DNA of 64,000 nt from Parvibaculaceae bacterium PLY_AMNH_Bact1. GTDB lineage: Bacteria; Pseudomonadota; Alphaproteobacteria; Parvibaculales; Parvibaculaceae. The stretch is from contig CP126168.1 in assembly GCA_032881465.1 (NCBI GenBank), positions 1,550,001 through 1,614,000 of the forward strand, in the 5' to 3' direction. The notes under the pieces are model-generated. The model saw nothing but the letters and a program-made list of their open reading frames with translations, was not told where the DNA came from and did not search any database. Positions 1-64,000 of the stretch are shown here, one piece after another; the stretch's first letter is position 1; each line of letters starts with the position of its first letter. A program made the translations under genes and the position numbers.

Positions 1-1710
<1,710 letters not shown>

Positions 1711-1758
1711 GTGAGGAAGGTTGGATCGGCTGACCCTGCCTGATCCACGCCACCTATT

Positions 1759-1790
1759 AAAGGCCGCGGCATTTGCTGCGGCCTTTTTCT
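1759..1790 (+). terminator. Rho-independent terminator after katG
   Basis: A 9-bp perfect stem (AAAGGCCGC / GCGGCCTTT, arms 1759-1767 and 1778-1786) with a 10-nt loop runs into a T-rich tail. It separates katG from the sulfotransferase gene downstream. Confidence 0.85.
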
Positions 1791-1837
1791 TTGTTTGATG
1801 GTTGCCAAGGATAAAGCGGCGCTTCTAGGCTGAGCCT

Positions 1838-2587
1838 ATGTCCCAGTACCAGTCCATCATCCTGTGTGCCAATCCTCGAAGCGGCAGCACCATGCTCTGC
1901 GATCTGATGGCGTTTACCGGAGCGCTTGGGCGCCCTGCCTCTTTCTATCGTCCAGAGTCGATCCCTGAATGGGCTAAGCAATTGGGTGTTAATCATGAGC
2001 CTGGGTCAGAAGAATTTGAACGCGACTATCTGGCGGCGGTCCGACGCGAGGGAACAGACGCCTCCGGAATTTTTGGGCTTCGTCTCATGTGGGACGCGTT
2101 GGAAGGCCTCGTTGATCGCCTCTCGCCGCTCTTCCCAGGTCAACAAAGTGATGCCGCCTTATTCGAACGAGCCTTGGGTCGTCCCCTATACGTACATCTC
2201 GTCCGCGAAGACAAGGTGGCGCAGGCAGTCTCGCTTGTTCGAGCGAAACAAAGCGGACAGTGGCATCTGGCATCCGACGGATCGGTCCGCCAGGGGTCCA
2301 GGGACCCCGCGCCTATCACCTATGATGCACGCGTTATTGAGAAAGAAATTGGATCCCTTACGCACGATGACGCCGAATGGAAAGCTTGGTTTGCGCAAGA
2401 AGCAGTAACGCCCTTGCCGGTTGCGTATGAGTCTCTAGTGACAGATCCACAGGCCGTCATTGGCGGACTTCTAAATGCCGCTGGTCACGATCCCGCTATC
2501 GCACATGATGTCGTACCAAGGACAGCTAGAATGGCGGACGAGGAAAGCCTAAAATGGATTAAGCGATATAGACGGGAGACCGGCTAG
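1838..2587 (+). CDS. Stf0-type sulfotransferase
   Basis: Predicted PAPS-dependent sulfotransferase, 249 aa. The N-terminus has the 5'-phosphosulfate loop CANPRSGSTMLCDLM (residues about 10-24), followed by a G-x-x-GRP segment as in Stf0, the mycobacterial trehalose sulfotransferase. A VHLVREDKVAQAVSL motif near residue 120 matches the 3'-phosphate-binding region of the family. The acceptor cannot be read from sequence; a glycolipid or other sugar is likely by family. Its stop codon overlaps that of the convergent helicase gene by 4 bases. An APS kinase that could supply PAPS lies at 59782-61443. Confidence 0.85.
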   Translation: MSQYQSIILCANPRSGSTMLCDLMAFTGALGRPASFYRPESIPEWAKQLGVNHEPGSEEFERDYLAAVRREGTDASGIFGLRLMWDALEGLVDRLSPLFPGQQSDAALFERALGRPLYVHLVREDKVAQAVSLVRAKQSGQWHLASDGSVRQGSRDPAPITYDARVIEKEIGSLTHDDAEWKAWFAQEAVTPLPVAYESLVTDPQAVIGGLLNAAGHDPAIAHDVVPRTARMADEESLKWIKRYRRETG

Positions 2588-4446
2588 GACGGTTTCCTCT
2601 TCGGCTTCCGGATGAGTGCGTCCATGCCGCCAGAACCGGTGTCGGACTTACGGGCTTTTTTCTTGTTGCCGGATTGCTCTTTTGCCCGCTGTTTTTTGGC
2701 AGCGTTCTTCTGCGCGCGCGTCCATTTTTCTTTCTTACGTGGTTTGGACTTGCTCCGCTCCCCATCCTTTTTCTTTGCCGGTGGTTTTGGGCGCTCCATG
2801 GAAGTGACTTCGGGAACCCACTCAGTCGTTGCCCCTTCTTCCTGCGTGATACGGATCGACTTTTCGCCACCGCCTGATGCCTTCACAGCATCGATGAAAC
2901 GGCCAGCGTCTTTCGCTTTGATCTCAAATCGGGTTTCTGTTTCGCCGATCTTGATGGCACCGACTTCCCGTTTGGTGACATGGCCCAAGCGGCAGATGAT
3001 GGGCAAAAGCCAACTGGGCTCCGCACGCTCCTTACGGCCGGCGGTCATTTTGAACCAGACAGAGTCTCCAAACGGTTCACGCTCGCGCTGCTGTTGCTGC
3101 TTTTCGCGTTTTGCGCGGGTTTCTTTGTGAACGGGCGCATCGAGAAGCTCTTCTGCTGATGGGGTGTCGGTTTGTCGCTGTTGCAGAAAGGCAGCAGCCA
3201 CTTGTTCTGCGCCATGGCGCTCCAGGAGCTCCTGGGCGAGTTTGAGCGCTTTCTCGTCATAGGTTTGCGTGAGCAATGGATCAGAGAGAAGACGCTCAGT
3301 ATCTTTTGCCTGGATTTCCTGCAGGCTCGGCGCCGACGCCCACTCTACTTCAAGCCTTGCACCCTGCACCAAACGCTGTGCACGTTTGCGCATCGTGTGG
3401 GGAACAATAAGGGCGCAAATGCCTTTCCTGCCTGCGCGACCTGTCCGGCCGCTGCGGTGCTTCAACACATCGCTATTGGTTGGCAGGTCCGCATGGATGA
3501 CAAGTTCCAAGCCAGGGAGGTCGATACCGCGCGCAGCCACATCTGTCGCGATACAGACCCGCGCCCGACCGTCGCGCATGGCCTGTAGCGCATGGGTGCG
3601 TTCGTTCTGGCTCAGTTCGCCAGACAAAGAGACAACGGAGAAACCCCGGTTGCCGAAACGGCTCGATAGGCGATTCACGTCCTGGCGCGTCTTGCAAAAG
3701 ACGATGGCACTTTCCGCATCATAGTAGCGCAGCACATTGATGATCGCGTTTTCCTTGTCACTGGGTGCAACCGACAAAGCCCGGTATTCAATATCGCTAT
3801 GTTGCGCTCGCTCGCTGACAGTCGAAATCCGCTGGGCGTCTTTCTGATAGCGCTTTGCCATATTGCTGATCGTGCGCGGGACGGTCGCGGAGAACATCAG
3901 GGTCCGGCGTTCTTTGGGCGCTGTATCGAGAATGAACTCAAGATCTTCGCGGAACCCGAAATCGAGCATCTCGTCTGCTTCGTCGAGCACCACAGCGCGC
4001 AGGCCGGACATGTCGAGCCCACCGCGTTCAATATGATCGCGCAGACGTCCCGGTGTCCCGACCACAATATGCGCCCCACGGGCCAACGCCCGGCGCTCTG
4101 CACGAGGGTCCATACCGCCCACACATGACGCAATCTTTCCCTTTGCTTCGCCAAAGAGCCAGGTCAGCTCCCTCTGCACCTGGATGGCGAGTTCACGAGT
4201 TGGCGCGACGACCAACGCCTGAGGCAGCACCGCCGGCCCAAAGGTTTCTTGGTTCCCGAGAATGGTTGGCGTAATTGCGAGCCCGAATGCAACAGTCTTG
4301 CCTGATCCGGTCTGGGCCGAGACCAGAAGGTCTCTACCTTCTGTTTCAGGCGCGATGACCGCTTCCTGGACCTCTGTCAAAGAGGCATAGCCCTTTTTCT
4401 CAAGCGCACGCGCGAGGACGGGGTTGATGTTATGGGGGTCTGACAT
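2584..4446 (-). CDS. DEAD-box ATP-dependent RNA helicase with DbpA-like RNA-binding domain
   Basis: RNA helicase of the DeaD/CsdA group, 620 aa, expected to remodel rRNA or mRNA structure. Motif I AQTGSGKT (44-51), DEAD (155-158), SAT (near 188) and the HRSGRTGRAGR motif VI near 330 are intact. Residues about 460-545 look like a DbpA-type RNA-binding domain, and the last 75 residues are a Lys/Arg-rich disordered tail. The 190-base region upstream could be a long 5' leader, as is common for cold-shock helicases, but I see no defined element in it. Confidence 0.93.
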   Translation of the reverse strand: MSDPHNINPVLARALEKKGYASLTEVQEAVIAPETEGRDLLVSAQTGSGKTVAFGLAITPTILGNQETFGPAVLPQALVVAPTRELAIQVQRELTWLFGEAKGKIASCVGGMDPRAERRALARGAHIVVGTPGRLRDHIERGGLDMSGLRAVVLDEADEMLDFGFREDLEFILDTAPKERRTLMFSATVPRTISNMAKRYQKDAQRISTVSERAQHSDIEYRALSVAPSDKENAIINVLRYYDAESAIVFCKTRQDVNRLSSRFGNRGFSVVSLSGELSQNERTHALQAMRDGRARVCIATDVAARGIDLPGLELVIHADLPTNSDVLKHRSGRTGRAGRKGICALIVPHTMRKRAQRLVQGARLEVEWASAPSLQEIQAKDTERLLSDPLLTQTYDEKALKLAQELLERHGAEQVAAAFLQQRQTDTPSAEELLDAPVHKETRAKREKQQQQREREPFGDSVWFKMTAGRKERAEPSWLLPIICRLGHVTKREVGAIKIGETETRFEIKAKDAGRFIDAVKASGGGEKSIRITQEEGATTEWVPEVTSMERPKPPAKKKDGERSKSKPRKKEKWTRAQKNAAKKQRAKEQSGNKKKARKSDTGSGGMDALIRKPKRKPS

Positions 4447-4638
4447 AGCTTCTAATGTTCCGGCTCTGAGCGCTGGCTAGGGAGCTGCCGCGCTGGCAAA
4501 CCCGGGTCTTATATGGTTTTGAAGAAAACCGCTAATCGTAGTTTGGGGTCCCTGTTGAATATGGTTACCCCATGATAGGTTTCTTAAGGCTTCGGCCGCT
4601 TTTTGGCGGCGAGAAAGGTACAATAGAAGAAAGACAAA

Positions 4639-5817
4639 GTGATGGCAGGGACGAGAGAGTTCGACATTGTCGTATATGGCGCCACCGGGTTTACCGGCCG
4701 CCTGGTAGCGGAATATCTGAGCAAACAATATGCAGACGGCACGGTTAAGTGGGCCATGGCCGGTCGGAGTGCCGAAAAGCTCGCCTCCGTCCGTGATTTG
4801 ATCGGCGCACCAGCTGACACGCCGCTGATCGCCGCCGACGCAGCCGATCCAGCAGCGCTGAAGAAAATGGTCGAGAGCACCAAGGTTGTGATTACCACAG
4901 TGGGTCCATATCTGCTTTATGGTGAGCCTCTGGTAGCTGCTTGTGCTGCAGCTGGGACCGATTATGTCGATCTCTGCGGTGAAGTTCCCTTCATGCGGAA
5001 AATGATCGATGCCCATGGCGAAGCCGCCAAAAAATCCGGCGCACGGATCGTCTTCTCCTGTGGTTTTGACTCAATCCCGTTCGATATGGGCGTCTATTTC
5101 CTGCAGGAACAGGCCAAGGCCAAGTTCGGTAAGCCTGCTCCACGGGTCAAGGGCCGCGTTCGCGCGATGAACGGTACGCTCTCCGGCGGCACGGCCGCCA
5201 GTGGCCGGGCGACGTTTGAACTCGCCCAGAAAGACCCGGCGATGATGGCGCATCTCTTTAATCCCTACTCGCTGGCTCCTGGCTATGAAGGCATTGAGCA
5301 ACCAGATGGTATGAAGCCTTACGAAGATCCCGCTGTGGGCATGTGGGTGGCACCCTTCTTTATGGCGGTCATCAACACGAAGAACATTCACCGGTCCAAT
5401 TTCCTGCTTGGAAATGCTTATGGCACCGATTTCCAGTATGACGAGATGATGCTGGCTGGCCCTGGCGAGACAGGCAAGAAAACGGCTGATGCGATTGCCG
5501 CGACCGACATTACCGGTGGTGACGACGCGCCGAAGCCAGGCGAAGGCCCGTCCAAGGAAGAGCGTGAAGCAGGCAATTATGACGTGCTCTTCGTGGGCGA
5601 AATGCCCGATGGCGCCTCAATTAAGGTTGGCGTGACCGGAGACAAAGACCCAGGTTACGGCTCGACGTCCAAGATGATTTCGGAAAGCGCGATCTGTCTG
5701 ATCCAGAACGTTGCCGATCTGCCAGGTGGAATTTACACCCCGGCTCCTGCCTTTGGTATGGAGATTATTGATCGCCTGCGCGCCAATGCAGGTCTGACCT
5801 TTGAGGTTGAGGCGTAA
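4639..5817 (+). CDS. Saccharopine dehydrogenase-like (trans-acting enoyl reductase family) protein
   Basis: NAD(P)-dependent reductase family protein, 392 aa. A Rossmann fold opens with DIVVYGATGFTGRLVAEYL, and AGRSAEKL follows at the second strand, as in the saccharopine-dehydrogenase-like proteins that include mycobacterial trans-acting enoyl reductases. GFDSIPFDMG near residue 145 and the LSGGTAASG segment are family hallmarks. Substrate unknown; a lipid-linked role is plausible. It starts GTG-ATG (4639/4642) just after a purine-rich AGAAGAAAG, so either codon could be the start. A bidirectional terminator follows. Confidence 0.8.
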   Translation: MMAGTREFDIVVYGATGFTGRLVAEYLSKQYADGTVKWAMAGRSAEKLASVRDLIGAPADTPLIAADAADPAALKKMVESTKVVITTVGPYLLYGEPLVAACAAAGTDYVDLCGEVPFMRKMIDAHGEAAKKSGARIVFSCGFDSIPFDMGVYFLQEQAKAKFGKPAPRVKGRVRAMNGTLSGGTAASGRATFELAQKDPAMMAHLFNPYSLAPGYEGIEQPDGMKPYEDPAVGMWVAPFFMAVINTKNIHRSNFLLGNAYGTDFQYDEMMLAGPGETGKKTADAIAATDITGGDDAPKPGEGPSKEEREAGNYDVLFVGEMPDGASIKVGVTGDKDPGYGSTSKMISESAICLIQNVADLPGGIYTPAPAFGMEIIDRLRANAGLTFEVEA

Positions 5818-5842
5818 CCCACGCTTCATTCACTCAACAAAG

Positions 5843-5874
5843 AAGGCGGCATTCATAGGAGTGCCGCCTTTTTG
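5843..5874. terminator. Bidirectional rho-independent terminator
   Basis: Arms AAGGCGGCA (5843-5851) and TGCCGCCTT (5862-5870) form a 9-bp perfect stem with a T-run on the + strand and a T-rich tail on the - strand. It sits between the convergent reductase and aldolase genes and can end both transcripts. Confidence 0.8.
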
Positions 5875-5894
5875 CTTACTGAAGTCGTGTTCAG

Positions 5895-6668
5895 TTAGTC
5901 TCGATAGGACGGATCAATCCGATCGAGCTTCCGAAGCATGGCGGGCCAAGCCAGATGGTTTGTCACTTTCTGCGCAAGCTCCGGATCGGTTCCTTGGGTC
6001 GCCGTTCGCTCCGGGATGCCCTGCATAGGGTTGTGGAGTTGCTTGGCAGACGAGAGCGTTGCCACCTGCATTTCGCAGGCGCGCTCCAGATAGTACATCC
6101 GCATAAACGCTTCAGCGACGGTCTCGCCCACCGTCAGCGTACCGTGGTTCCACAAGAGCATCATGTTCTTATCCCCAAGGTCTTCCTGAAGCCGTGGGCG
6201 CTCATCATGATCAACCGCAACACCCTCATATTCGTGATAGGCGAGCTCTTCGCGGATCAGCATCGCCGTCTGATTGAGCGGCAAAAGCCCTTCTTCTGCC
6301 GTTGATACAGCGGTGCCGGGAATTGTGTGCAGATGAATGACGCAGTTGGCGTCATGACGGATTTCATGGACGGCGCTGTGAATGGTAAAGCCAGCCGGGT
6401 TCACGAAATGCGGTGAGTCATCCAGTTTGTTGCCCTCAAGGTCAATTTTAACGAGGCTGCTCGCGGTCATCTCATCAAAGAAGAATCCGTAAGGATTGAT
6501 GAGGAAGGTCCCGTCAGAAAGCTTGGAGGAAATATGGGTGAAGATCATATCGTCCCAGCCATAATGTGCGACAAGGCGATAGCAGGCCGCGAGATTGACC
6601 CTGGCTTCCCATTCTTCTGGGGAGACGTTTTCGCGAACACTGGCTGGGGCGGTTTCTTGGACTGACAT
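5895..6668 (-). CDS. Class II aldolase/adducin family protein
   Basis: Metal-dependent aldolase-fold protein, 257 aa, of the family that includes fuculose-phosphate aldolase and adducin head domains. The zinc-ligand pair is visible in CVIHLHTIPG and a further His in WNHGTLTVG; INPYGFFFDEM is the usual phosphate/substrate loop. The exact substrate is not readable. Start chosen because GGAGG precedes it at good spacing. It diverges from the Crp/Fnr gene, and a CRP-like palindrome lies in the shared promoter region. Confidence 0.85.
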   Translation of the reverse strand: MSVQETAPASVRENVSPEEWEARVNLAACYRLVAHYGWDDMIFTHISSKLSDGTFLINPYGFFFDEMTASSLVKIDLEGNKLDDSPHFVNPAGFTIHSAVHEIRHDANCVIHLHTIPGTAVSTAEEGLLPLNQTAMLIREELAYHEYEGVAVDHDERPRLQEDLGDKNMMLLWNHGTLTVGETVAEAFMRMYYLERACEMQVATLSSAKQLHNPMQGIPERTATQGTDPELAQKVTNHLAWPAMLRKLDRIDPSYRD

Positions 6669-6739
6669 GGTTTTCCTCCATCTGCGTGCGGCCTCCGTCA
6701 GGCCGTGGCAGTTTCTTAGAGAGAAACTGGAAATGAGAC

Positions 6740-6755
6740 TGCGATCTGGGTCACA
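6740..6755. promoter_or_regulatory. CRP-like palindrome in divergent promoter
   Basis: TGCGA-TCTGGG-TCACA differs from the CRP-type consensus TGTGA-N6-TCACA at one base. It lies between the divergent aldolase and Crp/Fnr genes, 34-49 bases upstream of the regulator's ATG. The regulator's recognition helix reads REAVGR, which resembles the CRP helix RETVGR, so autoregulation is a reasonable inference. Confidence 0.45.
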
Positions 6756-6788
6756 TTTGCACTGACGATGTGGAAAACGGGGAGATCT

Positions 6789-7526
6789 ATGGGAAAACCA
6801 GGCCAGAATATTAGCGCTGATGACCTGGTCATGATGAGTCCCCTCTTTTCGGTCTTGGCAGATGAGGCAAGGTCAGCCGTCGTGAAACGTGCGAAGCCTT
6901 TATCCCTTGAGGCTGGCGACCCCCTTTATGCACGCGGGGATCCCTCAGACCGCTACTTTGGCATCCTCAAAGGTCGGTTGCGCCTGTCAGTTGATTCAGC
7001 AGACGGAAAGACGGTCGCCCTTAACCAGGCTGATACGGGGGAGTGGTTCGGCGAGTTGGGATTGTTTGAGGGGGGCACCCGTCTGGTGGACGCGACAGCT
7101 GTCGAACCGACCGACCTTCTCTGTCTCAGCCGGACCGATGTGCTGGGATTTGCGATGAGTGAGCCCGCCATGTTTATGCCAATTGTTGAGCTTTTGGGCG
7201 CTCGAATCCAACTTGTGGGTGAGTTGCTTCAGGAAACGGTTTTTCATGATGTGACCTTTCGCCTTGCAAAGCGTTTGCTAGTTCTTGCGGACAAACACGG
7301 GCTCCCAGCCGATCAAGGCGTACTCATTGAGTTGCACCTTCCCCAAGAGGAGCTGGGTCAGATGGTCGGAGCAACGCGAGAGGCTGTTGGCCGCCAGCTC
7401 AGCATCTGGAAGAAGAAGGGCTGGATCGATGTCTCGTATGGAAAAATCACGATCCTGAACCGTGCACCGCTGATGCAGATAATTGTCTCAGCCCAAGGAG
7501 GCGCTGATGACGTCAGCGATTTTTGA
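6789..7526 (+). CDS. Crp/Fnr family transcriptional regulator
   Basis: DNA-binding regulator, 245 aa from the chosen start. A cyclic-nucleotide-binding-type beta roll covers residues about 15-130 (GELGLFEGGTRLVDATA is the phosphate-cassette region), followed by a long dimer helix and a winged HTH (QEELGQMVGATREAVGRQLSIWKKKGW). There is no N-terminal Cys cluster, so it is not an oxygen-sensing FNR. The recognition helix R-E-x-V-G-R is CRP-like rather than the E-x-x-S-R of FNR. ATG 6789 is preferred over ATG 6768 because GGGGAG stands just before it. The effector is unknown. Confidence 0.88.
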   Translation: MGKPGQNISADDLVMMSPLFSVLADEARSAVVKRAKPLSLEAGDPLYARGDPSDRYFGILKGRLRLSVDSADGKTVALNQADTGEWFGELGLFEGGTRLVDATAVEPTDLLCLSRTDVLGFAMSEPAMFMPIVELLGARIQLVGELLQETVFHDVTFRLAKRLLVLADKHGLPADQGVLIELHLPQEELGQMVGATREAVGRQLSIWKKKGWIDVSYGKITILNRAPLMQIIVSAQGGADDVSDF

Positions 7527-7624
7527 TCCCCCTGCCCTCCTTCTGGTAGCTTAGCCCATCGATATTCATAATAACCACCAGCGGGCGACCATCGCCTGAC
7601 TGGGGAGTAAACGGGGCAAATTTT

Positions 7625-8869
7625 ATGGGGTTTCAGAAACTGTTGATCGCCAATCGGGGCGAGATATCGGTGCGCATTGCGCGAGCGGCAGCGGAGATGG
7701 ACATACGCTCAGTCGCCGTCTTTTCAGAAGACGATGGGGCCTCCCTCCATGTGCAGGTGGCGGATGAAGCTGTCGCTCTAAGGGGAGGTGGCGTCCCAGC
7801 CTATCTGGATGCCAAACAGCTCATTGAAGTGGCTGGTGTGTCAGGTTGTGATGCGATCCATCCTGGCTATGGGTTCCTGAGCGAGAATGTCGACTTTGCC
7901 CGCGCCTGCAAGAAAGCGGGTCTGACGTTTATTGGCCCAAACCCGGATGCTCTTGCTCTGTTTGGTGACAAGGCCCGTGCACGAGCATTGGCTGAACAGG
8001 TTGGCGTCCCACTCTTGCCTGGCACAAATGGCGCGACAAGCCTTGAAGAGGCTAAATCCTTCTTCAAGAGCCTAGGCTCAAACGCGTCTATGATGATCAA
8101 GGCTGTCTCTGGCGGCGGCGGTCGCGGCATGCGTCCGGTCCACCGGGCTGACGAGATTGACGAGGCATATGCACGGTGTCAGTCCGAAGCCAAATCCGCC
8201 TTTGGGGATGAGGCAGTGTATGTCGAACGTCTCATCACGCGTGCGCGTCACATTGAAATTCAGATCGTGGGCGACGGAAAGGACGTGATCCATCTCGGTG
8301 AACGTGAATGCTCCCTTCAGCGTCGCCGACAGAAACTGGTGGAGATTGCTCCGAGCCCGACTTTAAGCGATGCGTTACGAACAAAGCTTGCGGACGCCGC
8401 TGTCAAACTCGCCAAGGAAGCGTCTTATGACAATATTGGCACGTTCGAGTTTCTGGTGGACGAAACGGATCAGAGCTTTGCCTTTATGGAAACAAATGCC
8501 CGGCTGCAGGTGGAACATACGGTCACCGAAGAAGTAACCGGAATCGATCTTGTCAAAACTCAACTACGGATCGCTGCGGGCAAGACTTTAAGTGCAATCG
8601 GACTTGGAGAGACACCGAGCCCACGTGGATATGCAATTCAATTGCGGGTCAACATGGAAAGCATGAATGCCGACGGTGAGGCCCTGCCGTCTGGCGGAAC
8701 CTTGACGACCTATCAGGCGCCGAGTGGTCCTGGCATTCGCGTCGATGGATTTGGCTATACAGGATATACAAGCAGCCCTCATTACGACTCTTTACTCGCA
8801 AAGCTCATCGCCTATTCACCAAGCGCTGATTACCAGGACGCTGAAGCGGGCCCAGCGGGCATTAGATGA
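7625..8869 (+). CDS. Acyl-CoA carboxylase, biotin carboxylase part (frameshifted gene, 5' fragment)
   Basis: Biotin carboxylase half of a single-chain acyl-CoA carboxylase. FQKLLIANRGEISVRI opens the fold, KAVSGGGGRGMR is the ATP-grasp glycine loop, and METNARLQVEHTVTEEVTG is the active-site signature. Coding sense holds to about 8839 (SPSADYQDA) and then breaks; the last residues before TGA 8867-8869 are unrelated to the family. The missing end continues in another frame from 8841. Reading the two together gives about 1093 aa, the size of single-chain long-chain acyl-CoA carboxylases such as the one described from Rhodopseudomonas palustris. Confidence 0.85.
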   Translation: MGFQKLLIANRGEISVRIARAAAEMDIRSVAVFSEDDGASLHVQVADEAVALRGGGVPAYLDAKQLIEVAGVSGCDAIHPGYGFLSENVDFARACKKAGLTFIGPNPDALALFGDKARARALAEQVGVPLLPGTNGATSLEEAKSFFKSLGSNASMMIKAVSGGGGRGMRPVHRADEIDEAYARCQSEAKSAFGDEAVYVERLITRARHIEIQIVGDGKDVIHLGERECSLQRRRQKLVEIAPSPTLSDALRTKLADAAVKLAKEASYDNIGTFEFLVDETDQSFAFMETNARLQVEHTVTEEVTGIDLVKTQLRIAAGKTLSAIGLGETPSPRGYAIQLRVNMESMNADGEALPSGGTLTTYQAPSGPGIRVDGFGYTGYTSSPHYDSLLAKLIAYSPSADYQDAEAGPAGIR

Positions 8870-10904
8870 ATTCTCAATCGAGGGCGTGAAGACCAATATT
8901 CCCCTTCATCAGAACCTCCTTTGCTTGCCTGCCTTTGCGACAAACGACGTCTACACAACCTTCATCGCGGATCATGCTGCAGAACTGGTGAAGGAAGCAG
9001 CGCGCCCGGCACGTTTTTCGACGAGTAAGGCAACAAAAGCATCCGCGAATTCCACCGTGCAAGCGACAGGACCAGACGGCACCCGTCCCCTGACCGCACA
9101 TCTTCAAGGTCGTGTCGTCAGCATTGACGTCGCACAAGGAGACAGTGTCGCACCTGGCCAGCAGATTGCCGTGTTGGAATCGATGAAAATGGAGCACATC
9201 GTCTCTGCCGATACGGGCGGCATTGTTCGTGAGATGGCAGCCAAGCCCGATGATACGGTGTTTGAGGGGGCGCCACTCCTCTTCATCGAAGAGCGAGATG
9301 TGGGCATGTCTGAAAGCGCCGCAGCCGCTGCAGTCGATCTGGACTATATCCGCCCCGACCTGGAGGAAGTGATTGAACGTCACGCTATCGGGTTGGATGA
9401 ACGTCGCCCCGATGCTGTCGCACGCCGTCGTGGACGTAATCAACGGACCGCGCGGGAAAACATCGACGATCTGTGTGATCCAGATAGCTTCATTGAGTAT
9501 GGCGCTCTGGTTTTGGCGGCGCAGCGCCGCCGTCGGTCTATGGAAGACCTGATCAAGATGAGTCCTGCTGATGGCATGATCACCGGCGTGGGCTCAATCA
9601 ACGGTGACGCCTTTGATGAAGAAGCATCGCGGGCCATGGTGCTCGCATACGACTTCACTGTGTTTGCCGGAACCCAAGGTCACATGAACCACAAGAAGAC
9701 CGATCGCATGTTGGGCCTTGCCCATCAATGGAACCTGCCGCTTATTCTTTTTGGGGAAGGCGGCGGCGGGCGCCCAGGTGACACGGACACAGCCGGTGTT
9801 GCGGGGCTTGACGTGCCAACGTTTAAGAGTTTTGCAGCATTGAGCGGCAGTGTACCGGTCATCAGCATTGTCTCCGGTCGGTGCTTCGCGGGTAATGCGG
9901 CCCTCGTCGGCTGTAGTGATGTGATCATCGCCACAGCTGATTCAAATATCGGCATGGGCGGCCCCGCCATGATTGAGGGCGGCGGGCTTGGAGCCTACAA
10001 ACCCGAAGACATCGGTCCGATTGATGTCCACAAGAAGAACGGTGTTGTTGACATTGCTGTCGCCGATGAAGCCGAAGGTGTGGCTGCCGCGAAAAAATAT
10101 CTCTCCTACTTCCAAGGGCCGCTCAAAACTTGGGATGCGGCAGATCAGAGAGAGCTGCGCCATCTGATTCCGGAAAACCGCCTGCGGGCCTATGACGTCC
10201 GGACGGTCATCGATACAGTCGCGGACAAAGACAGCGTTCTTGAACTCCGTAAAGATTTCGGTGTTGGGATTTTAACCTGCTTCATCCGGATCGAAGGTCG
10301 TCCGATGGGCCTGATCGCGAACAATCCTTTCCACCTGGGCGGCGCGATTGATGCAGATGCGGCAGATAAGGCTGCCCGCTTCATGCAATTGTGTGATGCG
10401 TTTGGCCTGCCCATCCTCTCCTTCTGTGACACGCCAGGCTTTATGGTCGGTCCGGAAGTGGAAGAGACGGCGCAAGTGCGTCACGTATCGCGTATGTTTG
10501 TTGTTGCAGCCAATATGTCTGTGCCGGTCTTTACCATTGTCCTACGCAAAGGCTACGGTTTGGGTGCGCAGGCAATGACCGGCGGCACCTTTCATGCGCC
10601 GTTCTTCAATGTTTCATGGCCGACCGGGGAGTTTGGCGGCATGGGTCTTGAAGGAGCGGTACGTCTTGGCTACCGGCGCGAAATGGAAGCAATCGAAGAT
10701 GAGGCTGAACGTCAGGAGTTCTTCGAAAAGATGGTCGCGAAATATTATGCCAATGGCAAAGCAATCAACATGGCATCCTTTTTGGAGATTGATGGGGTCA
10801 TTGATCCGTTGGAAACGCGTCACTGGATCATGCGCGGTTTGAAATCGCTACCACCTAAGTCGCATGATGCGACGCCGAAACGACCATTCATCGATACATG
10901 GTGA
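8841..10904 (+). CDS. Acyl-CoA carboxylase, biotin carrier and carboxyltransferase part (frameshifted gene, 3' fragment)
   Basis: Continuation of the carboxylase in a different frame. [19 protein letters not shown] is the normal end of a biotin carboxylase domain. The biotinyl domain carries ESMKMEH with the modified Lys at 9186-9188, and a full carboxyltransferase follows from about 9330 ([25 protein letters not shown], the GYGLGAQAM oxyanion segment). Family sense starts at 8841 with no start codon or ribosome-binding site of its own, so 8841 marks homology, not initiation. The open frame extends back to 8724 but that stretch reads as nonsense against the family. The fragment needs the frame restored to be made. 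Confidence 0.85.
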
Positions 10905-10926
10905 ACGGTATTACTGGGAGAAGAAC

Positions 10927-11709
10927 ATGAACTGTCACAAGGTGGACTACACGATCATCGGCGATGATATGCAGCTGGTCGAGATCGAACTTGATCCCGG
11001 CGAGACCGTCGTCGCAGAAGCGGGGGCCATGAATTATATGGAAGATGGCATCGAATTCGAGACACGTCTTGGCGATGGCTCTAAACCTGATGAAGGTGTG
11101 ATGGGGAAGCTGTTTTCAGCCGCCAAACGCACCTTTACCGGTGAGTCCCTCTTCATGACCCACTTCACCAATCAGGGGTCCAAGAAGGCGTCAGCTGCCT
11201 TTGCAGCCCCCTTCCCCGGCAAGATCGTTGCGCTCAACCAGGCGATGACTGGCGAAGTTCTCTGCCAAAAAGACTCTTTCCTCGCAGCGGCGCTTGGCAC
11301 CAGTATTGATATCGCTTTTCAAAAGAAGCTGGGCGCTGGTTTTTTCGGGGGCGAAGGATTTATCCTTCAGCGCTTACAAGGGGACGGCATGGCCTTCGTG
11401 CATGCCGGAGGCACGATCGTTGAAAAGAAGCTCAACGGTGAAAAGCTTCGCGTAGACACTGGCTGCATCGTGGCCTTCACCCCATCGCTTGACTACAACA
11501 TTGAGCGTGCAGGTGGCTTGAAGTCGATGGTTTTTGGCGGCGAAGGTCTCTTTCTGGCAACCCTGCAGGGGACCGGTACCGTATGGCTCCAAAGCCTGCC
11601 CTTCTCACGTCTGGCTGATCGTGTGCTGGAACATGCACCATCTGCAGGCGGTACCGATCAGGGTGAAGGCTCACTCCTGGGCGGCGCCTCACGCATATTT
11701 GAGAAGTAG
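10927..11709 (+). CDS. TIGR00266 / AIM24 family protein
   Basis: Beta-rich protein of the AIM24/TIGR00266 family, 260 aa, function unknown. [30 protein letters not shown] is the family's N-terminal signature, and the Gly-rich turns around [21 protein letters not shown] and [15 protein letters not shown] show its repeated beta-helix-like lobes. ATG 10927 is chosen because GGGAGAAGA precedes it; a longer frame to 10864 overlaps the carboxylase end and has no family sense. It lies 22 bases after the carboxylase and is probably cotranscribed. Confidence 0.85.
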
Positions 11710-11713
11710 AAAT

Positions 11714-12130
11714 CTAGCCAGCAGGCTGTGATGGTCGTCCGAGCTTAAAGGTAGCACTGGCTCGGGCGACGAGCTCACCGTCCTCACGGCGGAGTTCCGC
11801 TTCAGCGAAGGCAATGGACTTGCCTCGGTGACGAACCCAACCCTCGCCGATAAGCGTCCCCTGGTCTGCACGACCAAGAAAACTTGTTTTGAGTTCTAGT
11901 GTGACTTGAGGTGTCGGTGTGCTTGTTGTTGAGCGCACAGCGTGACCGCACAGGCCATCTAACATGGCGGCAAGAAACCCCCCATAAATGCGCCCACCGC
12001 GGTTGACGAAGTTTTCGCCAGCAACATAGGACGCCTTGATATAGCCGCGTTCTGGATCGAGTTCTAAAACTTTTTTGCCGAGTGTCACCGCAGCAGGCGA
12101 CTCCCAGTCGACAGGAGGAAGGTCATTCAT
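11714..12130 (-). CDS. PaaI-family hotdog-fold thioesterase
   Basis: Small acyl-CoA thioesterase-like protein, 138 aa. The hotdog-fold core is visible as RGGRIYGGFLAAMLDGLCGHAV, with the GG-x-x-AA-x-x-D pattern of PaaI-type enzymes, followed by VTLELKTSFLGRADQGTLIGEGWVRHRG. It probably releases free acids from CoA esters. It is 9 bases downstream of the secreted-protein gene on the same strand and converges on the AIM24-type gene with a 4-base gap. Confidence 0.85.
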   Translation of the reverse strand: MNDLPPVDWESPAAVTLGKKVLELDPERGYIKASYVAGENFVNRGGRIYGGFLAAMLDGLCGHAVRSTTSTPTPQVTLELKTSFLGRADQGTLIGEGWVRHRGKSIAFAEAELRREDGELVARASATFKLGRPSQPAG

Positions 12131-12139
12131 GGAGGGATA

Positions 12140-12532
12140 CTAAAACACCGGCTTGAAGTTCGCTACGTACTCTTGCGTGCACGCTGCTCTTTCTTCTGAC
12201 AAAATTTCATGACCCTCGGCGGCGCAATGCCGGTCTGCTCGAAACCGAGCGACGCCTTTGTTGGTGCAGCCCTTGAGGTCCGGGTCGTAGAGGAAGACAC
12301 AGATTGCCACTATGTACTTCTCCTCGCAGGGCAACTCAATCATGTAGCGCTGTTCCTGCGCACTCCTCCGGCTCCACCAACCATCTCCGGCTGATCGGTT
12401 CCCCTGTGTCGGACTGTCGAGACAGTGTCGAAACTCGTCATAAGTCGGTTCCGCCGCCGCTGGTGATCCAACCAATGATGAAAAGAAGACAATTGCACTG
12501 AGAAGCATGAAGACTTGAGAAAAAATGCGCAC
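12140..12532 (-). CDS. Small secreted cysteine-rich protein of unknown function
   Basis: Not recognised. 130 aa with a clear Sec signal peptide (hydrophobic residues 5-22, likely cleavage after AAA near residue 27). The mature part of about 103 residues contains six Cys, which suggests disulfides in the periplasm. GGAGGG lies 10-15 bases upstream of the ATG, which supports the start. It is followed at 9 bases by the thioesterase gene, which shows cotranscription rather than shared function. Confidence 0.65.
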   Translation of the reverse strand: MRIFSQVFMLLSAIVFFSSLVGSPAAAEPTYDEFRHCLDSPTQGNRSAGDGWWSRRSAQEQRYMIELPCEEKYIVAICVFLYDPDLKGCTNKGVARFRADRHCAAEGHEILSEERAACTQEYVANFKPVF

Positions 12533-12623
12533 GAAAACCCTCCTAGGAAACAGCCGCCGCCGCTTCAGGTAAGTTTATCGCAGTGGTCTCAAAAAAGTAA
12601 AGTCAGTTTACCAGTTTGAACTC

Positions 12624-13352
12624 TCAGCAGAGCTTTCGCTTATACATCTCGAAGACCTTTCCCCAGACCTGCTCTGCGGCGCCTTTCACATATGCCTCGC
12701 GTTCGGGGAAGCAAAATCCATGGCCCGTCCCTGGCCAAATGTCGAGCGTGTAGGACACGGAGTGTGCATCGAGTTCCGAGCGGAGATCCGGAATGACATT
12801 GTCCGGCACCCACTCGTCAGTTTCAGCAAAACCAAGATAGAGTTCGCCCTTCATGGCTGACGCAAGCTTGTGGGGGGTGTCCGGCGCATCAGTCACGATA
12901 CCAACCCCGTAGAGCGACGCAGAGGCCGCAAAATGATCCGGATATGTACCTGCAGCTGACACGACATATTGTCCACTCATACAATAGCCAATGCAGCCAA
13001 CTGGCCCCTGTTTGATCCGTGGGTCTTGCTGCATCCACGTTAGGATATCGTCAGTGTCAGACATGACCAGCGCATTGTTGAGGGAGCGCATGGCAGAAAA
13101 CATTTCCTCGCGCACGGCATCATCTGCCTTTGCCATATCGAAGCGAAGACGCCCGAGGCGGTAATACATATCTGGGAGCAGAACGGTATAGCCCTCGGCT
13201 GCGATGCGCCGCGCGAAACCGAAAAGTTCCTCGCGGATGCCAGGCGCATCCATGTATATGACGACAGGCGGTCTCGCGCCGTCGTCATGGGAGACCACAA
13301 GCGTTTCCATGTCACCATCACCTGTTTTGATGGAGAGGATTTCTTCGTTCAT
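12624..13352 (-). CDS. Dienelactone hydrolase family protein
   Basis: Alpha/beta hydrolase of the dienelactone hydrolase family, 242 aa. The Cys nucleophile is in GCIGYCMSGQY (near residue 125), the Asp in FAETDEWV and the His in GTGHGF, so the Cys-Asp-His triad is complete. It probably opens a lactone or cleaves an ester in a catabolic route. The frame runs on upstream to 13628, but MNEEILSIKTGDGD at 13352 fits the family length, and a terminator at 13381-13410 lies in the extension. Confidence 0.87.
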   Translation of the reverse strand: MNEEILSIKTGDGDMETLVVSHDDGARPPVVIYMDAPGIREELFGFARRIAAEGYTVLLPDMYYRLGRLRFDMAKADDAVREEMFSAMRSLNNALVMSDTDDILTWMQQDPRIKQGPVGCIGYCMSGQYVVSAAGTYPDHFAASASLYGVGIVTDAPDTPHKLASAMKGELYLGFAETDEWVPDNVIPDLRSELDAHSVSYTLDIWPGTGHGFCFPEREAYVKGAAEQVWGKVFEMYKRKLC

Positions 13353-13380
13353 CGCAGACCCCGACACTGGTTTCAGAGTA

Positions 13381-13410
13381 AAAAAAGGGGTCGGAAACCT
13401 TCCGACCCTT
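13381..13410 (-). terminator. Rho-independent terminator after the GST gene
   Basis: On the - strand GGGTCGGA / TCCGACCC (arms 13401-13408 and 13388-13395) form an 8-bp stem with a 5-nt loop, followed by a run of seven or more T. It lies directly downstream of the glutathione transferase gene and insulates the hydrolase gene. Confidence 0.85.
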
Positions 13411-13419
13411 GAACCTGTC

Positions 13420-14037
13420 TTATGCAGCCGCTGCCACACTTGGCCGGGCTTGTACGCGGTCGTACCACGCAACAATGTTCTTGTTGTTTGGATCAATCGG
13501 TTGCCCGACAGATGCGCCAAATTCAAGGAAGCCGAACAGAAGAACATCAGCCAAAGTAAATCGGTCCCCGGCAATCCACTGTTTTCCTTCAAGTTGCTCA
13601 TTGAGCCACTTGATTTTGTCCTGCGCAACAGCTTTCAAGCCATCAGCGGCTTCCGGCAGGCACCGAAAACGATCTTGAAACATAGGCAGGCCTTCAGAGA
13701 ACCGAAACCCATTTGCCAGAGGTTCACAAATTCCGAGATCAACCCGGCGAACCCACTTGCGTGTCTCTGCCCGTTCTTCTGCAGTCGCGCCAACAAGCGC
13801 AGGTGTAGGTTGATGCTCCTCAAGATATTCGCAGATTGCAGTGATCTCAGTGACAATGTCGCCATTGTCGAGGGCAAGTGCGGGGAGCTGACCGGCGGGG
13901 TTCACTTTGAGGTAGTCAGCCTGACGGTTTGCACCTGCCATGATGTCGATTTCTTCGAAGGGCAGTTCAATCCCCTTTTCAGCCATGAAGATTTTTACGA
14001 CCCGAGGGTTTGGCCCGATGGAGTTATAGAGTTTCAT
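13420..14037 (-). CDS. Glutathione S-transferase family protein
   Basis: 205-aa GST. The thioredoxin-like N-domain runs MKLYNSIGPNPRVVKIFMAEKG to about residue 78, with the glutathione-binding cis-Pro in NPAGQLPAL and Asp/Glu-Ile-Thr (VTEITAICEYLEE). The helical C-domain ends with the N-capping motif FTLADVLLFGFLEF. Likely detoxifies electrophiles or helps in aromatic degradation. GGGAG stands 9 bases before the ATG. The single-gene transcript ends at the terminator just downstream. Confidence 0.9.
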   Translation of the reverse strand: MKLYNSIGPNPRVVKIFMAEKGIELPFEEIDIMAGANRQADYLKVNPAGQLPALALDNGDIVTEITAICEYLEEHQPTPALVGATAEERAETRKWVRRVDLGICEPLANGFRFSEGLPMFQDRFRCLPEAADGLKAVAQDKIKWLNEQLEGKQWIAGDRFTLADVLLFGFLEFGASVGQPIDPNNKNIVAWYDRVQARPSVAAAA

Positions 14038-14233
14038 ATGACAGCGCTCCCTGTGTGTGACTTGGTTTTGATTGGATAGAGTCTTAGCCGATGAAGAGCT
14101 ACATCGCTACATATTCGCAAAATGAGTTGCAGAGCGAGTTCGCGGATTTGTTGCAAATTGGCTCTCGCCAGTAGCGGTGCGTCTGGTATGACTTAGGCAT
14201 CGAAATTCCCAATTGTCCAAACTCGTTAGGCGA

Positions 14234-15514
14234 ATGACAGAAAACGCGACGTCAGCCAGGTCTTCCAGCAGACCGCCCATCTTCTATGGATGGTACATTG
14301 TGTTCGCAGCTTTCGTCGTGATGACGGTTTCTGCCGGTTTTGGCTTTTACAACCTCTCGGTTTATCTGGAAGCGTTTGTCGATGAGCGCGGCTTTTCTGT
14401 TGGCTACACATCAGGAGCGACCGCAGCCTTTTTTGTTTCATCGGGTGTGGCCGGCCTTGGGGTCGGATGGCTTATCGAGCGGTACGATCCAAGATGGACA
14501 ATCGCGGGAGGTGCGGTGCTTGCCGGTCTGGTTTTAGCTGGTGCGGGGTGGGTCAATGAACTCTGGCAGCTCTATCTTTTCTATGTACTCTTCGGCGTGG
14601 GGTATTCAGCTTGTGCGCTTCTCCCCTGCACCACTCTCGTTGCTCGGTGGTTTGAGAAGAAGCGCTCTGTTGCTTTGTCCGTTGCCTCAACGGGTTTATC
14701 TCTAGGTGGTATCTTGCTCACACCGATCTCAGCGGAGTTGATTGAACAACTCGGTCTTGGGGGCGCTGCTCCCTGGCTTGGCACAGGCCTCTTCTTTGGT
14801 ATCGCCCCTGTCGCAATTCTGCTCTTCCGCCCGAGCCCCGCATCCATGGGACTGGCAGTAGATGGTGGTGATGTTCCCGTAAGTTCACAGAGCGGTGAGC
14901 AGACAGTCAGTGGCGTCCCCTATCATGTGGCCGTTCGCAGCCGCTTTTTTGTCCTTGCGACGATTACTTTCATGACGTCCATGATGGCCCAGGTAGGCTC
15001 CATCGCTCATCAATTCTCTTTGGTGGCAGGTCGTGCAGATGATCGCGATTTGGCTGCCCTGGCGGTATCGGTGATGGCGGGTCTAAGTATAGCCGGACGC
15101 CTCGTCGGCGGTTGGGTTCTCCCCCACATCTCGTCGCGGCTCTTCATGGGCGGTCTCTTGATCGCACAGGCAATCGCATTGAGTCTCTACGCTTTTGCGG
15201 CAACGCCGACCACATTGCTGATGGTCGCGGCAATGTTCGGCGTGACCGTAGGCAATTTGCTGATGATGCAGCCATTGCTGATTGCAGAAGCCTTTGGCAC
15301 GGTGGCGTATGCACGTATCTATTCCACCTCTCAACTATTTACGACCCTTGGCGTTGCCAGCGGACCTGCCGTATACGGTCTGATTTATGAAGCAGCGAAC
15401 GGATACACTGCCTCTTTTCTTTATGGTGCTGCTGCCTCGATCATTGGTCTCATGGCAATCCTGGCAGCTGGTCCTGTCGAACAAGCACTAGAAAAACAAA
15501 AACAAGAGGAATGA
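14234..15514 (+). CDS. MFS transporter, oxalate/formate- or monocarboxylate-type
   Basis: Twelve-helix major facilitator, about 426 aa from ATG 14234 (a TTG at 14213 is an alternative). The N-terminus PPIFYGWYIVFAAFVVMTVSAGFGFYN and the central AGLSIAGRLVGGWVLPHISSR resemble oxalate/formate antiporters and monocarboxylate carriers, so a small organic acid is the likely cargo. It overlaps or abuts the next gene (TGA at 15512), and with the malyl-CoA-lyase-like gene the run suggests uptake and use of a carboxylic acid. Confidence 0.85.
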   Translation: MTENATSARSSSRPPIFYGWYIVFAAFVVMTVSAGFGFYNLSVYLEAFVDERGFSVGYTSGATAAFFVSSGVAGLGVGWLIERYDPRWTIAGGAVLAGLVLAGAGWVNELWQLYLFYVLFGVGYSACALLPCTTLVARWFEKKRSVALSVASTGLSLGGILLTPISAELIEQLGLGGAAPWLGTGLFFGIAPVAILLFRPSPASMGLAVDGGDVPVSSQSGEQTVSGVPYHVAVRSRFFVLATITFMTSMMAQVGSIAHQFSLVAGRADDRDLAALAVSVMAGLSIAGRLVGGWVLPHISSRLFMGGLLIAQAIALSLYAFAATPTTLLMVAAMFGVTVGNLLMMQPLLIAEAFGTVAYARIYSTSQLFTTLGVASGPAVYGLIYEAANGYTASFLYGAAASIIGLMAILAAGPVEQALEKQKQEE

Positions 15515-15516
15515 CC

Positions 15517-16080
15517 ATGTCCGATTTCGGTTCGGGAATAGAACTAAACAAACCAGCCTTTATCCATCCAACTACCCTCATCTATGGAAAAGTCTTTGTC
15601 GACGAGGGAGCGTCGCTTTGGCCCTACACGGTCATCCGGAGTGAGATGTATGAGGTACGAATTGGCAAACGCACTAACATCCAAGACTTCGTGATGATCC
15701 ACGTTGGCAACAACACGCCGACTATTATTGGAGACAATTGTTCAATCACGCACCACTGCACCATTCATGGTGCAGAGATCGGCGATAATTGCCTGATCGG
15801 GATTAACTCAACGATCATGGACGGCGCCAAGATCGGGAAGAATTGTATCATTGGCGGCCACACTATCGTGACCGAAGGAACAATTATTCCCGACAATTCC
15901 ATCGTCGTGGGGTCGCCTGGCAAAGTCGTCAAAGAGCGTGACAGCTCAAAAGCAAATATCATGAATGCGGCTTTCTACTACGAGAATGCAAAAGCCTATT
16001 CAAAAGGCGAAGATCGCGTTTCCGAGACCGCTGAGTTCAAAGCCGCAATGGCGCGCGCGCAAGAAGCTCTAACCGCCTGA
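15517..16080 (+). CDS. Gamma-carbonic-anhydrase-like hexapeptide-repeat protein
   Basis: Left-handed beta-helix protein, about 187 aa. Hexapeptide repeats run from about residue 15 to 125 (for example IGKRTNIQDFVMIHVG, IGDNCSITHHCTIHG, IGDNCLIGINSTI). Three His at positions expected for the gamma-carbonic-anhydrase metal site are present (MIHVG and THHCTIHG). It may hydrate CO2 or act on a CoA ester as in CaiE/PaaY. ATG 15517 is preferred over ATG 15511 because GAGGA ends at 15510 and leaves a 6-base spacer; either way it is coupled to the MFS gene. Confidence 0.82.
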   Translation: MSDFGSGIELNKPAFIHPTTLIYGKVFVDEGASLWPYTVIRSEMYEVRIGKRTNIQDFVMIHVGNNTPTIIGDNCSITHHCTIHGAEIGDNCLIGINSTIMDGAKIGKNCIIGGHTIVTEGTIIPDNSIVVGSPGKVVKERDSSKANIMNAAFYYENAKAYSKGEDRVSETAEFKAAMARAQEALTA

Positions 16081-16125
16081 TTTCCAAAAGAAAATTGAAA
16101 CTGGTAGAATTGCTGCGCGCGCATT

Positions 16126-17208
16126 ATGCTGCGCCGCAAACTGACACCAAACATGTGGATTCCCATGAAACTCCCAGCATCGTTCTACAAGCCCCTCTCC
16201 ATCGGTGCGCCGGCACCTTTCCAAGAGTTGCCCTTGGCTCTCGAACGGATGATCCACTTCTTTCCTGCACACAATGAAAAGGTGCACGCAAAGATCCCGG
16301 ATCTCATTCCAAAGGTGGATGTCATTCTTGGAAACTTGGAAGACGCCATCCCTGCAGATGCCAAAGAAGCCGCGCGCGCGGGATTTATCAAGGTGGCAAG
16401 CGAGAATGAGTTTGGGAACACAGGGCTTTGGACCCGGGTGAACGCGCTTAACAGCCCCTGGGCTCTTGACGATATTGTAGAGATTGTCAGCTCAGTTGGA
16501 GACAAGCTTGACGTGATTATGTTGCCCAAAGTGGAAGGTGTGTGGGACATCCACTATGCGGATCAACTGCTGGCGCAGCTTGAAGCAAAGCATGGCGTCA
16601 AAAAGCCGATCCTCATTCACGCCATCCTGGAGACCGCGCAGGGTGTGAAGAATGTAAACGAGATTGCGGCGGCTAGCCCACGTATGCATGGCATGAGCTT
16701 AGGCCCCGCCGACCTTGCCGCGTCACGTGGAATGAAAACGACGCGCGTTGGTGGCGGACACCCCTCCTACGGCGTGATTGAAGATCCCAAAGAGGATGGT
16801 AGCAATCGGGTCTTCGCACAGCAGGATCTATGGCATTACACAGTCGCTCGAATGGTGGATGCGTGCCTCTCCAACGGTATTCGCCCGTTCTATGGTCCAT
16901 TTGGTGATATTCAGGACACGGATGCCTGTGAAGTTCAGTTCCGGAACTCGTTCCTGCTCGGATGTGTTGGTGCCTGGTCTCTCCATCCCGTGCAGATCGA
17001 TATTGCGAAGAAGGTCTTCAGCCCTGATGTGGATGAGGTACAGTTTGCTCTGCGCATCCTGGAAGCCATGCCCGACGGCACCGGCGCTGTCATGCTGGAT
17101 GGCAAAATGCAGGACGACGCAACCTGGAAACAGGCGAAGGTGATTGTCGACCTCGCCAAACGTGTTGCAGAAAGAGATCCGGCGCTCGGCGAAGCCTACG
17201 GCCTCTAA
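16126..17208 (+). CDS. HpcH/HpaI-CitE family lyase, malyl-CoA-lyase-like
   Basis: TIM-barrel CoA-ester lyase, 360 aa. [15 protein letters not shown] carries the Mg-binding and CoA-contact acidic motif, and [45 protein letters not shown] and [11 protein letters not shown] follow in the order of L-malyl-CoA / beta-methylmalyl-CoA lyases. It probably cleaves a malyl-type thioester into acetyl- or propionyl-CoA plus glyoxylate. The start is uncertain: ATG 16126, 16156 or 16168 are possible and none has a strong ribosome-binding site. Confidence 0.82.
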
Positions 17209-17218
17209 TAGTCCAGCC

Positions 17219-18388
17219 TTAGCTGACTAACGGCTCTTCACATTCGACAAACGTATCGATCGCATCGAGAGCCGCAGATAGCGGGATGCGAGAGGCGTCG
17301 TCGTCACCATAGTCTCGCAGCGCATGGAGTATCTTCAGCCTTCTCGCCTGCGCGGCGTATTTTTCCGGGTCATGTCGGGTGAAAATGGAAACGAGCGGTG
17401 CGCCGCCGACCGCTAGCATATGGCCTGTCCCTGAATTGTTTGCGATTGCAGCAGACATATGGGCCGCCAGCGCCATCACCAACATTGGCCCTTTGATGTG
17501 TGGATAGGCGTCGGATCTATCCCACTCAGGCAGCAGCGCCTCAGGAACCTCCCGGCGCACCTGCTCCACCAGTTCGGCTTCGTCCGGTCCAAGGAGAAAC
17601 ACTGGCACGCGACCGACAGCCACCTGCGCGCGCCCGAGTTCAAAAAATCTGTCGATGGGCCATAGTTTCCGGCGGTCTCCTGCCCCTGGCGCTATGCCAA
17701 TATATGTATTCCCGGAGGGAAGCAGAGCGCTTGCCGCGTTTCGGTGTTCCTCCGAGAGGTCGAATATATTGGTGCCATCGTCTGCAGGTTGTGGGGAGAC
17801 CAGGTCCAACATGTTGATCAGCCCGCCAACAAAAGACGGATCGGGTTTGAAGTTTTTTGGCGGTTTCACATCCGAGAAAAAGAAATCCGCAGTTCCGGCG
17901 ATAAAGGTGGTGTGCGGTATGCGTTTCACGATCATCGTCCGCGCGACTAGGCGTTGAGTATCGATGATCAGGTCAAACCTGCGTCCAGGTAGAGGCGACC
18001 AGCTTGTGATCAGCTGATGTGTTTTGGCACCGATACCTGCATTCTCAATTACCTCATCGATGAACTTCGAAGCGACAGGCTTGAGAATACTTGCGTAAAC
18101 CGTTTTGCCAGTGCCCGCGACCCACGTAATTTTTGCATCAGGAAATCGTTGGCGTATCTGCTGCGCGAATTTGAGCTTCAAAATCCCATCGCCAATGACC
18201 TCCTCACAAGAATAGATGAGGACAGATTTTGGGTTGAGGGTGTGTACCGGCAGATTTTTCGAAGATGTATCTGACAATTGATCCCCGGATGTCAGTTTCT
18301 TGAGGGCTGCGCCTCTCACCTTTCTATAAACCGGTAATGCGCGGCAGACAATGGGCTGGTGCGGCAGGGAAACAGGGACCGCCCTCAC
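17219..18388 (-). CDS. Glycosyltransferase family 9 (heptosyltransferase-like) protein
   Basis: GT9-type protein of up to 389 aa. The GT-B core starts at KSVLIYSCEEVIGDGILKLKF, where the usual G-D-x-(I/V/L) donor-side loop is seen, and continues with YIGIAPGAGDRRKLWPIDRFFELG and IANNSGTGHMLAVGGAPLVSIF, the two GT9 C-domain signatures. Likely adds a sugar to lipopolysaccharide or another glycan. The GTG at 18388 has no ribosome-binding site and lies inside a strong hairpin; TTG 18277 with GGGG five bases upstream is an alternative start. It follows the Old Yellow Enzyme gene by 26 bases. Confidence 0.8.
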   Translation of the reverse strand: MRAVPVSLPHQPIVCRALPVYRKVRGAALKKLTSGDQLSDTSSKNLPVHTLNPKSVLIYSCEEVIGDGILKLKFAQQIRQRFPDAKITWVAGTGKTVYASILKPVASKFIDEVIENAGIGAKTHQLITSWSPLPGRRFDLIIDTQRLVARTMIVKRIPHTTFIAGTADFFFSDVKPPKNFKPDPSFVGGLINMLDLVSPQPADDGTNIFDLSEEHRNAASALLPSGNTYIGIAPGAGDRRKLWPIDRFFELGRAQVAVGRVPVFLLGPDEAELVEQVRREVPEALLPEWDRSDAYPHIKGPMLVMALAAHMSAAIANNSGTGHMLAVGGAPLVSIFTRHDPEKYAAQARRLKILHALRDYGDDDASRIPLSAALDAIDTFVECEEPLVS

Positions 18389-18405
18389 CCAAAGGGCAGT
18401 CCCTG
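18373..18405 (-). terminator. GC-rich hairpin after the Old Yellow Enzyme gene, possible terminator
   Basis: On the - strand a 12-bp stem with one G-T pair (outer arms CAGGGAC / GTCCCTG) and a 9-nt loop is followed by only three T. It lies 10 bases past the Old Yellow Enzyme stop and overlaps the longest possible start of the GT9 gene, so it may act as a terminator or attenuator between the two. Confidence 0.4.
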
Positions 18406-18414
18406 GTCTTTGAA

Positions 18415-19521
18415 CTATGCGAGTTCTGTCATGGCCTCACGGGTGAACGTCTTCAGTTCATCGGCCCGACCATCGCGGATTTTATTCGCCCATTCAGGGT
18501 CAACCAGCAGAGCGCGACCAACGGCGACCATATCGAATTCATCCGCATTGAGGCGGTCCAGCAGCTTATCGATGCTGGTTGGCTCTGAACCTTCGCCAGC
18601 AAAGGCGGCGATAAATTCACCGGACAACCCAACGCTGCCCACGGTGATCGTGGGTTTGCCGGTGAGCTTCTTGGTCCACCCTGCTAGATTGAGATCCGAA
18701 CCCTCAAACTCTGGTTCCCAGAAGCGGCGCGTGGAACAGTGAAACACGTCCACGCCTGCATCTGACAACGGCTTCAGGAATGCGGCCAACTCTTCCGATG
18801 TCGGTGCGATCTTGTGGTCAAAATCCTGCTGTTTCCATTGGGAGAAACGGAGGATGAGCGGGTAGTCGTCCCCAACCTCGGATCGAACGGCGTTGATGAT
18901 GTCCACCGCAAACTTTGTTCGTGCGACAGCATCTTTGCCACCATATTCGTCGTCGCGCTGATTGGTTCCTTCCCAGAAGAACTGGTCAATCAGATAACCG
19001 TGGGCACCGTGAAGTTCAATACCGTCAAATCCAGCTTCGCGTGCTGCGCCGGCGGAGCGGCGGAAAGCATCGATACAAGCTTGGATGTCTTCAGGTGTCA
19101 TAGGCTCCGAAACCGGTTTACCCGGCACGAACAGACCGGAAGGACCAGCGCTTGGCTCCTCTGGGTTCGGCGCTTCTTTTTGGTTGCGCATGGTCCCCAC
19201 GTGCCAGAGCTGCGGCATGATCTTGCCACCTGCTTCGTGGACTTCGGAGACGACGTTTTTCCATCCCTCCATAGCTGCATTGCCATGGAATGCGGGGATT
19301 GTGTCCGCCATAGTCGACACGCGGTGCCCAACTGTGGTGCCTTCTGTGATGATAAGGCCAGTTCCACCTTCGGCACGGCGCCGGTAATAGGCTGCGACAT
19401 CTGCACCCGGGACTTCGCCAGGAGAGAAGTTCCGTGTCATAGGCGCCATAGCGATGCGGTTTGGAACCGTCAGGCCATTGAAGGTGAACGGCGAAAATAG
19501 CTTCTCAGTTGAGCTGCTCAT
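18415..19521 (-). CDS. NADH:flavin oxidoreductase, Old Yellow Enzyme family
   Basis: FMN-dependent ene-reductase, 368 aa. KLFSPFTFNGLTVPNRIAMAPMTRNF is the N-terminal flavin-binding strand, ELHGAHGYLIDQFFWEGTNQRDDEYGG holds the substrate-binding His and the family signature, and DEFDMVAVGRALLVDPEW the phosphate-binding end. Reduces activated C=C bonds of enones or similar compounds. AAGGA lies 7 bases before the ATG at 19521; the frame extends to 19722 without family sense. Confidence 0.92.
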   Translation of the reverse strand: MSSSTEKLFSPFTFNGLTVPNRIAMAPMTRNFSPGEVPGADVAAYYRRRAEGGTGLIITEGTTVGHRVSTMADTIPAFHGNAAMEGWKNVVSEVHEAGGKIMPQLWHVGTMRNQKEAPNPEEPSAGPSGLFVPGKPVSEPMTPEDIQACIDAFRRSAGAAREAGFDGIELHGAHGYLIDQFFWEGTNQRDDEYGGKDAVARTKFAVDIINAVRSEVGDDYPLILRFSQWKQQDFDHKIAPTSEELAAFLKPLSDAGVDVFHCSTRRFWEPEFEGSDLNLAGWTKKLTGKPTITVGSVGLSGEFIAAFAGEGSEPTSIDKLLDRLNADEFDMVAVGRALLVDPEWANKIRDGRADELKTFTREAMTELA

Positions 19522-19538
19522 GGAATTTTCCTTGTGAA

Positions 19539-19559
19539 GTGACCGGAGACCCCAGTCAC
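19539..19559. promoter_or_regulatory. Inverted repeat in divergent promoter, operator candidate
   Basis: GTGACCGG (19539-19546) and CCAGTCAC (19552-19559) pair over 8 positions with one mismatch, 18 bases upstream of the Old Yellow Enzyme ATG and 110 bases before the divergent deacetylase. Size and place suit a repressor site, but no regulator is encoded beside it. Confidence 0.25.
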
Positions 19560-19669
19560 GAATTTCGGTGTCGCGTATATTGCGTGACACCTGCGCAGGA
19601 TCAAGGGTGTTGGGAGTGTTTCTGCAGATTGGTGTAGAATTGCTCAAACAAGTGGGGACAGGAGAGAAT

Positions 19670-20575
19670 ATGGGACCGAATCCGGCGCTCAAGAAACTTG
19701 GATTTTCCGAAACAGACCGCATGGTTCTGGTTCACACCGATGATATTGGCATGTGCCAAGCCTCTGTCAGTGCCTTTGCAGACTTGTGGCAAGCCGGAGC
19801 CATTTCCTGTGGTTCGGCTATGGTTCCTTGTGCTTGGTTCAATGCTGCAGCTGACTATTGCCGCGAACATCCTGAGGTAGACATGGGCGTTCATGCAACG
19901 CTGACCAGCGAATGGCATCCTTATCGCTGGGGACCCCTCACATCAGGCGCTGCGTCGGGTGGTCTCACCGACCACGAGGCAAAGTTCCCCAGGACGTCAG
20001 AAGCTGTTGCGGAATCGGCAGACCCGCAAGCAGTTAAAGCTGAGCTCAAAGCACAAATCGATCACGCCAAGGCTGCCGGCATTGAGCCAACTCATATCGA
20101 TACACATATGGGGTCGGTAATGCATGGCCCGCTCTACGACGTGTTCGTTGATCTTGCATTGGAATATGGCATCCCGCCGTTTGCGCTTCGTCTAACACCG
20201 GACCAATGGTCATTTGGGGGTTACTCTGAAGAGACTTGCGCACTTTTCGAGCGTCGCACACGCGAATTGGAAGATGCAGGTGTGCCCACGCTGGACCGGA
20301 TCCTAAACGTTCCTCTCTCTGATGAGGACGACCGGGCGGGTAAAACAAAACAGGCATTGAGTTCGATCAAACCTGGACAGATGAGTTATTTCATTTTGCA
20401 CCCAAGTCACGACACCGCAGAGTTACGGGGAATATGCCCTGACTGGCGGTCGCGGGTGCTGGACCTTGAAATCTTCTTAAGCGGAGAGATGGCGGAGCAT
20501 TTGGCGAAAGAAAACATTCATTTGATTGGATATCGCACGCTAAAAGGGCTTATTCCACAAGGGGTTGCCGCGTGA
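19670..20575 (+). CDS. ChbG/HpnK (YdjC) family deacetylase
   Basis: Polysaccharide-deacetylase-like protein, 301 aa. The metal site is visible: LVHTDDIGMCQ gives the Asp-Asp pair, and MGVHATLTSEW plus EPTHIDTHMG give the His ligands. The family includes diacetylchitobiose deacetylase ChbG and hopanoid HpnK; which sugar or lipid is deacetylated here is open. ATG 19670 is chosen because GGAGAG precedes it closely; the open frame to 19568 adds a stretch unlike the family. Confidence 0.85.
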   Translation: MGPNPALKKLGFSETDRMVLVHTDDIGMCQASVSAFADLWQAGAISCGSAMVPCAWFNAAADYCREHPEVDMGVHATLTSEWHPYRWGPLTSGAASGGLTDHEAKFPRTSEAVAESADPQAVKAELKAQIDHAKAAGIEPTHIDTHMGSVMHGPLYDVFVDLALEYGIPPFALRLTPDQWSFGGYSEETCALFERRTRELEDAGVPTLDRILNVPLSDEDDRAGKTKQALSSIKPGQMSYFILHPSHDTAELRGICPDWRSRVLDLEIFLSGEMAEHLAKENIHLIGYRTLKGLIPQGVAA

Positions 20576-20663
20576 TCTTAAGGCGGCTATCAAAAGCACC
20601 CGATTCACAGTAAAATCAAGTAATGCTGGGTATTGAAGGGCCCATTTCACAGGTACAGGCGTG

Positions 20664-20993
20664 ATGATCGACAGACAGGCAAAATTCCATATCGGGCAGA
20701 TTGTTCAGCATCGGTATTTCTCCTTTCGGGGGGTGATTTTCGACGTCGATCCAACCTTTAACAACACTGAGGAGTGGTGGCTGTCTATCCCTGAAGAAAT
20801 CCGGCCGCGCAAAGACCAGCCTTACTATCACCTGCTCGCGGAGAATTCAGAGTCTGAATATGTCGCCTATGTGTCGGAGCAGAACCTTTTGGAAGATGAG
20901 ACTGGTGATCCCGTTGGCCATTCAGATGTTCCCAAAATGTTTGGTCCCATGGAGGGCGGCATCTACACCCTAAGGGGTGAAGCGGCGCACTAA
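20664..20993 (+). CDS. hspQ: Heat shock protein HspQ
   Basis: Small YccV-domain protein of 109-110 aa. AKFHIGQIVQHRYFSFRGVIFDVDPTF and DQPYYHLLAENSESEYVAYVSEQNLL match HspQ almost along its full length. HspQ binds hemimethylated DNA in vitro and acts as a Lon protease specificity factor in enterobacteria. GTG 20661 directly before ATG 20664 is an equal start candidate. It stands between the deacetylase and an acyltransferase on the same strand. Confidence 0.92.
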   Translation: MIDRQAKFHIGQIVQHRYFSFRGVIFDVDPTFNNTEEWWLSIPEEIRPRKDQPYYHLLAENSESEYVAYVSEQNLLEDETGDPVGHSDVPKMFGPMEGGIYTLRGEAAH

Positions 20994-21043
20994 CGTAAAA
21001 GACCAACAGCGCCCGGCAGAAGGCGTCATAAAGGATACGGACC

Positions 21044-21766
21044 ATGCGGCGAGATGCCCGTCCCTATTTCATCCGCCGCGTGCGGGACGCATTTTCAAAA
21101 TGGCAAGTCCGCCATTTTCTTGAGCCTCAATTCGACAAGATTGGACACGGGCTGGATGTGGCATACCCGCGCGGCGTGGAATTGTGGGGTGCAAACATAT
21201 ATGCCGGAACGCATCTGCACCTCCGGGCGGCCAAGGGGAACATGATCCGTTTGGCCACCTGGGACAGCGGAGACCGTGTGGGCGAGATTCACATCGGCGA
21301 TTTTGTTCTGATAAGTCCAGGAAATCAGATCATCGCATCTGAGCGGATCACCATTGGCAGTAATACAATGATTGCCAGTGGTTGTTACATCTCCGATTCT
21401 GATTGGCACGATACCTATGACCGTACCGCCGAGCGAGATAAGTATGCGCCTGTGATTCTTGAGGAAAACGTCTGGATTGGTAGTCGAGTAATTGTCGGAA
21501 AAGGTGTCACGATTGGCAAAAATTCCATCGTCGGTGCCGGATCGGTTGTTACGCGGGACATTCCCGCAAACGTGATCGCTGCGGGCAATCCGGCCAAGGT
21601 GATTAAGGACCTGGATCCCAACAAAGACTTCCGTTTGCGCTCTGATATGTTGGGCGACAGCGACGCTCTCTATCACGAAATTGATCAACTGAGCCGTTAC
21701 TTGCTTCGCCACAACACGCTCTTTACCTGGATACGGAGCGTGATAAAGCCGACACGGCGCGATTGA
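21044..21766 (+). CDS. Hexapeptide-repeat acyltransferase (LbH family)
   Basis: Acyltransferase of the maltose/colanic-acid O-acetyltransferase type, 240 aa. The left-handed beta helix covers residues about 70-190, with the catalytic-loop His in SDSDWHDTYDRTAERD and the C-terminal coil VWIGSRVIVGKGVTIGKNSIVGAGSVVTRDIPANVIAAGNPAKVI. Likely O-acetylates a sugar of the cell surface. AAGGA lies 8-12 bases upstream of the start. I see no terminator behind it, so read-through toward 21870 is possible. Confidence 0.88.
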   Translation: MRRDARPYFIRRVRDAFSKWQVRHFLEPQFDKIGHGLDVAYPRGVELWGANIYAGTHLHLRAAKGNMIRLATWDSGDRVGEIHIGDFVLISPGNQIIASERITIGSNTMIASGCYISDSDWHDTYDRTAERDKYAPVILEENVWIGSRVIVGKGVTIGKNSIVGAGSVVTRDIPANVIAAGNPAKVIKDLDPNKDFRLRSDMLGDSDALYHEIDQLSRYLLRHNTLFTWIRSVIKPTRRD

Positions 21767-21801
21767 GTAGGCCCAGTTGGCCAGGGTTTGGTGGCCAGGA
21801 C

Positions 21802-21815
21802 TTGATCTGAATCAA
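21802..21815. promoter_or_regulatory. Perfect FNR/FixK-type box
   Basis: TTGATCTGAATCAA matches the FNR/FnrL/FixK consensus TTGAT-N4-ATCAA with no mismatch. It lies in the 103-base gap before a 34-codon gene, centred at 21808.5, which would place a class II start site near 21850. It suggests control by oxygen or nitrogen oxides. The FNR-type protein that would read it is not in this window. Confidence 0.7.
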
Positions 21816-21836
21816 TGAGCGCCCGGCATATTCGCG

Positions 21837-21869
21837 TTTTTGTCCTCCCAACAAATTGGAGGACAAAAA
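21837..21869 (+). promoter_or_regulatory. Perfect 12-bp inverted repeat covering a ribosome-binding site
   Basis: TTTTTGTCCTCC (21837-21848) and GGAGGACAAAAA (21858-21869) are exact reverse complements around a 9-nt loop. The 3' arm holds the GGAGGA ribosome-binding site of the gene whose ATG is the next base. The T-run is on the 5' arm and the A-run on the 3' arm, the reverse of a terminator on both strands. It may hide the site in RNA or act as a DNA operator. Confidence 0.7.
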
Positions 21870-21974
21870 ATGACCGACGCCGACTTTACTTACCTGATGA
21901 TTGTTGCAGGCGCTTTCAGCCTATTCATGCTCGTTCTTGGTTACTACATGTTCAGCGTACCGTCGCGCGACTGA
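21870..21974 (+). CDS. 34-residue single-helix membrane protein
   Basis: Not recognised. MTDADFTYLMIVAG starts a 34-residue protein with one transmembrane helix of about 20 residues (YLMIVAGAFSLFMLVLGYYM) and a short polar tail ending PSRD. GGAGGA lies 6 bases before the ATG, an ideal spacing. The FNR/FixK box upstream suggests a role in low oxygen, for example as a small subunit of a respiratory oxidase, but it is unlike CcoQ, CcoS or CydX as I know them. No respiratory gene is adjacent. Confidence 0.7.
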   Translation: MTDADFTYLMIVAGAFSLFMLVLGYYMFSVPSRD

Positions 21975-21985
21975 CCGCCTATAGG

Positions 21986-22519
21986 TTAACCTGGAGCTTG
22001 TTGGTCCAACCAATTGATTGCGGCCGTCATGCCAGACAGGCTGACATTGAGTGATACGGGGCCATTCCGGATATCGACAAAGTCTACGACCATATTGTTG
22101 CCCGCTTTGAGCCTCTGAAGGCTGTCGGCGGCGACAGGCGAAATTGACTGACAACCGATCGGGATACAAACCTGAAGCGGAATGGCAGCAAGCTCAGTAC
22201 CATCAACGCTGAATTTCACACCGTTGGGGAGATGTGTCCCCAGTGGCACAATCGTGATGGCGTAGTACTCGTTGTTGGGGTTCTTTCCCACTGCAAAGAA
22301 TAAGGCGACCGACTGGCTCTGTTCAGAGCGAATTTCGAAAGAAACAGTACAGATATTGTTCGTGCCGTCAGGGGACGCACATTTTCCGCGCCAGTTGCCG
22401 AACTTTTCCATCGTAGTGCCATCTGCAGCCGTGACGGTCTCAGCCTGCGCAGAGACCGAGTTACCCAAGAAAAACACAGCAACGATAAGCGCAGCTGCGA
22501 TACGCCTTAATTCAAACAT
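21986..22519 (-). CDS. Invasion-associated locus B (IalB) family protein
   Basis: Periplasmic protein of the IalB family, 177 aa, with a signal peptide (residues 6-26, cleavage near AQAE). FGNWRGKCASPDGTNNICTVSFEIRSEQSQ and PLQVCIPIGCQSI carry the two Cys pairs typical of the family in alphaproteobacteria. The molecular role is unknown outside Bartonella, where IalB is linked to erythrocyte invasion; here it is more likely a general envelope protein. Its 3' end is 11 bases from the small membrane-protein gene on the other strand. Confidence 0.85.
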   Translation of the reverse strand: MFELRRIAAALIVAVFFLGNSVSAQAETVTAADGTTMEKFGNWRGKCASPDGTNNICTVSFEIRSEQSQSVALFFAVGKNPNNEYYAITIVPLGTHLPNGVKFSVDGTELAAIPLQVCIPIGCQSISPVAADSLQRLKAGNNMVVDFVDIRNGPVSLNVSLSGMTAAINWLDQQAPG

Positions 22520-22681
22520 ACAAAATTCCTCTGCTTAGGGACACCTGCCCCAACGACCCCCAAGTCGATTCAGGTAGTATAGGCTGAGCGGGCTAAAGAT
22601 GCACACCCGGCTTGCGCCTTACTGGAAAAAGCGCGACAAGCGTTAATGTGGCAGCTTTGTTGGTGTTTTGGGAGGAAGTTT

Positions 22682-24478
22682 ATGGGGCTTGGTCAGAAGA
22701 CGACGACATTTGTCTCGGTGATGTTTATTGGGCTGATGAGCACAGCCGCCTTCGCTGAACCTCAACACGGCATAGCGATGCATGGGGCACCCCTCCATGG
22801 CCCAGACTTTGAGAGCTTTCCCTACGCCAATCCTGATGCGCCAAAAGGCGGCGATCTGAAGCTCGCAGCCATCGGCAGTTTTGACAGCCTGAACCCCCTC
22901 ATCATTAGAGGTGTGTCGGGCGGCGGCGTTAGAGATTACGTGTTTGAGAGCCTCATGGCCCGGGCCTATGACGAGCCCTTCTCGCTTTATGGCCTCCTTG
23001 CGGAAACCATCGAAACACCCGACGACAGATCGTGGGTGGAGTTTCGGGTCCGCGAAGAAGCGAGGTTTTCTGACGGGACGCCGGTCACGGTTGATGATGT
23101 CGTGTTTTCTCTGGAGACACTCCGCGACAAAGGTCGCCCCAACCACAAATATTATTATTCGAAGGTCGCTGAAATCGTGCGTCCGGATGCACAAACGGTC
23201 AGATTTGTTTTTGGACCTGATGGCGACCGGGAAATGCCTCTCATCATGGGGCTGATGCCGATCATCCCGAAGCACATCTATGAGACGCGGGCCTTCGATG
23301 AAACAACTCTTGTGCCCCCCATCGGCAGTGGCCCCTATGTCATCACAGAGGTAGAGCCGGGCGCGCGTCTCGTTTACACGCGCTCGCCGGACTATTGGGG
23401 AAAAGACTTGGCCGTAAACCGGGGGCATTACAATTTTGACCGGCTGATCTACGACTATTTCCGAGATGCCAATGCGTCGTTTGAAGCTTTCAAGGCAGGA
23501 CTTTATGACATCCGTCCAGAAGATGACCCGACAAGGTGGGCAACGGGGTTTGATATCCCGGCTGTTCGCGACGGGCGGATCACGCTGCAGAGTTTCACCA
23601 AAGCAACGCCATCAGGCATGCGCGCCCTCGTCTATAACACGCGCCGGGCTGTCTTCAGCGATCCAAAAGTTCGCGCGGCTCTAGGACTTGTCTTTGATTT
23701 CGAATGGGTAAATACAAACTTCTATTACAGTGCGTATGAGCGCACTCAGAGCTTCTATGACGGCTCTGAGCTTGCGAGCAGCAGCCGTCCGGCAAGCGAG
23801 GCGGAGCGTGCCTTGCTGGCGCCCTATCCAGGCGTGGTGAGCGACGCGATAATGAGCAATGGTTTCACAGCACCTGTTAGTGATGGCACTGCCCGCAATC
23901 GTCAAAACCGACGGGCGGCGATTAAGGCACTGGAGACCGCAGGTTGGGTCATCAGGGATGGTGTGATGGTAGATGCTGCATCAGGCCAATCTCTTTCATT
24001 TGAAATCACGGTAGCAACACCAGAGGATCAACGCCTGGCTCTCAACTATTCCGATGCGCTCAAAGGCATCGGCGTCGAAGGCAATGTCCGATATGTCGAC
24101 TCAAGTCAGTATCAGCAACTACGCCAGACATATGATTTCGATATGATTTTTAATTTCTGGTACGCATCCCTGTCGCCCGGAAACGAACAGAGTTTCTATT
24201 GGGGAATGGACGCTGCGGATCAGGACGGTACACGGAACTATATGGGCGTTAAGGAACCAGCTGTTGACGGCATGATTGAGGCCATGCTCGTGGCCCGCGA
24301 AAGAGAAGAGTTTGTTGCTGCCGTAAGAGCGCTCGATCGGGTCCTGTTGTCTGGTGACTATGTCATTCCACTCTTCTATCAGCCGGACCAGTGGGTAGCC
24401 CATTGGTCGCGATTGAAGCACCCGGAGGAAACCTCCCTCTACGGATATAAAATCAATACCTGGTGGGCGGAGGACTAA
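22682..24478 (+). CDS. ABC transporter substrate-binding protein, family 5 (YejA-like)
   Basis: Periplasmic oligopeptide-type binding protein, 598 aa. Signal peptide at residues 5-27 ending AFAEP. Residues from HGIAMHGAPLHGPDFESFPYANPDAPKGGDLKLAAIGSFDSLNPLI onward match YejA-type proteins (microcin C and peptide uptake). GGGAGGAAG before ATG 22682 sets the start; the frame to 22646 lacks one. No permease or ATPase gene is adjacent, so it either serves a transporter elsewhere or is an orphan. The nitronate monooxygenase gene starts 2 bases after its stop. Confidence 0.9.
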   Translation: MGLGQKTTTFVSVMFIGLMSTAAFAEPQHGIAMHGAPLHGPDFESFPYANPDAPKGGDLKLAAIGSFDSLNPLIIRGVSGGGVRDYVFESLMARAYDEPFSLYGLLAETIETPDDRSWVEFRVREEARFSDGTPVTVDDVVFSLETLRDKGRPNHKYYYSKVAEIVRPDAQTVRFVFGPDGDREMPLIMGLMPIIPKHIYETRAFDETTLVPPIGSGPYVITEVEPGARLVYTRSPDYWGKDLAVNRGHYNFDRLIYDYFRDANASFEAFKAGLYDIRPEDDPTRWATGFDIPAVRDGRITLQSFTKATPSGMRALVYNTRRAVFSDPKVRAALGLVFDFEWVNTNFYYSAYERTQSFYDGSELASSSRPASEAERALLAPYPGVVSDAIMSNGFTAPVSDGTARNRQNRRAAIKALETAGWVIRDGVMVDAASGQSLSFEITVATPEDQRLALNYSDALKGIGVEGNVRYVDSSQYQQLRQTYDFDMIFNFWYASLSPGNEQSFYWGMDAADQDGTRNYMGVKEPAVDGMIEAMLVAREREEFVAAVRALDRVLLSGDYVIPLFYQPDQWVAHWSRLKHPEETSLYGYKINTWWAED

Positions 24479-24480
24479 AA

Positions 24481-25398
24481 GTGCCGTTGCCTGAGTGTCT
24501 GCGAGGAAAGCTGAAACTGCCACTGATTGCAGCGCCGATGTTTCTGGTCTCAGGTCCTGACCTTGTCGTGGCATCGTGCCAACAAGGAATCGTGGGGAGC
24601 TTCCCAACGCCCAACGCTCGAACACCTGCCATCCTTGATGAGTGGCTGGATGATATCACCGGCAGGTTGGCCAGCGTGCCGGATGCAGGCCCCCTCGCCG
24701 CTAATCTGGTGGTGCACCCATCGAATGACCGTCTCGAAGATGATCTGGCTCTCGTAGAGAAATACAAAGCACCGCTAGTGATTACGGCGCTGGGCAGTCC
24801 ACGCAAGATTGTCGATCGGGTTCACGCCTATGGCGGCGTGGTTTTTGCGGATGTGAATTCAGTGCGCTTTGCTCGCAAAGCGGTTGAGGCAGGCGTAGAT
24901 GGCCTCGTCCTGGTTGCTGCGGGAGCTGGCGGCCATACCGGAAACATGACGGGATTTGCCTTCGTGCCGGCTGTCAGAGAGTTTTTCGACGGCACGATCG
25001 TATTGGGTGGGGGCGTCGGCGACGGGCGGGCAATCAAAGCTGCGGAAGTGCTGGGCGCAGACCTCGCCTATATGGGCACACGGTTCATTGCGACAAACGA
25101 GAGTCTGGCACACACCGATTATCGTCAAATGCTAGTAGAAAGCACCATTGATGACCTCATTCTCACCAATGCGGTGACAGGTGTTCACGCAAACTGGCTG
25201 AGGCAATCTTTGATGGCAGCGGGCATGGATCCAAATGCTCTTGAGACGGACCCGGACGTGGATTTCACCGATCCTCAGTCAGGCTTAAAAAGATGGGCCA
25301 ATACATGGTCTGCTGGTCACGGCGTGGGCGCAGTTGACCGTGTGGAAAGCGTCGAGTCTCTCGTCAGCCGATTGAAGCTGGAATATCAGTCGGCCTGA
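24481..25398 (+). CDS. Nitronate monooxygenase (2-nitropropane dioxygenase) family protein
   Basis: FMN-dependent enzyme, 305 aa, that oxidises alkyl nitronates. PLIAAPMFLVSGPDLVVASCQQGIVGSFP is the flavin-binding N-terminus, AAGAGGHTGN holds the catalytic His, and LGGGVGDGRAIKAAEVLGADLAYMGTRFIATNES is the phosphate-binding end. GTG 24481 is chosen because GGAGG inside the preceding gene's end lies 7 bases upstream. The 2-base gap to the binding-protein gene points to translational coupling. Confidence 0.88.
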   Translation: MPLPECLRGKLKLPLIAAPMFLVSGPDLVVASCQQGIVGSFPTPNARTPAILDEWLDDITGRLASVPDAGPLAANLVVHPSNDRLEDDLALVEKYKAPLVITALGSPRKIVDRVHAYGGVVFADVNSVRFARKAVEAGVDGLVLVAAGAGGHTGNMTGFAFVPAVREFFDGTIVLGGGVGDGRAIKAAEVLGADLAYMGTRFIATNESLAHTDYRQMLVESTIDDLILTNAVTGVHANWLRQSLMAAGMDPNALETDPDVDFTDPQSGLKRWANTWSAGHGVGAVDRVESVESLVSRLKLEYQSA

Positions 25399-25554
25399 CT
25401 TTTCCGCCTGCATCTCCTGATCTCTGTAGACGTTGCGTTTGCGTCCTCTTTGCTGCACCGCACTAAACATGACCTACACGGAAGACACGGTTCTGCTTTC
25501 GTGCCCATCAGACTCCCATTAGGCTCTCTGCAATCAAAATGGGAGGAATTGATT

Positions 25555-26733
25555 ATGGCTTATGCCCCGGATACCCGCGCGTTCTATGACGCGGACAGCC
25601 ACATTATGGAACTGCCGAATTTCCTAAAAGACTACGCTGACCCAAAGCTAAGGGACCAGATTCCGGAAGTGAGTTATAGCGCATCGCTGGTCTCGGACGA
25701 AGAAGTCGCTGTCATCATGGACCAGGGCGGTAAGCATAGCCGCGAGCACGTTCAAAGCATGATTGATTTGGGCGACACCTTGATCAACACGTCGAAAGAA
25801 ATTCAGGCTCTGGGGGCATTTGATAAGTCAGACCGAAAAGTCGCCATGGACATGCTGGGCTTTAAGAAACAACTTGTCTTTGCGACCCATTCCGTCGTGA
25901 TGCCCTTCCACCCGAGCTCAAAAACCTCATCTGAGTTGCGATATGGCGCAACCCGCGCGCACAACCGTCACATGGCAGACTTCTGTTCTGATGATGATCG
26001 GTTGATGGGCGTCGGGGTTGTTCCACTCGATGATCCAGCGCTTGCGATTGAAGAGCTGGAGTTCGCACTGGAGAAGGGCATGGAGGCGATCTGGGTGCCC
26101 CACCGTTCGCCTATTGGGTTTGCACCGGGGCATGTGGATCTGGAGCCCTTCTGGGCGCGCCTGGCCGAAAGTGGAACGCCCTTCGTCCTTCACGTCGGCG
26201 GATCGCCGCTTCAGGCTCTCAAGTCCTGGAGCAATAACGGCCGCAAGGCAGTGAAGGACTGGATGGGAGGCGGTGAAAATGTTCGCAGTAAGGATGCTGC
26301 CCTCATGCATCAGCCCCCGGAAACCTTCGTCAGCATGATGGTCATGGACGGTGTTTTTGAGCGCCACCCGAACCTGCGTGGAGCGGCTGTGGAGCTGGGA
26401 GCTGGCTGGGTACCAGAAATGCTCCGTCGGCTTGACGACATCACGAAGATCTACAGCAGGGTTGATGAATCGATCCGATTTGATCGCAAGCCATCGGAAC
26501 AGCTGACGCAACAAATGGGGTTCACACCTTTCCCCCACGAGGATGTTTCGCGCTTGATAGATCATTCGAATTCAGAGCTCTATCTCTTCAGCAGCGACTA
26601 CCCGCATGTAGAAGGTGGGCGGGACCCCATCCGGAAATTCGAGAAATATCTGGCGGAAAGCTCGGAAACCATCAAAGACAATTTTTATGCGGAGAACTTC
26701 CTGCGCCTCTTCCCCGAGGCACGTGTCAGTTAA
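25555..26733 (+). CDS. Amidohydrolase family 2 protein
   Basis: Metal-dependent TIM-barrel hydrolase or decarboxylase of the ACMSD/amidohydrolase-2 group, 392 aa. DADSHIMELP gives the first metal-binding motif, FVLHVGGSP a barrel His and LYLFSSDYPHVEGGRDP the final Asp. Substrate unknown, likely an aromatic acid or ring-cleavage product. GGGAGG about 8 bases before ATG 25555 supports this start over the longer frame to 25450. The stop overlaps the convergent VOC gene by 4 bases. Confidence 0.87.
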   Translation: MAYAPDTRAFYDADSHIMELPNFLKDYADPKLRDQIPEVSYSASLVSDEEVAVIMDQGGKHSREHVQSMIDLGDTLINTSKEIQALGAFDKSDRKVAMDMLGFKKQLVFATHSVVMPFHPSSKTSSELRYGATRAHNRHMADFCSDDDRLMGVGVVPLDDPALAIEELEFALEKGMEAIWVPHRSPIGFAPGHVDLEPFWARLAESGTPFVLHVGGSPLQALKSWSNNGRKAVKDWMGGGENVRSKDAALMHQPPETFVSMMVMDGVFERHPNLRGAAVELGAGWVPEMLRRLDDITKIYSRVDESIRFDRKPSEQLTQQMGFTPFPHEDVSRLIDHSNSELYLFSSDYPHVEGGRDPIRKFEKYLAESSETIKDNFYAENFLRLFPEARVS

Positions 26734-27320
26734 TCCGCTGCGAAGAGCTGAAGGCGCGCCTGTTTGATTGCGCGCGTCTTCTCTTCCCACACCCTAAGAT
26801 GTTTTTCCATGTGCGTCGCTTCATTGTCGAGATAGGCGTCATGCTTCGCGTCACGAACAGTGATTTCGCAGGCGAGCCCGCTTGGATCGAAGAAGTAAAT
26901 CGAGTGACAGAACTCGTGATCAATCGGTCCGAAGCACGGAACCTTCGCTTCGGCCAAACGGTCCATGAACTTCTTCTGCTCATCCATGGACCCGACCTCA
27001 AAGGCGAAGTGATAATCCTCAATCCCATCCTTGATATTGAACTGATCCGTGTCCGCATTGGAGGGCGCATCAAAAAAGGCGATGTAATTCCCGTCTCCCA
27101 TCTCAAAGAAGAGATGCATATAGGGTCGGTCGGCACCGCTAGGGTCTTTATCGAAGGCAAGTGCTGCCGCAGGTTTCAACCCCAGAATGTCTGCATAGAA
27201 TTTCTTGGTTTCTTCTGCATCACGGCATCGATAGGCCATGTGATGCATGCCCTTGATTTTGGGCGCTGGCGTTTTCATCTCACTTAGATGGTCAACTGAC
27301 CCGTGGAATTCCCGTCCCAT
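26730..27320 (-). CDS. VOC family (glyoxalase / extradiol dioxygenase fold) protein
   Basis: Vicinal-oxygen-chelate protein, 196 aa. MHHMAYRCRDAEETKKFYADILGLKP is the first beta-alpha-beta module, with a metal-ligand His; DYHFAFEV and YFFDPSGLACEITV supply the second His and the Glu. It could be a glyoxalase, isomerase or ring-cleavage dioxygenase. GGAGGAGG lies upstream of the ATG. Neighbouring catabolic genes favour a degradative role. Confidence 0.85.
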   Translation of the reverse strand: MGREFHGSVDHLSEMKTPAPKIKGMHHMAYRCRDAEETKKFYADILGLKPAAALAFDKDPSGADRPYMHLFFEMGDGNYIAFFDAPSNADTDQFNIKDGIEDYHFAFEVGSMDEQKKFMDRLAEAKVPCFGPIDHEFCHSIYFFDPSGLACEITVRDAKHDAYLDNEATHMEKHLRVWEEKTRAIKQARLQLFAAD

Positions 27321-27396
27321 AATGTACCTCCTCCGGCGTCATGCGCAGAATCCTATCATGAAGGACGAAGAAGTCACGCCACGTCGAAATCTCGTC

Positions 27397-27432
27397 GCGT
27401 CAGATTGGGCGTCAGATTGGGCGTCAGGCTGG
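27397..27432 (+). repeat. 12-bp tandem repeat, three copies
   Basis: GCGTCAGATTGG occurs twice exactly (27397-27408 and 27409-27420), then as GCGTCAGGCTGG with two changes (27421-27432). It lies in the 115-base gap between the VOC gene and the phosphatase, just past the phosphatase stop codon at 27436. Confidence 0.8.
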
Positions 27433-27435
27433 TCT

Positions 27436-28176
27436 TCAGGCCGGGTCACGCGCGAAAATCGCTTCCAGGCTGTTCATATTCATGCCGTGTTTGACGTAAT
27501 TGTAGGGCGTGAGGTTGATTGCCTTGATCATGATCCGCTCGATCTTGGTACCCCCATTGTCGTTTGGCACCATGTCGAAGTCGAGCACATTGATACATGC
27601 GGTATCCTGCTCGAAGGCACGGACTGCTGCGAGCCCGCCCCCACTGGCCCAGCCGAGGATAAGACGATTGATGCCCTCATGAGCTGCGATCAAAAGCGTA
27701 TGCCACCCAGGCTCGTTAAGCAGGCGTTCGATTGACGCGACAGAGCGTGCCATAGCGTCGGCAAACACCTCGCCACCGGGCAGCATGGAGGCGCCCGGTT
27801 CTCCGGCAATGTCGAAATGAAACGCCATTTTGGCCGCCATCTCTGCCCGGTTCTTGACGTGGCCGTAATCGCCGCCATGCACTTCAACCAGGCCAGCGTC
27901 CACTTCCAACGCTGGCGCTGCGCCGCCGGGCTGGGCCGCCAGAACAAACTCCGCAGTCTGTTGCGTGCGCGGATAGCCGGAACAGACGGCCCGGTCAAAG
28001 GTGACATGCGACAACGCGATCCCGGCGGCCTTTGCCTGTTCCTGCCCAAGTGGCGTCAAAGGAACGACAGAAAAGTCGCCCTCTGCTTCCCGGATTTCTT
28101 TTCCGAAATAATCCACGTGACCGTGGCGCATCAGATAGATGCGCCGACGGCCTGTTGTGCCAGGCAGTGCAGACAT
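27436..28176 (-). CDS. Histidine phosphatase family protein
   Basis: Phosphoglycerate-mutase-like phosphatase, 246 aa. IYLMRHGHVDYFG carries the phospho-His motif RHG, CSGYPRTQQTAEFV the second Arg, and LIAAHEGINRLIL the second catalytic His. The segment after FEQDTACINVLDF is longer than in minimal members. Substrate not readable. The gene follows the CaiB-type gene by 24 bases on the same strand and may be cotranscribed. Confidence 0.87.
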   Translation of the reverse strand: MSALPGTTGRRRIYLMRHGHVDYFGKEIREAEGDFSVVPLTPLGQEQAKAAGIALSHVTFDRAVCSGYPRTQQTAEFVLAAQPGGAAPALEVDAGLVEVHGGDYGHVKNRAEMAAKMAFHFDIAGEPGASMLPGGEVFADAMARSVASIERLLNEPGWHTLLIAAHEGINRLILGWASGGGLAAVRAFEQDTACINVLDFDMVPNDNGGTKIERIMIKAINLTPYNYVKHGMNMNSLEAIFARDPA

Positions 28177-28200
28177 GAAAGCCCCTATATCCGTCTTATT

Positions 28201-29331
28201 CTAAAGTGCGTCGGCTGATTTCAGTGCAGCGATGTCATCTGAGGAGAACCCCCAGTCCGAAAGCGCTTCATCATTGTGGGCTCCGACACTTGGCGGCGGA
28301 CCCTGAATTTCAGACGGCGTACCGGAAAAGCGCGGTGCGACGTTCGGCTGCTGCACACCATCAATTTCAACGATCGTCTGACGCTCTTTGTTGTGTGGGT
28401 GGTCCATTGCTTCGTCGAGGCCCAGGACAGGGGCAAAGCAAATGTCTGTGCCTTCCATAAGCGCACACCATTCATCGCGGGTCTTCGTCTTAAAAACCGC
28501 TTCGAGTTTCTCTTTCATCTCCGGCCATTTTGACCGGTCCATCTGTGCATCCCACAATTCGTCACCAAGGCCCGCTTTCTCGCGCAGAAGGGCATAGAAT
28601 TGCGGCTCGATGGATCCAATGGAGATCCACTTTCCATCGGACGTTTCATAGGTGTCGTAAAAATGCGCACCTCCGTCCAGCATATTGGTCCCTTTTTCCG
28701 GCTGCCACATGCCCGACGCAGTGAAGCCAAAGAACATAGACATGAGCGATGCGGAGCCGTCCGTCATCGCACAATCAACCACCTGCCCTTTGCCTGTGGT
28801 CCGTGCGCTTGTAAGCGCGGAGACCATTCCGAGCGCTAGATACAGCGCGCCGCCGCCAAAATCGCCAACGAGGTTAAGAGGAGGCACCGGCTTTTCTCCA
28901 GGTCGCCCAATCGCGTGAAGCGCACCTGTCAGCGAGATGTAATTGATATCGTGGCCTGCGGCCTGCGCCAGCGACCCATATTGTCCCCAACCCGTCATAC
29001 GTCCATAAACAAGTTTCGGGTTCCGCTTCAGACACACATCGGGTCCAAGTCCGAGCCGCTCCATTACACCAGGACGGAATCCTTCTTGAAGCATGTCGGC
29101 TTCTTCGATGAGCTTGAGACAGGCTTCCACAGCTTCGGGTTTTTTCAGATCCATCGCAACAGAACGACGTCCGCGGGCACCGACTTCAAACTTGGATCCC
29201 CCGCCCCCGCCTTTGCGGTCAATGCGCACAACATCCGCGCCCATGTCGGACAGCAGCATGCCGCAAAACGGTCCAGGACCGATCCCGGCGAATTCAACGA
29301 TTTTCACTCCTGAGAGCGGTCCCTTGCCCAT
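28201..29331 (-). CDS. CaiB/BaiF family CoA-transferase (alpha-methylacyl-CoA racemase-like)
   Basis: Class III CoA-transferase fold, 376 aa. [33 protein letters not shown] is the CoA-binding N-terminus, and [17 protein letters not shown] plus [16 protein letters not shown] carry the His and Asp that act as bases in alpha-methylacyl-CoA racemase. This match favours racemisation of branched acyl-CoAs over CoA transfer. GGGAG six bases before the ATG supports the start. Confidence 0.9.
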
Positions 29332-29436
29332 GTTTATCTCCCTGATTTTGTATTCGTTGCTACGGTTTTACCCTTGCGGGTGGGCCTGCGTAAACCATGC
29401 AGGGAATGTCCCATGAGTGACGCAGGGGCGCACTAC

Positions 29437-29886
29437 CTATTCCCGTCGCGATCGGGTCATGAGAAACGGCGTTGCGGAGGAACTGAACCCAAATCGTTCA
29501 TAAAACGGTTCGGTGCCCGGTGTTGCATGAAGTGTCACGGTGGCATCCTCGCGGACTTCGCGGTCTACGAGTTTGAGCAAGTGTCGCAGGATCGCACTAC
29601 CGAATCCTTGGCCCTGGAGGTGAGGCAGGACCGCAATGTCAGACAAGTGAGCATAGTGCGTACCTGTACCGCTGGCGCGTCCCATGCCAGCGAGCACGCC
29701 TTCTTCCCAAGCGGTGACAACATGCCTGGCATTGATGATCAGATCGCGGGCTTGTTTGGTCGTACGAGACTCCCAACCGACGCCATCGGCGACCAATTGG
29801 TATCCTTCCGGTGTCAGCCCCCCAGCTTTCACATGGATGCCAGTTTTCTCCCTAATCGGTGCGACCACCCTACCCCCAAAACTCAT
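29437..29886 (-). CDS. GNAT family N-acetyltransferase
   Basis: Acetyl-CoA-dependent N-acetyltransferase, about 149 aa from ATG 29886. HLSDIAVLPHLQGQGFGSAILRHLL is the acetyl-CoA pyrophosphate loop (Q-G-x-G-F/G), and PFYERFGF the usual C-terminal motif. Acceptor unknown. The frame is open to 30036, but that would overlap the divergent acyl-CoA ligase gene; MSFGG at 29886 gives the normal domain size. Confidence 0.82.
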   Translation of the reverse strand: MSFGGRVVAPIREKTGIHVKAGGLTPEGYQLVADGVGWESRTTKQARDLIINARHVVTAWEEGVLAGMGRASGTGTHYAHLSDIAVLPHLQGQGFGSAILRHLLKLVDREVREDATVTLHATPGTEPFYERFGFSSSATPFLMTRSRRE

Positions 29887-29929
29887 GCCAGCGCTTGGCA
29901 ATCTCCTACAGCCGCTGTAGACCAAGCTT

Positions 29930-31504
29930 ATGAAAACAACGGAAAGACCCCAAGCTTTTTCAGGAGCCCTCCCGCCTGCAGAGTTTAATATGGCGCGATA
30001 TTGCCTCGCGGACAGTGCTGCGAAAACGCCAGACAAAATCGCCCTGATAGTGGTGCAAGACGAAAAAGCACCAAAGGACGCAGCGGAACAGTGGACCTAT
30101 GGTCAGCTCGACGAGGCGGTGCGCCGGGTTGCTGCGGCTCTTCTTGACTCAGGATTGAGGCCCGGAGACCGACTCATGATCCGGCTCCCGAATACAAGCT
30201 CCTATGCGCTTCTATTTTTCGGCGCACTTGCTGCGGGGGTTGTTCCGCTTCCAGCTTCCTCTCAGCTGACTGCGGAGGAAGCACAATTCCTCCTAATGGA
30301 TTCCGGCGCCAAAGCCATCGCAATCGCGAATGAACTTGATCTGCCCACCGGTGCTGTGATGCGTTTCTCATCTGAGGGCGTGGAGGCCATGGCCTCGCAT
30401 TCCCGCATTGTCGATTATGCAGATACAGGTGCAGACGATCCAGGCTACCTTGTTTACACGTCTGGGACGAGTGGCACGCCCAAGGGTGTCCTGCATGCGC
30501 ACAGAGCCGCTTGGGGACGACGTCCCATGTATGAGGGCTGGTACGGCATCGGGAGTGACGATGTAGTCCTCCACGCAGGCGCTTTCAACTGGACCTATAC
30601 GCTGGGGGTCGGTCTGACAGACCCTTGGGCAAACGGCGCGACAACTGTTCTCTTTACCGGTGAAAAAGATGTCCATGTGTGGCCGCTCTTGCTGGAGAGG
30701 TATCAGGCAACTCTATTGGCGGCGGTTCCCTCGCTCTATCGGCAAATCTTGAAGTATTGCGACTTGTCTGATTTTAAGCTGGAAAGGTTTCGGCATGGGC
30801 TCACGGCCGGTGAAGCTCTGTCGCCGACTTTATTACAGAGCTGGCAGCAGGCCACCGGCACTAACCTTTATGAAGCACTCGGCATGAGTGAATGCTCTAC
30901 CTATGTCTCCACAGGCCCTGGCATGGCCATTCGAGAAGGCAGCCCCGGCAAGCTACAGCCCGGCCGCGCTATCGCAGTCCTTGATCACGAAGATGCCAAC
31001 AACAATGACCCTCTACCGCCGGGACGAACCGGATTGCTGGCGGTCCATCGCTCAGACCCCGGCTTGATGCTGGGATATTGGAATCGCCCTGATGAGGACG
31101 CAAGCGTGTATCGGGGTGACTGGTTCGTCGGAGGAGATCTCGCTCGCTTCGATGCAGATGGGTACCTTTGGTACGAAGGCCGTGCAGACGATGTCATGAA
31201 TGCTATGGGATATCGTGTTTCACCGCGGGAGGTGGAAACAGTAATTGCATCCCACGCTAGTGTAGCAGAGGTGGGCGTTTGCGAGATTCAAGTGAGATCT
31301 GACGTGTCAGTTATCGCTGCCTTTATTGTTCCAGTCGACCCGGCTGAAACGGATGCGGCGGCAGTCCTTAGCCACACGGCTGACCACCTTGCCACCTATA
31401 AGCAGCCCCGCGAAGTGATCTTCGTTGAAACGCTACCCCGTTCATCCAACGGGAAACTTCTCCGTCGTGAACTGGCAGAGGCGTTTGCAAACGCCCCTCG
31501 TTAG
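29930..31504 (+). CDS. AMP-dependent acyl-CoA synthetase/ligase (aryl-CoA ligase-like)
   Basis: Adenylate-forming acyl-CoA ligase, 524 aa. The P-loop-like motif LVYTSGTSGTPKGVLHAH, the YEALGMSECS adenine motif, GDWFVGGDLARFDADGYLWYEGRADD and the C-terminal catalytic Lys in PRSSNGKLLRREL are all present. The arrangement resembles benzoate-CoA-ligase-type enzymes, so an aromatic or medium-chain acid is likely. No clear ribosome-binding site precedes ATG 29930. Its 3' end overlaps the antiparallel reading frame of the unknown gene at 31368-32015 by 137 bases. Confidence 0.9.
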   Translation: MKTTERPQAFSGALPPAEFNMARYCLADSAAKTPDKIALIVVQDEKAPKDAAEQWTYGQLDEAVRRVAAALLDSGLRPGDRLMIRLPNTSSYALLFFGALAAGVVPLPASSQLTAEEAQFLLMDSGAKAIAIANELDLPTGAVMRFSSEGVEAMASHSRIVDYADTGADDPGYLVYTSGTSGTPKGVLHAHRAAWGRRPMYEGWYGIGSDDVVLHAGAFNWTYTLGVGLTDPWANGATTVLFTGEKDVHVWPLLLERYQATLLAAVPSLYRQILKYCDLSDFKLERFRHGLTAGEALSPTLLQSWQQATGTNLYEALGMSECSTYVSTGPGMAIREGSPGKLQPGRAIAVLDHEDANNNDPLPPGRTGLLAVHRSDPGLMLGYWNRPDEDASVYRGDWFVGGDLARFDADGYLWYEGRADDVMNAMGYRVSPREVETVIASHASVAEVGVCEIQVRSDVSVIAAFIVPVDPAETDAAAVLSHTADHLATYKQPREVIFVETLPRSSNGKLLRRELAEAFANAPR

Positions 31505-32015
31505 TGGCCGACGCTAATTCCTCATGGTTTGATTTAGCGAGATAGGACGAGATTGCTCGGTCCCATAGCTCAACTGGCTCGCCGGCATTCTCTCGCAGGT
31601 CGCGCGCGGTCATGATTGTTTCCAAACCGACAAAACAAGTTGTTGTTCCCTTATGTGTTCTCGTTCCCGCATAAGCGCTAAAATAGCGCCGGACATGGAG
31701 CTCAAACATCTCATGCAGCCAAGGGATACCGCCGCGGTTTGAAACAAGTTCCTCGGGAAACTCCCAACGAAGATGTGGACGGACAATCAGACGGGTTGCC
31801 CTTTTTTTTGCACAGGGTACTACGACACCTTGCCAGGTCTGATGGGCGTACGCTGTGGTCACGCAAAAAGTGGTATCTGCGAAGGGTGTCTCACATTCAT
31901 AGTAGTGGCGTTTTTCTCTATCACCAGCAGCTTCAGAATAGGCGAGTGAGTTTTGCTCACGCTCAAATTGCGCGAGCACCCTCCATTTCAGGTCACTGAC
32001 CTTCGCCTCAAACAC
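31368..32015 (-). CDS. Unknown protein, tandem paralogue A
   Basis: Not recognised, 215 aa. Start GTG 32015 is chosen because GGGGAGG lies 6 bases upstream and because MFEAKVSDLKWRVLAQFE then lines up with the first residues of the downstream-encoded paralogue (MFHRRVWRYKWLVLAPFE). Shared blocks are EKR near residue 34, FCVxxAYAxxxW near 49, PCxKxxATxLxxRPHLRxE near 67-84, and VGxExI near 128. No signal peptide or membrane helix. Residues from about 171 on are antisense to the acyl-CoA ligase end and have no counterpart in the paralogue. Confidence 0.6.
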   Translation of the reverse strand: MFEAKVSDLKWRVLAQFEREQNSLAYSEAAGDREKRHYYECETPFADTTFCVTTAYAHQTWQGVVVPCAKKRATRLIVRPHLRWEFPEELVSNRGGIPWLHEMFELHVRRYFSAYAGTRTHKGTTTCFVGLETIMTARDLRENAGEPVELWDRAISSYLAKSNHEELASATNEGRLQTPLPVHDGEVSRWMNGVAFQRRSLRGAAYRWQGGQPCG

Positions 32016-32238
32016 TTGACGCCTCCCCGGCAAACAATGTGAAGGCTCAAACCATCCCACCTGGCTGTACTGAGCACCACACAGAAGCGAAAACTAGAGG
32101 CGAGTTATTGACAATATATGAGCGCTGCGTTGATTGGGAAGGAATTCGCCATCGACCTATAGTCAAGTATTACAAACGAAATGAGGTGAATAGACAGATG
32201 TGTCTAAAAACAGTGCCCGTTCTTGAGGCACCCTGAAA

Positions 32239-32730
32239 TCAGCCGTGTTCGGAGCGTAAAGGTGAAACTTCATTTTTCCATTTGGCGTAAGCCTGGTCGG
32301 GAGATTGTTCGACATCGGCAGCACTCAAAATGAGTTCAATTCCGACCCATTGCGAGAGCATTTGATCGTCCTCTGTTTCACCCGTGTAATGTTTGATGCT
32401 TCCAGACATGCGATCTCGAATCCGATACATCTGAGATCGCTCGCGCATTGCAGAGTTTGACAATGGGCGATGGTATTCTTTGCGAAGGTGGGGGCGTATG
32501 ACCAAGTGTGTCGCCTTGGCTTTTGTGCAGGGTTTGACATCATTGTTCCAAGCGCTCTTGGCATATGCAATAGAGACACAGAAGGGCAAGTTCCAGAGGC
32601 CATCCACGGGACCGAACTGATACCGTTTTTCGTGCGGTCCAATAATCTCAGCATACCTAACGGCGCCCAGATGTTGTTCAAATGGGGCTAGTACAAGCCA
32701 CTTGTATCGCCAGACACGTCGATGGAACAT
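32239..32730 (-). CDS. Unknown protein, tandem paralogue B
   Basis: Not recognised, 163 aa. A soluble, basic protein paralogous to the gene at 31368-32015, with nearly half of the first 90 residues identical by eye, including the LPFCVSIAYAKSAW and ATHLVIRPHLRKEY blocks. The conserved Cys pair, the RPHLR motif and aromatic residues could form a binding or catalytic site. The ribosome-binding site is weak. Base composition here looks more AT-rich than the flanks, which may point to acquisition. Confidence 0.65.
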   Translation of the reverse strand: MFHRRVWRYKWLVLAPFEQHLGAVRYAEIIGPHEKRYQFGPVDGLWNLPFCVSIAYAKSAWNNDVKPCTKAKATHLVIRPHLRKEYHRPLSNSAMRERSQMYRIRDRMSGSIKHYTGETEDDQMLSQWVGIELILSAADVEQSPDQAYAKWKNEVSPLRSEHG

Positions 32731-32843
32731 TTGGCAGCTCGAACAAGATCATTGGGAACCATACTGACCAATGGTGATCAACAATATGTGCCCTTAGTGC
32801 TGCAGTTATATGACAGGCCGACGGCGATGCTGCGCCCGATGAT

Positions 32844-33614
32844 TTACAGGGACTGGCCATCATCGATGGTCAGAACGGACCCCGTCATCAGGCGTCCCTG
32901 TTGAGAAGCAAGCATCAGCAATGCACCGTCTAGGTCTGTTTCCTGTCCAAGACGTCGGCGGGGCCACGTTTTGATTTGCTTCTCGCCGCCAGGGCTTGCA
33001 AACCATTCACTGTTGAGTTCGGTCTCGATAAAGCCTGGACACAGCGCATTTACATTGATTTTGTGGCGTGCCCATTCGTGCGCTAGGGATCGAGTCATCA
33101 TCGCAACAGCAGCCTTCGACATGCAATAGGTTGCGAGGCCCGGCAGGACGGTATGAGCACCAATCGAGGCAATATTTATGATGTTCCCACCCTCGCCCCG
33201 TTCGATCATGCGTTTGGCAACACGGGTGGCCATGAAGAAGGTCCCCCGCGTGTTGGTGGACATCATGGTGTCGAAGTCTTCCGGCGACATGTCGACCGCT
33301 GCCGACTGAACATTCATGCCAGCATTGTTGACGAGAAGGTCAATGTGGCCGAGTTCGGTTTCAACCTCGCGCACACACCGCTCGATAGAAGAAATGTCGG
33401 TAACATCGAGCTGAACTGGCAGGACACGGGCCCCCATCGCTTCAATTTCTGCACTAAGGCTTTCGAGCCTATCCACCCGTCGACCAGTAATGGCCACCGC
33501 GGCACCTGAATTTGCTAAAACTTGGGCAAAACGACGGCCAAGTCCGCTGGTTGTGCCCGTAACAATGGCAACCTTGCCTGAGAGGTCTTGAGGGGCCGGG
33601 GGCACAAAAGTCAT
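32844..33614 (-). CDS. Short-chain dehydrogenase/reductase (SDR) family protein
   Basis: Classical SDR oxidoreductase, 256 aa. VTGTTSGLGRRFA is the cofactor glycine motif, and ITGRRVDRLESL with two Arg after the second strand favours NADP. NNAG, the catalytic Ser in NIASIG and YCMSK are in place, followed by CPGFIETELN. Probably a 3-ketoacyl or alcohol dehydrogenase. ATG 33614 follows AGGAG at 8 bases; a TTG at 33617 is less likely. Confidence 0.92.
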   Translation of the reverse strand: MTFVPPAPQDLSGKVAIVTGTTSGLGRRFAQVLANSGAAVAITGRRVDRLESLSAEIEAMGARVLPVQLDVTDISSIERCVREVETELGHIDLLVNNAGMNVQSAAVDMSPEDFDTMMSTNTRGTFFMATRVAKRMIERGEGGNIINIASIGAHTVLPGLATYCMSKAAVAMMTRSLAHEWARHKINVNALCPGFIETELNSEWFASPGGEKQIKTWPRRRLGQETDLDGALLMLASQQGRLMTGSVLTIDDGQSL

Positions 33615-33776
33615 CAAACTGCTCCTAAGGTTAGTCGGTGCCGCATCCTATGTTTCAGACAACCACCGTCAAGTCCCACCACCTATGTCAAACCATTGTG
33701 ACCGCTCAGGTTTTGCGTGGAGTGGGTACAAGCGTCATACTATGAGCATCAAAATCACCTGACCCGAGGAATTCCC

Positions 33777-34433
33777 ATGCAGCTCGACGTTATCTCAGAC
33801 ACGGTTTGCCCCTGGTGCTATATCGGCAAGAAACGCCTGGATAAAGCCGTCAACGCCTGGGATCGCAAAGACGTCGAGATTGCCATTTCCTGGAGACCCT
33901 ATCAGCTTGATGCAACCATTCCAGCTGAGGGAGTAGACAGGCAAAAATACTATGAGCGGAAGTTCGGGTCTGAGCGCGCAAAAGAAGCGGGCAAAATGAT
34001 CTCTGAGCTCGGGGAGAAGGAAGGTATCAGCTTCGCGTTTGACCAAATTAAACGCTCGCCAAACACGCTGAATAGTCATCGTCTTGTTCGCTGGGCAGGA
34101 AGCGCCGGTCTTCAAATGGAAGCTGTGGAACTTCTCTTCAAGCGCTACTTTGAAGAGGGCGAGGATGTCGGCAGGGCTGAAGTGCTGACCGAGGTTGCTT
34201 CAGACATCGGCATGGATGTGGATCTGGTGAAAGAACTGCTTGCCAGCGATGCGGACCGGAAACAGGTTGAGTATGAAGATCACATGGCACGCGAGATGGG
34301 TGTCACTGGTGTTCCTTGTTTCCTGTTTGAAAACAAATTCTCCGTCGTCGGCGCCCAGGATGTGGAAACGCTGACAAAGGTATTCAACCGGGTTCAGGAA
34401 CGGCTTGTTGAGCGACCAGAGACGGAAGCCTAA
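33777..34433 (+). CDS. DsbA-family (FrnE-like) oxidoreductase
   Basis: Thioredoxin-fold protein, 218 aa, with the redox motif CPWC (residues 11-14) and the cis-Pro loop GVTGVPCFLFENKFSVVGAQ, as in FrnE/YwbO-like DsbA proteins. No signal peptide, so it works in the cytoplasm, perhaps as a disulfide isomerase or glutathione-linked enzyme. GAGGA 8 bases before ATG 33777 sets the start. Its stop overlaps that of mfd by 4 bases. Confidence 0.88.
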   Translation: MQLDVISDTVCPWCYIGKKRLDKAVNAWDRKDVEIAISWRPYQLDATIPAEGVDRQKYYERKFGSERAKEAGKMISELGEKEGISFAFDQIKRSPNTLNSHRLVRWAGSAGLQMEAVELLFKRYFEEGEDVGRAEVLTEVASDIGMDVDLVKELLASDADRKQVEYEDHMAREMGVTGVPCFLFENKFSVVGAQDVETLTKVFNRVQERLVERPETEA

Positions 34434-37400
34434 GCCGCCTCCGTCTCCACCGCGAGTTCAGAGAGCTTCCGTGCGAGCTTGAAGGTTCCGTCCAGCCGGT
34501 CTTCGGAGAGGTCCCACGCGCGTTTGAAGACCAACTTATGGTCGGGACGCAGCTTCGCTCTGTCCCGCTCATCATTGATAAACTCCACAAGCCCAACCGG
34601 GTTCGCGAAGGCATTGTCGCGGAAGGTGAGTACAGCCCCTTTCGGTCCTGCATCAATCTTTTCAATCCCGGCCGCCCGACAGAAACCTTTAATCTCAACG
34701 ATTTTGAGAAGCGAGTCGACTTCTTCTGGAAGGGGTCCGAACCGGTCAATCAATTCTGCAGCAAATGCATCAATATCGGTGCGGCTTTCAACCTGCGAGA
34801 GACGTCGATAAAGTGCCATGCGGGCGTCGAGATCTGTGACGTAACTGTCCGGGATGAGAACAGGCGTACCAATATTGATCTGCGGTGACCATTGATCTGA
34901 TCCCTCGCCTTCTTCACCTCGAAGCTGCGCAACCGCCTCTTCCAGCATTTCTTGGTAGAGCTCATAGCCAACTTCTCGAATGTGGCCAGATTGCTCGTCA
35001 CCCAGAAGATTGCCCGCCCCGCGAATGTCGAGATCGTGGCTCGCGAGCGTAAACCCGGCACCCAGGCTATCGAGCGACTGCAGGACACGGAGGCGTTTTT
35101 CTGCATTCGCCGTAAGTTTCCGCGTCGCCGGTGTGGTGAAATAGGCGTAAGCACGGGACTTTGACCGTCCAACGCGCCCGCGCAGCTGGTAAAGCTGAGA
35201 GAGGCCGAACATATCCGCCCGGTGGATGACGAGCGTATTGGCTGAGGGAATATCGATGCCTGACTCAACAATGGTCGTGGAGAGTAGAACGTCATATTGC
35301 CCGTCGTAAAACGCCGTCATTTTGTCTTCTAGTTCACTTGGTGACATCTGACCGTGAGCTGTCACGAACTTAACTTCCGGCACTTGTTCGCGCAGGAACT
35401 CTTCAATCTCTCCAAGGTCTGCAATGCGCGGGCAGACATAGAAGCTCTGACCGCCACGATAATGTTCCCTCAGGATCGCTTCGCGGATCACGACCGGATC
35501 AAACGGCGTCACATATGTTCGCACTGCCAAACGGTCAACGGGCGGCGTCGCAATGATGGAAAGTTCCCGCACACCCGAAAGCGCCAGTTGTAGGGTTCGC
35601 GGAATAGGCGTCGCAGTGAGCGTCAACACGTGCACATCGGCTTTGAGTTGCTTAAGCCGTTCCTTATGAGACACACCAAAATGTTGCTCTTCATCGACAA
35701 TAAGCAAGCCTAGGTCTTTGAACTTGATGCTCTTGGCGAGCAGTGCATGGGTGCCGATGATCACGTCAATCTGACCACTGGCGAGTTCTTCGCGAGTCTG
35801 ATTTGCTTCCTTGGTGCCAACCAGGCGTGAAAGGCGTCCGAGCCGGATCGGCAGCCCCTTGAAACGCTCCAGGAAGGTTTTGTAGTGCTGGCGTGCGAGC
35901 AGCGTGGTGGGCACAACGACAGCAACCTGGCGCCCTTCCATGGCAGCAACAAAGGCCGCGCGCAGCGCCACTTCCGTTTTACCAAATCCCACATCACCGC
36001 AGACCAGCCTGTCCATGGGACGGCCGCGGGACAGGTCTTCGACAACGGCCTCGATTGATTGAAGCTGGTCGTCGGTTTCATCAAACGGGAAACGCGCGCA
36101 GAACTCGTCAAAAGCCCCTTCTTGCGGCACAAATTTGGGAGCCTCTTTCAGCGCGCGCGCGGCGGCGATCTTGATCAGCTCGCCCGCCATTTCTGTGATG
36201 CGTTCTTTGAGCTTGGCCTTCCGTGCCTGCCATCCAGTTCCGCCCAACCGGTCCAGCTGAACCACAGTGTCGTCCGAGCCGTAGCGTGAAAGGAGTTCGA
36301 TATTCTCAACCGGAAGGAAGAGCTTGTCGCCACCGTGATAGAGTAGCAGCACGCAATCGTGCGGAGCGCCAGTGACATCAATCGTCTGGAGCCCATCAAA
36401 GCGGCCAATCCCATGGTCCACATGCACCACAATATCGCCGGGCGACAGGCTGGAGGCCTCTTTTAGGAAATTGTCGGCGCGTTTCTTTCGGTGACGACGA
36501 ACGAGTCGGTCTCCCAGCACGTCTTGTTCACTGATAACGGCAACGTCATCGGTCTCGAAGCCCGTCTCCAGACCCAGAACCAGCAGGTGCACCATCGCCG
36601 GATTGCTCGAGAGCACACTTGCCCAATCGTCGGTCGCGGCGATGTTCTCGACACCGTGGTCCTTCAAGACGCCTTGGAGGCGCTCCCGGGCGCCAGAACT
36701 CCAGCTTGCAAGGGCAATTCGCTTCTTCGCGGCTCGTAACCCGCGAACATGAGTGGCAAGGGCATCGAAAACATTGACGCCATCCTGCTGACGCTCGGGT
36801 GCGAAGCTTCTGCCTTCTTTCGCGCCAAGGCTAAGCGATGTCTCGCTGTCCGGCTGCGCAAATGGCGTAAACACCCTCACCTGCCGACCAGCGAGGTTTG
36901 TTTCCCATTCCTCTTCGTCGAGATAGAGATCGGTCGGTGGTAGCGGCTTGAAACTGGTGCCTTCCAGGTTCTTCATTTTGAGGGCAGTTTCGCGCGCCTC
37001 ATAATAGTCCTTGATTAAGTCCAACCGGGATTGACGGGCATCATCCACCAGCTGGTCGAGCGTGATTGTTGAGCCGTCCAGATACCCAAAGAGCGTATCC
37101 AGGCTTTCGTGAAAGAGCGGAAGCCAATGCTCCATCCCATGATGTTTCCGACCTTCACTGACCGCTTCATAAAGCGGGTCGGCGTCTGAGACTGCGCCAA
37201 AGGCTGCAACATAACCTGCTCTGAAGCGGCGGATTGCTTCGTCGTCCAGATGAATTTCGCTTACTGGCACCAGGTCCATGCGCGTGCGCTTGCCGGTTGT
37301 GAGCTGGTCTTCCGGATCAAAGGTCCGGATAGCTTCCAGCGTGTCGCCAAACATGTCGAGGCGGAGCGCCGTGTCTCCATCCGGGGGATAGAGATCAACA

Positions 37401-37909
37401 ATCCCGCCCCGCACAGCATATTCACCTGGCTCCCGGACAGTGCCGGTGCGGTTGTAGCCATTGAGCGTCAAATATTCGATGAGACCTTCAAGATTGATCC
37501 GATCGCCGGCGGCGGCGCCCCAGGCGCCCTCTTCCAGTAACTGACGAGGCGGCACCCGCTGTAGCGCTGCATTGACCGTCGCAAGCACCACAATTGGCTT
37601 CTGTGACTCGCCAAGGCGCACGAGGCGCGCGAGTGTCGCCATACGCTGCGCCACGACTTCAGATTGCGGCGATACGCGGTCATAAGGCAGACAGTCCCAG
37701 GCCGGAAATCTCAGCACTTCAAGGTCGGGCGCGAAAAAGGCTAATGCCTCTGCAAGAGCGTTTAACCGCGCGTCATCACGTGCGATATGCAGCACAGGCG
37801 CCTCAGCAGCCCGTGCAATATCAGCCAGGACCAGAGCGTCATAGCCCTCAGGAGTCTCGCCGAGAGTGAGCTGTCCATTGGACGTCAAAATGCGGTTATG
37901 CAGTGTCAC
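34430..37909 (-). CDS. mfd: Transcription-repair coupling factor Mfd
   Basis: DNA translocase that removes RNA polymerase stalled at lesions and recruits UvrA, 1159 aa, full length. The N-terminal UvrB-like module, the RNA-polymerase-interacting domain (PGDIVVHVDHGIGRFDGLQ near 500), the helicase P-loop CGDVGFGKTEVALRAAF, the DEEQHFG motif and the C-terminal TRCF domain are all visible. Starts with GTG 5 bases after the sdhE stop, so the two are cotranscribed. Confidence 0.98.
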   Translation of the reverse strand: MTLHNRILTSNGQLTLGETPEGYDALVLADIARAAEAPVLHIARDDARLNALAEALAFFAPDLEVLRFPAWDCLPYDRVSPQSEVVAQRMATLARLVRLGESQKPIVVLATVNAALQRVPPRQLLEEGAWGAAAGDRINLEGLIEYLTLNGYNRTGTVREPGEYAVRGGIVDLYPPDGDTALRLDMFGDTLEAIRTFDPEDQLTTGKRTRMDLVPVSEIHLDDEAIRRFRAGYVAAFGAVSDADPLYEAVSEGRKHHGMEHWLPLFHESLDTLFGYLDGSTITLDQLVDDARQSRLDLIKDYYEARETALKMKNLEGTSFKPLPPTDLYLDEEEWETNLAGRQVRVFTPFAQPDSETSLSLGAKEGRSFAPERQQDGVNVFDALATHVRGLRAAKKRIALASWSSGARERLQGVLKDHGVENIAATDDWASVLSSNPAMVHLLVLGLETGFETDDVAVISEQDVLGDRLVRRHRKKRADNFLKEASSLSPGDIVVHVDHGIGRFDGLQTIDVTGAPHDCVLLLYHGGDKLFLPVENIELLSRYGSDDTVVQLDRLGGTGWQARKAKLKERITEMAGELIKIAAARALKEAPKFVPQEGAFDEFCARFPFDETDDQLQSIEAVVEDLSRGRPMDRLVCGDVGFGKTEVALRAAFVAAMEGRQVAVVVPTTLLARQHYKTFLERFKGLPIRLGRLSRLVGTKEANQTREELASGQIDVIIGTHALLAKSIKFKDLGLLIVDEEQHFGVSHKERLKQLKADVHVLTLTATPIPRTLQLALSGVRELSIIATPPVDRLAVRTYVTPFDPVVIREAILREHYRGGQSFYVCPRIADLGEIEEFLREQVPEVKFVTAHGQMSPSELEDKMTAFYDGQYDVLLSTTIVESGIDIPSANTLVIHRADMFGLSQLYQLRGRVGRSKSRAYAYFTTPATRKLTANAEKRLRVLQSLDSLGAGFTLASHDLDIRGAGNLLGDEQSGHIREVGYELYQEMLEEAVAQLRGEEGEGSDQWSPQINIGTPVLIPDSYVTDLDARMALYRRLSQVESRTDIDAFAAELIDRFGPLPEEVDSLLKIVEIKGFCRAAGIEKIDAGPKGAVLTFRDNAFANPVGLVEFINDERDRAKLRPDHKLVFKRAWDLSEDRLDGTFKLARKLSELAVETEAA

Positions 37910-37914
37910 GGTGT

Positions 37915-38205
37915 CTAATCAGGCCTCTTAGGGACCGCCGTGCCCATGAAGTCGAGCTGACAGATGCGTTTGAAAATGGGGGTGTTGAAGTCTTCCGGCA
38001 CCGGCTCTCGATTCGCGATCCAGCCATAAACCTGATCGTCAGGTTCTTCGAGCAAGGCCTCAAACAGGTCCAGATCGGGCGTGTCGAGCTCGTGAATATG
38101 CGCATCCGCAAACCGACCCATAATGAGGTCCATTTCCTTGATTCCGCGGTGCCAGGCCCGGAACTGCAGCCGCTTGCGGCGGACGTCTACCGTCTCGTCG
38201 ATCAT
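37915..38205 (-). CDS. sdhE: Succinate dehydrogenase assembly factor SdhE
   Basis: FAD assembly factor for the flavoprotein subunit of succinate dehydrogenase, 96 aa. RRKRLQFRAWHRGIKEMDLIMGRFA contains the RGxxExD motif that contacts the flavoprotein, and the five-helix fold length fits. ATG 38205 (MIDETVDVRRKRLQF) gives the standard size, with GAGG just upstream; the frame to 38565 crosses the divergent recG start. Placement between recG and mfd is typical of alphaproteobacteria. Confidence 0.93.
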   Translation of the reverse strand: MIDETVDVRRKRLQFRAWHRGIKEMDLIMGRFADAHIHELDTPDLDLFEALLEEPDDQVYGWIANREPVPEDFNTPIFKRICQLDFMGTAVPKRPD

Positions 38206-38329
38206 GAAAGCCTCAATATCAGTGGTAGTGCTTTGGCCGCAGGATATATACGTTTCCGCTCTGTCTGTCAGCCCGTCCCAGGTAGGATTGGCTAAGATAA
38301 CGACTTGTTCAACCGATTGACGGAAACCT

Positions 38330-40414
38330 ATGCGGCCCGAAATCCTTTTTCCCGTTTTTGCACCCATTTCACGGCTGTCCGGCATCGGGCCACGCCTTGA
38401 AAAGCTGCTTGAGAAGCCCGTCGGGAAACATGTCATCGACCTGATCTGGCATTTGCCTGCGAGCCTGATCGACCGGCGGAACCGCCCCAAAATTGCGGAG
38501 ACCGTGGATGGCGAGATCGCAACGCTCGAAGTAGACATTGGCACGCATATTCCTTCTAGAAACAAGCGCTTGCCTTACCGTGTTCATGTGTCAGACGAGA
38601 CCGGTGAAATGCCACTCATCTTCTTCCGCGCCCGCCCGGACTATCTCAACAAGGTCCTTCCGGAAGGCTCACGGCGGATCATTTCAGGCCGGGTGGACTA
38701 CTATCAGGGCGATCCTCAAATGCCCCACCCAGACCACATCGTAGCGCCGGAAAATGCAGGGGAAATGCCTCTGATTGAGCCGGTCTATCCGCTGACAGCA
38801 GGCGTCACGCTGAAGGTCATGGCAAAGGCCGTCCGTGGCGCTCTCGAATTGGTGCCTGACCTGCCCGAATGGCAGGAACCAAATTGGCTCGCCAAACAAA
38901 AATACCCTGCCTGGAAAAACGCTCTGGCGGCGGCGCATGCGCCAGAAAACGGCGCTGATCTGGAGCCCGGGACTCCAGCACGGTCGCGGCTGGCCTATGA
39001 CGAGCTCCTTGCGAACCAGCTGGCGCTTGGCTTGGTCAGAACCCGAATGCGGTCGCGAGCCGGTCGGGAAACACGGGGAGACGGAAAACTACGCTCACAG
39101 GTGCTGGCTGCATTGCCCTTCAAGCTGACAAACGCCCAAATGATGGCACTGGCGGAAATCGATGGCGATATGGCCGCAAACAAACGCATGCTGCGTTTGC
39201 TGCAGGGCGATGTCGGCAGTGGCAAGACGGCCGTTGCCTTGATGGCGATGCTCAATGCCGTCGAGACGGGAGCTCAAGGGGCCATGATGGCACCCACAGA
39301 GATACTGGCCCGGCAGCACGCTGCGAGTCTCGGACCCCTGTGTGCGGCGGTGGGCGTACGGTTGGAAGTTCTGACAGGTCGCGACAAGGGCAAAAAGCGC
39401 GAGGCGCTACTCGCTGATCTTGAGAGCGGTGCCATCCACATTCTGATTGGGACCCACGCTATTTTTGAAGGCGATGTTGCGTTTAAGGATCTGGCATTGG
39501 CCGTCGTCGATGAGCAGCATCGTTTCGGCGTGCATCAACGACTTCAGCTATCAGCGAAAGGAGGCATGCCGGCGGACGTGCTGGTGATGACTGCCACCCC
39601 TATTCCGCGCACCCTGTCGCTCACCGTCTATGGGGATATGGACGTGACTCGTCTGACAGAGAAGCCAGCTGGCCGACAGCCCATCGATACGCGGGCACTG
39701 CCCAATTCCCGTTTGGACGAGGTTGTGAACGGGATCGGTCGTGCGGTCGCTGGCGGCGCGCGTGCTTATTGGGTGTGCCCGCTGGTGGAAGAATCTGAGA
39801 AGCTGGACGTCGCCGCCGCTGAGGACCGCACGGCGGCCCTGAAAGCAGAGTTTGGTGACATGGTTGGCCTCGTTCATGGGCGCATGAAATCGGCGGAGAA
39901 AGACGCTGTGATGGCACGCTTCCAATCGGGCGAGATTTCGATCCTGGTTGCAACCACGGTGATTGAGGTCGGCGTCGATGTGCCCGAAGCGACCATCATG
40001 GTGATTGAGCATGCCGAGCGGTTTGGGCTCTCGCAGCTCCACCAGCTCAGAGGGCGCGTGGGGCGCGGCACGGGCAAATCAAGCTGCCTGCTTCTCTATC
40101 AAACACCACTCGGGGAAACCGCGAAGGCCCGGATCAATATTCTTCGTGAAACGGAGGATGGTTTTCGGATCGCGGAAGAAGATTTGAAACTTCGTGGTGC
40201 CGGGGAAGTGCTGGGAACACGGCAAAGTGGTCTCCCGGAATTCAGACTGGCCGATCCGGTGGCCCATGCGGACCTGCTGGCAACCGCTCATGACGACACA
40301 CGCTTGATTTTGGAGACAGACCCGACACTCCAGACCGATCGGGGCAAAGCGCTCCGCATCCTGCTCTATCTCTTCGAGCGGGACGAAGCGATCCGTTATT
40401 TGGAGTCCGGTTGA
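38330..40414 (+). CDS. recG: ATP-dependent DNA helicase RecG
   Basis: Branch-migrating helicase that processes stalled forks and Holliday junctions, 694 aa. The wedge (OB) domain covers residues about 50-160, then LQGDVGSGKTAVALMAML (Walker A), VDEQHRFGVHQR (Walker B), VMTATPIPRTL and HQLRGRVGRG (motif VI). Divergent from sdhE-mfd; the last 19 bases overlap the convergent DUF502 gene. Confidence 0.98.
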   Translation: MRPEILFPVFAPISRLSGIGPRLEKLLEKPVGKHVIDLIWHLPASLIDRRNRPKIAETVDGEIATLEVDIGTHIPSRNKRLPYRVHVSDETGEMPLIFFRARPDYLNKVLPEGSRRIISGRVDYYQGDPQMPHPDHIVAPENAGEMPLIEPVYPLTAGVTLKVMAKAVRGALELVPDLPEWQEPNWLAKQKYPAWKNALAAAHAPENGADLEPGTPARSRLAYDELLANQLALGLVRTRMRSRAGRETRGDGKLRSQVLAALPFKLTNAQMMALAEIDGDMAANKRMLRLLQGDVGSGKTAVALMAMLNAVETGAQGAMMAPTEILARQHAASLGPLCAAVGVRLEVLTGRDKGKKREALLADLESGAIHILIGTHAIFEGDVAFKDLALAVVDEQHRFGVHQRLQLSAKGGMPADVLVMTATPIPRTLSLTVYGDMDVTRLTEKPAGRQPIDTRALPNSRLDEVVNGIGRAVAGGARAYWVCPLVEESEKLDVAAAEDRTAALKAEFGDMVGLVHGRMKSAEKDAVMARFQSGEISILVATTVIEVGVDVPEATIMVIEHAERFGLSQLHQLRGRVGRGTGKSSCLLLYQTPLGETAKARINILRETEDGFRIAEEDLKLRGAGEVLGTRQSGLPEFRLADPVAHADLLATAHDDTRLILETDPTLQTDRGKALRILLYLFERDEAIRYLESG

Positions 40415-41109
40415 TTGAGAGGGACAGCGCCTCCCTCTCCGTTCGGTGGTTCAACAAGCCCTGCTGAGATGACCAGTTTTGCTGCCTCTTCAACGGACAT
40501 ATCGAGAATTGTTATATCGGGTTTGGGGACGAACAGAAGGAAGCCCGAGGTGGGATTTGGGGTCGTCGGAAGAAAAACACTGACGAGCTCGTTATCAGTC
40601 GTCGCCTTCTCCAGCACTTCGCCCTTGGTCTGGGTGGTAACAAAGACCAGCGCGTAGAGCCCGCGACGAGGATATTCAATCAGCCCGACCTCTCGGAATG
40701 AGGTGCCACTCTGAGAGATGACGGTCTCGAATATCTGTTTGAGCGCATTGTAGATGTTCCGGACAATTGGCATTCGGTCAACCAAACGCTCACCAAAGGC
40801 CAGAATTCGGCGTCCCAGGAAGTTCGCTGTGAGGGCACCGAGAACAGTGAGCCCAACCAGACCGATGATCACCCCAATGCCGGGCACCGTGAAGGGAAGC
40901 AGTTGATCGGGGTGATACTGGTCAGGAAAGAACCCGACCACGTAGGTATCGATAAATTCCACAAACCATCTGAGCAGATAGATCGTAATCCATATGGGTG
41001 CGGCAACCGCGAGGCCCGTTAGGAAATACGTCCGAAGACGCGAAGTAATCCCCGCCTTTTTGGCAGGTTGTATGATGTGGTGCTGATCGCCTTCATTCGG
41101 GTCTGTCAT
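40396..41109 (-). CDS. DUF502 family membrane protein
   Basis: Integral membrane protein, 237 aa, with two N-terminal helices (residues about 29-50 and 78-100) and a beta-rich soluble part. RLRTYFLTGLAVAAPIWITIYLLRWFVEFID and IPIVRNIYN-type sequence (MPIVRNIYNALKQIFETV) are DUF502 signatures. Function unknown; common beside recG in alphaproteobacteria. AGAGG lies upstream of the ATG. Its 3' end overlaps recG by 19 bases on the opposite strand. Confidence 0.9.
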   Translation of the reverse strand: MTDPNEGDQHHIIQPAKKAGITSRLRTYFLTGLAVAAPIWITIYLLRWFVEFIDTYVVGFFPDQYHPDQLLPFTVPGIGVIIGLVGLTVLGALTANFLGRRILAFGERLVDRMPIVRNIYNALKQIFETVISQSGTSFREVGLIEYPRRGLYALVFVTTQTKGEVLEKATTDNELVSVFLPTTPNPTSGFLLFVPKPDITILDMSVEEAAKLVISAGLVEPPNGEGGAVPLNQPDSK

Positions 41110-41290
41110 TTTTGGCCTCTACCTAACCCTAGGTCACCCTTACCATTTACGGTGTTTCATGTCAGAAATATAGGGCGATTTCCGGGCGACAAGACCCGCC
41201 GTCAATAACTATCGGACATGGTGAGCGCGATCAGGACGCGCAGCTCCCAAATCCGTGGGCGAGATGTGCAGCACTGAACGGGAGGAAGAG

Positions 41291-42322
41291 ATGGCAGAAT
41301 TGGCAAAAGGCCTCAAACTACGCCTCGATCCAGAGGACGAATACACGCATACGCCAGATGCGGCCGCGAACTACAATGAAAGCATGTATTTCAACATGTT
41401 CGATCCTGACCAAAAGGTCGGAGGATGGTTTCGCATTGGTAACAGGCCGAACGAACATTATGCGGAGACATCAGTCTGTCTCTATCTACCGGATGGCCGG
41501 GTGGGCTTTATGTTTGGCCGTCCGAAGATCGAAAATAACGACGCCATGGATGCTGGCGGCCTCAAAGTCGATGTCATAGAGCCCTTCAAGAAACTGAAGG
41601 TGGCATACGAAGGCAAGGTGTTGCTGCTCGATAAACCCTTCGACATGGCAAACCCGTCTCAGGCCTTCAAAGACCACCCGACAGTCTCCTGCACTGTTTC
41701 GCTCAATTATGAAGGCGTCTCACCGATGTTTGGCGGCGAGACAGTCAAGCAAGATGGGTCTTCACTCGACATTGATCCTGAGAAGTCCTTTGCCAAGGCT
41801 CACTATGAACAGCACATGGCCGCAAGCGGAACAATCACCGTCGGCGACGAAGAGTGGACCGTCTCGGGTTTTGGGCTGAGAGACAAAAGCTGGGGACCCC
41901 GCCACTGGCAGGCGATCAATTGGTATCGCTGGCTTCCAATGAATTTCGGTCGAGACTTCGGCATGATGATTTCCATTGTGACAAATGAAGAAGGCGTGGA
42001 GCGTCATGGCGGAATGGTGCTGAAGGATGGTGTTTATGACTTGATCGAGGATGTAAAAATCAAAAGTGAATGGGATGAAAACTTCTACCAGACAGCGCTA
42101 AGGGCAGATGTGACAACCAAGTCTGGCGCTACCTTCAGAGTTGACGGGAATGTTCTCTCTCTCATCCCGCTCCGAAATCGACGTAAGACCCCAGATGGGA
42201 AGCAACTGAACACGCGCATTACCGAAGGCATGACCGAATATCACTGTGACGGGCATGTTGGATATGGCCTGTCTGAATATCTCGATCAGATTATCGACGG
42301 CAAGCCATCTGGGATTCTCTGA
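41291..42322 (+). CDS. Carotenoid 1,2-hydratase / CrtC-like (DUF7064-type) protein
   Basis: Lipocalin-like beta protein of unknown reaction, 343 aa. GFGLRDKSWGPRHWQAINWYRWL in the middle and YNESMYFNMFDPDQKVGGWFRIGNRPN near the start match the hydroxyneurosporene-synthase-like proteins found with acyl-CoA genes. GGGAGGAAGAG directly before ATG 41291 supports the start. First gene of a tightly spaced run through 44528 that pairs it with a kinase-fold protein and an enoyl-CoA hydratase, so a lipid or terpenoid-like substrate is inferred. Confidence 0.65.
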   Translation: MAELAKGLKLRLDPEDEYTHTPDAAANYNESMYFNMFDPDQKVGGWFRIGNRPNEHYAETSVCLYLPDGRVGFMFGRPKIENNDAMDAGGLKVDVIEPFKKLKVAYEGKVLLLDKPFDMANPSQAFKDHPTVSCTVSLNYEGVSPMFGGETVKQDGSSLDIDPEKSFAKAHYEQHMAASGTITVGDEEWTVSGFGLRDKSWGPRHWQAINWYRWLPMNFGRDFGMMISIVTNEEGVERHGGMVLKDGVYDLIEDVKIKSEWDENFYQTALRADVTTKSGATFRVDGNVLSLIPLRNRRKTPDGKQLNTRITEGMTEYHCDGHVGYGLSEYLDQIIDGKPSGIL

Positions 42323-42325
42323 CCA

Positions 42326-43327
42326 ATGACTACACCAACAGAACAATTGGCCGAAGGCCTGACAAAGATAGCTGCACACCACTTTGGTGGCGCGACGATC
42401 ACGGACTTGAAACGTTTATCCGGTGGAGCAAGTCAGGAAACCTGGTCGTTCAAAGCGCACAAAGACGGTGAGGCAGAAGCATTGATCCTTCGTCGCGCAC
42501 CAGGTGGCGGTGACGGCAATGCGAGCGGAACCGCCGTAGGATTGGAAACTGAAGCAAAGCTGATCCAGTTGGCGGCTGACGCGGGTGTTGTCGTGCCGAC
42601 AGTTCGATATGTGGCGTTAGCGGCAGACGGTCTTGGCAGTGGCTTTATCATGAACCACGTGCACGGCGAGACTCTGGGCTCCAAGATTGTACGGAACGAT
42701 GAGTTTGCCAACGTCCGTCCGAAGCTCGCGCGCCAATGCGGCGAAGCGCTAGCAAAGCTTCACGCGGTACCGGTGAAGTCTCTGCCCCCGCTTCGAGTGT
42801 CACCGGCAGTCGAGGAAATAGCGCGATATCGCGAAGTCTACAAAACCCATGGCCACCCGCACCCGGTTTTCGATCTGGCCTTTAAGTGGCTGTCCGACAA
42901 CCTGCCAGCAGATGATCGACAGACACTGGTACACGGGGACTTCCGCAATGGAAACATCATGTTTGATGCGACAGACGGCGTGTCAGCCATTCTTGATTGG
43001 GAACTCGCGCATGTTGGGGACCCCATGGAAGACATGGGTTGGATCTGCGTCAACTCATGGCGTTTTGGGGGCATCAATAAGCCGGTTGGCGGTTTTGGTG
43101 ATCGCGAAGAAATGTTTGCCAGCTATGAGGCGTCAGGAGGGCCCAAGGTAGACCCGGATCGGGTAAAGTTCTGGGAGGTGCTCGGCACACTCAAATGGGG
43201 CGTGATGTGCACGACCATGTATGAAGCATTCAAGTCGGGTATGGACCGTTCTGTTGAACGGGCCGCGATCGGGCGACGGTCGTCTGAGACAGAAATTGAC
43301 CTATTGTATCTGCTGGCAGCGGACTGA
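42326..43327 (+). CDS. Phosphotransferase (APH/ACAD10-like) family protein
   Basis: Aminoglycoside-phosphotransferase-fold kinase, 333 aa. LVHGDFRNGNIMFD is the Brenner catalytic motif and ILDWELAHVGDPMEDMGW the Mg-binding D-W-E segment; both are intact. Such proteins sit beside acyl-CoA dehydrogenases and resemble the ACAD10 kinase domain, which phosphorylates 4-hydroxy acyl-CoAs. A similar role is plausible. Only 3 bases separate it from the preceding gene. Confidence 0.85.
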   Translation: MTTPTEQLAEGLTKIAAHHFGGATITDLKRLSGGASQETWSFKAHKDGEAEALILRRAPGGGDGNASGTAVGLETEAKLIQLAADAGVVVPTVRYVALAADGLGSGFIMNHVHGETLGSKIVRNDEFANVRPKLARQCGEALAKLHAVPVKSLPPLRVSPAVEEIARYREVYKTHGHPHPVFDLAFKWLSDNLPADDRQTLVHGDFRNGNIMFDATDGVSAILDWELAHVGDPMEDMGWICVNSWRFGGINKPVGGFGDREEMFASYEASGGPKVDPDRVKFWEVLGTLKWGVMCTTMYEAFKSGMDRSVERAAIGRRSSETEIDLLYLLAAD

Positions 43328-43335
43328 GAGGACAA

Positions 43336-43719
43336 ATGCAAGATCTACCAACCTCATTGGAAATCGTCGGCGTTGTGAGTGATTTCATGCGTGAGCAGGT
43401 ACTGCCTGAGCTTGATGGCAGGACACGCTTCCATGCCCTCGTCGCGGCAAATGCCCTCGATATTGTTCGGCGGGAGCTGGAGACAGCACCTTCAGCGAAT
43501 ACAATGGAAATTGCCCGGTTGCAGGCGCTTTTATCGTCTAAAGAAACCGACCTGGAGACCCTGAACAAGAAGTTGAGCAATCATATCGAAACAGGCGCCC
43601 TCACCCTGGAAACACCGGGGCTGAAGGAACACCTGTGGACGAGCACGTTGACGAAGCTGTCCATTGATCAGCCGAAATACTCCGCCTACAAAAAGGCCCT
43701 AAAGGAAAACCGCACATGA
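43336..43719 (+). CDS. DUF6285-type protein
   Basis: Small helical protein, 127 aa, of the kind encoded next to ACAD10-like kinases. SLEIVGVVSDFMREQVLPELDGRTRFHALVAANALDIVRREL is characteristic. Function unknown; a partner or regulatory role for the kinase has been suggested only by context. GAGAGGACAA precedes the ATG, and its last codons overlap the start of the enoyl-CoA hydratase gene (ATGA). Confidence 0.8.
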   Translation: MQDLPTSLEIVGVVSDFMREQVLPELDGRTRFHALVAANALDIVRRELETAPSANTMEIARLQALLSSKETDLETLNKKLSNHIETGALTLETPGLKEHLWTSTLTKLSIDQPKYSAYKKALKENRT

Positions 43720-44528
43720 GTGATCCTCTTGTCGGCGTCGATGTTCGCGATGGCTTGGCTATCGTTACCTTCAATAACCCACCACGGGGTTACCTCAATC
43801 AAGCTCAGGTATCAGAGCTCGCGGCGCATCTAGATGAAATCGAACGGGATGACAATATTCGAGCTGTGATATTCACTGGCGGCGTTCCCGGCGTCTTTAT
43901 CCGCCACTACGATGTGGGGGAAATTCAGGGTGCGACTGACGCAGTTCATAAGAGTGGGCTCGACGCAGCGGGCCTTATGGAGGCCGGAAAGCGTGGAAAT
44001 CCCATTTCGCACCTGTTTGACCGTGTCGACCAATTGAGAAAACCAACAATTGCTGCGATCAATGGATTTTGCCAGGGCGGCGGATTCGAGTTTGCGCTTT
44101 GCTGCGATATCAGGATAGCTGAGCGCGGCGACTACCGCATCGGTCTGCCGGAGACCAACATTGGCATTTTCCCGGGAGCAGGTGGAACTCAGCGCCTGCC
44201 CCGCGTGATTGGCGAATCTCGTGCCCTCGAGCTCATCCTTCGAGGGAAAACCGTTACCCCAGAAGACGCTGTCGAACTAGGTATGGTTCACCATCTGGCA
44301 GATGGAACAGTGCTTAAGCTTGCACTTGAGATTTCTGAGGATTTTACGAGTAAGCCTGCCAGGGCTCTTGCAGATGCAAAAGCCTTGGTGAAATCCGCGA
44401 CAATTACCTCAATCCACGATGGGTGTGCTAAAGAACGAGGCCTCTTTTCAGCGTTACTTCTTGAAGACAAGGAGGCATCCCGGCTGATGGCCGAGTTCAT
44501 GGCTGGCGGAGAAGACATCAACACGTAA
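43716..44528 (+). CDS. Enoyl-CoA hydratase/isomerase family protein
   Basis: Crotonase-fold enzyme, 270 aa. The oxyanion-hole segments are FTGGVPGVFIRHYDVGEI and NGFCQGGGFEFALCCDIRIAE, and LPETNIGIFPGAGGTQRLPR carries the Glu-164-type catalytic residue of hydratases. ATG overlaps the previous stop codon, so translation is coupled. Fits a beta-oxidation-like step in the operon. Confidence 0.9.
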   Translation: MSDPLVGVDVRDGLAIVTFNNPPRGYLNQAQVSELAAHLDEIERDDNIRAVIFTGGVPGVFIRHYDVGEIQGATDAVHKSGLDAAGLMEAGKRGNPISHLFDRVDQLRKPTIAAINGFCQGGGFEFALCCDIRIAERGDYRIGLPETNIGIFPGAGGTQRLPRVIGESRALELILRGKTVTPEDAVELGMVHHLADGTVLKLALEISEDFTSKPARALADAKALVKSATITSIHDGCAKERGLFSALLLEDKEASRLMAEFMAGGEDINT

Positions 44529-44545
44529 GGCAGAGTGTAGAGACC

Positions 44546-45661
44546 ATGTTGAAGAAGATTTTCTACGGAATGGCTGGGCTGGTTGTGATTGCCGCCGTTA
44601 GTGCGCTGACGCTTTATCTCAACCCAAAGCTGGGGCAGCGTCTTTTTCTAAAGCCTTCCGCTGCATTTGATGTGGCAAATGTTCCCCCGGCCCCGGATTA
44701 TTCGCAGGCTGACACGTGGGCGGCTCTTCCGACGACAGATGATAAGGCAGATGTTGTGCCGCCTGAAAGCGGGGTGCTGGATGGGCAGGACGCCGCTGTG
44801 GTCGACGTCTTTTTCGTCCACCCAACGACCTATTATCAGGATGATATGTGGAACGCCCGCTATGACGAGCCAGGCGAGACAAAAGAGTTTCTCGAAGATG
44901 GTGTCCTTCGCCATCAGGCAGCTGTGTTTAACAGCAGTGCTCGTGTGTTCGCACCGCGCTATCGACAGGCGACGCTCTATGCCTTTATGGGCGAAGAACC
45001 TGATGCCTATAGCGCTCTGGAGTTTGCTTATGGAGACGTGGCCCGCGCATTCGACTATTTCATCGAAAACCTGAATGACGGACGCCCTTTTATCTTGGCA
45101 TCGCATAGTCAAGGATCACTCCATGGAATGAAGTTGCTCCAGGAAAAAGTAGCGGGGACCAATATCGCAAACCGTATGGTGGCAGCTTATCTTGTCGGTT
45201 TTTCAATCCCAGAAGAGCTGGGCGCAGATGGTGTGGGCCCCTGTCGTGAAGCCCATACCACCGGGTGTTACCTGAATTGGAACTCCGTCACGTCTGAAGC
45301 CGAAACCATGGGTTGGAAGGAAACGACAAAGATCTGGATAGATGGCAAGCTGCAGCACATCAATGGTCGCAAGATTGCTTGCATCAACCCAATTACGGGA
45401 AGTCTGGGCGGGATTGCAGAAGCAACTGCAAATCTCGGTGCGCAGCCCTTCGCAGATAGCGAGGAGTCAATTCGGACTCTTCGTCAGGAAGCGACAGGCG
45501 CAGAATGCCAGGACGGTATGCTCATTGTATCCCCGCCGACTGATGACGATGGATTCACATTCGGCACTTTCGGTGGGGATTATCATATCTATGACTACAA
45601 CCTATTTCATATGAATCTGCGCGCAGATGTCTCGCGTCGCATCGATATGTTTTGGAAATGA
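44546..45661 (+). CDS. DUF3089 family alpha/beta hydrolase
   Basis: 371 aa with one N-terminal membrane anchor (residues 8-27) and a periplasmic alpha/beta hydrolase domain. VDVFFVHPTTYY is the oxyanion strand typical of DUF3089 and ILASHSQGSLHG gives the nucleophile Ser elbow. Likely an esterase or lipase-like enzyme. It follows the hydratase gene by 17 bases and may release the acyl substrate used by the upstream operon. Confidence 0.82.
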   Translation: MLKKIFYGMAGLVVIAAVSALTLYLNPKLGQRLFLKPSAAFDVANVPPAPDYSQADTWAALPTTDDKADVVPPESGVLDGQDAAVVDVFFVHPTTYYQDDMWNARYDEPGETKEFLEDGVLRHQAAVFNSSARVFAPRYRQATLYAFMGEEPDAYSALEFAYGDVARAFDYFIENLNDGRPFILASHSQGSLHGMKLLQEKVAGTNIANRMVAAYLVGFSIPEELGADGVGPCREAHTTGCYLNWNSVTSEAETMGWKETTKIWIDGKLQHINGRKIACINPITGSLGGIAEATANLGAQPFADSEESIRTLRQEATGAECQDGMLIVSPPTDDDGFTFGTFGGDYHIYDYNLFHMNLRADVSRRIDMFWK

Positions 45662-45772
45662 TAAGAAGTCTTTCGTTGAAGTCTTGATTTTTTCCTTGGT
45701 GGCCCCAATCTCTATAGATAGATGAAAGGGTGTCTGCGCTCGCGTATCGAGTGCTTTGACGTGGGGACATAA

Positions 45773-46249
45773 ATGCCGTTTCAGCCGATTCAGGCAGAAG
45801 AAATTCCGAAGCATCACCCGGTCCGGGCCTACCTCTGTCATTTCGAAGAACAGAAGACAATCTCGGGTGTGCTGTCTGGTCAGAAGTTTGATCCTTTGCA
45901 AGTTGGCGCTCTTCTCCCTTGGCTGCTTATTTTGGACGCGGTTCCTCGATGTAATCCTCCAGTCTATCGGTATCGTTTTGCGGGACCCAAATGCTGTGAG
46001 ATGTTCGGGATCGACTACACAGGAAAACTACTTGGCGATGATCTGCCTGTTGAAGCTGCGGAGCGCCGTCGCCAGGAGTTTCATGAAGTAGTGGAAGGTC
46101 GCGTGCCAATTTTTGCCCGCACCAATATCCCTTTGCCCGGCAAAGAGCACAAACAGGTTTATCGAGGAGTCTTTCCACTCGCCAAACACGACTCTGATTA
46201 TGCTGATCAGTTACACGTCGTCATTGCGCCAGTAGAAGAAGGGCGGTAG
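45773..46249 (+). CDS. PAS-domain (PAS_5-like) protein
   Basis: Single-domain protein, 158 aa, matching the alphaproteobacterial PAS_5 group: LLPWLLILDAVPRCNPPVYRYRFAGPKCCEMFGIDYTGKLLGDDLP and VYRGVFPLAKHDSDYADQLHVVIAP. No output domain, so it may be a sensor partner or ligand-binding protein. Preceded by a 111-base gap without a recognisable promoter. Converges on the TfoX-type gene with a 3-base gap. Confidence 0.75.
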   Translation: MPFQPIQAEEIPKHHPVRAYLCHFEEQKTISGVLSGQKFDPLQVGALLPWLLILDAVPRCNPPVYRYRFAGPKCCEMFGIDYTGKLLGDDLPVEAAERRRQEFHEVVEGRVPIFARTNIPLPGKEHKQVYRGVFPLAKHDSDYADQLHVVIAPVEEGR

Positions 46250-46252
46250 GTC

Positions 46253-46579
46253 CTACGTCGGTGGTATCGCCATCGACAGTTCGGCTTGTGATACAAGCCT
46301 TCTCTTTGTCTCTTCAGGCACATCATTCCAGTGTAGGTCTTTGAGCGCTCCCTCGAGTGAGTACAGATAGTAACAAACAGGGAGGTGTTTTCCAGGCGAG
46401 TTGGCTGACATGTGGACATAGGCTGTGGCTGGCCCAACCTCCTTCAGGTCGTGACGTGTTCGAACACCTATTTCCATAAGTCGCCGGGCTACCGTGGGAC
46501 CAATGTTTCTCAGCTGACCAACCGGTCGTGAGTCGACAGGCATGGCGAAATCTCCATTCAGACAAACTATCTCTAACAT
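46253..46579 (-). CDS. TfoX C-terminal domain protein
   Basis: 108-aa stand-alone TfoX/Sxy C-domain. LRNIGPTVARRLMEIGVRTRHDLKEVGPATAYVHM is the helix-hairpin-helix-like family core. The N-terminal TfoX domain of the competence regulator is absent; such short forms are widespread and uncharacterised. AGGAG lies 9 bases before ATG 46579. It is 41 bases downstream of the LysR gene on the same strand. Confidence 0.82.
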   Translation of the reverse strand: MLEIVCLNGDFAMPVDSRPVGQLRNIGPTVARRLMEIGVRTRHDLKEVGPATAYVHMSANSPGKHLPVCYYLYSLEGALKDLHWNDVPEETKRRLVSQAELSMAIPPT

Positions 46580-46620
46580 CTGGTATTGCTCCTGACACGG
46601 TTATGTCAGGATTGCTCGTA

Positions 46621-47502
46621 CTAAAGGGCGTCAGCGAGTAAATCAAAAACAAGCCGCACCCTTGGACTTGTGTGGACTTCGCTATGGGCGGTGAGCCATA
46701 CGGGAACGGGGATAGCTGGGAGATTTGGCAAAATCTGCTCAAGACCCAGGATTTCCACTGCGTCATATTTTGGCATGAAGCCGATACCAAGACCCTGTTT
46801 CATCATCTCATACATGGCGACGCCATTGTTCGTCGTCACCCGGAATTGATCACGTCGTAGGTGAAGGCCAATCTCTGCTAGAGCGGGAAGCATTCGGTCC
46901 GGTTCTTCAAAACCAACGAACACGGCATCAGCGAGGTCGTCCACGGTCTCTGGTCTACCGAAATGATCCAGATAGCCGGATGACGCAAATAGGTGCGCCG
47001 ATGTTTCGCGGACAAGTTTTGCGACGAGATTTGGTTCGTCTGGGCGCACATGACGAATAGCAATATCAGCTTCGCGCCGACGCAGGTCACGAAGGCTGTT
47101 GGATGACACCACCTCAATCTCAATGCCCGGTGCAGTTTCACGGATAAGCTTCAGAATGGACGGCAGCCGGTAGGCGGAGGTGGCATCGGTCGCTGTGATC
47201 CTCACCTTTCCTTCGATGTTCCGGGATTGCCCGAGCGCACTCAGGGAAAGTTTGCCAGCAGCCTCCCCCATCACGCGAACATGGGCGAGTAACTCGTTTC
47301 CGGCATCAGTCAGAACGAGGGATTTTCCCACTCGTTCAAAGAGGGTGACGCCCAGACTTGCTTCCAGCGCGGCAACCTGACGGCCAAGTGTCGGCTGTGT
47401 CAGTCCGAGGGCACGGGCGGCACCCGATAGTGTCCCCTCGTCTGCCGTAACGAGAAAAGACCGCGCCTGGTTCCAGTCAAATGTAACAGATGTCCAATCC
47501 AT
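46621..47502 (-). CDS. LysR family transcriptional regulator
   Basis: 293 aa. The N-terminal winged HTH (ARSFLVTADEGTLSGAARALGLTQPTLGRQVAALEASLGVTLFER) is followed by a type 2 periplasmic-binding-like effector domain. Transcribed away from the methyltransferase gene with a 99-base gap, the usual LysR arrangement, so that gene is the first candidate target. Effector unknown. Confidence 0.93.
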   Translation of the reverse strand: MDWTSVTFDWNQARSFLVTADEGTLSGAARALGLTQPTLGRQVAALEASLGVTLFERVGKSLVLTDAGNELLAHVRVMGEAAGKLSLSALGQSRNIEGKVRITATDATSAYRLPSILKLIRETAPGIEIEVVSSNSLRDLRRREADIAIRHVRPDEPNLVAKLVRETSAHLFASSGYLDHFGRPETVDDLADAVFVGFEEPDRMLPALAEIGLHLRRDQFRVTTNNGVAMYEMMKQGLGIGFMPKYDAVEILGLEQILPNLPAIPVPVWLTAHSEVHTSPRVRLVFDLLADAL

Positions 47503-47528
47503 GCAATTTTGTATATCAGAGGTGCCAA

Positions 47529-47550
47529 TTTGAGCAATTTATCTTTGAGC
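47529..47550. promoter_or_regulatory. Direct repeat in LysR/methyltransferase gap
   Basis: TTTGAGC occurs at 47529-47535 and 47544-47550, offset by 15 bases, beside the dyad TGC-N8-GCA at 47523-47536. This AT-rich stretch between divergent LysR and methyltransferase genes is where a LysR operator is expected, but the match to T-N11-A is not exact. Confidence 0.25.
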
Positions 47551-47601
47551 GATGTGCAATTATGTAGAGAACCCATCCGGATGACTTGCAGAGGAAGAGT
47601 G

Positions 47602-48225
47602 ATGACAAGTGACGCTAGCTTTTGGGATCAGGCAGCAAAAAAGTATGCCGCCTCCCCGATAAAAGACCAGGCGACCTACGAGCACACGCTTGCCGAGACG
47701 CGGAAACATCTCAAACCCCTCGACGATCTGCTTGAGATCGGCTGTGGGACGGGCGGCACTGCCCTCCTTCTAGCCGATGCCGTTGCCCACATCACCGCGA
47801 CAGACATTTCAGCGAACATGATCAAGATCGGGGCGGAGAAAGCAGCTGCACAGGAGGTGGCGAATGTCGATTTCGTTCAGGCAACACCTGCTGACCCGAA
47901 GCTCGCAGCGACAACTTTTGATGCGATCGCCGGTTTTAACATTTTGCATCTATTGCCCGACCTTGAAAGCGACCTTGCGGTTTTACGAGAGCGGCTAAAA
48001 CCCGGCGGCCTGTTGATCTCCAAGACACCCTGTATCGCTGACTGGAAATGGCGCGCTGTCGGGCGCATTGCCATTCCCATTATGCAGTTTTTCGGGAAGG
48101 CACCTTATGTCAGCTTCCTGAAAGGCTCGGATGTGGAAGCCAAAATCGCCGCAGCTGGGTTCGAGATAGTGACCAGCGAAAACCACAACACCTTCAGCCG
48201 CTTCATCGTCGCCAAAAAGCTCTAA
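47602..48225 (+). CDS. Class I SAM-dependent methyltransferase
   Basis: 207 aa. LLEIGCGTGGTALLLAD is SAM motif I, ITATDISANMIKIG motif II with the ribose-binding Asp, and GFNILHLLPDLESDLAVLRERLKPGGLLISKTP motifs III-IV, similar to UbiE/methyltransferase-11 enzymes. Target unknown, possibly a small lipid or quinone-like molecule. GAGGAAGAG before ATG 47602 decides the start over the upstream frame. Divergent from a LysR regulator and closed by a terminator. Confidence 0.87.
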   Translation: MTSDASFWDQAAKKYAASPIKDQATYEHTLAETRKHLKPLDDLLEIGCGTGGTALLLADAVAHITATDISANMIKIGAEKAAAQEVANVDFVQATPADPKLAATTFDAIAGFNILHLLPDLESDLAVLRERLKPGGLLISKTPCIADWKWRAVGRIAIPIMQFFGKAPYVSFLKGSDVEAKIAAAGFEIVTSENHNTFSRFIVAKKL

Positions 48226-48237
48226 AACAAGAAACAA

Positions 48238-48269
48238 AAAAAGCCGGACTTCTGAGAGCCCGGCTTTTT
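48238..48269. terminator. Bidirectional rho-independent terminator
   Basis: AAAAAGCCGG (48238-48247) pairs with CCGGCTTTTT (48260-48269) in a 10-bp perfect stem with a 12-nt loop and T-runs on both strands. It ends the convergent methyltransferase and thiolase transcripts. Confidence 0.88.
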
Positions 48270-48285
48270 CTTAGGCGGATAAGAG

Positions 48286-49488
48286 TTACGCGTCGTGCGC
48301 GCCGATAATGGCAACGGAGCAGACATTCTGGGACGGTGCGCCACCCAAATTGTGGGTGAGGCCAATCTTCGGATTAGGAAGCTGACGTTCCCCTGCTCTG
48401 CCCTGAAGCTGCAAATACATCTCATAGGCCATACGAAGCCCTGACGCGCCGATCGGGTGACCGAAGCATTTAAGGCCGCCATCGATCTGACAGGGAACAT
48501 CGCCATCACTGTCATAGAACCCGTCCATGACGTCTTTCACAGCGCCACCCTCGGGCGAAATAAAGAGGTCTTCCATCGTGACAAGTTCGGTGATGGAAAA
48601 GCAGTCATGGACTTCCATCATGGAAACATCTTCACGTGGGTTTTCAATGCCGGCTTCCGCATAGGCCTTCTTCGCGGCAATGCGCGCAGTGTGGAAGTAG
48701 CTTCCATCCCAGCTATTGTGCTGACTTTCAAGGCCGTTGGAGACAGAGAGCTGCAGCGCTTTCACCGTCACGATATCGCTCTTGCCCATTGCTTTTGCGA
48801 TTTCCGGCGTCGTTACAATCGCAGCGGCGGCGCCATCAGACACTCCACAGCAATCAAACAGGCCGAGCGGTTCTGCGATCATAGGGGCATTCATCACCTG
48901 TTCTTCACTCACTTCGTTCCGAAGGTGCGCTTTAGGGTTTTTTGCCCCATTTGCATGGCTCTTCACCGACACATGAGCGATTGCCCGCTTCAGGTCGTCT
49001 TTGTCGACGCCATGCTTTGCACGGTAGGCGGAGGCCAACTGGGCAAAGTTGCCAGGTGCTGACCCGTTGGGTGCCAGTTGTGGATTGAGCGTCCCGGGAT
49101 TGGCAACAGGAAGGCCGCCATAGCCGGTGTCTTTCAGCTTCTCTACGCCAAGCGCCAGAGCAATGTCTGCAGCGCCCGAGGCAACCGCATAGACAGCACC
49201 CCGGAGGGCTTCAGAGCCGGAAGCACAGAAATTCTCGACCCGGGTGACCGCGATGTTAGGCAGGCGCAAAGCCACAGAAAGGGGCGTCCCTCCCTTACCC
49301 GTCCCGATTTCGTCAATATGGGTCGAGAACCAGGCAGCGTCCAACTGTGTCGGTTCAATTCCGGCATCTTCCATCGCTTCGAGATAGGCTTCGACCATGA
49401 GTTCTTCCGGGCCGCTGTCCCAGCGTTCGCCGAACTTGGAACATCCCATGCCTAGGATTGCGACTTTGTCTTTAATGCCTCGTGCCAT
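48286..49488 (-). CDS. Thiolase family protein (acetyl-CoA acetyltransferase / SCP2-like)
   Basis: Thiolase-fold protein, 400 aa. VENFCASGSEALRGAVYAVASG holds the nucleophilic Cys, MMEVHDCFSITELVTMED is the segment typical of the SCP-x/SCP2-thiolase branch, and GGLKCFGHPIGASGLRM carries the C-terminal His. Such enzymes cleave long or branched 3-ketoacyl-CoAs. GGAGGGAAGA directly before ATG 49488 supports the start. It lies downstream of, and 71 bases from, the ketoacyl-synthase-like gene on the same strand, and the two are probably partners. Confidence 0.9.
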   Translation of the reverse strand: MARGIKDKVAILGMGCSKFGERWDSGPEELMVEAYLEAMEDAGIEPTQLDAAWFSTHIDEIGTGKGGTPLSVALRLPNIAVTRVENFCASGSEALRGAVYAVASGAADIALALGVEKLKDTGYGGLPVANPGTLNPQLAPNGSAPGNFAQLASAYRAKHGVDKDDLKRAIAHVSVKSHANGAKNPKAHLRNEVSEEQVMNAPMIAEPLGLFDCCGVSDGAAAAIVTTPEIAKAMGKSDIVTVKALQLSVSNGLESQHNSWDGSYFHTARIAAKKAYAEAGIENPREDVSMMEVHDCFSITELVTMEDLFISPEGGAVKDVMDGFYDSDGDVPCQIDGGLKCFGHPIGASGLRMAYEMYLQLQGRAGERQLPNPKIGLTHNLGGAPSQNVCSVAIIGAHDA

Positions 49489-49559
49489 TCTTCCCTCCAT
49501 CGGGTCGTCCGGCCGGGGCCGGAAATGAGATACTCAGATTGTCAGTGTCTTTACTTGAT

Positions 49560-51053
49560 TTATTCAGCAGCCTGGGCAGTGGGTACCGCGTTGCGAACGG
49601 GTACAGCTTTCCAGAAATAGCGCTTGAACCCGCGCTGATCATCAAAATCCTTGATGCGGAACACCATCCGCACCTCCATGCCGCTGTCGACTTCACCTTG
49701 AGTGACATCTCCAATGTCCATCATGATCCGGCCGCCGCCTTCAAAGACGATCATGCCGTAGTGGTTCGGAGGGTTCATGGAGAAGCTTAGGAAGTCAGCA
49801 GACCATGAAAGGATGGTCGCCTTCCGGTCGGCAAACTTGTAGGGCTCTTGCGTGTCTACAGCGGGTTTGTTGGGTGCAACGGATATCCGAGAGCGCGGAA
49901 ACTGCACGACACCGGTCTCTGTGCAGCGCCCACCGACAAGGCCCATAACGGTATCTTCGTTCCGGTAGAGAGTGGTGAGAGCGGTCTTCTTGTCTTGCTC
50001 GCCGCGCATGCCACGTTCCCATTCCACTAGGCCGTGGAAGGTAAGAAACTTCATATAGTTCGTTTCTTCCTGCCGGTCCTCAAGTGACCCGACAATGCCC
50101 CGCTTTGATGACATGGACGCCAGCAGTTCCGTGGTTTCAAAAATAAGCACATCGCACCCACCGCCAAAATGGGCGAGCAGTACTTTTTCGCCGGGCTTTG
50201 CGTTCTGCAGCGTATGAATAAGCATCACCAGTGCATGGGCAGCTCCAGTTTCCCCACAAACCGCGCCCAAAGGATCTGCAACTGCATCTGGGTTCATTCC
50301 GCACATCTTGGCGAGCTTTTGCGGCAGACGAGCAAAAGTACATGGCATCACAAAATGATCAATATCAGAGGCACTTAGCCCCGTTTTTTCAAGTGCTCCG
50401 GCAACGGCTTTGGGAACGATCTTGCTGAAGCCCTCATCCCTGATCCAGCGCTCTTCCCAGCCATAGTCAAACTCTTCGCCGCTACCGCGGAAATGGTCGA
50501 CAAAATCCACGGTGAGCGTATGCGAGCCAAGGAAAGTCGCGATCAGCTCATCTGATCCAACCGAAAGTGCAGCTGCGCCATCCCCAAACTCAAGTTCCTG
50601 AGCACTGGCAGCGCGGGCTTTACGGTGATCCGCAGCACACACAAGAGCTTCCTTGTTAGCGCCGCCGCTGACACTGTTCAGTGCCTGGAGAAGCGCTGTC
50701 GTGCCGGCACGCTGGGTAGATGAGACATCCACGGCTTGTATGCCTTCATCAAGCGTCAGAGCAGCGGAGATGATCCCTGAGTTTAACCGATCGCTGAACG
50801 GGAGTGTCGTCGACCCAAAATAGATCGCATCAATGTGAGAGCGATCCTCATTGGTACCAAGCAGGTCGCGTGCGGCTTCCACAGCCATGGTCAGGCTATC
50901 TTCATCCCAGTTACCCATGGACCGCTCACCCTTGCCTTTGCCAACCAGGTTGGGAGCTATCCAGGCATTTGCGCTTGTAATTGATTTCCGCTGCAGTCGA
51001 AGCCGCGGGATATATCCGCCAAACGCCTTGAGACCGATCGTATTTTGCGCCAT
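49560..51053 (-). CDS. HMG-CoA-synthase/KASIII-like protein fused to DUF35 OB-fold, catalytic Cys not seen
   Basis: 497 aa. Residues 1-340 follow the HMG-CoA synthase / KAS III thiolase fold, and residues about 370-480 look like the OB-fold DUF35 domain often paired with thiolases. At the nucleophile position, where archaeal HMG-CoA synthase has A-C-K-A-G-T, this protein reads T-Q-R-A-G-T, so Cys is replaced by Gln. The segment around FVMPCTFARLPQKL has no His at the expected place. The DUF35 zinc ribbon keeps one Cys (GGRCTETG). It may bind or decarboxylate rather than condense. GGGAAG precedes the ATG. Confidence 0.78.
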   Translation of the reverse strand: MAQNTIGLKAFGGYIPRLRLQRKSITSANAWIAPNLVGKGKGERSMGNWDEDSLTMAVEAARDLLGTNEDRSHIDAIYFGSTTLPFSDRLNSGIISAALTLDEGIQAVDVSSTQRAGTTALLQALNSVSGGANKEALVCAADHRKARAASAQELEFGDGAAALSVGSDELIATFLGSHTLTVDFVDHFRGSGEEFDYGWEERWIRDEGFSKIVPKAVAGALEKTGLSASDIDHFVMPCTFARLPQKLAKMCGMNPDAVADPLGAVCGETGAAHALVMLIHTLQNAKPGEKVLLAHFGGGCDVLIFETTELLASMSSKRGIVGSLEDRQEETNYMKFLTFHGLVEWERGMRGEQDKKTALTTLYRNEDTVMGLVGGRCTETGVVQFPRSRISVAPNKPAVDTQEPYKFADRKATILSWSADFLSFSMNPPNHYGMIVFEGGGRIMMDIGDVTQGEVDSGMEVRMVFRIKDFDDQRGFKRYFWKAVPVRNAVPTAQAAE

Positions 51054-51186
51054 GTGTCACTTCCCTGAATGCTAAAAGGCACTATATGTCCCAGATAGTT
51101 TGGGCTGAAAAGTCCCGGTTTCTGGGTGTTGGAGACCAGTTTACCGATTGTTTTCCGGTTTCGACAACAATAAGGAGCGTGCGGAC

Positions 51187-51309
51187 ATGAAGATGCTAAA
51201 AGACCAACTGGACGTTGCGTCAGTCCGCTGCAATGCGAGCTGGGAGCTGACTTGGCCAATCTTAAGGAAGCCGCAAAAGAGATTCTGCGGACAATTGTTG
51301 AGATGACAG
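51187..51309 (+). CDS. Possible 40-codon leader ORF overlapping the DUF454 gene
   Basis: MKMLKDQLDVASVRC opens a 40-residue frame with AAGGAG 9 bases upstream, a better ribosome-binding site than that of the DUF454 gene it overlaps in another frame. The peptide resembles nothing I know. It could couple translation, or be the misread start of the membrane-protein gene. Confidence 0.3.
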
Positions 51310-51695
51310 TTGAGACTGAAAGAGCCTATCGGCGGCATCTTCTTCAGGGCCTGGGATGGATATGCGTGGCCCTCGGCGCGATTGGCATCGTTCTGCCGGT
51401 TATGCCGACAACGGTCTTTTTGTTAGCAGCCCTTTGGGCCTTTGCGCGCTCATCGCCGCGGCTTCACACTTGGCTCATTGAGAACCCCTATTTCGGTCCT
51501 TATATCGCTGACTGGGAGCGAGATCGGATTATTCCGATCCGAGCGAAGGTTATCGCAGTCACAATGATGACCGGCAGCGCTCTCTGGTTGGCGTTTGGCA
51601 CGAATGCACCTTTTGTCGTTGTCTTCGGCGTTGTATCCATCCTGATCGGTGTCGCCAGCTATGTCCTGACACGCCCGAGTCAGCCGTCGACCTAA
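51252..51695 (+). CDS. DUF454 (YbaN-like) inner membrane protein
   Basis: Up to 147 aa with three or four membrane helices. LGWICVALGAIGIVLPVMPTTVFLLAALWAFARSSPRLHTWLIENPYFGPYIADWERDR is the DUF454 signature. Function unknown. TTG 51252 follows GGGAG at 5 bases; ATG 51303 is the other start and would give the more usual family length. Converges on the TPR-SPOR gene. Confidence 0.85.
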   Translation: MANLKEAAKEILRTIVEMTVETERAYRRHLLQGLGWICVALGAIGIVLPVMPTTVFLLAALWAFARSSPRLHTWLIENPYFGPYIADWERDRIIPIRAKVIAVTMMTGSALWLAFGTNAPFVVVFGVVSILIGVASYVLTRPSQPST

Positions 51696-51714
51696 CGAAC
51701 CATCTTGGCGCACC

Positions 51715-53253
51715 CTATCGGGCGGCAAGAATGCAATCTTGACCCCGCGCCTTGAGCGCGTTGCAAAGCGCCTTCGCTTCATTGCTCGAATGAAGCGGTC
51801 CAATCTGCAGCCGATAAAAAATGCCACGGGCGCCGAGGTCAACCTCAACGATGTAGGGTTGTCTTTGCCCGATCAATTCTTGATGGGCTGCTACTGTTTT
51901 ATCCCAAGCCGCTGTCGCATCGGAGGCTGAACGGAAGGAGCCGATTTGTACCCTGAACCCTCGTGGTGCAGGGCTGGCGTCACTCGTTGTTGTCGCTGTG
52001 CCTTCCGCAACCTGGATTGGTGTTGCAGGCGGGCTGTATCGTGGGGGTGTCAGGAGGTTTCCATCCCGGGTGACAGGGGTCGGTCTGGAGCTGTCAATAG
52101 ACGCTGTAGTCATGGGGTCGACAGACGGAACCGCGGCTACACGGCTTGGGCTAGCACTCTGGGTTAAAGGGGGTTGGACAAAGCGCGTCACAGTTGCTTG
52201 CCATCCATTATTCGTCGATCGAGGTGGCGGCAGCGCTTCAGACAATGGCCGCACGGTGACATTACCGCTCTGGGGTTCAATGGCAGCAACATTAGGCGGC
52301 GTCAGTGTCACTGATTTCCCTGCGCTAGAAGCAGCGTTGGGGATTCGAATGCCATCCAGCTCGGAGGCCTGTCTGTATTCGCTGGGCCGATTGTCCGCGA
52401 CTGCGGCCATATCACGTGTTGGTTCGGATGGAGGTGAGACCTCGGTTTCCGATGCGGCATTGGTTTGTGTCGGTTCTGGAATAGACGCGGTAACAATAGG
52501 AGCGTCTACCGGCTTAGTAGCGGCCACTTGCGTCAAACGCGTGTCGTCCCATTCCGTCAACGCGGTTCGAGCTGGGGCAAAGTCTGCCTTGAGTTCTAAC
52601 GCCTGCGCTGCATCTTCGAGAGCGGCTCGTTCGTTGCCAACTTCTTTGTTCGAGAGTGCGCGTGCAAAATAGGTAAGGTGCGCGCGGGGTCCCATGCCTA
52701 GCGTCAGCGCGCGATCATAATCAACAATCGCGTCATTGTGGCGGCCCATATGGCGTCGCAAATTGCCTCGATTGTGAAAGGCAGACGCATAATTCGGCGC
52801 CAGCTCAATAGCTTTGTCATAATCGCGCGCCGCCCGGTCCTGCTGTCCCATGCCGGCGTAAGCGACCGCTCGATTGTAGTAGCTGCGTGGCAAAATGCTG
52901 GCGGGCAATCCGCCCTGCCAGATCGCACTGGTGTAATCTGCAACGGCGTGACCACCCAGCCCCAATTTCTGATTGGCGATGCCGCGGTGATGATAGGCCA
53001 GTGCCATCCGCTCCGCGTCTAGAGCGTTGCCCTCGATTGCCGCATTCAGGTAGTCGATTGCTTCTAAGGCCCGACCGGATTGAATAGCAGCCGTCCCTGC
53101 ATTGAGAGAGGCAATTGCTGCCGCCTCTTCTTCACTGGTTGCCGCTCGAGCCTGCGATACCAAAACCGTGCTAATAAGCAAGAAGCTAAGAAACAGGCAG
53201 GGGCGAAAGGAAGCCCGGATTGCACCATTGGCAGCGGTCAGGTTCACAAACAT
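51715..53253 (-). CDS. Secreted TPR-repeat protein with C-terminal SPOR domain
   Basis: 512 aa. Signal peptide at residues 14-38 (cleavage near ARA). Tetratricopeptide repeats fill residues about 45-225 (for example YYNRAVAYAGMGQQDRAARDYDKAIELAPN), then a long Pro/Ser/Thr-rich linker, and a SPOR domain from GFRVQIGSFRSASDATAAWD to the end. SPOR domains bind denuded peptidoglycan at division sites, so a cell-envelope or division role is likely. The SPOR end holds Cys-x9-Cys. Confidence 0.88.
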   Translation of the reverse strand: MFVNLTAANGAIRASFRPCLFLSFLLISTVLVSQARAATSEEEAAAIASLNAGTAAIQSGRALEAIDYLNAAIEGNALDAERMALAYHHRGIANQKLGLGGHAVADYTSAIWQGGLPASILPRSYYNRAVAYAGMGQQDRAARDYDKAIELAPNYASAFHNRGNLRRHMGRHNDAIVDYDRALTLGMGPRAHLTYFARALSNKEVGNERAALEDAAQALELKADFAPARTALTEWDDTRLTQVAATKPVDAPIVTASIPEPTQTNAASETEVSPPSEPTRDMAAVADNRPSEYRQASELDGIRIPNAASSAGKSVTLTPPNVAAIEPQSGNVTVRPLSEALPPPRSTNNGWQATVTRFVQPPLTQSASPSRVAAVPSVDPMTTASIDSSRPTPVTRDGNLLTPPRYSPPATPIQVAEGTATTTSDASPAPRGFRVQIGSFRSASDATAAWDKTVAAHQELIGQRQPYIVEVDLGARGIFYRLQIGPLHSSNEAKALCNALKARGQDCILAAR

Positions 53254-53352
53254 GCCTTTCTCACCTCATCTTCCACGAAGCGATCTTTCACCGAATCACG
53301 GAGGTTATAGAGGTTCAGCCTAGGTCAATGTGCTGGTTTTGTCGCCACTTCT

Positions 53353-53381
53353 GACCTTTGCCCGCATTGCAGGCTTTGGTC
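53353..53381 (-). terminator. Hairpin directly after glmS, weak terminator candidate
   Basis: On the - strand GACC-AAA-GCCTGC-AAT-GCGGGC-AAA-GGTC folds into a two-part stem starting at the base after the glmS stop. No T-run follows, so it is either a rho-dependent end or an RNA-stabilising structure. Confidence 0.3.
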
Positions 53382-55205
53382 CTACTCAACAGTCACAGAT
53401 TTGGCGAGGTTTCTGGGCTGATCGACATCAGTACCTTTTGCCACAGCGGTAAAGTACGCCAAAAGTTGAACCGGGATTGTGGCAACGATGGGCTGAACGA
53501 AGGGATCGCAGGTTGGCAGCTCTACATTCTGCCAGGGTGCATCCGACGCCTTTGAAATCCCCTGCTCATCTGAGATCAGAAGAACTTTGCCACCGCGCGC
53601 GATAACTTCCTGCATGTTTGAGACTGTCTTGTCGAATAGTCTGTCACTTGGAGCAATAACAACGACAGGGACGTCTTCGTCAATCAGCGCAATTGGCCCA
53701 TGTTTGAGCTCACCAGCCGCATAACCCTCCGCATGGATATACGAAATCTCTTTGAGCTTAAGGGCGCCTTCGAGAGCAATCGGATATTGGGCGCCCCGGC
53801 CCAGATAGAGCACATCGCGAGCACGCGCGAGCGCGTGAGAGAGCTCTTCCAGTTTCGCAGTGTGGGCAAGAGCCGAGGAAACATGCCTGGGAACCTCAAG
53901 CAGTGACCGGACAAGATGCTTTTCATCCATCTCTGAAATTGTGCCGCGTGCCCGACCTGTCGCAATAGCAAGAGCAGCCAGGACAACAAGCTGGCAGGTA
54001 AATGCTTTGGTCGAGGCAACACCAATTTCGGGACCGGCGAAGGTCGGCATGATTGCGTCTGAGGCGCGCGCAATGGTCGACTCGGTCACGTTGACGATCG
54101 ACAAAATATGTTGGCCCTGTTCTCGACAATAGGCCAGAGCAGCATGAGTGTCTGCGGTCTCGCCAGATTGGGAAATAAAGACGGCCAGCCCACCCTCTGG
54201 AAGCGCAGCCTCGCGATATCGGAACTCCGAAGCGATATCAATTTCCGCTGATATGCGTGCTTTCTCTTCAAACCAATACTTAGCCACATGTGCCGCGTAG
54301 GACGCTGTGCCACACGCTATGATGGTGATCTTTGGCACTGTCGCCAGGTCGAAGGGAAAATGCGGGAGCCGGATCGTCTCTGTCATCGGGTCAATATAGT
54401 CGCCCAGGGTATGCCCGATCACCTCCGGTTGCTCGAAGATTTCCTTCGCCATGAAGTGTCGATGGTTGCCTTTATCGACGAGTTGAGACGATGCGTCAGT
54501 AATTTTTATGGGGCGCTCAACAACTTCTCCCCCAGCATTTCTGATCGTCACGCTTGCTTGGCGAATTTCCGCCCAGTCGCCATCGTCGAGGAAGGTGACA
54601 CGGTTTGTCATAGGTGCCAGCGCAAACGCATCAGAACCGAGATACATGGCGTTGTCACCATAGCCGACCGCAAGAGGACTTCCACGGCGCGCACCCACGA
54701 TGAGGTCTTCTTCGCCCTGGAATAGAACGCCCAGAGCAAACGCCCCTTCGAGCATATCAAATGCGGCTTTGGCAGCATCTACGGGAGCGAGGCCACTCTT
54801 GAGTTGAGACGAGATCAAATGCGCAACAACTTCTGAGTCTGTGTCTGTTTGAAAAATTGTTCCTGAGGCGACAAGACCTTCTTTGAGCTCACGGAAGTTC
54901 TCAATGATGCCGTTATGAACAATCGCCACATCGTCGGAGACATGCGGATGCGCGTTTCGCTCATTGGGTGCGCCGTGTGTTGCCCAGCGGGTGTGACCGA
55001 TACCAATGATGCCTTTCAAAGGATCGCTGCGTAAAGAAGACTCCAAGTTTGACAGTTTGCCTTCTGCCCGACGTCGATTGATATCTCCTTCGATAAGTGT
55101 CGCTATCCCCGCGGAATCATACCCGCGATATTCAAGGCGCTTAAGCGCCTCAAGTATGATGGGAGAAGCTGTTTTGTCGCCAACGACACCAATGATCCCG
55201 CACAT
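53382..55205 (-). CDS. glmS: Glutamine-fructose-6-phosphate aminotransferase GlmS
   Basis: Makes glucosamine-6-phosphate from fructose-6-phosphate and glutamine, 607 aa, full length. The processed N-terminal Cys is in MCGIIGVVGD, the glutaminase domain runs to about residue 240, and two SIS domains follow (CGTASYAAHVAKYW, SQSGETADTHAAL), ending in KSVTVE. Starts 3 bases after the glmU stop, so no room for a glmS ribozyme; control must act on the glmU transcript. Confidence 0.98.
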   Translation of the reverse strand: MCGIIGVVGDKTASPIILEALKRLEYRGYDSAGIATLIEGDINRRRAEGKLSNLESSLRSDPLKGIIGIGHTRWATHGAPNERNAHPHVSDDVAIVHNGIIENFRELKEGLVASGTIFQTDTDSEVVAHLISSQLKSGLAPVDAAKAAFDMLEGAFALGVLFQGEEDLIVGARRGSPLAVGYGDNAMYLGSDAFALAPMTNRVTFLDDGDWAEIRQASVTIRNAGGEVVERPIKITDASSQLVDKGNHRHFMAKEIFEQPEVIGHTLGDYIDPMTETIRLPHFPFDLATVPKITIIACGTASYAAHVAKYWFEEKARISAEIDIASEFRYREAALPEGGLAVFISQSGETADTHAALAYCREQGQHILSIVNVTESTIARASDAIMPTFAGPEIGVASTKAFTCQLVVLAALAIATGRARGTISEMDEKHLVRSLLEVPRHVSSALAHTAKLEELSHALARARDVLYLGRGAQYPIALEGALKLKEISYIHAEGYAAGELKHGPIALIDEDVPVVVIAPSDRLFDKTVSNMQEVIARGGKVLLISDEQGISKASDAPWQNVELPTCDPFVQPIVATIPVQLLAYFTAVAKGTDVDQPRNLAKSVTVE

Positions 55206-55208
55206 GGT

Positions 55209-56570
55209 TCAGTCTTTCTTCTCATTTGATTTCTGATGTTTCGCACGGAACGTCGCGCCCCACCCGCTTTTTTCCAATTGCTTGGCACGGGTAACGACGA
55301 GCGCATCCTGCGTCACGTCTTTCGTAACGACGCTGCCGGAGCCGACATAGGCCCCATCACCAATCTTGACCGGTGCAACAAGGGAACTGTTTGATCCGAC
55401 AAAGGCGCCCGCCCCAATATCTGTAAAGTGTTTGTTGAAGCCGTCATAATTGCAGGTGATCGTCCCTGCCCCGATGTTTGCTTCTGCGCCGACCCTGGCA
55501 TCGCCAATGTAGGTCAGGTGGCTAATTTTGGCTCCGGACTCAATGTTGGCCTTTTTGGTTTCAACAAAATTGCCGATCTTCGCGCCCGCACCAACCATGG
55601 TCCCCGGCCGCAACCGCGCAAAGGGTCCCACAGCCGCGCCGTCTTCAATGCGCACACCTTCCAGGTGTGAAAAGCCTTTGACCGTCACATTGTCGCCGAT
55701 TTGAACATTGGGCCTGAACACAACATTCGGCTCAATGATGACATCTCTGCCGATCTGCGTGTCGATGCAGAAATAGACACTCTCTGGATCATGCAGTGTT
55801 ACGCCGCTAGCCAGAAACTTTTCACGCAATCGCTTTTGGAAAATAGACTCCGCAGTCGACAAATCGCCCCGGCTGTCAACGCCGATTACCGTGTCTCCGA
55901 TGTCAAGGGCAGTTGTTGCACATGTCAGACCGCGATCTTGAGCAATTTGTGGGAGATCAGTGAGATAAATTTCTCCACTCGCCGGGTTGGGCTGGAGATC
56001 GGCAATCATTTCATGAAGAAGCTCTCGGGCAATCGCCATCACACCGCTATTGCACAGAGTAATTTTCTTCTCAGCGTCAGTCGCTGCTTTCTCTTCAACA
56101 ATGCGTTCTAAGGTCCCATCGGAGGAACGTACAAGACGGCCATAATTGGTCGGATCATCTGTATCAAATCCGAGAACGACAACGGCGGATCCGTTTGCAC
56201 ATTTCTCCCGCATCTCAATCAGCGTGTCTGCCTCAAGGAAGGCTGCATCACCGAAGACGACCAATGCAACACCAGGGTCGCTGGGCACCAGGCTAAGAGC
56301 GCTTCGTGTTGCATCTCCTGTTCCGTTGGCTACGTGCTGAATGCAGGTCTGAACCTCATCGCCCCATGACTTGGCGTAGGCAGAAACGTCATCCATATCC
56401 GGGGCGACCACAGTGATGATCTGACTTGGAGAAATTGCCTTGGCGGCGGTCAATACGTGTCCAAGGAGTGGCCGCCCAGCAACTTCATGCATGACTTTGG
56501 GCATCGCCGATTTCATTCGGGTGCCCTTGCCAGCTGCCAGCACTATGACGGTGGTATCAGATCCGCTCAT
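55209..56570 (-). CDS. glmU: Bifunctional UDP-N-acetylglucosamine pyrophosphorylase/GlcN-1-P acetyltransferase GlmU
   Basis: Catalyses the last two steps to UDP-GlcNAc, 453 aa. VIVLAAGKGTRMKSAMPKVMHEVAGRPL is the uridyltransferase signature; the C-terminal left-handed beta helix includes GNFVETKKANIESGAKISHLTYIGDARVG and IGAGTITCNYDGFNKH, the acetyltransferase site. ATG 56570 (MSGSDTTVIVLAAG) fits the family; the frame to 56621 does not. Cotranscribed with glmS. Two hairpins lie in its leader. Confidence 0.97.
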   Translation of the reverse strand: MSGSDTTVIVLAAGKGTRMKSAMPKVMHEVAGRPLLGHVLTAAKAISPSQIITVVAPDMDDVSAYAKSWGDEVQTCIQHVANGTGDATRSALSLVPSDPGVALVVFGDAAFLEADTLIEMREKCANGSAVVVLGFDTDDPTNYGRLVRSSDGTLERIVEEKAATDAEKKITLCNSGVMAIARELLHEMIADLQPNPASGEIYLTDLPQIAQDRGLTCATTALDIGDTVIGVDSRGDLSTAESIFQKRLREKFLASGVTLHDPESVYFCIDTQIGRDVIIEPNVVFRPNVQIGDNVTVKGFSHLEGVRIEDGAAVGPFARLRPGTMVGAGAKIGNFVETKKANIESGAKISHLTYIGDARVGAEANIGAGTITCNYDGFNKHFTDIGAGAFVGSNSSLVAPVKIGDGAYVGSGSVVTKDVTQDALVVTRAKQLEKSGWGATFRAKHQKSNEKKD

Positions 56571-56593
56571 TAACTTATTTATCTCTGTGTAAG

Positions 56594-56643
56594 TGGCCGT
56601 AGTCGGCCAGAATTCGCGCAAGAAAATGGCATATCACCATTTT
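56594..56643 (-). promoter_or_regulatory. Two consecutive hairpins between the UDP-sugar dehydratase and glmU
   Basis: TGGCCG-TAGT-CGGCCA (56594-56609) and AAAATGG-CATATCA-CCATTTT (56623-56643) are perfect stems of 6 and 7 bp in the 94-base gap. On the - strand the AT-rich one comes first and is followed by CTTG, a poor terminator. They may end the dehydratase transcript or control the glmU-glmS operon. Confidence 0.35.
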
Positions 56644-56664
56644 CGCCCAAAATAACTTAATGTT

Positions 56665-58617
56665 TCATTCTGTTGCGCTTGGGCTTTGGGCAGATGATGG
56701 TTTTTGGCCCACCTTGACGTCTGCGCTCGTGAAGTCAGGAATGAGCCTGCCCATCAGCTCGCGAACAGCGGGATCATCGCCCTCTCCAGCCGCTTGAACC
56801 ATCGCTGATATGCCCTTCTCTACAAAGGCTCGGTCTGCCACTCGGGGACGGGCCGCCATCATGGCCGCATGGCTGGTGGGTAAAAGTTCTTCAGCATCAT
56901 CAAAAAGGTCTTCATATAGACGTTCACCAGGCCGCAGCCCTGTGATCTTAATCTCAATGTCTTCGTGGGGTGTCAGCCCTGCGAGCTTGATCATCTCGTT
57001 GGCCATATCAAGAATTTTGACGGGTTTTCCCATATCAAGGACAAGGATCGCGCCGCCTTGATCGATCGTATCATCTCGCAGAGTTGCCGCTTGAAGGACA
57101 AGTTCAACCGCCTCCCGAATGGTCATGAAGTAGCGCGTCATTTCTTCATGCGTCACGGTGATCGGACCGCCCTGACGAAGTTGTTTTTCGAACAGCGGGA
57201 TGACGGAACCAGCAGACCCCAGCACATTACCGAACCGGACCGTGACAAAGCGGGTCTGATTGCTCCGCCGAGCATCAATGTCGAGCGATTGACAATAGGT
57301 TTCTGCAATTCGCTTTGAGGCCCCCATTGCGTTGACCGGATGGGTCGCCTTGTCTGTTGAAATCATCACCATCGTGTCTATGCCATGGCGCACCGTCGCA
57401 TCAGCGATATTTTTCGTACCCAATACATTGGTGAGGACCGCTTGAGATGGCTGCGGCTCCAGCATGGGGACATGCTTCAAAGCAGCCGCATGGAAAACGA
57501 TCTCTGGCTGCTCTTGAGAGAAAACACGCTCCACATGGGCTTGATCTCGCACGTTCCCGATAATCGCTGAGCGAGACAGCCTCGAGTGTTGCTCACCAAG
57601 CTGACGATCAATCTCATAGAGGTTGAATTCTGAATTGTCGAAGAGCGTCAGATGTGCGGGGCTGAAGCTGGCAACCTGTCGGACCAACTCTGATCCGATG
57701 CTGCCGCCCGCGCCGGTAACAAGAACACGCTTATTGCCGATCAGATCCGCCATCGCATCGCGATCAAGCTCCGCCTGCGGCCTGCTCAAAAGGTCTTCAA
57801 CGTCGACAGGTCGAATATCAATTTCCTGCGCGGAAGCTTTTGTCAAAAGTGACATTTGCGGAAGACGGTCGAGTTTAAGGTTATGACCGCGCGCGGTTTC
57901 CAATAAATCTCTAACCGGTTCGCCACGCATGTCAGGATCTGCAAGCACCAGGCTTGAAAGGATACTTCTATAAGTAAGGATAATGTCAGGCAGCTTGTCC
58001 ACGTCGCCAACAATTTTGACCCCACGGATGCGACTGCCAACCGGTCGTGACCCAGTCTCTACGATGCCCAGCACTCGGTAGCGCGCATTCGGATCACGCG
58101 CCATTTTCCTGATGAAGGCTTCTGCTTCATCTGTTGCGCCGATGAGAAGAACAGATTGAACGTTGGCGAGGTCTCCCGAAATCCGCAGGAGTCCTATCTG
58201 TTTCTCGTACCACAATCGAACGCTTAGACGCGCGCCAACCAACAAAGCAGTAAGCACCATTGTATCAATGACGACCGACGAGCGAGGGATGCCGTCCAGC
58301 CGAACTGTCAGGAACATAACTACCAGAAAGGTAATGTTGATGATCAGGGCGGTGCGGCCCAACAACATCGCATCATCCACGGATATATAGCGCCACGGAA
58401 CACGGTGGAGTTTCGATTGAAAAATCACGATAGCAGCAACGAGTGTGAATATGCTCGTTGATGTCACGACCAGATCCCAATCATACTCGAATAGGTCCGA
58501 ACCCAGGCGAAGGTAAAGAGCTATCGGAAAGGAAATAGCTGCAAGCACCACGTCAAAAAGGAAAATGACGGCAGTACGTTGCCATGCACCTGACGATGGA
58601 AGGTCTTTGCTTACCAC
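56665..58617 (-). CDS. Membrane-bound UDP-sugar 4,6-dehydratase/epimerase, CapD/WbpM family
   Basis: 650 aa. Four N-terminal membrane helices (residues about 14-130), a CoA-binding-like domain (LLIGATDEAEAF near 165), then an extended SDR domain with GAGGSIGSELVRQ, AAALKHVPMLE and STDKATHPVNAMGASKR. Met replaces the usual catalytic Tyr, as in WbpM, which uses a Ser-Met-Lys triad. It likely converts UDP-GlcNAc to the 4-keto-6-deoxy sugar, the entry to rare surface sugars. GlmU/GlmS, encoded just downstream, supply the substrate. Confidence 0.93.
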   Translation of the reverse strand: MVSKDLPSSGAWQRTAVIFLFDVVLAAISFPIALYLRLGSDLFEYDWDLVVTSTSIFTLVAAIVIFQSKLHRVPWRYISVDDAMLLGRTALIINITFLVVMFLTVRLDGIPRSSVVIDTMVLTALLVGARLSVRLWYEKQIGLLRISGDLANVQSVLLIGATDEAEAFIRKMARDPNARYRVLGIVETGSRPVGSRIRGVKIVGDVDKLPDIILTYRSILSSLVLADPDMRGEPVRDLLETARGHNLKLDRLPQMSLLTKASAQEIDIRPVDVEDLLSRPQAELDRDAMADLIGNKRVLVTGAGGSIGSELVRQVASFSPAHLTLFDNSEFNLYEIDRQLGEQHSRLSRSAIIGNVRDQAHVERVFSQEQPEIVFHAAALKHVPMLEPQPSQAVLTNVLGTKNIADATVRHGIDTMVMISTDKATHPVNAMGASKRIAETYCQSLDIDARRSNQTRFVTVRFGNVLGSAGSVIPLFEKQLRQGGPITVTHEEMTRYFMTIREAVELVLQAATLRDDTIDQGGAILVLDMGKPVKILDMANEMIKLAGLTPHEDIEIKITGLRPGERLYEDLFDDAEELLPTSHAAMMAARPRVADRAFVEKGISAMVQAAGEGDDPAVRELMGRLIPDFTSADVKVGQKPSSAQSPSATE

Positions 58618-58762
58618 GCGAAATAAAGCTCCGCCGAATGATCCAGTTACGCCGCACCCCGCGACAATTCAAGGGTGTGATAGCATGCCTATCATGGCTC
58701 TGTCACCGAATGAACTAGGCACAAAACCTTGCTTTTCTGGGGATTGGGCCCGATAGCCCAGG

Positions 58763-59749
58763 TTATTCTGCAGCCTGAACCAGCTTGCTTTCCCAGCCAT
58801 AGGCATGTCGCACGATTTCATCCAGATCGTCATGCTTTGGCGTCCACCCGAGCCTTTGGCGCGCAAGTTCGGCATTTGCGACAATTTCATCTGGGTCGCC
58901 GGCGCGTCTCGCGTCCAAACGGGCGTCAATCGTCTTTCCTGCAACACGCTCAACAGCTTCAATTACTTGTTTCACACTTGATCCGTGGCCATAGCCGCAA
59001 TTAGCGATCAGGCTTTCACCTCCTGAACGGAGGTATTTCACGGCTGCTTCATGTGCGGAAATCAAATCACTAACATGGATATAGTCGCGAACACCGGTTC
59101 CATCTGGTGTCGCGTAGTCATCGCCGAAAATTTTCACGTGATCTCGAACGCCAAGAGCAGCTTGAACGGCAACCTTAATGAGGTGTGTTGCGTCTTTTGT
59201 AGACTGTCCGGAACGCCCTGCTGGATCTGCGCCCGCGACATTAAAATATCTAAGGACGACATAGGTAAGGTCGTGGGCGGCGGCGACATCTTGCAACATC
59301 CACTCGCTCATCAACTTTGAGCGTCCATATGGAGACATCGGGGCTAACTGAACATCTTCTGTTACAGGTATCTTCTCCGGAGAGCCGTAGACTGCCGCAG
59401 TCGACGAAAAGACAAAGCGTGAAACATTCTCTTTCACACAACACTCGATAAGGCTGCGGGTCTTGGCAGTGTTGTTGGAATAGTATTTGAGCGGATCGGC
59501 AACAGACTCAGGCACCACGATTGAGCCCGCAAAATGGACGACGTCCGTAATGTTTTTGCGTTGGATTGTGCCGCGAACAAGCTCTGCGTCGCCGATGTCC
59601 CCTTCAACAAGTTCTGCGCGTGTGTCGACTGCCGCTTTGAGACCAGTCGACAGGTTATCCAGGACTGTGACCTCTTCACCCGCATCAGCGAGCGCCAGCA
59701 CCATGTGGCTGCCAATATACCCCGCGCCACCTGTAACAAGAACGCTCAT
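58763..59749 (-). CDS. galE: UDP-glucose 4-epimerase GalE
   Basis: Interconverts UDP-glucose and UDP-galactose, 328 aa. VLVTGGAGYIGSHMVLAL is the NAD glycine motif, STAAVYGSPEKIPVTE holds the catalytic Ser/Thr and SPYGRSKLMSEWML the Tyr-Lys pair; PDGTGVRDYIHVSDL is the GalE signature. ATG 59749 is preferred as GGAGAGAGG stands just before it. Supplies galactose units for the surface-glycan genes around it. Confidence 0.95.
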   Translation of the reverse strand: MSVLVTGGAGYIGSHMVLALADAGEEVTVLDNLSTGLKAAVDTRAELVEGDIGDAELVRGTIQRKNITDVVHFAGSIVVPESVADPLKYYSNNTAKTRSLIECCVKENVSRFVFSSTAAVYGSPEKIPVTEDVQLAPMSPYGRSKLMSEWMLQDVAAAHDLTYVVLRYFNVAGADPAGRSGQSTKDATHLIKVAVQAALGVRDHVKIFGDDYATPDGTGVRDYIHVSDLISAHEAAVKYLRSGGESLIANCGYGHGSSVKQVIEAVERVAGKTIDARLDARRAGDPDEIVANAELARQRLGWTPKHDDLDEIVRHAYGWESKLVQAAE

Positions 59750-59781
59750 ACCTCTCTCCCAGTCCATATTCCTTAGGATGG

Positions 59782-61443
59782 TTATACCCGGAAGTTTCTA
59801 TCCACGTAATTAACGAGCTGTTCGACGCAGGCCTCAATGGTTTTGGCGCCTGTGTCCACCACCAATTCGGGCGTGTCTGGTGCCTCGTAGGGGGCGGATA
59901 TTCCGGTGAAATCTGGAATGTCGCCTTTCAGGGCCCGCTCATACAGGCCCTTTGGATCGCGTTTGATACAGGTCTCAATATCGGCCCGAATGTACACTTC
60001 GTGGAAGGAGGAATATGCCGCGTGGCGTGCCCTGTCTCGATCAGACCTATAGGGCGAGATGAACGAAGAAATGACGATGACCCCGGCTTGGCGAAAGAGG
60101 GCCGCCACCTCCCCAACCCGCCGGATATTCTCTGAGCGGTCGTCTGGGGAGAACCCCAGATTAGATGTAAGTCCCTGTCGAACATTATCACCGTCGAGCA
60201 CGAAGACCTGGTAGCCCTTTTCGAACAGACGTGCTTCCAGTTCAACGGCAAGTGTCGATTTGCCTGAACCAGACAGACCTGTGAACCAAAGCACGCCACC
60301 TTCATGGCCGTTCCGAGAAGCCCGCGCTCTCTCTCCTACGGCGAATTCGATGGGTGTTGTGTTAACAGCCTTTGATGTCAACAAATGCCGCTGGTCGGCA
60401 TAACCTTCCATCGAGATATGGCCGACCGCGAGCAGACTGGCATCGTTGCTTACATCGAAAAGCTTGATTTCTGCGGCTTCAGGATGGCTCCCAATATGAT
60501 CGATGGCGACGACATGGTCGACGCGCACAATAAGCTCAACCAGGCAGCCAGCTGCTATTTCGGTGTTGGAGATTGTCTTGAACGTAGAGGGCGACATGAT
60601 TTGCTCAACAGACTGCACAGCGCCGTGCGTGGTCCCGTAAACGGTTTCAACGACTATTGGATCGCCCTGTGCCAGAACCTCTCCGGACCAAAGCGCTTTG
60701 ACGCGAAAAACATCCGTCTCAACCGGTGGTGCCTCGTGATGAGAAATGACTTCACCTGGCTCCACAAAATGGGGGGCCTCGAAAGTGAGTTTAAGCAAGC
60801 CATCATTGGAATCAGAAACCGTTTGCACCATGCCTTTCTGGTTGGAAGGAGAGCTCATTACCTGGTCGCCCGGAGTGACTGTGCCTGAAAGGAGATATCC
60901 CGTAACGGCCCACGTGCCGTTTTCGCTCGTAGATGAGACGACCTTCATGCGCAGCGGCGGCACCGCAGCCAAAGAAGATTGCTGGGTTGCGCTCGTTGAG
61001 CCTTCTTCTCGCCACCAGGGAATGAGATCGGGTTGACCGAGTGGCAGTGGGCCAAAAAACGAGGGCGTGAGATTTATAGCGGCAAGGACATCTCGGAATT
61101 CTTCTTGGATGAGCTCGAACTGGTCCTGCTCATACCCAATCAAATCCAGATTAGTGACCAGCACAATTGGGTCTGCGAGATCCAGGAACCGCACCAGCTG
61201 CGCGTAATGCATGTCCTGCTCCCCAATGCCTTCTGTGGCATCAAGAACGATTACCGGCGTCGTCAGGACGCCAGCGGAAGCTGAAGAGCTGAACCAATCG
61301 TTGGCGGAAAACATGGTGGCCGCTGAAAAATTCATTCGCGCGACCGCGTCCGATACCCTTTTCTGATCGCCTCTTTCACTGCCGAATATGACGCACTGCC
61401 TACCTGCGCCTTTGATATTGGAATATGGAGCTGGAGGTGCCAC
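59782..61443 (-). CDS. APS kinase fused to a degenerate CysN-type GTPase
   Basis: 553 aa. Residues about 375-553 are a complete adenylylsulfate kinase: Walker A FTGLSGSGKSTLA, DGDNVRQGL, SFISPYRSDRDRAR and KRDPKGLYERA. Residues 1-345 derive from the CysN/NodQ elongation-factor-like GTPase with its beta-barrel domains, but the G1 P-loop is missing and the N-K-x-D motif has become TNLDLIGYEQ. It should make PAPS from APS yet is unlikely to hydrolyse GTP. No cysD is adjacent. Starts with GTG and has a weak ribosome-binding site. Confidence 0.85.
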   Translation of the reverse strand: MAPPAPYSNIKGAGRQCVIFGSERGDQKRVSDAVARMNFSAATMFSANDWFSSSASAGVLTTPVIVLDATEGIGEQDMHYAQLVRFLDLADPIVLVTNLDLIGYEQDQFELIQEEFRDVLAAINLTPSFFGPLPLGQPDLIPWWREEGSTSATQQSSLAAVPPLRMKVVSSTSENGTWAVTGYLLSGTVTPGDQVMSSPSNQKGMVQTVSDSNDGLLKLTFEAPHFVEPGEVISHHEAPPVETDVFRVKALWSGEVLAQGDPIVVETVYGTTHGAVQSVEQIMSPSTFKTISNTEIAAGCLVELIVRVDHVVAIDHIGSHPEAAEIKLFDVSNDASLLAVGHISMEGYADQRHLLTSKAVNTTPIEFAVGERARASRNGHEGGVLWFTGLSGSGKSTLAVELEARLFEKGYQVFVLDGDNVRQGLTSNLGFSPDDRSENIRRVGEVAALFRQAGVIVISSFISPYRSDRDRARHAAYSSFHEVYIRADIETCIKRDPKGLYERALKGDIPDFTGISAPYEAPDTPELVVDTGAKTIEACVEQLVNYVDRNFRV

Positions 61444-61546
61444 GAGAAACTCTATTCACAAGAAAAAATGGGAAATTGAAATATTTCCAATTATTTGATG
61501 TGGAGTTATACACGTGCCCGGCGGAAATCAAGGCCTTACGACACCA

Positions 61547-61831
61547 TTAGCGCTGACGGCGCACCCTATTGCGCTTAACAGGGCGCGGGGGCGGCGCAAG
61601 CCCGTTTGATGATCTGTGCATTGGTCCCTTGCCCGCCGAATGGGCAAGAGCCTTCAGATCCTTGCGAAGTCCTTCCAGGGTAGCCGATTGAGACCTATTC
61701 CGAAGGGATGTCGCCATCAGCAACTGGGCGATGATCAGCAGAACAAGGGCGATGCCGAAGGCGACAATTCCGGCTTGGGCCGCCATTGGCAGTGAAAAAA
61801 ATCCGTCAAAATCCATCGTCTGTAGCCCCAT
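61547..61831 (-). CDS. Small single-pass membrane protein of unknown function
   Basis: Not recognised. About 94 aa from ATG 61831 (or 89 from ATG 61816), with one helix at residues about 18-40 (AGIVAFGIALVLLIIAQLLMA) and a basic Pro/Arg-rich C-terminus (PPPRPVKRNRVRRQR). The frame is open to 62032 but the extra part looks non-coding. The positive tail after the helix suggests it stays in the cytoplasm. Confidence 0.5.
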   Translation of the reverse strand: MGLQTMDFDGFFSLPMAAQAGIVAFGIALVLLIIAQLLMATSLRNRSQSATLEGLRKDLKALAHSAGKGPMHRSSNGLAPPPRPVKRNRVRRQR

Positions 61832-62126
61832 CCCTGTTTTCAGCGCTTTGGCCAGAACTTCTGTGCTCCAGACCTCGTTTGGCCGAGACAAGAGCAAAAG
61901 TCGGGCCGGATCGCCAATGCGAGCTGTGCTGCGCATTTCATATGCTGGGCCGAGATATGGTTGACGAAATATTAAGCGAACTGCCTGCAAAGTGAGCGAA
62001 GAAGCTCCTGCATTGGTGGAATTTGACCGCATCCGCGACTCACTCTACCCAGAACCATGGGTTTCGCGCCGGTATTCATCACCGAGTGCACTTCGGTAGC
62101 AACTGATGAACTTGGGGATTGGACGA

Positions 62127-62735
62127 ATGTCCCAACAAAACAAACGAACAAGGCGATCGCTGCCCAATTACCTCCTCTTTGGATGTCTTGTGGTGGGAAT
62201 AGCGGCTTGCGCAGGCCCTGGCGGGCAGACAACGGCAGGCACGACACCTGGTGGAAACGAAACGCTGGAGCAACGTGTTGAGCGTCTGGAGCGGGACTTG
62301 GCGACGCTGAGGATCGATTATTCTGTTGTGCGGCCTTCAATGGAGCGGATCGTCTCGGCAGAGAGTGGCATTGAAGCCCGCCTTCAAGCCATTGAGGGGG
62401 CATTTGGCCCAATAACAGCGTCCATTTCGCCCGAAGCTACTGATGTCGCAGCGTACAACTCCCCGACCGCATCAGCCTTTCCATCAGTTGGCATTCATCT
62501 GGCGTCCTATCGGGATACGGAAAACGTCAGGAGAGGTTGGAATGAATTGGTCGCTGGACATGGCGATCTGCTCGCGGATCTCGATCTCAAAGTGGTGGAC
62601 TATCGAAGCGCACATGATGGCCTGTACCGCCGTCTCGTCGCGGGGCCGGTTGATCCGGCGGCTGCGGAAAGTAGATGTGCCAGCTTGAAAGACCGAGGCA
62701 TCTGGTGCCAGGTTGTACCGTTGAGGGCGCCTTAA
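62127..62735 (+). CDS. Lipoprotein with C-terminal SPOR-like domain
   Basis: 202 aa. A lipoprotein signal ends in the lipobox GIAAC near residue 28, followed by a Gly/Thr-rich linker, a short coiled coil (LEQRVERLERDLATLRIDY) and a SPOR-like domain from SVGIHLASYRDTENVRRGW to the end. Cys-x9-Cys sits in the same place as in the SPOR protein at 51715-53253. Likely an outer-membrane lipoprotein touching peptidoglycan. The stop overlaps the convergent DUF2920 gene by 4 bases. Confidence 0.78.
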   Translation: MSQQNKRTRRSLPNYLLFGCLVVGIAACAGPGGQTTAGTTPGGNETLEQRVERLERDLATLRIDYSVVRPSMERIVSAESGIEARLQAIEGAFGPITASISPEATDVAAYNSPTASAFPSVGIHLASYRDTENVRRGWNELVAGHGDLLADLDLKVVDYRSAHDGLYRRLVAGPVDPAAAESRCASLKDRGIWCQVVPLRAP

Positions 62736-63952
62736 CCCGCCAGCCTCTCGACGGCAGGCTTGTCGAACTGGCGTCCTTCGCATTTAACGTCAGCATGCAA
62801 ACTACCTGCCTGGTGGCGCAGTCTATAGGTGTATTTGGGGCCATGGAAATGCAGAACGGATCCTAGATCGCGATCTGTCCTGCCATTTCTTTTTTCTAAT
62901 GTAGGGTAGTACTTGTCAAACAGGAGCTCCAACGCGATACCCATGCCATGATCCAGTGACTTGATAAACTTTCCGTCCACATCCCGCTCTTCAACAATAT
63001 CAAGTTGAACATTGTAACCAAGAGCGTTTAGGACTTCGGCCTGTTGTACTTTTGCCGCCGGTGGCGAGATGTTGTCGAAACGGGAATGGATCATCCGAAA
63101 TTGGCATTTCCTCTCAGAGGTTTCGGAAATATGACCCAAATGTTCGCAGTGTCCGACATCTCTGATCAACGCGCGGTCAGTATCAAAAAAGTACGGTTCT
63201 GTCGGCGTCTTGAATTGCCATAAACTCTTCGTCGAACAGTGGTGAGTCAGATTCAGATGCGACTCTGTGATGCTGATTTCTCTAAACTGTCCATCAAGGT
63301 AAATCGGAATTGCTTCAGTATAGGCCGACGCGTCGATGACACCGTTGATCGTGTTGGGTGCAAACTTGTGGATCATATGCGCAAGATATCCGCCATGAGA
63401 TGATCCCATACAAACAATGTTTGTTTGGTCGAACGCAATATCAGAATCCAAAAGAACATTTAGGACCGCCAGATGGTCAAGAGCAGCTAGGACACCGAAG
63501 TTTTGATAGTCCCCGTCAGGTGGCTGAATAATCGTATTCAGCTCAACCGGATTGGATTTCGCTGGCAACAGAAGTGCGAGCATATCGTTGATATTGGTGA
63601 GGGGTCGGTCCACCTTACCGCCCGCTGAAATGAAGCGGCCGAATGCCTCGTAGATTGAATCAGATTGAACATCCAATACAACTGGGGCAACGCCATCTGA
63701 GCGATGTGGACGGCAGACATTACAATGAGCGTCGACGGATACTGCGACCAGGTTGTACTTGGCCGCAATGTAGCGCCGCAACATTGTGTAATAGCCTTCA
63801 TCTCTTTCGCTCCCCATGCCGGGCACGATGAAGACCAAACCTTCTGCTGCGTCACTTTCCGGCACTTCGACGATGGCCGTCACCGGCCTCTGCCTAGGCG
63901 CGCCCAACTCAAAATCAGGTTGTCCATCAATCTCAAATCTATGCGAGGTCAT
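62732..63952 (-). CDS. DUF2920-family alpha/beta hydrolase
   Basis: 406 aa, probably cytoplasmic. GLVFIVPGMGSERDEGYYTMLRRYIAAKYNLVAVSVDAHCN opens the hydrolase fold, DGDYQNFGVLAALDHL and MGSSHGGYLAHMIHKFAPNTINGVIDASAY match DUF2920, with the nucleophile Ser in G-S-S-H-G-G, and SLDHGMGIALELLFDKYY supplies the late His. In Campylobacter this family lies in flagellin-glycosylation loci. Its presence next to galE, the dehydratase and APS kinase suggests a glycan-modification island continuing past the window end. Confidence 0.75.
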   Translation of the reverse strand: MTSHRFEIDGQPDFELGAPRQRPVTAIVEVPESDAAEGLVFIVPGMGSERDEGYYTMLRRYIAAKYNLVAVSVDAHCNVCRPHRSDGVAPVVLDVQSDSIYEAFGRFISAGGKVDRPLTNINDMLALLLPAKSNPVELNTIIQPPDGDYQNFGVLAALDHLAVLNVLLDSDIAFDQTNIVCMGSSHGGYLAHMIHKFAPNTINGVIDASAYTEAIPIYLDGQFREISITESHLNLTHHCSTKSLWQFKTPTEPYFFDTDRALIRDVGHCEHLGHISETSERKCQFRMIHSRFDNISPPAAKVQQAEVLNALGYNVQLDIVEERDVDGKFIKSLDHGMGIALELLFDKYYPTLEKRNGRTDRDLGSVLHFHGPKYTYRLRHQAGSLHADVKCEGRQFDKPAVERLAG

Positions 63953-64000
63953 GAGTGCTCTCTTTTGTCAGTTTTAGAGCTTCATCCGCTAAGGATACGA

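Follow-up and report, generated by a model that had tools for sequence, protein, structure and literature searches.

By comparison of genomes, a 34-codon open reading frame (ORF) in a 64-kb window, by which we mean the whole stretch of DNA that was analyzed, was found to belong to a widespread, FNR-linked family of small proteins that apparently has no name, and this membership was the surprise of the analysis. The best explanation for the hairpin that covers its Shine-Dalgarno site is a start-site-dependent translation switch that insulates the small gene from read-through, a reading to which we give a probability of roughly 0.57. In the proposed mechanism, a lone gene for a small membrane protein would be turned on when oxygen is low, by a regulator of the FNR type (FnrL-like here) that acts on a class II promoter. 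Transcription starting at about position 21850, in the loop of the hairpin, would give an mRNA with a short, open leader that would be translated. Read-through RNA from the upstream acyltransferase gene would carry both arms, fold, and bury the Shine-Dalgarno site. The hairpin would thus insulate the protein from read-through and tie its translation to the FNR-made start.

The layout described by an earlier, sequence-only reading of this DNA (a mismatch-free box, a perfect 12-bp inverted repeat, an ATG at the next base, and 34 codons) was confirmed base for base. The FNR/FnrL/FixK-type box, TTGATCTGAATCAA, is located at 21802–21815 (centre 21808.5; strand unspecified). The 5′ arm of the hairpin, TTTTTGTCCTCC, spans 21837–21848 on the plus strand and overlaps TTTTGT at 21838–21843 (+), the predicted −10 hexamer of a class II FNR start. 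The loop, CAACAAATT, covers 21849–21857 and includes the predicted transcription start, an A at 21850 (+). The 3′ arm, GGAGGACAAAAA, at 21858–21869 (+), contains the Shine-Dalgarno sequence GGAGGA (21858–21863) and is followed directly by the small ORF, MTDADFTYLMIVAGAFSLFMLVLGYYMFSVPSRD, whose ATG is at 21870 and whose stop ends at 21974 (+). The same frame can also be listed from an upstream TTG, which gives 44 amino acids. The upstream, co-directional gene (21044–21766, +; Pfam Hexapep) encodes a hexapeptide acyltransferase and is the presumed source of the read-through RNA; its stop ends 35 bases before the FNR box, and no terminator-like site was found between this gene and the box. The next gene downstream, outside the unit, is convergent, belongs to the IalB family (21986–22519, −; Pfam IalB), and is syntenic in relatives. 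Across 19664–22519 of the window, genes for a YdjC-type deacetylase, HspQ, and the acyltransferase run co-directionally into the small gene, which the IalB gene faces.

Orthologues of the small ORF were found in all six sampled congeners, and in each the frame upstream is co-directional and the one downstream convergent. The sequence-only reading had named a lack of conservation of the 34-codon frame in related genomes among the outcomes that would count against it, and the frame is conserved. For the six pairs formed by the four closest genomes, pS was determined to be 0.42–0.72 per site vs a pN of 0.00–0.06, which indicates that the ORF is under purifying selection and is a real gene. The predicted structure of the protein is one helix of residues 3–29 with a mean pLDDT of 93.

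The curated family contains 78 members, the window gene included. A strongly hydrophobic stretch of 19 residues is present in all 78, and the charge before this stretch is lower than that after it in 68. Profile searches of alphaproteobacteria gave matches in 23 of 386 genomes (E ≤ 0.01), and further profile searches gave 51 of 387 (E ≤ 0.01, doubtful ones included) and 42 of 388 (E ≤ 1e-4); the three genome samples overlap. Searches around the matches returned 15 of 18 in one family, and 3 of 4, 4 of 4, and 13 of 15 in the remaining cases. Five named records were found, of which three are metagenome bins of Rhodobiaceae, one is a bin of Alphaproteobacteria, and one is “Alpha proteobacterium Mf 1.05b.01”. 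A search of plasmids yielded no named relatives and one weak match from Burkholderia. During curation, G010 was dropped for lack of a start codon, and G323, G187, and G407 were dropped for longer or doubtful frames. Weak matches (for example G014, G016, G021, G058, and G095) and second matches within a genome were left out, and the matches in G212, G445, G416, G397, G237, G114, G399, G447, and G467 and at a second place in G377 were not counted. Some weak matches were counted, namely G345 and G040 (E about 4e-3 for each), G263 (9.5e-4), G190, and G404.

The sequence-only reading could not place the protein in a known family, and the database searches gave the same outcome. No Pfam or NCBIfam model came near its cut-off for the window protein, for eight members scanned against Pfam, or for six scanned against NCBIfam, and no PDB chain was matched by a profile of 20 members. 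The sub-threshold matches to DUF6518 (12.9 bits of 25), to AGP and ISK_Channel (Pfam, family members), and to MtfM (16.9 of 37.5, NCBIfam) were taken as chance. Because the scanned members reached no Pfam or NCBIfam model, the family is probably unannotated in many genomes. Excerpts from papers on small ORFs of Sinorhizobium and Bradyrhizobium and from papers on FnrL/FixK regulons do not name it. According to the pertinent part of PMC2908626, a core FNR regulon includes an unnamed hypothetical protein (ID 2905), and several unnamed hypothetical proteins are likewise listed in part of PMC4634722. A search of the literature for an earlier report found none, which is not proof of absence. Judged by its sequences, this is apparently a widespread, undescribed, and unnamed alphaproteobacterial family of small one-helix proteins.

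The exact box occurs seven times in the 3.74-Mb genome, and the reversed control pattern occurs once per strand. With at most one mismatch, the box is present in seven of seven congeneric genomes. Within 55–125 nt upstream of the family members, an FNR-like box was found for 70 of 78 when up to two mismatches were allowed and for 59 of 78 when only one was allowed, vs 5 of 3900 shuffled upstream regions at the latter threshold. The eight members with no box are G009, G025, G159, G112, G444, G366, G173, and G405. In 57 of the 70 box-bearing members, the box begins at −80 to −64 relative to the ATG. Since the second search profile was built solely from box-bearing members or sequences closely related to the window gene, later matches recruited by the protein alone were counted separately; the third profile included members with no box, and in 23 of the 27 later matches found by protein alone the box has no more than one mismatch. 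The genome encodes one FnrL-like protein with Pfam Crp domains, for which the best NCBIfam model is FnrL (7.7e-51; 173 bits, below the model cut-off of 300); a CxxC-x7-C motif was read in it by eye. The proposal of FNR-type control is thus supported by comparison. The conserved TTGAT-N4-ATCAA box at an activating distance marks the gene as a candidate member of an FNR/FnrL/FixK regulon, and the genome has an FNR-type regulator, although the score of the latter lies under the equivalog cut-off. The switch would depend on binding of a regulator of this type to the box.

Some other boxes and regulators were noted. Another of the seven exact boxes precedes an OmpW gene, and OmpW appears on a core FNR regulon list in the relevant section of PMC2908626. 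Several of the exact boxes fall inside frames and may be there by chance. The box at G000:C1:2025196-2025209 (L168) lies just 5′ of a gene for a secreted-looking protein of 177 residues that contains cysteine and gave no Pfam match; the sequence of this box is also present in two congeners. The window itself holds a second HTH gene of the Crp/Fnr superfamily at 7260–7478 (+) (G000:C1:1557260-1557478), whose protein, as read, lacks the N-terminal cysteine cluster of the FnrL-like protein encoded elsewhere in the genome.

Among the 12 inverted-repeat pairs listed in the window (arms of at least 12, distance of at most 40), only 21837–21848/21858–21869 is 100% complementary. RNA of 21802–21880 is predicted to fold at −23.6 kcal/mol, vs a mean of −14.6 for its shuffles (z = −3.2; 0 of 200 as stable). 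RNA of 21850–21900 is predicted to be nearly unstructured, with −2.5 kcal/mol and a z of +0.3, and 115 of 200 shuffles were as stable. The predicted energy needed to open the Shine-Dalgarno site was 11.9 kcal/mol for the long RNA and 2.8 kcal/mol for the short RNA. Folding of both forms thus agrees with the sequence-only reading, in that the long RNA is predicted to close the site and RNA from 21850, which lacks the 5′ arm, to free it. When the arms of six congeners are aligned with one another, 66 of 72 cells are paired. Only 2 of the 720 permutations of the 3′ arms reach this value, the identity and one other, the latter probably an exchange between two genomes whose arms are identical. Both sides have changed among the congeners at pairs 1, 4, and 6. 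In the seventh congener (G006), a different stem is found that is interrupted at the Shine-Dalgarno site; its pairing test gave p = 0.010, and neither measure of the first shuffle test was significant for it. The Shine-Dalgarno site is predicted to be fully closed in four of seven congeners and partly open in G003 (0.20 unpaired), G005 (0.41), and G006 (0.50). Against dinucleotide shuffles, pairing was significant at p < 0.05 in five of seven congeners, and in six of seven when the test was repeated. In the genus, box and pairing are conserved together with the ORF, the pairing with compensatory change, and the comparison indicates that the hairpin is under selection in the genus. A search of Rfam with 21600–22100 returned two matches, both far under their gathering scores.

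The position 41.5 bases from the box centre is 21850, inside the loop, in agreement with the geometry that had been proposed. In 24 of the leaders of 59 members, a TAnnnT hexamer follows the box at a distance of 21, 22, or 23 nt, vs 0–3 leaders for each of the other offsets between 10 and 44 and a mean of 1.9 (maximum of 8 in 1000 rounds) for shuffled leaders at 21–23 nt. Class II spacing is accordingly borne out by comparison for that part of the family, and it is limited to 6 of 26 genera, from which all 24 of these leaders stem; this confinement led us to rate both the main explanation and the recurrence of hairpins discussed below lower. In the alignment of home-genus leaders (A4, seven congeners), nine columns are invariant, and four of these, T23, T24, T28, and A35, would be positions −12, −11, −7, and +1 of a class II promoter. 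A good −10 hexamer carries an A at its second base. The hexamer of the home genus is TTTTGT or similar, with no A at position 2, and is a poor one. The spacing and the invariant columns fit a predicted start at 21850.

If the hairpin blocks read-through, it would need to be stronger where read-through threatens, and the orientation of the upstream gene was therefore compared with the pairing of the leader. The test set comprised 62 genus-labeled members from 30 genera, each with a box 60–90 nt upstream. The segment from the box to about the predicted start was paired with the 18 nt that directly precede the ATG, and each leader was compared with its own dinucleotide shuffles. Significant pairing (p < 0.05) was found for 17 of the 62 leaders vs 3 of 46 neighboring genes at the same loci (Fisher p = 0.005); with the home genus removed, 12 of 55 leaders pair significantly (Fisher p = 0.03) and 43 do not. 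The hairpin is, on these counts, recurrent in the family and not universal. Arm sequences differ between families, with a 5′ arm located upstream of the hexamer in some members (G488, G353). In two leaders, L106 and L108 (G475 and G477), there is a 7-bp stem, GTTGCTG/CAGCAAC, with a 5′ arm that overlaps the predicted −10 hexamer and a 3′ arm that immediately precedes a weak Shine-Dalgarno site.

Of the 70 box-bearing members, 34 have an upstream co-directional gene whose end is no more than 130 nt from the ATG. Significant pairing was found for 13 of 30 leaders with such a gene vs 3 of 29 others (p = 0.002, from per-genome counts that ignore relatedness, the genomes not being independent). The p value was 0.06 when the test was averaged by genus and 0.04 per genome with the home genus removed. 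This test used 59 of the 62 leaders, those of G270, G040, and G473 having no called upstream gene; the gene calls were mechanical. The threshold of 130 nt was our choice, and six others give p values from 0.001 to 0.046. The cost of opening the Shine-Dalgarno site, long minus short RNA, averaged 5.0 kcal/mol for the 30 leaders with a close co-directional gene vs 2.1 kcal/mol for 32 others, the three leaders with no called upstream gene included (p = 0.0003). There are exceptions on both sides. G476, G189, and G533 pair significantly with no close co-directional gene, 17 of the 30 leaders with one do not, and G448, G485, G541, G591, G256, G314, and G489 have a z above 0 in spite of such a gene. 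The comparison is suggestive of stronger pairing behind a close co-directional gene.

Two other tests were also applied. A duplex test with a 3′ side of 24 nt was dropped because, in most home-genus leaders, its split fell within the 5′ arm so that they scored poorly, and its swap control mixed genomes of different G+C; it was replaced by the 18-nt side and dinucleotide shuffles. It gave 7 of 62 leaders at p < 0.05 and none at p < 0.01, and in a genus-weighted permutation 0 of 5000 rounds (1 of 5000 with the home genus removed). The first shuffle test of 43 leaders gave p < 0.05 for Shine-Dalgarno accessibility in 12 and for folding energy in 14; its combined p values take no account of relatedness, and the Shine-Dalgarno site was placed wrongly in a few leaders, those of G314 and G215 among them.

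These results bear on several other accounts of the hairpin. Only the FNR box and the ORF might be functional, with a pyrimidine-rich promoter that happens to face a purine-rich Shine-Dalgarno site and a pairing strengthened by chance in one genus. The many leaders outside the genus with no significant pairing (43/55) and the genus-level association of p = 0.06 are what this would predict, yet shuffles that keep the composition still leave five (on repeat six) of the seven congeners below 0.05, two-sided changes occur at three pairs, and neighboring genes show little excess (3/46), so we hold it to be unlikely. The hairpin could also be part of the main FNR-made mRNA, with a start upstream of 21837, and serve as a regulated switch, for instance as a thermometer or as a site on which a small RNA or a protein acts. 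A structure that is always in the mRNA would be conserved, as this hairpin is, and with so poor a −10 hexamer in its own genus the start could lie elsewhere. Against this stand the spacing in six other genera, the invariant promoter-like columns, and the A at +1, all of which indicate a start in the loop, together with the lack of an Rfam family near its gathering score and the variation of arm sequence and loop; we regard such a switch as distinctly improbable.

We give very little probability to a reading in which a second regulator binds the inverted repeat as a DNA operator that overlaps the −10 region. The perfect palindrome does span the promoter hexamer, but an operator would keep its letters, whereas here the arms change with pairing kept and the loop varies in length. 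The arms of distant members are, moreover, unrelated in sequence, and in some they lie upstream of the hexamer. Pairing that is kept while the letters of the arms change favors pairing of RNA over a DNA operator. The start-site switch, as first proposed from the DNA of the window, is left with the box, the conserved pairing, the class II geometry, and the predicted freeing of the site in its favor, and with a link to gene orientation that stands at p = 0.06 by genus. Read-through from the acyltransferase gene, the block to translation, and a benefit from silencing the protein when oxygen is present are steps that we infer.

A link to respiratory oxidases had also been suggested, and no support for it was found. 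For 30 locus–genome pairs, 58 neighboring genes were listed, and 30 proteins of 18 loci were scanned. These belong to diverse families of housekeeping type, with one FdhD/NarQ gene and no oxidase family among the 30. As the neighbors are diverse, the small gene seems to travel alone. Among these loci, a common context of an acyltransferase-type gene, the small gene, and IalB was found only in the home family and in family f116 (L077, G155), and an IalB neighbor is also present in genus g3 of family f1. CydX, CcoQ/FixQ, and CcoM are short, one-helix small subunits of oxidases that are controlled by low oxygen. The window protein resembles them in its length, its single predicted helix, and its putative low-oxygen control, but the window protein and the members scanned have no Pfam or NCBIfam match to these or other oxidase-subunit models, and the scanned neighbors include no oxidase. 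The member in G028 (L024), which is outside the 30 scanned proteins, ends tail-to-tail beside a gene that we take to be ccoS, for maturation of cbb3 oxidase; this was the only cbb3-related neighbor noticed.

The logic of the proposed switch is found in the transposase genes of IS10 and IS50, where fold-back of outside read-through RNA hides the ribosome-binding site and RNA started at the transposase promoter leaves it free; the sites in IS10 and IS50 are ends of mobile elements, whereas the gene in the window is taken to be a host gene. A further likeness is provided by e, soc, 49, and I-TevI of phage T4, in which a hairpin forms on early read-through RNA and late starts omit the 5′ arm. The sections of PMC2988022 and PMC3014915 on these genes describe the same kind of hairpin for segB, and for mobE of phage Aeh1, and for relatives of gene e they place the late promoter within the DNA from which the 5′ strand is transcribed. 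As for T4 e and I-TevI, the Shine-Dalgarno site of the small gene is predicted to be closed in a stable stem on a long RNA initiated upstream, and RNA from the adjacent promoter would lack the 5′ part of the stem. The T4 hairpins serve the timing of a phage through a late sigma factor, whereas here a chromosomal gene would respond to oxygen through an FNR-type activator, with a start site and read-through that we infer. By analogy, the small gene would work like the hairpins of T4 e, soc, and I-TevI. The promoter of pioABC in Rhodopseudomonas palustris, as given in part of PMC3050613, is an FnrL/FixK class II promoter with its box centred at −44.5. The small gene is similar in the type of box sequence and in its distance to the start, which is predicted here, but the pio leader is 177 nt long vs a predicted length of about 20 nt, and that part of the paper mentions no ribosome-site hairpin for pio.

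What would be new is a family of small proteins that is seemingly a frequent member of the FNR/FixK regulon in alphaproteobacteria, and a chromosomal gene that would license its translation through the start site itself, with signs of repeated origin. It is possible, and we offer it tentatively, that lineages in which the gene lies behind a co-directional gene have repeatedly evolved hairpins of unrelated sequence that are missing from RNA started by FNR, that cover the ribosome site on read-through RNA, and that thereby keep a low-oxygen membrane micro-protein found across the alphaproteobacteria strictly off in oxygen. If this is true, these hairpins would be a recurrent cellular counterpart of those of the T4 late genes, and the protein would seem to be costly or a switch by itself. 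The family offers a fresh entry into low-oxygen physiology.
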